In this document: in pieces, positions 1-21,141 of the stretch
How positions within the stretch are numbered: position 1 is the stretch's first letter
How the letters are laid out: every line of letters starts with the position of its first letter
Virus record (IMG/VR): IMGVR_UViG_3300031566_000441
Coordinates: 1 to 21,141 of that record
Strand: one strand, 5' to 3'
Length of the DNA stretch: 21,141 nt
DNA from: a virus
The notes under the pieces: model-generated
What the model was told of the DNA's origin: nothing
Database searches by the model: none
What the model saw: only the letters and a program-made list of their open reading frames with translations
Made by a program: the position numbers and the translations under genes

Positions 1-135
1 GTCACTGATGCGCCTGCGCATGATGCTGATGGCACAACCAACGATGTCATCATGGGCGTTGCCCTCGAGACCGGCATCGCAACACAACTTGTCGGTGTCA
101 TGTTGGCACTGGGCGGAAACCGCGGGAGCGCATGA
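1..135 (+). CDS. C-terminal fragment of a DUF2190-like capsid-associated protein
   Basis: The window opens inside a reading frame that gives 44 residues before TGA at 133-135; its start lies upstream. The fragment contains the segment IMGVALETG followed by a short hydrophobic strand and a final LALGG. That resembles the C-terminal beta strands of DUF2190-type small capsid or decoration proteins, which are commonly encoded next to the major capsid gene. The last four bases overlap the capsid start (ATGA), so the two are probably translationally coupled. The position directly before the capsid gene supports a decoration or capsid-stabilising role, but too little of the protein is visible for a firm family call. 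Confidence 0.5.
   Translation, partial: VTDAPAHDADGTTNDVIMGVALETGIATQLVGVMLALGGNRGSA
124..128 (+). promoter_or_regulatory. Shine-Dalgarno sequence of the major capsid gene
   Basis: GGGAG lies 3 nt before the ATG at 132 and 9 nt before a second in-frame ATG at 138. The spacing favours the second ATG, so the capsid protein may really begin MADEIIQ rather than MTMADEIIQ. Confidence 0.5.
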
Positions 136-1319
136 CAATGGCTGACGAAATCATCCAGCTCGAGAAGACCGAGTACGACTACCTCAAGCGCCTCGACGAG
201 GCAGCCAATGGCGGCGCGTTCGACATGGACGACGTCGTGGGCATGCAGAAGGCGGCTCGTGGCGGACCATCTCAGCGAGCCAAGAACTACGAGACCTTCA
301 TGGATGCCTACGACACCATGAAGAACAGCTCGAACCCCAAGGCTCAGCGAGCTTGGTCTGATGCCAACTCGCGAATCAAGGAGCTCCTGCCGGGAGATGT
401 CCACACGGACGCTTCGCTTTCGAACGTCTCGATCCAGTATGCCAACGAGGCCTACATCGGTGAGTCGCTCATGCCTGTGGTGACGGTCACCAAGGAGAGC
501 GACTTCTACTACGTGTACCCACGTGGCGAGCGTATGCAGTACCCGGACGACGCGTTCGGATCCCGCGGCAAGGCGCCAGAGATCACCGAGAGTCGCTCGA
601 CCGCGACGTACACCACTCGTCCGTACGGCTACAGCAACTTCCTTCCTCAGCGCACGCTGTCGAATCAAGATGCTCCGCTGGATGAGATGGTCGATCTCAT
701 GGAGAGCATCAACGAGGCCCTCGCGTATCGACGCGAGCTTCGCATCTCTGCCATCATGACGGACAACGCCAACTTCCCAGGCCAGACTGCAGCTATCGCT
801 GCTGGCGACCGATGGGACACAGCTGGTGGTGGCAACCCCATCAAGGACCTGCAGGATGCTCGCAAGAACATCTGGCGTGGCAAAGGCCCCAGCGACGTGT
901 GGCAGTACTCGTCCTTGGACGTGTTCAATGTGCTGTCGCGACATCAGGGCATCCTCGACCTCTTCAAGTACAACGGCAGTTCTCCTGGCCTCGCGACCCC
1001 GAGCATGATGTCGCGGTTCTTCGGAGTGAAGGGCTACCTGATCGGCGAGAGCCGTCAGAACACCGCCAAAGAGGGCCTCGCCGATGTGTACTCGCGCATG
1101 TGGGGAGATGTCCTCGGCATGGTGCGGGTGGCTCGTCGTCCGACCAAGCGCAATGCGAGCTTCGGCTACACGTTCCGCCACGGTCAAGCGCTCACGAGCG
1201 TGAAGTTCGAGGCTCAAGATGGGCACGGCGGCGGCTACACCGGGCAGGTGTCCGTGGCCGAGTCGCACAACATCGTGGCTTCGCCCACGGGTTACCTCCT
1301 GACCACGCCCATCGGTTGA
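132..1319 (+). CDS. Major capsid protein, HK97 fold
   Basis: This 395-residue protein should form the icosahedral head shell. From about residue 90 it shows the usual start of this capsid group: LSNVSIQYANEAYIGESLMP, then an extended loop with several Tyr and charged residues. A middle part has long helices (NEALAYRRELRISAIM) and the typical A-domain-like segment near LIGESRQNTAKEGL. The first 85-90 residues are helical, highly charged and lie before the fold, like a scaffolding (delta) domain. The start may be 132 or 138; the second has better Shine-Dalgarno spacing. The gene overlaps the upstream gene by ATGA and the next by TGATG. The fold assignment rests on sequence pattern and on position in front of the neck and tail genes. 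Confidence 0.88.
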   Translation: MTMADEIIQLEKTEYDYLKRLDEAANGGAFDMDDVVGMQKAARGGPSQRAKNYETFMDAYDTMKNSSNPKAQRAWSDANSRIKELLPGDVHTDASLSNVSIQYANEAYIGESLMPVVTVTKESDFYYVYPRGERMQYPDDAFGSRGKAPEITESRSTATYTTRPYGYSNFLPQRTLSNQDAPLDEMVDLMESINEALAYRRELRISAIMTDNANFPGQTAAIAAGDRWDTAGGGNPIKDLQDARKNIWRGKGPSDVWQYSSLDVFNVLSRHQGILDLFKYNGSSPGLATPSMMSRFFGVKGYLIGESRQNTAKEGLADVYSRMWGDVLGMVRVARRPTKRNASFGYTFRHGQALTSVKFEAQDGHGGGYTGQVSVAESHNIVASPTGYLLTTPIG

Positions 1320-1573
1320 TGAGCAACAACAAGCGCCGCTCCAAGACGTCCGTCCACACCTCGAGCACCAAGAGCTCGAGCGGTGGTCGGTACGTCAGGT
1401 GGCGCAACAACGGTCCCTCGTCGCTCAACGATGTCACTTTCGTTGACGACGAAGGGGCTGAGACCGTTGTTCGTGAGTGGACGCCTATGAAGACGGTTTC
1501 CCTTCATGAACAGTTCACTGATCAGGCTTCCGAAATCGGACAGCTCGAGCACATCGGGTACGCGCAGCCGTAA
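1319..1573 (+). CDS. Small basic Ser-rich protein, function unknown
   Basis: This 84-residue protein begins MSNNKRRSKTS. Its first about 25 residues are rich in Ser, Thr, Lys and Arg, and the rest is acidic and ordered-looking (VTFVDDEGAE, then W and H residues). It starts at ATG 1319 through a TGATG junction with the capsid gene and ends in TAA at 1571-1573. The open frame extends far upstream to 812, but that part lies antiphase inside the capsid gene and is a shadow. In Mu-like gene order this position holds a small head protein, so a minor head or connector role is plausible. I do not recognise a family. Confidence 0.7.
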   Translation: MSNNKRRSKTSVHTSSTKSSSGGRYVRWRNNGPSSLNDVTFVDDEGAETVVREWTPMKTVSLHEQFTDQASEIGQLEHIGYAQP

Positions 1574-2067
1574 TGGGACGCTACATCAGCCAGACGGATG
1601 TCGAGAACAGGATTTCCGCCGAGGTATCTGTTGAGCTGATGGATGACAACGTCGATGGCGAGGTAGACAAGCTCGTTATCGCTCGGTACATCTCCGACGC
1701 TGAGAGCATGGTTGAGTCATACTTCCGTAAGGTCTACAGCCTCACCACGATCCGTGCGATTGCTGACGCCGACAAACTCAACAGCACCACGAACCTACCA
1801 AACGAGATCAAGAGGCTCTGTCTCGATATCTGTGTTGGTAAGTTGTTCGACAGATTCCCTGAATACACACGAGCCAAGGGGCGAGTAATGGTTCAGGACG
1901 CTCGCGAAGAGCTACGAGAGTTCGCCCGTGGTCTTCGAAGACTCGATGACATCGACGCGATCGAGAATACCGCTCAGGTCACGGTGCAGGCGCGCAGTGG
2001 AGACACTGCCAACCCGACCCCGGCCGAACCGTTCTTTCTACGTCCTACGGACATGGGTGACTTCTGA
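1573..2067 (+). CDS. Mu gp36-like (DUF1320) neck / head-completion protein
   Basis: The 164-residue product begins MGRYISQTDVENRIS. It has the DUF1320 pattern: a short N-terminal helix, an acidic turn, the helix around ARYISDAESMVESYFRKVYSL, a second helix with IKRLCLDICVGKLFDRF, and a basic C-terminal helix ending in LREFARGLRRLDD. In Mu and relatives the family is encoded just after the capsid gene and takes part in the head-tail connector. Length is close to the family norm, with a Pro-rich tail of about 35 residues. The start overlaps the preceding TAA (TAATG). Confidence 0.8.
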   Translation: MGRYISQTDVENRISAEVSVELMDDNVDGEVDKLVIARYISDAESMVESYFRKVYSLTTIRAIADADKLNSTTNLPNEIKRLCLDICVGKLFDRFPEYTRAKGRVMVQDAREELREFARGLRRLDDIDAIENTAQVTVQARSGDTANPTPAEPFFLRPTDMGDF

Positions 2068-2336
2068 TGGCTACAAAAGGTGTACAGCGGCTGCACGGCC
2101 CTCCAGATGATTACCGAGATGCGTCCAACGTGACGCCAGACGACGCAACGGACTTGCTAGATGGCCCCTGCAGCGCCCTGATCGCTCAGGTCGCCGGCAA
2201 CGTGTCCGTCGACTTCGTTGGAGGGACTACCGCGGTAGTTCTTGGCATTGCAGCTGGCATCCCTCTCAAGGTTCACGCTATTCGAGTACGCTCAGCCAGC
2301 ACTACCGCGACGGGGATCGTCGCTCTCTACACCTGA
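2067..2336 (+). CDS. Spike-base-like head protein (RCAP_Rcc01079-type), compact paralogue
   Basis: This 89-residue beta protein contains TPDDATDL near residue 23, then strands with alternating hydrophobics and Gly, and ends in TTATGIVALYT. That pattern (TPxDxTDL, a beta core, TTATxIVALx at the end) matches the small spike-base proteins first described on the gene transfer agent head of Rhodobacter. They form bases for fibres on capsid vertices. The next gene is a paralogue: residues 1-53 align closely with its residues 1-53, and residues 55-89 with its C-terminus. Both neighbours are joined by TGATG overlaps. The family call is from remembered pattern, not a search. Confidence 0.65.
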   Translation: MATKGVQRLHGPPDDYRDASNVTPDDATDLLDGPCSALIAQVAGNVSVDFVGGTTAVVLGIAAGIPLKVHAIRVRSASTTATGIVALYT

Positions 2337-2854
2337 TGGCACCTCGAGGAGTACAACGTCTAAACGGAGCTCCGAATGGCTACCGTGATGGCTCGGCGGT
2401 AACGCCCAACGACGCTGCTGTGCTGCCTGACGGACCTTGCACGGCGCTAATTGCACAGGTCGCCGGGAATGCGGCGGTGACACCAGCTGGTGGTACTCCG
2501 GCCACATACGCGGCGAGCACGGGTGACGTCGTCTTCGCAGTACAAGCTGGCGACGACACGATCACGCGCGACGCTGGCGATTGGCTCGCAGACGGGTTCA
2601 GGGACGGGTCCATTGTTGAGTTTACCGATACGGTGAGCAACAACGATGTCTACATCATCGGCACGGTCACCGCGTTGATTATTACACTCGCCCCTGGTGA
2701 GGTGGTTGTCGGAGAAACCATTGCCGCAGCAACCATGAACGCCACAGGACACCCAGTGATTGGACTCAATGCTGGCGAAGCCGTTCGGCTCCACACGCTC
2801 AAGGTTTGGGCCACTGGAACAACTGCGACAGGGATCGTCGCCCTGTATAGCTGA
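2336..2854 (+). CDS. Spike-base-like paralogue with an inserted beta domain
   Basis: This 172-residue protein repeats the architecture of its 89-residue neighbour: TPNDAAVLPDGPCTALIAQV at the start and TTATGIVALYS at the end. About 84 residues are inserted between the two halves (roughly residues 55-138). The insert has its own beta-strand pattern with TITRD at 75-79, a W at 83, and VSNNDVYII at 100-108. The same domain occurs in the tail sheath. The parsimonious reading is gene duplication followed by insertion of a mobile surface domain between strands of the spike base. It is probably a second head-surface protein, perhaps a different vertex decoration. Confidence 0.65.
   Translation: MAPRGVQRLNGAPNGYRDGSAVTPNDAAVLPDGPCTALIAQVAGNAAVTPAGGTPATYAASTGDVVFAVQAGDDTITRDAGDWLADGFRDGSIVEFTDTVSNNDVYIIGTVTALIITLAPGEVVVGETIAAATMNATGHPVIGLNAGEAVRLHTLKVWATGTTATGIVALYS
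2549..2749 (+). other. Mobile beta domain, copy 1 (in spike-base paralogue)
   Basis: Residues 72-138 of the 172-residue protein. Hand alignment without gaps to residues 266-332 of the sheath gives about 32 identities in 67 positions, including TITRD, W, DG, VSN, VY, ALxITL, P, E, ET and AAAT. The spacing between TITRD and VSN is the same in both (21 residues). The domain is absent from the compact 89-residue paralogue. Confidence 0.75.
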
Positions 2855-3651
2855 TGCCCACTACTGACGGGCTCGTCGGCGGGACCCAGATCCCAGTACC
2901 AGCAGGAGAAGAGAAGGAGAAGCTCACAGACCCACTGGTCGAAGCTCTCCTCTCGCTCTCTGCTTTCTACATCAAAGACTCACTGGACGCGAAACTACAG
3001 AATCTTACGGGCACGTCATCTGATGCTTGCCCCAACGATTCAAAGCACCGTCATACCTTCGATCCTCTTGAGCCTAGGGGTGTTGAGGTAAAGCTCCTTC
3101 TGCCATCACTGTTCGTGTTCTGGAACACGGTGTCGACATGGCAAGAGCAAACACAGTTCTACGCGATACGCACACGCTTCATCGAGATGATGTACGTGTT
3201 CAACGAGCTCCCCAGCTACTCAGAGATGGAGCGTCGCTCAGGTCTGTTCAACGCTGTTGACACTGCGATGTTCAAGATGGGCGTGCATCAGGTACGCCGA
3301 GACTTCGCCATCGACTCAAGCCCGCTAGGGACGTGGATCAACACAAGCCTTACTCCAGGTAGCCCCAACTTCGTCAGTTGGGAGTGGATGGGTGGGTACC
3401 CTGGTCGCTTTGGTATCGACGAAGGGCCTCGAGCCGAGCGTCGCTTCGCCAAGAAGAGTGGCCGCGACTTCCCTGCTCTCAAGGGCCGCTGGAAAGCGGA
3501 AGAGCGCGTTGCCCTGCAAACACTTTTGGATCCTGAAGACCTCACCATGGACATCCCATTCGACATCTACGCCAACGACGGTGAGGGTTGTGAGACCGTC
3601 CTCGTTCGAGAGGGGCTTCTAACGAAGCCAGATGGGACAGGTGAGCTCTAA
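2854..3651 (+). CDS. Unassigned connector-region structural protein
   Basis: The 265-residue product has a charged N-terminus (EEKEKLTDPLVEALLSL). A central part is rich in aromatics (SLFVFWNT, FYAIRTRFIEMMYVF). The later part carries WEWMGGYPGRFG followed by a basic stretch near residues 204-220. It is joined to both neighbours by 1-nt overlaps, so it belongs to the operon. In Mu order this interval would hold the gp37/gp38 tail-completion functions. The mix of strands and a helix with aromatic residues would fit a neck or tail-terminator protein, but no diagnostic motif is visible. I cannot assign a family. Confidence 0.6.
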   Translation: MPTTDGLVGGTQIPVPAGEEKEKLTDPLVEALLSLSAFYIKDSLDAKLQNLTGTSSDACPNDSKHRHTFDPLEPRGVEVKLLLPSLFVFWNTVSTWQEQTQFYAIRTRFIEMMYVFNELPSYSEMERRSGLFNAVDTAMFKMGVHQVRRDFAIDSSPLGTWINTSLTPGSPNFVSWEWMGGYPGRFGIDEGPRAERRFAKKSGRDFPALKGRWKAEERVALQTLLDPEDLTMDIPFDIYANDGEGCETVLVREGLLTKPDGTGEL

Positions 3652-4166
3652 TGGCCTTGCCACCTAGGGCAGCCACGGTGAAGACGACGGCCGCTAAGAT
3701 GGCCACTCAGAAGGGTAATACGTCCCCTGAATACAACATGCCGCTTGATAAGGGCGGTGCCATCTTCGAGTGGATCCCTAGCGGCACAGATGCCGTTGAC
3801 TCTGAGACAGTGTTCGGGAACCAGGGCGGCGTGCCTGGAACATGGCGCCGCGTCCGTGAGGACACCAAGGGCGCCAACCTCGCTGATGCCAATGCGACCA
3901 TTCAGGTTGGTGGCAAAGCGTGGAGGGTTCTTCCTGTCTCTACCCTTACTGACAATCGTGTTTTGACACTCGGCACAACCAACGCACGCGCTGGGGACCA
4001 GTTAACCATCACGCGCCTCGACGTTGAGGCATTCACGTATCAAATCGACAACGGCGGCGCTGGCGTCGGCACTCTCGTTACTTTCGCAGTGAGCGTTCGC
4101 TCATTCGCAGACCTTCAATTCGACGGTACCAACTGGCTCCTCAAGCGAGCCTCCCAGATGCCGTAA
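3651..4166 (+). CDS. Fibre- or spike-like beta-rich structural protein
   Basis: This 171-residue protein has a basic, Ala/Thr-rich N-terminus and a short aromatic region (FEWIP, TWRRV). Its C-terminal beta domain from about residue 85 has the layout often seen on phage fibres and surface spikes: RVLPVSTLTDNRVLTLGTTN, then AGDQLTITR, YQIDNGG, and a final FDGTNWLL. Because two spike-base-like proteins lie just upstream, it may be the fibre part that sits on one of those bases; that pairing is inference. It starts at a TAATG junction and is followed by a 9-nt gap holding a strong ribosome-binding site. Confidence 0.55.
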   Translation: MALPPRAATVKTTAAKMATQKGNTSPEYNMPLDKGGAIFEWIPSGTDAVDSETVFGNQGGVPGTWRRVREDTKGANLADANATIQVGGKAWRVLPVSTLTDNRVLTLGTTNARAGDQLTITRLDVEAFTYQIDNGGAGVGTLVTFAVSVRSFADLQFDGTNWLLKRASQMP

Positions 4167-4170
4167 GGAG
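4164..4170 (+). promoter_or_regulatory. Strong Shine-Dalgarno sequence for the gene at 4176
   Basis: TAAGGAG overlaps the stop codon of the preceding gene and lies 5 nt before ATG 4176. It is the best match to the 16S 3' end among the gene junctions I examined, and suggests independent, strong initiation where most neighbouring genes rely on coupling. Confidence 0.75.
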
Positions 4171-4175
4171 ACTCG

Positions 4176-4616
4176 ATGAAGAAGTTTTTGGTCTTGATGG
4201 GCCACAAGGGCCTCCTGTGCGGAGACCCGCGGAACCCAACCAGGTATCTGGCGCAGCGCAAGCTGAGCTGGGCAGACGGCGAGATGCCCAAGCAGATGCA
4301 TGAGCGCTACGAGCCGATCGTGCGGGCATACCCGTACCATCGTGAGCTCTTGCGCCTCGACGCCAAGAACAACCTGACGAGCTTCGGGATGGTTGAAGCT
4401 GATAGCGCTGAAGAGGCTATCGCCAAGTTGCCTGAGGCCAAGAGGGCCTTCGACCTGTTGGCCGTCGCGTCCAAGGCAAAGGCTGATGCTGCTGCCAAAG
4501 CAAAAACTGTGGTCGAGCCTGCGCCAGCCGCGCCGTCTGTCCCACTCCCCAAGCCACCCGCTCCTCCCAGTAGGGGCAGTAGCAAGAAGACCTCAAGCGA
4601 GGGTGACGACCGATGA
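4176..4616 (+). CDS. Small protein with Ala-rich helix and Pro-rich tail, function unknown
   Basis: This 146-residue protein has a compact basic N-terminal part (MKKFLVLMGHKGLL, then RYLAQRKLSW). A helical middle contains SAEEAIAKLPEAKRAFDLLA. After about residue 98 it becomes low-complexity: Ala/Lys repeats, then a proline-rich run and a Ser/Lys/acidic end. It has its own strong ribosome-binding site and overlaps the sheath start by ATGA. The location just before the sheath corresponds to Mu gp37/gp38, but I see no sequence motif that proves equivalence. The disordered tail could be a docking segment for assembly. Confidence 0.65.
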   Translation: MKKFLVLMGHKGLLCGDPRNPTRYLAQRKLSWADGEMPKQMHERYEPIVRAYPYHRELLRLDAKNNLTSFGMVEADSAEEAIAKLPEAKRAFDLLAVASKAKADAAAKAKTVVEPAPAAPSVPLPKPPAPPSRGSSKKTSSEGDDR

Positions 4617-6469
4617 CTCTACCTGGAATCGATCCACTGGATCCAACGCCGCGCACGGCTCGAAACCTGATCTTCGGGGCTAGTCCTGGTGGTTCAGGCA
4701 CCGCTCGAGACGTGTTGCTGTACGGCAACAAAACTGCTGCAGGCACGGCCACGGTAGACGTGATCGGAGACGTCATCGCAAGTGATGCTGATGCGAGTAA
4801 CCGGTTCGGCCCGCGCAGCGAGCTCTACCGCATGTATCGCTCCTACGTGGCCATCGACAAGTCGGCCAGCATCTATGCCGTCGCGATTCCTGAATCAGCA
4901 GGGACTGCAGCAAGTTGCATCCTGCGAGTGAATGGAACCTCGGACGCGACCACAGAGGGCACTGTCACGATCCTGGGTGAGAACATCACCTTCACAATGG
5001 TCAGTGGAGACACGGACCAGGAGACGGCCGAGTCTATCCGTGACGCCATCAACAACTACGACGAAGGTCGTCTGCCCCTGTCTGCTGCGTCAGCACAGAA
5101 CGGCAGCGATTGGGATGTCACGCTTACCGCGGCCAACAAGGGGCCTCGGGGTGACTTCGTCATCGGGAATACGGCCAAGCGTGGTGTTCGCATCAGTCTC
5201 AAAACGAGCACTGGGACGAACGCTCAGACCATCGTCAAGAAGACCTTCATCGCTGGTGCTACCGGTGATGATGCGACGAATGCGATTCTGGCGGCCAGCC
5301 AGGACGAGAAGTACTACCACATCGCACCGTTCCACACGGACAACGGCGCTGGTGCATCCGCAACGTACGCGGACGCAGCTGGCACCAGCATCATCTTCGC
5401 GGATGTCGACCCGGACACGATCACTCGTGATAGCTCGAGTTGGATTACCGACGGCTACGTCGCTGGTATGTCGATCTCCATCAACAACTCGGTGAGCAAC
5501 GATGGTGTCTACCTCATCAACTCGGTGAGCGCGCTTGTCATCACTCTCGATCCGAACGAGAAGCTGACTGCTGAAACGCTGGCAGCTGCCACGCTTACCT
5601 CGACAGGTAAGTTCGGGCTCGGGGCTACCACTGCGGTCTCCCCGTCTGACAATCAGATGGGAGAGCTCGTCGACATGATCAAAACGCAGGCAATGCCTGT
5701 GAACGGGAAGTCGCAGATTGCGATCTTCGGTCAGGTAGGCACCAACTCGCAGGCAATTGCCGTCCCCACGGACAGCGACGTCAACAGCGTTCGAGGGTTC
5801 TACTACTGGGAAGAGAACAGTGATTGGACACCTGGGATGCTTGCCGCATATCACGGCGCTATTCACCGTTCTGGTCAGATCGCTCATCCGAGCAAGAACC
5901 TCGCAGGATACACGTCGACAGACAACACGTCGTACGCTGTTCCAGCCCCGTTCGACGTCAACGACCGGCCTACCGATACCGAGATCAAGGTGGCGCTCAA
6001 CAATGGTGTGAGCCCCATCAAGACAAGCGCCAATGGGCGCACGTCCTTGGTCCGACAGGTCACCTCCCGAAGCGAGAGTCCTACTGGAGACAAGGACTAC
6101 CGCGCTCGATCCGCACATATCACTTCGGCGGTCGACTTTTTTTGGAGCGTCGTCGAAACTCGCTGGGAAGCTCAGAAGCAGGAATTCGTGGCAGGTGATC
6201 CTGCTGAGGGCGAGCTCCCCACGCTCAACACCACCATCCCACGCTCCGTGGCTGCCATGGTGAAGAAGGTCATCGACGACCTGTCTGGTAGCAAACCGCT
6301 GGGCATCTACAACGGGCCAATCCTCGCTCCGGACATGAGGCAGAAGATGAAGGACAGCGTGATCGCAACGAAGATCCCAGCGGGCATCAATGTCTCGTCT
6401 GAGGTTATCGCCGTCCAGCATCTCTACAAATTCGAGGGCGAGTTCCTCGAGACGGGGGAGGCATACTAA
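4613..6469 (+). CDS. Tail sheath protein, Mu gpL-like, with an inserted beta domain
   Basis: This 618-residue protein should form the contractile outer sheath around the tube. The N-terminus (FGASPGGSGTARDVLLYG) and the segment after residue 100 (small beta domain ending in KGPRGDF) follow the gpL pattern. The C-terminal about 130 residues carry the conserved sheath region: a helix with FFWSVVETRWEAQKQEF, a helix around AAMVKKVIDDLSG, and final strands ending in KFEGEFLETGEAY. Residues about 266-332 are an extra beta domain shared with the spike-base paralogue. GAGGG at 4599-4603 gives a plausible ribosome-binding site. The start overlaps the upstream stop by ATGA, and the tube gene follows after one base. 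Confidence 0.88.
   Translation: MTLPGIDPLDPTPRTARNLIFGASPGGSGTARDVLLYGNKTAAGTATVDVIGDVIASDADASNRFGPRSELYRMYRSYVAIDKSASIYAVAIPESAGTAASCILRVNGTSDATTEGTVTILGENITFTMVSGDTDQETAESIRDAINNYDEGRLPLSAASAQNGSDWDVTLTAANKGPRGDFVIGNTAKRGVRISLKTSTGTNAQTIVKKTFIAGATGDDATNAILAASQDEKYYHIAPFHTDNGAGASATYADAAGTSIIFADVDPDTITRDSSSWITDGYVAGMSISINNSVSNDGVYLINSVSALVITLDPNEKLTAETLAAATLTSTGKFGLGATTAVSPSDNQMGELVDMIKTQAMPVNGKSQIAIFGQVGTNSQAIAVPTDSDVNSVRGFYYWEENSDWTPGMLAAYHGAIHRSGQIAHPSKNLAGYTSTDNTSYAVPAPFDVNDRPTDTEIKVALNNGVSPIKTSANGRTSLVRQVTSRSESPTGDKDYRARSAHITSAVDFFWSVVETRWEAQKQEFVAGDPAEGELPTLNTTIPRSVAAMVKKVIDDLSGSKPLGIYNGPILAPDMRQKMKDSVIATKIPAGINVSSEVIAVQHLYKFEGEFLETGEAY
5408..5608 (+). other. Mobile beta domain, copy 2 (in tail sheath)
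   Basis: Sheath residues 266-332 contain TITRD at 269-273, W277, VSNDGVYLI from 294 and ALVITL. They match copy 1 in the spike-base paralogue at about 32 of 67 positions by eye. In the folded sheath, such an insertion would most likely project from the outer surface. Confidence 0.75.
6454..6461 (+). promoter_or_regulatory. Shine-Dalgarno sequence of the tail tube gene
   Basis: GGGGGAGG lies inside the last codons of the sheath gene, with the nearest bases about 9-10 nt before ATG 6471. It decides that start over any earlier in-frame codon, since the frame is open upstream to about 6390 inside the sheath gene. Confidence 0.65.
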
Positions 6470-6470
6470 A

Positions 6471-6842
6471 ATGGCCCTCTACAGCCAAATCTTCCTCTAC
6501 TTCAACGGGCAGTTGCTCGCGGAGAACACCACGGTCGAGACAGCGCTCGAGGCCGACATCCAGGACGTTTTCACGATCGTTCGCAACTGGGCAGGTATCA
6601 CGCCGGCCCCTATCGTGCGCACGGTCACGGCGACGAACGTCGTCCCCTTGCCAGGCGTCGAGCTCGACTACGAGCAGAAGATGCTGGACTTCGAAGAGGT
6701 CGAGCAGCAACTGCAAGAGGGCGGCTCTGGTAAGACCTGTGTCACCGACGGCTACATCGTGAACGTGCCGCGTAGCGCTGGCGTGGGGCAGACAACCACA
6801 ATCAACTACACTTTCCGAGGAACGCCATCCAAGTTCGAATGA
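6471..6842 (+). CDS. Tail tube protein, Mu gpM-like
   Basis: The 123-residue product sits directly after the sheath and before the chaperones, the fixed position of the tube gene in contractile phages. It begins MALYSQIFLYFNGQLLAE and continues with alternating strands and an acidic helix (YEQKMLDFEEVEQQLQEG). It ends in strands with a Thr-rich segment (GQTTTINYTFRG), consistent with the gpM/tube beta-barrel that stacks as hexameric rings. Length is close to Mu gpM. It stops at TGA 6840-6842. The next gene is in the same frame, six codons later, and a stem-loop begins at 6850; see the regulatory entry there. Confidence 0.82.
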   Translation: MALYSQIFLYFNGQLLAENTTVETALEADIQDVFTIVRNWAGITPAPIVRTVTATNVVPLPGVELDYEQKMLDFEEVEQQLQEGGSGKTCVTDGYIVNVPRSAGVGQTTTINYTFRGTPSKFE

Positions 6843-6886
6843 CGTGGTAAAGTCGGTGCGTTGAGCACCAACAACGACACCGACTT
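6840..6886 (+). promoter_or_regulatory. UGA codon followed by a 14-bp stem-loop covering the next gene's TTG start
   Basis: The 5' arm (6850-6863) and 3' arm (6872-6886) pair over 14 base pairs with one bulged A at 6877 and an 8-nt loop (AGCACCAA, 6864-6871). The TTG start of the next gene (6861-6863) is paired at the top of the stem. The stem begins 7 nt after the tube TGA (6840-6842), whose next base is C, and both genes share one frame. No U-tract follows, so it is not an ordinary intrinsic terminator. Possible roles are translational repression of the downstream start, stimulated UGA readthrough, or protection of the tube mRNA end. The pairing is directly visible; the role is inference. 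Confidence 0.7.
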
Positions 6887-7481
6887 CTCCAAGCCGCCAG
6901 TTGGCTACCCGAAAGAGAAGCTCTTCAGAAAGCTTCTAGAGCTACCGCGGCCCACCTGGCCTCTCAAGTTCCGGGTAGAGGGCGTGCCTCATATTCGACT
7001 GCACGTCAGGGCGATCAAGAGCATCCAAGCGGCAGACGTCAACGATGGGTTGCTCGAGATAGAACATCGGGAGGTGCGTCAGTACGAAGGCGCAGCTCGA
7101 GTCATCTCACTCTGCGTCTACACAGACAAGGGACGTGCCTTCACTTCCCCTGACCAGGCGCTGAGGCTTAGCGAAAGCGAACTCGACCAGCTTGGCTCGG
7201 AGATCACTGTAGCATTACAGCACTGTTCTCCGACCTTCAGACGTAGCGATGCTCAGTCATGGGAGCTTGCTCTCAAAGAAGGAGCTCAGCACATGTCAAA
7301 CTTCTACGAGTCGATGAGCATGTACCGCTCGTGTGACCGCGCTGGCATGGATGCAAACCTGGTGGAACGGCCAGAGCGGTACTTCGGCGTACCCATGTGC
7401 GAATTGACGGATGGTCACTTGATGGTATTCTCGGCGGCGATTGCCACCATCAAGGACGGCATCAGGAGTGTTGATGGCTGA
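6861..7481 (+). CDS. Probable tail assembly chaperone (gpG-like position), TTG start
   Basis: This 206-residue protein lies between the tube and tape measure, where tailed phages encode chaperones that coat the tape measure. It has a Lys/Pro-rich start (YPKEKLFRKLLELPRP), a beta part (LKFRVEGVPHIRLHVR), and a helical second half with several Met, Tyr and Ser residues (NFYESMSMYRSCDRAGMD). The only early start is TTG 6861; no ATG occurs in frame until about residue 143, and the Shine-Dalgarno is weak. The start is buried in a stem-loop, and the frame is continuous with the tube gene apart from one TGA. It overlaps the next gene by 8 nt. The function call rests mainly on position. Confidence 0.6.
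   Translation: MSTNNDTDFSKPPVGYPKEKLFRKLLELPRPTWPLKFRVEGVPHIRLHVRAIKSIQAADVNDGLLEIEHREVRQYEGAARVISLCVYTDKGRAFTSPDQALRLSESELDQLGSEITVALQHCSPTFRRSDAQSWELALKEGAQHMSNFYESMSMYRSCDRAGMDANLVERPERYFGVPMCELTDGHLMVFSAAIATIKDGIRSVDG
7464..7468 (+). promoter_or_regulatory. Shine-Dalgarno sequence of the gene at 7474
   Basis: AGGAG lies 5 nt before ATG 7474, inside the end of the preceding gene. It shows that the downstream gene can start on its own and selects this ATG over the in-frame TTG at 7441. Confidence 0.7.
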
Positions 7482-8172
7482 ACCAGAGGTTACAGAAATA
7501 AGCGAACTAGCCCTTGCCATTGAGCAGCGTGAGCGAAAGCTCTACCCGTTCGATGTCGAGGGCTTTTTTGGTTTGGGGGCAGGAAAAATCCCCAAGCTTC
7601 GCATCCGGACGCTCGTGAAGTTTGAGGAGAACGCTGCAGTTGTCGCAGCTCATGCTCGAGCTAAGAACCTGAGCCGAGACGACAGTGACACCAGGAACGA
7701 CTCAGACCTGCTGGATGACTTGAAACTCAAGGAAGCCATCCAGCGCGCCTGCTTCGTGGAACGAGACACGAAGGGCGGCACCCCTGTCCAGGCCTTCCCT
7801 GGCGGGGAGTGGATGGAGAAGAACTTCAGCAGAGACCAGATAGCTGTGATCTGGAACCTGATGGAGGAGGTCAAGAAGGCCGAGAGCCCTATGCTCTACG
7901 AGGTCGACAAGCAGCAGATCATCTCCTTCGCGGAGGGCTGCGCCAAGACGGCCGACACGGACATTCCAGAGGCGCTGCTAGCTGGAGCAAGTCGAGCCTA
8001 TCTATCAACCGCCTTCGTGATCTTGGCGTGTGACTGGTGGAAGATGAAGCAACAGCAGGAAGTGATCGACCATGTCATTCAAAGTGAGCCAGAGCGACAA
8101 CGTGATGACGGAAGCGTCGACAGCGATAGCGAAGCTGAAGAGGGTTCCGCAGATCCTCCAGAGCCGAGCTGA
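7474..8172 (+). CDS. Second probable tail assembly chaperone (gpT-like position)
   Basis: The 232-residue product begins MAEPEVTEISELALAIEQRE and is mainly helical and charged. It has FSRDQIAVIWNLMEEVKKAE around residues 120-140, resembling the helix-loop-helix of chaperone C-terminal parts, and a strongly acidic tail (DDGSVDSDSEAEEGSADPP). The frame relation to the preceding gene is +1 (equivalent to -2), the phase used for the Mu chaperone frameshift. The gene also has its own ribosome-binding site. Its frame is open upstream to 7423, giving a 56-nt window where a shift could join the two. The last 101 nt, which encode the acidic tail, also encode the start of the next gene. Confidence 0.55.
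   Translation: MAEPEVTEISELALAIEQRERKLYPFDVEGFFGLGAGKIPKLRIRTLVKFEENAAVVAAHARAKNLSRDDSDTRNDSDLLDDLKLKEAIQRACFVERDTKGGTPVQAFPGGEWMEKNFSRDQIAVIWNLMEEVKKAESPMLYEVDKQQIISFAEGCAKTADTDIPEALLAGASRAYLSTAFVILACDWWKMKQQQEVIDHVIQSEPERQRDDGSVDSDSEAEEGSADPPEPS
8057..8062 (+). promoter_or_regulatory. Shine-Dalgarno sequence of the overlapping gene at 8072
   Basis: AGGAAG lies 9 nt before ATG 8072, well inside the preceding gene. It supports a real start there in spite of the 101-nt overlap. Confidence 0.6.
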
Positions 8173-8407
8173 AGGCGGCATTCGTCAGGTCATCGGCACC
8201 AAGCGGTACACGGACAGAAGTGGCCCTGCTGGCATCACGGCCCACTCGGGGGTTGAGGTTGAGGCGATGGGGAACGTCACAATCGTGGCCGCTGTGATGA
8301 ACGCCCCTTACGCCTCCATCCTCGAGGGTGGAGGGTGGCATGACTTCAACAACATCATGGAAGCAGTAGGCGTAGCACTCGAAGCTGAGCTCGAGTCTCT
8401 AGTGTAA
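8072..8407 (+). CDS. HK97 gp10-like small tail protein, overlapping start
   Basis: This 111-residue protein has a helical N-terminus (ASTAIAKLKRVPQILQSRAE), then YTDRSGPAGITAH. It continues with a strand region and the segment VMNAPYASILEGGGWHDF, and ends in an amphipathic helix. The pattern of an N-terminal helix, a small 'TRxG' turn and 'xxYAxxxExG' is that of the HK97 gp10 family, tail-completion proteins at the head-tail joint. Here it is encoded between chaperones and tape measure, which is unusual for that family. The start at 8072 has a ribosome-binding site and is needed to include the N-terminal helix. The stop overlaps the tape measure start (TAATG). Confidence 0.55.
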   Translation: MSFKVSQSDNVMTEASTAIAKLKRVPQILQSRAEGGIRQVIGTKRYTDRSGPAGITAHSGVEVEAMGNVTIVAAVMNAPYASILEGGGWHDFNNIMEAVGVALEAELESLV

Positions 8408-10665
8408 TGGGAGAAGTTCGATACACCTTCACCGCTTCTGGGCATGAGTCCGTCGTCGCTGCCTTTGGCAGCATCCGCGACGCTGCGGAAAGAACAGCTA
8501 GGTCGGTTGCCGCAGCCTCGAGCAAATCTGCTGCAGCTCAGACGGCCGCTGCGCGCAAGGCGGCAGCCACTACGGTTTCGACTACGCGTAAACAGGGGGC
8601 TGTCGCTGGCGCTGATGTGAGCAAGAGGATTGCAGCGATCAATCGCGTTGCCGCAGCAGAGAACCGCGCCCTTGCCAAGTCGCTCAGGTCATTCTCTCGA
8701 GCTGAAAAAGCCAAGACGGACATTGTAAAGCGCGAGGGGGCTCGACGACTCGCTCAGGAGCAGGCGAACAACGAGCGCTCTAAAAGCTCCGCCGCTGGTG
8801 GCGCTAAGAAACGCGGTGGCAAGTTCATTAGCAGGGTAGGACGCTCTGTCGCGTCATTTGCGGCAGTATCAGCTGGGTTGGCCGTGTTTGGAGGCGGGGC
8901 GCGGGCCATTCGTGAGTCTACTGAGCTAAGTGACCTGTCTAGGGATATTGCTCGGCGTGGGCGAACTCCTGGCAAAGGCCGCCTTGACTCTCGGGAACTT
9001 TCAAGAGGATTTCGCCAAACGGGGATCGAGACTGGCGCAAAGGGGATTGATGTTGCCAGAGGGGTCGCCGCCTTTGTTGAAAGGACTGGCGATGTTGACG
9101 CCGCCTTGGCTAGTTCAAAAGGTCTTTCTGAGATTGCCGTTGCTACTGGTTCTGACCCTGAAGATATCGCCAAAGCAGCTGGAGCCCTATTCAAAAACAT
9201 GAACATCGATGTGAAGGATCTGGCCAAAACCATGGCTATCTTCACTCTTCAGGGAAAAGCTGGAGCCTTCGAGCTTAAGGACATGGCCAAGGGGATTAAT
9301 GCGTTCTCTGCCGGAGCCAGAATCTTAGGCGTAAAGGGGAACGTCGACCAAGCAGCCATTTTTGGTGCGCTGGCTCAGAATGCAATAACAGCAGCCAAGA
9401 GCGCGCCTCAGGCTGCTACCGCGCTAGAGGCAACGTTCGGCATTCTTTCAAAGAAAAGAAAACCCATTAAGGACAGGTACGGGATTGATGTTAGGGAGGT
9501 TGCCAAGCAGGACTTGGCCGCAGTACTACCCACGTTGTTCCACAAGATAAAGGGGGACGAAGATGCGTTCGAGAACATCTTCGACAAGCGCTCTAAGACA
9601 GGCGCTATTGACCTGTTCCTCAAGTTCAAGCAACTAGAGAAGGAACTTGGCTCTACTGAAGCGGCAATGAAGGAGCAAACCAAGCAGATCAGAGAGCAGG
9701 CCAGCGCGAAAAATGCACTAGCGCTTGTCCAGGAGGACCTTGCGTCGGCGCAGCAAGACACCGGCAATCGCCTCACAAACGTCTGGGAGCGTGTGCTTCA
9801 GTCTTTTGAGACCGGTGAAGGCGCCAAGGCTGTGGAGTCGCTAGTTGGTGAACTACCGAAGCTCCTTCCAGCGATTGCTCCAATGGTCAGCGCGTTCGTG
9901 GCAGCGGCTAAAGGCGTTGGTATCTTCATATCGGCACTAAAATCGATCCCTGGCGTGAAAAAGTTCTTCAAGGAGACCGGCGATCAGAAGGTCTCGAGGC
10001 TTACGAGTGAACTCGCCACCGCCGACTTTGAGGCGTCTGTACTTTCTGACCAGGCCGTCAAAGAAGCCAAGTCTGGAAATGTCAAAAGCAAGTACGGAAG
10101 CATCAGCCTTACTACTGGTGACGCCCTAACAAGGGTCAACAGGGAGAGGCAGGCCGCTGCTGACGCACTTAAAGCGGCCAAGGCTGAGGCTGCTGCTCCA
10201 GCTGGCCCTAAGATTGATCCCACCACTGGACGTCAAGTTGCGTCCGAAGAGTTTGTGGACGACGCCACCTTGACGGCTCAGGGGATATTCGGAGCTGTCG
10301 GAGGCGCTATTGGAGGTAAGCCGGGGCTTGCTGCTGGTGTTGGCATTGGGACCATCTTGGGCAGGCCGTTAGCTCTTGCGTCACAAGACCAAGCAAATGA
10401 TGCCATCGATAAGCAGAACAGTATTCGTCAACTAACTGGCCAGTCCCCGCTTGGATCTGATGCCCCGACGATCTCCGGCAACTTTAATGACGCAAGCTCA
10501 ATAGCTGCAAGCTTTGACGCGGCAGCCTCGGATATACAAGGGCCAGTGGCCGGCATGCTCCAAGCACTGGGAAATGTTGTCACAGCTGGCGACGGCCTAG
10601 CCAACGCAATATCCGGAGCGGCTAGCAAGGTCAACAAGGCACCTACGGTCAACCCAACCCAGTAA
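8407..10665 (+). CDS. Tape measure protein
   Basis: At 752 residues this is the longest complete protein in the window, and it sits after the chaperones and before the baseplate genes. The first about 130 residues are Ala/Arg/Lys-rich and helical. Hydrophobic segments occur near residues 140-165, 488-518 and 626-659, typical of tape measures that meet the host membrane during DNA entry. The core (GIDVARGVAAFVERTGDVDA, then a helical region with AGAFELKDMAKGINAFSAGA) resembles the TP901-type tape measure core. By the common rule of about 0.15 nm per residue, the tail would be near 110 nm. G+C is visibly lower than in flanking genes in parts (for example 9421-9480, 27 of 60). Confidence 0.9.
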   Translation: MGEVRYTFTASGHESVVAAFGSIRDAAERTARSVAAASSKSAAAQTAAARKAAATTVSTTRKQGAVAGADVSKRIAAINRVAAAENRALAKSLRSFSRAEKAKTDIVKREGARRLAQEQANNERSKSSAAGGAKKRGGKFISRVGRSVASFAAVSAGLAVFGGGARAIRESTELSDLSRDIARRGRTPGKGRLDSRELSRGFRQTGIETGAKGIDVARGVAAFVERTGDVDAALASSKGLSEIAVATGSDPEDIAKAAGALFKNMNIDVKDLAKTMAIFTLQGKAGAFELKDMAKGINAFSAGARILGVKGNVDQAAIFGALAQNAITAAKSAPQAATALEATFGILSKKRKPIKDRYGIDVREVAKQDLAAVLPTLFHKIKGDEDAFENIFDKRSKTGAIDLFLKFKQLEKELGSTEAAMKEQTKQIREQASAKNALALVQEDLASAQQDTGNRLTNVWERVLQSFETGEGAKAVESLVGELPKLLPAIAPMVSAFVAAAKGVGIFISALKSIPGVKKFFKETGDQKVSRLTSELATADFEASVLSDQAVKEAKSGNVKSKYGSISLTTGDALTRVNRERQAAADALKAAKAEAAAPAGPKIDPTTGRQVASEEFVDDATLTAQGIFGAVGGAIGGKPGLAAGVGIGTILGRPLALASQDQANDAIDKQNSIRQLTGQSPLGSDAPTISGNFNDASSIAASFDAAASDIQGPVAGMLQALGNVVTAGDGLANAISGAASKVNKAPTVNPTQ

Positions 10666-11564
10666 TGCAGGAAGTCGGCACACCACCCAACATCATCACC
10701 GGGCTACCAACGCTCGAGTGGCGTGAGATCTTCGACATCCCTCCGTACGAGATGGCGAACTTCAGTGGTGGTTGGCAACTGTCAGAATCCGACTTTCCTT
10801 ACGTTGATGGTGTGGCTCACGACAACATGGGCGCGCTGCCTATCGGGATGCCGTTCAGGCTGATGTTCGTGAATACGCTTCAGAAGGACGCCTTCCCGAA
10901 GATCTTCACAGAGTGGGCGAAGTCCATCATCCAAGACCCATCTCCAGGCCGCCTGCAGCACCCAGTGCTCGGTGTGCGAGACGCCTACGTGCAGAGTTGG
11001 GAGGTTGAGGTTAACGCCAAGATGACCGGTGGTGTCATCATGAACGTTACCTGGGTCGACACGGTTCTCAACACTGATGACCTGAAGACTTTCGATGGTG
11101 TGAGGGTGAGCGCCAAAGGGCTGTCGAAGAAGATCGACGACGACCTAGCGATCAAGGGCTTTGATTACCCGACGGGTCTTCGCACCACCAACCTCTTCGA
11201 GCTCATTGCGCAGATCGACTCCCTGGCTTTCCAGTTCAAGACCCGCGTGCAGGGCCTAGTGAACCAAGCGCTTGGAATCATCCAGTCGATTATCGAGAAG
11301 GTAGAGCGTGCCAAGGACAACGCCAACTGGGCCCTGAGCTTCAACCTCAAGACCCTGCACAGCGCAATCAAGGCGGTGGCTAAGCCTGTAGCTCGAGCCC
11401 CGCTGCGACGTACTGGAATCACCTTCACAGACAGTTTCACGACGCTCAACGAGATAGCCAGCAAAGTGGGCAACACGATCGGTGAAGTCATCGGGCTCAA
11501 CCCAGAACTTTTGAGCCAACCAGCCGTGCCTCCGAAAACGCCAGTGGTGTACTTCACCGAATGA
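10665..11564 (+). CDS. Mu gpN-like (DNA circularisation N-type) baseplate protein with LysM-like C-terminus
   Basis: The N-terminal half of this 299-residue protein matches the gpN pattern: a beta start, YVDGVAHDNMGALPIGMPFR, then a helix with IFTEWAKSI, PGRLQHPVLGVRDAYVQSWE, and a strand pair around GGVIMNVTW. In Mu relatives this protein links tape measure and hub at the tail tip, despite the 'DNA circularisation' family name. After a helical middle (residues about 180-245), residues 256-299 look like a LysM or gpX-type module: TLNEIASKVG, LNPELLSQP, and PPKTPVVYF. LysM-like modules bind peptidoglycan or serve as tail-tip adaptors. Junctions are TAATG upstream and ATGA downstream. Confidence 0.72.
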   Translation: MQEVGTPPNIITGLPTLEWREIFDIPPYEMANFSGGWQLSESDFPYVDGVAHDNMGALPIGMPFRLMFVNTLQKDAFPKIFTEWAKSIIQDPSPGRLQHPVLGVRDAYVQSWEVEVNAKMTGGVIMNVTWVDTVLNTDDLKTFDGVRVSAKGLSKKIDDDLAIKGFDYPTGLRTTNLFELIAQIDSLAFQFKTRVQGLVNQALGIIQSIIEKVERAKDNANWALSFNLKTLHSAIKAVAKPVARAPLRRTGITFTDSFTTLNEIASKVGNTIGEVIGLNPELLSQPAVPPKTPVVYFTE

Positions 11565-12844
11565 CAGAATCGAAGCGTGGCCGCGTAACCATCCAAGACA
11601 GCAATGGAGACGTGTTCGACAACTGGTCGACGTTCTCCATGACGGAGACATACGACGACCCGTTGGGCTCTTACGAATTCACGATTCGCCCATTGCGTAA
11701 GGACGTTCGAGAGGTTCAAGCGAGGTTTCAGAAGGGTGAGTTGGTCTCGATTAAGATCGACGACAACCCCAGAGCTACTCCTAGCATCATCACCGTAAAG
11801 ACCTCGCTCTCCAAAGGCGGCGGTGTGGAGATGACGGTGTCATGCAAAACTGTTCTGCATGTGGCAACCCAAGCAAGCGCTGATCCTGAAGCTTTCGACA
11901 AGGCACCAGCTGACGTTCCAGTAGACGAGATCGTCATCAGAACCCTATCGCCGTTCGGGTTTACGCACATTGGAACCGACTTCAAACGCCACACGGAAGT
12001 GGTTCTTGGGAAAGCCGTAGCGGGGGACAGCGCAACAGTTAGTCTTCTCGACCTGAAGGCCAAAGAACTGAAGGTGAACGAGAACGAGGGGGCCTACCAG
12101 TACTGCTCCAGGATCTTTAGCCGACTTGGGTATGCCCTCCGTGTCGACGAGAGTGGCATCTTGATTCTTGGATCACCTAACTACTTTCAGGAGCCATCTT
12201 ACTCACTGGTGGAAGACTATGTCGGCACTAGAGTGGGAGCCAGAGCCGGAGATAAGGCGCTGTCCCTTGAGCTCAGCGAGACCAACGACCAACAGTTCTC
12301 CAAGGTCGTCGTTCGAGGCAAGTCTGAAGAGAAGCGCAAGAAAAAAGCCACGACCAAGCCTCAGGCCGCAACCAGGCTCAGTCGACTAACTGGCAGATTC
12401 GCGAACGCAGAGATGGCTGAGGCTGCTCAGGGCACGTACGACATATATTCAGCCAAGCAGCCTTTTGGAGAAGCCGTAGAGGAACTGATCGACCCTAGGC
12501 AACCGTACTACACCTCAACCATTCAGCCATTTAAGCCGAAGTATATCAACGATCGCTACTCGAGGGACAACGACAAGTGCAACGGGTTCTGCATCCTTGT
12601 GCACGCGAAGCCTTCTGTGAATGCATTCGTTGTTACAGCCACCGTCGATGGTATCGTGTCCCACAGCACTGGTGCAATCTGGGCGATCGACACCATCTGC
12701 TCGGTGTTCAGCGACACACTTCTCATCGAGGATGACATGTGGGTTTACGAGGTGAGCATGAAGGTGGCAAAAAAAGGCGGCGCCAGAACAACGCTCAAGC
12801 TTTTGCCGGTTGGGTCTCTCGTGATAGGTGACGTCCCAGGATGA
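11561..12844 (+). CDS. Baseplate hub protein, Mu gpP / gp27-like
   Basis: This 427-residue protein has the hub layout. The N-terminal barrel domain has a signature around SFSMTETYDDPLGSYEFTI and KGELVSIKID. A central linker contains the helix YQYCSRIFSRLGYALRVDE followed by a strand with GILILGSP, a common hub motif. Residues about 235-265 form a basic stretch (SEEKRKKKATTKP) with low complexity. The C-terminal domain repeats the barrel and ends in LLPVGSLVIGDVPG. The hub forms a trimer that joins the tube to the spike. ATGA overlaps on both sides tie it to the gpN-like gene and the following protein. Confidence 0.8.
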   Translation: MTESKRGRVTIQDSNGDVFDNWSTFSMTETYDDPLGSYEFTIRPLRKDVREVQARFQKGELVSIKIDDNPRATPSIITVKTSLSKGGGVEMTVSCKTVLHVATQASADPEAFDKAPADVPVDEIVIRTLSPFGFTHIGTDFKRHTEVVLGKAVAGDSATVSLLDLKAKELKVNENEGAYQYCSRIFSRLGYALRVDESGILILGSPNYFQEPSYSLVEDYVGTRVGARAGDKALSLELSETNDQQFSKVVVRGKSEEKRKKKATTKPQAATRLSRLTGRFANAEMAEAAQGTYDIYSAKQPFGEAVEELIDPRQPYYTSTIQPFKPKYINDRYSRDNDKCNGFCILVHAKPSVNAFVVTATVDGIVSHSTGAIWAIDTICSVFSDTLLIEDDMWVYEVSMKVAKKGGARTTLKLLPVGSLVIGDVPG

Positions 12845-13632
12845 TCTTCACAGACTTTCTGTCGTTCCGAGCTCGGTGGGCAAAGCTTGCTGTCCCACCT
12901 GTTGCCGTACAGGTAGACTTCCTCGCCCCCAACAAGATCACGCGGCTCACTGACGAGTGGAACGTGGGCAGCAACCCCTTCTATCCCGTGCTCGAGCCTG
13001 GCATGAAACTGGTGATGGTTGGCAGCGCCTCCGGAAACGATGTCTTCACGATCGGAAGCTTCTCTACCGACTTCCTGATGCTTACAGAGGAGTCAACCGT
13101 TGTGACCGAAGCTGGCGTCACGCTGACGACTATCGAGGGGAAGTTTTTCGACAAGGACGGTCACGAGACGTGGCCCGTTGAGTATGTGCGTGTGGGTGAC
13201 ACAGCAGTGGCCTTCGATAGCAGTTTGGCAGTTGAGTACACATTGCCAGAATTGGCAGCCTTAGGGCCGTTCAAAAACAACCCCTTCAACGGAAGTTCGG
13301 TACGGTTTAGCGCTACAGCTGGTGTTGTGGCTGACTCGGTGTTCGGTGTTGATGAGTACGACTGGTACCTGTCCCAAAGAACAGATGACCCAACTAAGCA
13401 GTACCTAGCCATGTCTCAGGAGCCTAGTGACAGCTCCTCGTATAGTGGGACAGTCCAAATTGTCCCCACGACCCTTGCTACCACCAAGTTTGGGTTCACC
13501 ACTGCCCCTGGTGACCCGATCGATCCTAGTACCACACGCATTCTCTTCCGGAGTGTGGACCTGTACGTCAGACGCATCTCTGACCAGGCAATCCAGAGAC
13601 TCAACCTACTGAACACGTACCTCGGTCTCTGA
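12841..13632 (+). CDS. Accessory baseplate protein with a copy of the shared beta domain
   Basis: This 263-residue protein lies between hub and spike and has no counterpart at this position in the Mu order that I know. Residues 31-100 resemble the mobile domain of the sheath and spike-base paralogue: N-K-I-T-R at 31-35, W at 40, GNDVFTI from 65, then FLMLTEE and a second acidic turn. The rest is beta-rich, with two stretches of Ser/Thr/Asp and a Tyr-rich middle (DEYDWYLSQR). The C-terminus is a helix (DQAIQRLNLLNTYL). ATGA and TGATG junctions fix it in the operon. It may decorate or bridge the hub; function is unknown. Confidence 0.65.
   Translation: MIFTDFLSFRARWAKLAVPPVAVQVDFLAPNKITRLTDEWNVGSNPFYPVLEPGMKLVMVGSASGNDVFTIGSFSTDFLMLTEESTVVTEAGVTLTTIEGKFFDKDGHETWPVEYVRVGDTAVAFDSSLAVEYTLPELAALGPFKNNPFNGSSVRFSATAGVVADSVFGVDEYDWYLSQRTDDPTKQYLAMSQEPSDSSSYSGTVQIVPTTLATTKFGFTTAPGDPIDPSTTRILFRSVDLYVRRISDQAIQRLNLLNTYLGL
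12931..13140 (+). other. Mobile beta domain, copy 3 (in accessory baseplate protein)
   Basis: Residues 31-100 of the 263-residue protein carry the same ordered features as copies 1 and 2 (xxITRx, W, G-x-hydrophobic strand, ND-V-F/Y, strand, acidic E-x-E region). About five extra residues sit between ITR and the ND motif. Similarity is weaker and is based on order of features more than on identity. Confidence 0.5.
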
Positions 13633-14291
13633 TGCCCAACTTCGATACATCTGACATCCTAAACCTGACCACCGAAGATGGCGAGGTGCGTGTCGATCTT
13701 GGTGATATCAGGACGGGTAAAGGGATCTCAGCAGAGTCTGTCACATGGGGGTCAGATGGATTCATCTCCGTACCAAACGAGCCAGACAACTCCACCAAGG
13801 AGTGCGCTCGAGCTCTCTACTTCGACGACGGGTATGAGAGGATCGTCATTGGGACATACGACGCCAGGTACGCAGAGCAGGTGGGATCTTTAGAGAGCGG
13901 CGACCGCATGATCGTCAGCAAGGGAGAGCAGCGACTCCTGGCCAAACAGTCCAATGAGTCCATCACGATGTACTCGAAGAACCAAGTCACCGGGAGCAGC
14001 ATGATGGTCAGCGTGCACGGTGAGGATGGCGCGATCCTGATTGTGAACGGCAAGTCCTCCATCCAGATCCTAGACGACAAGATCGTTTTCAACGTGGCGA
14101 ACAAGTCGTGGATCGAGATCAAAGAAGAGGGTGTTGTCGTAGGTGGTGGCTCGTGCACCTTGGCGTGCCCAAAGGGTCAAATCGGAGCCCCAGCCCCTGG
14201 CGTCATCCTGCCTCCTGGGGCTTTCTCAATCCTCTACGGGGTCACTGGCATGGCTGGCGTTGGCAGCTTGAACTGGACCGTTAACGCGTGA
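13632..14291 (+). CDS. Baseplate spike / central puncturing protein, Mu gp45-like
   Basis: At 219 residues this protein has a beta-rich N-terminal part with a GDRMIVSKGEQRLL segment, typical of the OB-fold edge of gp45-type spikes. This is followed by short repeats that look like a beta-prism (MMVSVHGEDGAILIVNG, then IQILDDKIVFNV, then WIEIKEEGVVVGGG). The C-terminus is Gly/Pro/Ala-rich and does not show the His-x-His iron site of some spike tips. It follows the hub and accessory protein. Its stop is shared with a GTG start (GTGA) for the unusual proline-rich gene. Length is close to Mu gp45. Confidence 0.7.
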   Translation: MPNFDTSDILNLTTEDGEVRVDLGDIRTGKGISAESVTWGSDGFISVPNEPDNSTKECARALYFDDGYERIVIGTYDARYAEQVGSLESGDRMIVSKGEQRLLAKQSNESITMYSKNQVTGSSMMVSVHGEDGAILIVNGKSSIQILDDKIVFNVANKSWIEIKEEGVVVGGGSCTLACPKGQIGAPAPGVILPPGAFSILYGVTGMAGVGSLNWTVNA

Positions 14292-14605
14292 CCCTTTGCG
14301 CATTCCCTGCACTTCCACCGTTTGCGTTCCCGTCGATTCCATCGCTCCCCATACCCCCCATCCCACCGTTTCCGTTTTCGATCCCAGACATCGGCATTCC
14401 ACTCGAGCTACCATCCCTCCCAGCGTTTGCTCTGCCGCCACTGCCTCCTCTTCCCCCACTCCCGCCATTACCCTTCTCAATCCCGAACATTGGGATCTTG
14501 TTCTCTTTGCCAACTCTCCCACCGTTCGGTTTCACGATCCCAGCCTTCGCGCTCCCCCCCATCCCGCCCATCCCGTTCTTCCCCCCACCCTGTCCCCTTG
14601 ACTAG
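14288..14605 (+). CDS. Proline-rich protein after the spike, charge-poor, function unknown
   Basis: The GTG start overlaps the spike stop (GTGA) and TAG at 14603-14605 is two bases before the next ATG, so the gene exactly fills the interval. The 105-residue product has 38 prolines (36%), and the rest is almost only Leu, Ile, Phe, Ala and Ser. I count no Lys, Arg, His, Tyr, Trp, Val or Gln and only three acidic residues. It is built from repeats: SIPDIGI (31-37) and SIPNIGI (64-70), and AFALPP at 46 and 86, with runs such as PLPPLPPLPPLPP. The only cysteines are near the two ends (4 and 102). The position matches where a tip protein would be encoded. I recognise no family; a rigid polyproline rod or tip is inference. 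Confidence 0.65.
   Translation: MTLCAFPALPPFAFPSIPSLPIPPIPPFPFSIPDIGIPLELPSLPAFALPPLPPLPPLPPLPFSIPNIGILFSLPTLPPFGFTIPAFALPPIPPIPFFPPPCPLD
14291..14600 (+). repeat. Pyrimidine-rich repeat tract encoding the proline-rich protein
   Basis: The + strand is strongly C/T-biased throughout, with many runs of CCC and CTCC. Two blocks about 99 nt apart encode the repeated SIP(D/N)IGI segment, and a third block near 14543 repeats the AFALPP start. The mirror strand would read as Gly-rich in every frame. The skew explains the many overlapping false reading frames in this interval. Confidence 0.65.
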
Positions 14606-14607
14606 CC

Positions 14608-14937
14608 ATGCCCCTCGACTCCACAGCAGTCACAATCGCTGACGACGGTACTGAGACGCTCCCATCCGACTCGATGGCTTCAGCTATCTACAGTGGCATC
14701 AAGGCTAGCGTGGAAGCGGCGTTCGGGCCATTCCAGACTGGCTCAGCTGGGGCCGCTGCGCTCAGGGGGATTGCTGCTACCGCCAACGGCATCGCTGCTG
14801 GCGTAGTGAGTGACATCAAGGCGAACGCTGACGTGGTGATCGGGACAGGGGTAAGTGGTTTGCAGAAGTCGACCTCCCTTGGCACTCCCACGAGTGCGCC
14901 AGACACTGAGCAAACTATCACCGGGGGTATCAACTGA
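14608..14937 (+). CDS. Small Ala/Gly-rich baseplate-region protein, function unknown
   Basis: This 109-residue protein begins MPLDSTAVTIADDGTETLPS. Its middle is a pair of Ala-rich helices (AIYSGIKASVEAAFGPF and AAALRGIAATANGIAAG), with a Thr/Ser-rich C-terminus. It starts 2 nt after the proline-rich gene and ends at a TGATG junction with the gp46-like gene. The helix pattern would suit a small bundle protein or assembly factor. I recognise no family, and the Mu order has no gene here that I can match. Confidence 0.65.
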   Translation: MPLDSTAVTIADDGTETLPSDSMASAIYSGIKASVEAAFGPFQTGSAGAAALRGIAATANGIAAGVVSDIKANADVVIGTGVSGLQKSTSLGTPTSAPDTEQTITGGIN

Positions 14938-15335
14938 TGGCTTACCCGAAGGGTGCGTACGAGAACCACGATAGGCTGCCCGTGCCAGAGCGCCCGCAGT
15001 GGGGGCCGGCTCGTAAGATCAACTTCAACACAAAGCGCTACGTCATCAAGGCAAACGGTAGCCTCGATCACATGCCACCCATCGCGCAACGCGTTGTGAT
15101 TCTCGTTCTCAAAAATGAGATCAACCCAGAGACCAACACGCTGGTGAACAGGAACCAGTGGGCGCAAGGCGTAAGGAACACGTTGTCTCCTCTCGAGCGA
15201 GAAACTCCCCCAGCTATTCGGCTGATTAGTGTGAGCGCTGAACCCAACGGGGTGGATGGCGTCACGAAGACAGTCATCTTCAAAGACTTGGGCACCCAGG
15301 CGTCCGAGCCTCCGATTGAGGTACAGATCCCGTAA
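14937..15335 (+). CDS. Baseplate protein, Mu gp46 / gpW-gp25-like position
   Basis: The 132-residue product precedes the J-like gene, the place of gp46 in Mu and of gpW/gp25 in other contractile phages. It has a basic start, then the strand and helix RYVIKANGSLDHMPPIAQRV with VILVLKNE. This fits the gp46 pattern in which a short strand leads into a helix carrying a Q-R/V pair. The second half (RLISVSAEPNGVDGVTKTVI, ending EVQIP) supplies the closing strands. The wedge proteins join the hub to the outer baseplate. The family call leans on position as much as on residues. Confidence 0.6.
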   Translation: MAYPKGAYENHDRLPVPERPQWGPARKINFNTKRYVIKANGSLDHMPPIAQRVVILVLKNEINPETNTLVNRNQWAQGVRNTLSPLERETPPAIRLISVSAEPNGVDGVTKTVIFKDLGTQASEPPIEVQIP

Positions 15336-16900
15336 TGGCCACACCGCGCGTCGACAATCTTTTCTACCCGTCGCCCGACGAGTCGTTGGCAATTGCGCTG
15401 ACCAGCGTTATCTACTCGTATGACAGGAACAACATCGAGGTCAACGTGTCTGAGGGCACGGAGATTTTCGAGAGGTTCAAGGCTTTTGCCAATCTCGCCT
15501 CGGTAGCCATAGCCAACAACGAAATCGCCCTCGAGGACGTGTCGCCGCTCGATGCCGTCGGAGAAGCGCTTACCGAACTGGCCGGGACCTACGGAGTGTT
15601 TGCCCGCCCAGCAAGCTCCGCGGCAGGATCAGTGTTCGTTGGTGTCACAGGCGGCGGCACAGTGGCTATCCCACAATCGTTCGTGGGAACAAGCGCCACT
15701 GGTATACAGTACAGCGCCACAGTCGGAGGGGTGGTTGGCGACGGTGACCCTATCGCTGTCCAGTCAATCAGCGCTGGGGCCGGCACGGACCTCGAAGAGG
15801 GTGACAAGATCACCTGGGATTCAGCCGCTATCGGAGCTCTCGACCAGGTTGCTACAGTAGCTCAAGGTGGGATCACTGGCGGCGCCGCAGCCGACGGCGA
15901 AGAAGATGTACGCAGACGGCTTCTGATTCGTCTCAGAGCTCCAAGCGTAGGTGGAAACGCTGCCCAGGTTTCAGACTTCGCGGAGGGCGCCTCAGCAGCC
16001 GTAGAGCGCGGGTTCGTCAATATGGCTGTGCGAGGTCCATCTTCGTACGACGTCGCCATCACAAGGCCAACTGGTGATCGTGTGCTCAGTTCAGTAGTGG
16101 TAAACAATGTGGCCAACACGGTCATTGGTCAGATGCCAGGTAGTGCTGACCTCAACGCCACAAGCGTCATCCCCCAGTACGTTGACATCATCATCAACAC
16201 CACTCTGCCGCTACCTGTTGGGGCTGGAGGAGCTGGTGGTGGGTGGCGTGACCAAGTTCCTTGGCCCAGCACAGCTGAGGCTGTGGCTAACACCTACGCA
16301 GAGGTCACAGCCGTAAACGTGGTAGCCAGTACCATCACGGTGAACAGTGGCGCTGCGGATGTCCCAGCGGTATCTCAGAGGTTTCAGATCTGGGACCCAG
16401 CGCCAACGATTCCTGTGATGCATGAATTCACAATCTTGGCAGTGACAGGAAGTGCTGGTGCTTGGGTGATCGAGGTAGACACCTCCACCTCTTCATCCTT
16501 GGGGTTTATCAACCTGTCAACGACCGCCTACTTCTGCTCTGCATCTGCAGTAAACCTCGGAGAGTACGCATCTGAGTTTCTAGCAGCTGTGCTGACGCTT
16601 GGCCCAGGTGAGAAGACATCAAACATCGACAAGCTACCTCGAGCTTTGCGTCAACCAGGGCCAGACGTAGAGTTCCCCATGAACCTCACATCCTTGCAAC
16701 TCACAGCCGTCACGAATGCGCACCCGGAGATTCTCGACATGACCTACGCAGCGCGAATTGTCCCTGGAACCAGCGCAGCGGCTGCGGGATGGTCGGGGAC
16801 CTTCACGCCGAGGGTGTCACCTGACGTAGCAACGATCGAAACGGACCCTCCGAACATCTTGGTGTTGCGGTCGCTGTCGTTTCGTAGGCAGGTGATCTGA
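15335..16900 (+). CDS. Baseplate wedge protein, J-like (Mu gp47), with an internal insertion
   Basis: This 521-residue protein carries the Baseplate_J pattern. It has an N-terminal helix (IFERFKAFANLASVAIANNE), a middle beta domain with TVAIPQSFVGTSATGIQYSA, and the diagnostic segment GGAAADGEEDVRRRLLIRLR. That is followed by a helix and VERGFVNMAVRGPSSYDVAI. After the strand QYVDIIINTTLPL, about 110 residues (roughly 295-406) are inserted before the family continues (ASEFLAAVLTLGPGE, DKLPRAL). The insertion is beta-rich with STITVN and HEFTILAVTG segments. Junctions are TAATG and TGATG. J proteins form the ring that triggers sheath contraction. Confidence 0.85.
   Translation: MATPRVDNLFYPSPDESLAIALTSVIYSYDRNNIEVNVSEGTEIFERFKAFANLASVAIANNEIALEDVSPLDAVGEALTELAGTYGVFARPASSAAGSVFVGVTGGGTVAIPQSFVGTSATGIQYSATVGGVVGDGDPIAVQSISAGAGTDLEEGDKITWDSAAIGALDQVATVAQGGITGGAAADGEEDVRRRLLIRLRAPSVGGNAAQVSDFAEGASAAVERGFVNMAVRGPSSYDVAITRPTGDRVLSSVVVNNVANTVIGQMPGSADLNATSVIPQYVDIIINTTLPLPVGAGGAGGGWRDQVPWPSTAEAVANTYAEVTAVNVVASTITVNSGAADVPAVSQRFQIWDPAPTIPVMHEFTILAVTGSAGAWVIEVDTSTSSSLGFINLSTTAYFCSASAVNLGEYASEFLAAVLTLGPGEKTSNIDKLPRALRQPGPDVEFPMNLTSLQLTAVTNAHPEILDMTYAARIVPGTSAAAAGWSGTFTPRVSPDVATIETDPPNILVLRSLSFRRQVI
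16217..16555 (+). other. Inserted beta region within the J-like protein
   Basis: Residues about 295-406 begin with a Gly-rich linker (GAGGAGGGW) and contain STITVN, RFQIWD and HEFTILAVTG followed by WVIEVD. The order (strand, 'F/V-x-I' strand, 'I-x-A-V' strand, 'I-x-V-D' strand) resembles the shared beta domain, but identity is too low to claim common origin by eye. Confidence 0.4.
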
Positions 16901-17409
16901 TGGCAGAACGAAGCACGATGGGCACGTACGGAGCTCCCTTCAAAGACGAGGGGCCCGTAGAGAATCCACAGTCACAAACAAGCGCAGCACTCTACAACCG
17001 GAAGTGCGAGGACTTGGCACACATGACACGCACAGCGTGGCGAGCAATCGTCAAGTTCGTTGCTGTGACAGACGCTGCCACGTTTGTTCTGCCAGCAAAC
17101 CAAGTCTTCATCCAGACCGCGTGGGGCAATGCGTCAACGTACAAGCCAACGGTCACGAAGACGGCGACCGGGCTGTACAGCGTGCAGTTCCCCTCGAGCT
17201 TCACGGATGCCCTTGGGAACGAGGAAACGCTGCAATTCTTCGACGCGACTGCCAGAGGTAGGACCAGCGTCAACACCGATGATCCCGAAGGAACGAGGGT
17301 GCTCAGCGTTGGGTCCAACCTCGTGACCTTGTGCGTGAAGGACGCTGGCGTGCTCGCTGACGCTGCGGCCTCAGTTGAGTTCATCACTGTCACCACTTAC
17401 ATCCTATGA
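16900..17409 (+). CDS. Beta-rich baseplate or fibre-associated protein, function unknown
   Basis: This 169-residue protein has a polar N-terminal part and then a helix (RKCEDLAHMTRTAWRAIVKF). A beta domain follows, with QVFIQTAWGN, TATGLYSVQFPSS and RVLSVGSNLVTLCVKD. The small beta domain after a helix resembles proteins that bridge baseplate and fibres. It sits between the J-like and gp48-like genes, where Mu has no extra gene that I know. Junctions: TGATG upstream and ATGA downstream. Confidence 0.6.
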   Translation: MAERSTMGTYGAPFKDEGPVENPQSQTSAALYNRKCEDLAHMTRTAWRAIVKFVAVTDAATFVLPANQVFIQTAWGNASTYKPTVTKTATGLYSVQFPSSFTDALGNEETLQFFDATARGRTSVNTDDPEGTRVLSVGSNLVTLCVKDAGVLADAAASVEFITVTTYIL

Positions 17410-18059
17410 TCGGATTCGGCTGGACCAACCCTTTCCCATTTAGAATGGGAGGCGGCATCTCTACGAAAGAGGTTGTCCGTGCGGCGTTGGCCGACGAGAT
17501 GAGAAAATGGATCGATCCGAACGATCCGTCCAACCAATCAGAACTGTCTGGCGAGGCCGCTCTCATCGCCCTCATCTGGTCCTGCAACAGGCGTCTTAGC
17601 AATCAGGGCATTCCAGAGAGGATGATCGAGAACCTCTCCGTGTGGGAGGAGGCGACCGGCCTCAGGCCAACGCCTGAGATGACCGACTTTCAGCGGCGCG
17701 CTGAGCTAGCCGGTAAACTACGCGGCCAGATCAACAACGCGCTGATTGACATTCAGGAATCCTCAGCAAAAGTCCTCGGAGCGAACTTCGTCGCTGTTGT
17801 TCTTACAGACCCAGCCGACGTCATCAGTTTTTGGCCAGCCGTAAATCCGGGGCCACCGGGTTACGAATGGAGTTCCAACAGGGCTCACATCGGGATCCTT
17901 ATGACTAAGACTGGTCTCACCGATGTTCAGTTCCTGGATCTGCAGGACAGGCTTCACCAGCAGCTCAACAAGTTGCTACCAGCGTGGATGACATTTGAAA
18001 TCGGCATAGATGCTGGGTTCGTTGTCAATGTTGGGATAGTAGGGCAGACGTTTCTATGA
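17406..18059 (+). CDS. Baseplate protein, Mu gp48-like (DUF2313 type)
   Basis: At 217 residues this protein shows the gp48/YmfQ pattern: IPERMIENLSVWEEATGLRP, where the helix containing W-E-x-x-x-G-L is followed by a segment with R-R (DFQRRAELAGKLRGQ). A middle beta part (FVAVVLTDPAD, a Gly/Pro/Tyr turn, HIGILM) and a C-terminal helix (DLQDRLHQQLNKLLPAW) complete it. In Mu and P2 relatives (gpI) this protein joins J to the fibres. Its position as the last core baseplate gene before the fibres agrees. The start and stop lie in ATGA overlaps. Confidence 0.75.
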   Translation: MIGFGWTNPFPFRMGGGISTKEVVRAALADEMRKWIDPNDPSNQSELSGEAALIALIWSCNRRLSNQGIPERMIENLSVWEEATGLRPTPEMTDFQRRAELAGKLRGQINNALIDIQESSAKVLGANFVAVVLTDPADVISFWPAVNPGPPGYEWSSNRAHIGILMTKTGLTDVQFLDLQDRLHQQLNKLLPAWMTFEIGIDAGFVVNVGIVGQTFL

Positions 18060-18967
18060 CGAACAGTAGAGCAAAACCATCTGGCTGGACCGACAACAAC
18101 ACTTCGATCTCCGCCGCTCAGATCAACACCATCGACGTAAACCAGGCTAGGTCTGTTGACGGAGCTGGTGGCGGTACGTACTCAGGTGCGATTGTGTGGA
18201 CAGGCACGCACGAGTTCGACAGCACACTTCAGGCGGACGGGGCAGCCACGTTCAACGCAGCAGTGACGCTCTCCGACTCGGTTCAGGTTGACTCCGGGTC
18301 AACGTTCACCGTTGGCTCGCCCAGTACGTTCACAGGCTACATACGACAGCATTACAGCACATATCGCCAGGAGTTCTATCCTGGGATTTGGCCAACCGAC
18401 TACCCAGGATGGAATGAGGGCGGGACAGGCGGCAGCGCATCCATTGCGGTGGTACCTTCCCCTTCTCGACTACTGATGTTATCTGGGGCCACGGCCACGA
18501 ACAACTACGTAACTGGGTTCGACAATAACAAGGTTGAAATAGCCAACGGCTTCGACTTTGAATTCGTGGCCATGATTGAAGGATCAATCTCTGATGTAAA
18601 GTGGGAGGTAAGTGTTCAAAATGGAGTTGTCGAACTGACCAGTGGTAGCGGATATCATGGGGTCGGCGTTGCTTTTGATAGCTCAATAGACACCAACTGG
18701 GTGTTGACTGGAATGTCAGGCACGACACTTACTAGGGTGGATAGCGGCGTAGCAGTGGTTGTTGATACGCCGCATCGATTCAGGGTCGAGGTGGGAACAG
18801 ATGGCAGCGCGGCCCTTTTTATAGACGGAGCCGCAGCCTGTACATTTGGAGTTGGGATTATTGGGGTTGGTCGCCTTCGCCCAGTGTTCTTTGTTGAGAC
18901 ACAGACCTCAGCCGACAGAACCGCCTCCGTTGAGATGTTTCAGGTTTGGCAGCCAGCTAGCGCGTAA
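18056..18967 (+). CDS. Tail fibre / candidate receptor-binding protein
   Basis: The N-terminus of this 303-residue protein (GWTDNNTSISAAQINTIDVN, then AVDG-like and GGGTYSGAIVWTG) is a type that anchors fibres to baseplates. Residues about 45-90 are short repeats in Ala/Ser/Thr (HEFDSTLQADGAATFNAAVT, DSVQVDSGSTFTV) as in trimeric fibre shafts. The C-terminal 190 residues are a beta domain with FEFVAMIEGSISDVKWEVS and RFRVEVGTDGSAALFIDGAA, which looks lectin-like. G+C drops here (18541-18600 has 26 of 60), as is common for host-range genes exchanged between phages. ATGA overlap upstream; a 2-nt gap downstream. Confidence 0.72.
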   Translation: MTNSRAKPSGWTDNNTSISAAQINTIDVNQARSVDGAGGGTYSGAIVWTGTHEFDSTLQADGAATFNAAVTLSDSVQVDSGSTFTVGSPSTFTGYIRQHYSTYRQEFYPGIWPTDYPGWNEGGTGGSASIAVVPSPSRLLMLSGATATNNYVTGFDNNKVEIANGFDFEFVAMIEGSISDVKWEVSVQNGVVELTSGSGYHGVGVAFDSSIDTNWVLTGMSGTTLTRVDSGVAVVVDTPHRFRVEVGTDGSAALFIDGAAACTFGVGIIGVGRLRPVFFVETQTSADRTASVEMFQVWQPASA

Positions 18968-18969
18968 CC

Positions 18970-20049
18970 ATGGCCATCGTCTCCACTCCCACCTACCCAA
19001 TCGTTGGAGACAACGTGGTCTTTTCGATCACGTCGGCAACAGGCAATTCGGCGCTATTCGAGATCACAGCAACACCCGACGACTCAGCATTCCCAACAGG
19101 CGTTCTCACCAAGCTCGCGACAGGCAAATCTCTGCAAGGCGCCACAGATAACGAGTCTGGCCTGGACAACTTCGACCCAGACGAACCAGGCAGTTACAGC
19201 GTCACGGCCTACGAGCAAACGACCATCCCAGGAAGCCCAGCGTACCCAGGCGATCCCGCTGGCAGCACCGAGAGACGGTTCGTTGCCCGTAAAACAGTCA
19301 CGGTATTCGTGGGGGCCCTGATGGATCTCGAGCTCGTTACAGAGTCGGGCGACGGAGCTGACCTGAGGATCAAGGTGAACGATGGGACTGTGCGAGCAGC
19401 ATCACTTCAAAACTTCAGGTCTGACAACGCGGAGTCGGCCGCCGAACAGACGGCCGTGATAGCTGCACTTGCGGGGCTGGTTGGAGCACCAGTATCTACG
19501 ATGGGCCCAGACCTCGAGGTCCGAGTGAACGAACTGTTTGACAGTTACGAGTCTCACAGACTTCAAATCTCAGCCCCGGCTAGTCACACCAATGCTGACA
19601 CCACCAACACGGTTGCGTCCAGCAGAGGCAGCGACATCATAGGCTCCATCGATCTGTTGAATCTCATCAGGACTCAGTATGAGAAACACTGCCTTAACAG
19701 TTCGGAGGCCGCCATCAAGTGGCACCGCACTACGGACATCCAACTGAACGACCTAGAAAATCTACCACTGTCGCCATCCGCAACCACCTTGGCAGGCGCC
19801 ACGGTGCTGTACTGTGACTTGGCACACAGGTGCTTCTCTAGACACCTGGACGCCTCCTCCGAACTGGCAATCGATCCAGAGGTTCATACGGACCAAGACG
19901 ACGCGAACGTCGTCACAGCGCCAACCCTTCTTGGTGTGGTGATAAGAGACTTCTTTGACGCACTTGTCGACGTGTCTCAAACAGCGCAACGCGGAGAGAA
20001 CCCTGGCGACATCGTGGCGACAACCAACTACGGATTCACGAGAACATGA
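18970..20049 (+). CDS. Late tail protein with Ig-like N-terminus and repeated H-x3-D-x(2,3)-N modules
   Basis: The first about 120 residues of this 359-residue protein look like an Ig-type beta domain (YPIVGDNVVFSITSATGN, GSYSVTAYE, and VTVFVGALMDLEL). From about residue 190, three segments share a helix with Y-x-x-H or H-rich start, then H-x3-D-x(2,3)-N: H206/D210/N213, H252/D256/N260 and H306/D310/N313. Two of these follow a helix ending in Y-E-x-H (H196, H240), and H286/H292 precede the third. Such motifs occur in several phage virion proteins, and the clustered His and Asp could bind metal. Between fibre genes, a host-contact or fibre-adaptor role is likely; the exact role is unknown. Confidence 0.65.
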   Translation: MAIVSTPTYPIVGDNVVFSITSATGNSALFEITATPDDSAFPTGVLTKLATGKSLQGATDNESGLDNFDPDEPGSYSVTAYEQTTIPGSPAYPGDPAGSTERRFVARKTVTVFVGALMDLELVTESGDGADLRIKVNDGTVRAASLQNFRSDNAESAAEQTAVIAALAGLVGAPVSTMGPDLEVRVNELFDSYESHRLQISAPASHTNADTTNTVASSRGSDIIGSIDLLNLIRTQYEKHCLNSSEAAIKWHRTTDIQLNDLENLPLSPSATTLAGATVLYCDLAHRCFSRHLDASSELAIDPEVHTDQDDANVVTAPTLLGVVIRDFFDALVDVSQTAQRGENPGDIVATTNYGFTRT

Positions 20050-21141
20050 CGATCACAGAATCACCAGCGTTCTCAATGAACGGAGGCAGTAGCCTCGCAA
20101 AGTTGACGATTGCAGCTGGTGGAGCAATCACCGCGACCCTCGACAGCACCAATGGTGTCAAGCGAGTGACGTGGTCCATCATTCGTACCGATGAGACCAC
20201 CACATCTTCGTCCTACACGCTGGTGCAGAGCGGGCCCGTTGGTGAGACCGTCGATTTTAACGCTGCTGGGCTCGGGACAGCTGGTGTTCTTCAGGCTGAG
20301 ATCAACGGCGGCATCGTTCTGTCTACAGACCAGCCTGGCGCAACGACTCGAGCTCAAGCGAAGTTCGTCGTGCTGGCACTGAATGGCCTCGAGGTGTTCG
20401 TCCAAGATGAGGTTGGTGACAAGCAGTCTCCAGACCGCATATCTGACTTCGACTTCGGCGCGGTAGCCCCGCTGAACGTAATGGTCCGAGCTACCACAAC
20501 ACCCGTCAACAGCTCTGACTACAAGGACAGTGTGCACGGGGCTACGTCTGCCGCACTGCCTGCGAACACCCGAACAGGCAACGTGCTTCTCGCGGATGCC
20601 AATGGGGCCCTGCCCAACATCGACACGACGGTAGTCCCCTCGGTTACGAAGCGATACCTGGTCAAGAACGAAGCCCTCGGAGAGAACAACGGCATCTACA
20701 TCCTAGATGATGCCGGGAGCGGGGGCACTCCGTGGCAGATGACGCGCTCCACGGACGCTGACACCGACCCCGAGGTCACCGCAGCAATGCTCGTCCCTGT
20801 GGAGACGGGTGGAACCCTGAACGGGGACCGCATCTTCCAACTTGCGACGGCTGACCCCATTACTGTCAACACTACTGCTCTCACGTTCGTTCTCGGCGGC
20901 GGCGGGGTGGGAGGAGCTGGCTCGGGAGCGGACAATCAGATCGCACGCTGGGACGGGACTACGGACATCCAGGGTAGCGGCATCCTGATCGACGACTCCG
21001 ACAACATGACGGGAGTCACCTCCATCACGATGGGGGCCTCGGCGACTGGCATTCTTCAGCCGGGAGCGGGGCAGGCGCTTCACCTTCGCGATGGCTTCGG
21101 CACAGCACGTTTCACAGTCGATGCTGCAGGCGATACGACCA
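20046..21141 (+). CDS. Tail fibre protein, 5' part (continues past the window)
   Basis: ATG 20046 overlaps the preceding stop (ATGA), and the frame stays open to the window end: 365 codons with no stop. The N-terminal about 115 residues form an Ig-like domain (AITATLDSTNGVKRVTWSII, GPVGETVDFNAAGLGTAGVL). Residues about 179-281 match a common fibre domain: RYLVKNEALGENNGIYILDD, WQMTRSTDADTDPEV, and LATADPITVNTTALTFV. A Gly linker and GADNQIARWDGTTDIQGSGI then lead into a shaft of short beta repeats (DDSDNMTGVTSITMG). This is the usual build of a trimeric side fibre. Its receptor-binding tip lies beyond the window. Confidence 0.85.
   Translation, partial: MTITESPAFSMNGGSSLAKLTIAAGGAITATLDSTNGVKRVTWSIIRTDETTTSSSYTLVQSGPVGETVDFNAAGLGTAGVLQAEINGGIVLSTDQPGATTRAQAKFVVLALNGLEVFVQDEVGDKQSPDRISDFDFGAVAPLNVMVRATTTPVNSSDYKDSVHGATSAALPANTRTGNVLLADANGALPNIDTTVVPSVTKRYLVKNEALGENNGIYILDDAGSGGTPWQMTRSTDADTDPEVTAAMLVPVETGGTLNGDRIFQLATADPITVNTTALTFVLGGGGVGGAGSGADNQIARWDGTTDIQGSGILIDDSDNMTGVTSITMGASATGILQPGAGQALHLRDGFGTARFTVDAAGDTT

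Follow-up and report, generated by a model that had tools for sequence, protein, structure and literature searches.

Contractile tails need a sharp spike end, and the known solutions are PAAR-type caps or a metal-bound apex on the spike itself. PAAR proteins (PF05488; T4 gp5.4 and the PAAR proteins of the T6SS) are small proteins of about 100 aa encoded with the spike, and one cone-shaped PAAR chain caps the VgrG spike trimer (PMC11883445). PAAR proteins have threefold pseudo-symmetry and zinc at the vertex. PIPY domains (DUF4150, PF13665) are PAAR-like T6SS tips with a hydrophobic core and a Pro-aromatic motif in place of zinc, and T6SS tips such as PIPY use dedicated chaperones (PMC11883445). 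PIPY domains are often fused to toxins and paired with DUF2169. In the other arrangement the spike is its own tip, as in P2 gpV, Mu gp45 and Milano gp27; these spikes carry an HxH iron site near the C-terminus (PMC10811340 for Milano). Here we examined a small proline-rich gene beside the putative central spike gene of an IMG/VR virus record, of which the whole analyzed stretch of 21,141 nucleotides is referred to as the window. The window carries major head protein, tail sheath, tape measure, hub and J-like wedge genes, and the phage thus has a contractile tail. Features of the window are listed in Table 1.

Table 1. Features of the window around the proline-rich gene, with the basis for each assignment.
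Coordinates	Strand	Feature	Basis
14288..14605	+	Pro-rich three-repeat protein, candidate spike tip (105 aa, GTG start)	Open reading frame and family membership
14297..14299	+	Codon of Cys4, conserved N-terminal Cys	Invariant in the alignment
14591..14593	+	Codon of Cys102, conserved C-terminal Cys of the CPLD end	Alignment and members found through the spike
14303..14401	+	Repeat 1 (approximate, residues 6-38)	Period 33 stack; weak in the window member itself
14402..14503	+	Repeat 2 (approximate, residues 39-72)	Repeat stack
14504..14602	+	Repeat 3 (approximate, residues 73-105)	Repeat stack
13632..14291	+	Putative central spike (219 aa)	Gene order and alignment with the spikes of relatives (24% identity); no known family matched
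11561..12844	+	Baseplate hub	phrog_177, E 6.5e-15
14937..15335	+	Probable gp25-like wedge gene	Position before J and resemblance by eye to the gp25-like gene after the tip in relatives; no family match itself
15335..16900	+	Baseplate J-like wedge protein	PF04865, E 5.8e-15
4613..6469	+	Tail sheath, shows that the tail is contractile	phrog_165, E 7.8e-35
12841-13632		Extra ORF (263 aa) flanking the spike-tip pair	No family matched
14608-14937		Extra ORF (109 aa) flanking the spike-tip pair	No family matched

An earlier note, made from the sequence alone, had described this frame as a 36% proline, charge-poor protein encoded directly after the tail spike, and its observation was confirmed. The product contains 38 Pro, K, R, H, Y, W and Q are absent, V is present only as the GTG start codon, and two Asp and one Glu are the only charged residues. 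The frame ends in a TAG stop, overlaps the upstream ORF by GTGA and stops 2 nt before the next ATG at 14608. The highest Pro fraction in any other 105-aa open stretch of the window is 20%, and all four Pro codons are used (CCA 14, CCC 11, CCG 10, CCT 3) with GC3 like that of the neighbors, indicating that the composition is more than chance. Other frames are also open here, so openness alone proves little, and it is the relatives that settle the matter. One point of wording differs from the note, as the upstream gene is the putative baseplate central spike rather than a receptor-binding tail spike, and it is assigned by gene order.

Relatives were difficult to recover by protein similarity. 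Direct similarity searches gave only a near-identical contig (L002; L numbers denote the DNA stretches compared with the window), which provides no variation, and tblastn with the Pro-rich proteins found nothing in phages or plasmids. The latter search also missed GenBank MW202476 (L004), which does hold a member, and low-complexity filtering is therefore the likely cause. Searches of viral contigs for relatives of the 132-aa gene and of the J protein found none. In GenBank, the J protein led to MW202476, where an unannotated frame right after the spike encodes a similar protein with the same CxF start and a CPFD end. The readable frame of this member ends at 5249 and the only start codon before the Cys is a GTG at 4938, so that it probably begins MCQF; the deposited annotation misses the gene and calls an overlapping frame at 4940-5395 instead. 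DNA patterns were then used in place of similarity searches. A pattern on both ends found L006, a pattern on the C-terminal part found about 25 members in viral contigs, and a similar pattern applied to genome contigs found two true members, L056 and L071, both on contigs of metagenome bins. About 790 further genomes around these two had none. L039, a Pro-rich hit of unclear status, and L034, a cut copy like L048, were left out. In all, 34 distinct sequences were used: the window, MW202476, 30 from IMG/VR contigs and two from genome bins. The members tested match nothing convincing in Pfam, PHROGs, NCBIfam or PDB, the few weak hits being below cut-off and unrelated, and no description of such a protein was found in the openly licensed literature searched.

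Whether relatives hold an open frame at this place had been set out in the earlier note as a point that could count against the proposal, and we examined this with a scan that did not rely on the Pro-rich protein. A pattern on the upstream spike alone gave 20 stretches in viral contigs, two of which (L088 and L089) are cut at the end of the DNA. The other 18, with L083 read through L033 on the same contig, all have the Pro-rich gene next to the spike, although a few of these contigs are near-duplicates. Six are new members: L081 (ending CPFE), L082, L084, L085, L086 (ending CPFA) and L087 (CPID), and all six have the N-terminal Cys and the C-terminal CP. Among 50,697 phage records, only the metagenome-assembled MW202476 turned up through its spike. 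To test membership of the window protein directly, a profile was built from 32 other members (the window and L018 left out). The window protein scores 22.0 bits on this profile, while the best of 2000 shuffles, 1000 of them with both ends kept, is -7.2. Three close relative pairs give dN/dS of about 0.12, 0.23 and 0.13, indicating purifying selection.

Across the 34 sequences, length is 86-123 aa and Pro content is 17-36% (median 23%), the window protein being the most Pro-rich member. Trp is absent, Tyr is absent in 33, His is absent in 31, and exactly two Cys are found in 32. Lack of Lys and Arg is not a family trait, with a median of 3.5 K+R. Members typically start M[ST]xCxF or MCxF and end xCP[LF]D. 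The search patterns fixed the CP[LF]D end, so the conservation of Cys102, Pro103 and Asp105 is partly built in; the N-terminal Cys was not in the pattern and is invariant in the alignment. In L004, L019, L024, L045, L046 and L085 the usable start codon lies directly before the Cys, so Met removal could leave an N-terminal Cys.

The members are built from three repeats. The repeat period is 31-39 residues with a median of 33, and 31 of 34 sequences beat all 200 shuffles. Stacking shows three copies of xLPxIxIPxPSLxLPxLPxLPxF joined by two linkers such as TLDIDLPGL, and the two termini with their cysteines occupy the place of the third linker. A gapless position matrix finds three units in 23 of 34 and never four; the others fall short by that test, at least some because of small insertions. 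A rotation test was uninformative because of end-gap scoring. The window protein has the ends and the position of the family, but its own repeats are weak, with 12 of 300 and 4 of 200 shuffles as good.

The gene sits beside the putative spike gene in nearly all loci. In many loci it overlaps the spike stop by 4 nt and is followed, at once or after a gap, by a gp25-like wedge gene. In L011, L040 and L041 the order is hub-tip-spike, and in L022 and L056 the preceding protein is a different one. In L004, L010/L031, L035, L038, L045 and probably L021/L033, a minus-strand gene with a lipoprotein-like start (for example MRRAAILLGLIGLACGSSG, MIRRALEWFGGSVLVYVLVAACSS) is inserted right after the tip gene and before the gp25-like gene, and in L011 it lies nearby. 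This gene could encode a superinfection-exclusion lipoprotein and is not present in the window. The spikes match no known family: no Phage_base_V or Mu Gp45 match was over cut-off in 18 records, and a spike profile searched against PDB gave nothing useful, so the name "spike" rests on gene order between hub and wedge. An HxH motif near the C-terminus is lacking in 23 of 24 spikes, and the remaining one, L018, has HGH about 75 residues or more from its end.

Known tip families were also sought. The PAAR profile matched 0 of 28 records, with the control detected in three genomes, and the PIPY profile matched 0 of 18 records, with the control detected in three. Many of these records are fragments, so a PAAR elsewhere is not excluded. 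The DUF4280 profile (PF14107) also gave 0 of 18, but here the control was silent, which leaves the presence of this domain undecided; five members gave no hit to it in a Pfam scan. AlphaFold, run on two alignments, gave no usable model (pLDDT 65 and pTM 0.14 for the window protein, pLDDT 43 for L045), and no fold search was run.

Taken together, the data suggest that this protein most likely caps the membrane-facing end of the trimeric central spike, doing the job that PAAR proteins do elsewhere, and we place the probability of this reading at roughly 0.58. One chain with three Pro-rich repeats could offer three near-equivalent faces to the threefold spike. Because the termini fall at the third repeat junction, each with a conserved Cys, a disulfide or a shared metal could close the repeats into a rigid cone that would enter the envelope first when the sheath contracts. 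This is an argument from layout and not from a structure. What the analysis itself establishes is a real, conserved gene, its three repeats and two end cysteines, its constant adjacency to one spike family, the lack of a PAAR match in the contigs, and spikes without a terminal HxH apex. That the neighbor is the spike, that this protein sits on it, the pseudo-threefold shape, the disulfide and the piercing role are inferred; no proteomic data were examined and binding to the end of the spike trimer was not assayed. A more far-reaching version, held only tentatively and judged less likely than not, is a third kind of cell-piercing tip: a single three-repeat proline-based chain closed into a pseudo-threefold ring by a bond between its end cysteines, needing neither PAAR zinc nor the HxH iron site, and used by a broad set of mostly uncultivated contractile-tailed phages. 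A third solution of this kind, missed because the gene is short, low in complexity and filtered out by similarity searches, would fill a gap in many phage baseplates and show how a monomer can be matched to a trimer by internal repeats.

The interpretation offered in the earlier note is partly supported. It suggested a membrane-piercing tip, a hinge or an assembly factor, and of these "tip" is the best; piercing, hinge and assembly roles are untested. Its statement that the protein is not PAAR is supported, and the conserved end cysteines make its proposed link between the ends plausible. The stiff polyproline rod it favored is not supported, as the lower Pro content of relatives and their three repeats with Asp/Leu-rich linkers point to a pseudo-threefold cap. 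Its description of the phage as Mu-like is right for gene order only.

The best rival, although unlikely, is a spike-specific assembly factor or chaperone that holds the end of the spike trimer during folding and is not kept in the virion. Strict pairing with one spike gene would suit a dedicated chaperone equally well, as would the small size. However, three repeats match a trimer as a structural cap, no other candidate tip gene is seen at these loci, and the spikes lack an HxH end. Slightly less likely is another structural baseplate part, an extended hydrophobic Pro-rich rod, hinge or plug lying along or inside the spike or hub rather than on its end. High Pro and hydrophobic content, the extended low-confidence models, and the three loci where the gene lies between hub and spike are consistent with this, but in most members Pro and Phe are phased with the threefold repeat, with Asp-bearing linkers, and adjacency follows the spike whichever side it is on. 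That the ORF is an accident of C-rich DNA, suggested by the other open frames, is refuted by 33 relatives at the same locus, purifying selection, tight gene junctions and a profile score far above shuffles.

Spike tips as such are already known; what is new here is an unnamed family, with its role unproven, that may work like PAAR but is not a PAAR by sequence. Like PAAR proteins, its members are small and encoded with the putative spike, but there is no sequence match in either direction and no PAAR motif. With almost no His there is no His-rich zinc site, although metal binding by the two Cys is not excluded, and Pro-phased repeats and two end cysteines are found instead. From PIPY domains the family differs in having no profile match and no PIPY motif as a defining element; fusion to toxins and pairing with DUF2169 were not seen, although DUF2169 was not searched for. 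With P2 gpV, Mu gp45 and Milano gp27 the putative spike shares its place in the baseplate operon, in the order hub, spike, gp25-like wedge and J-like wedge. Those spikes carry their own HxH iron site near the C-terminus, whereas the spikes here lack it near their ends and have a separate partner gene.
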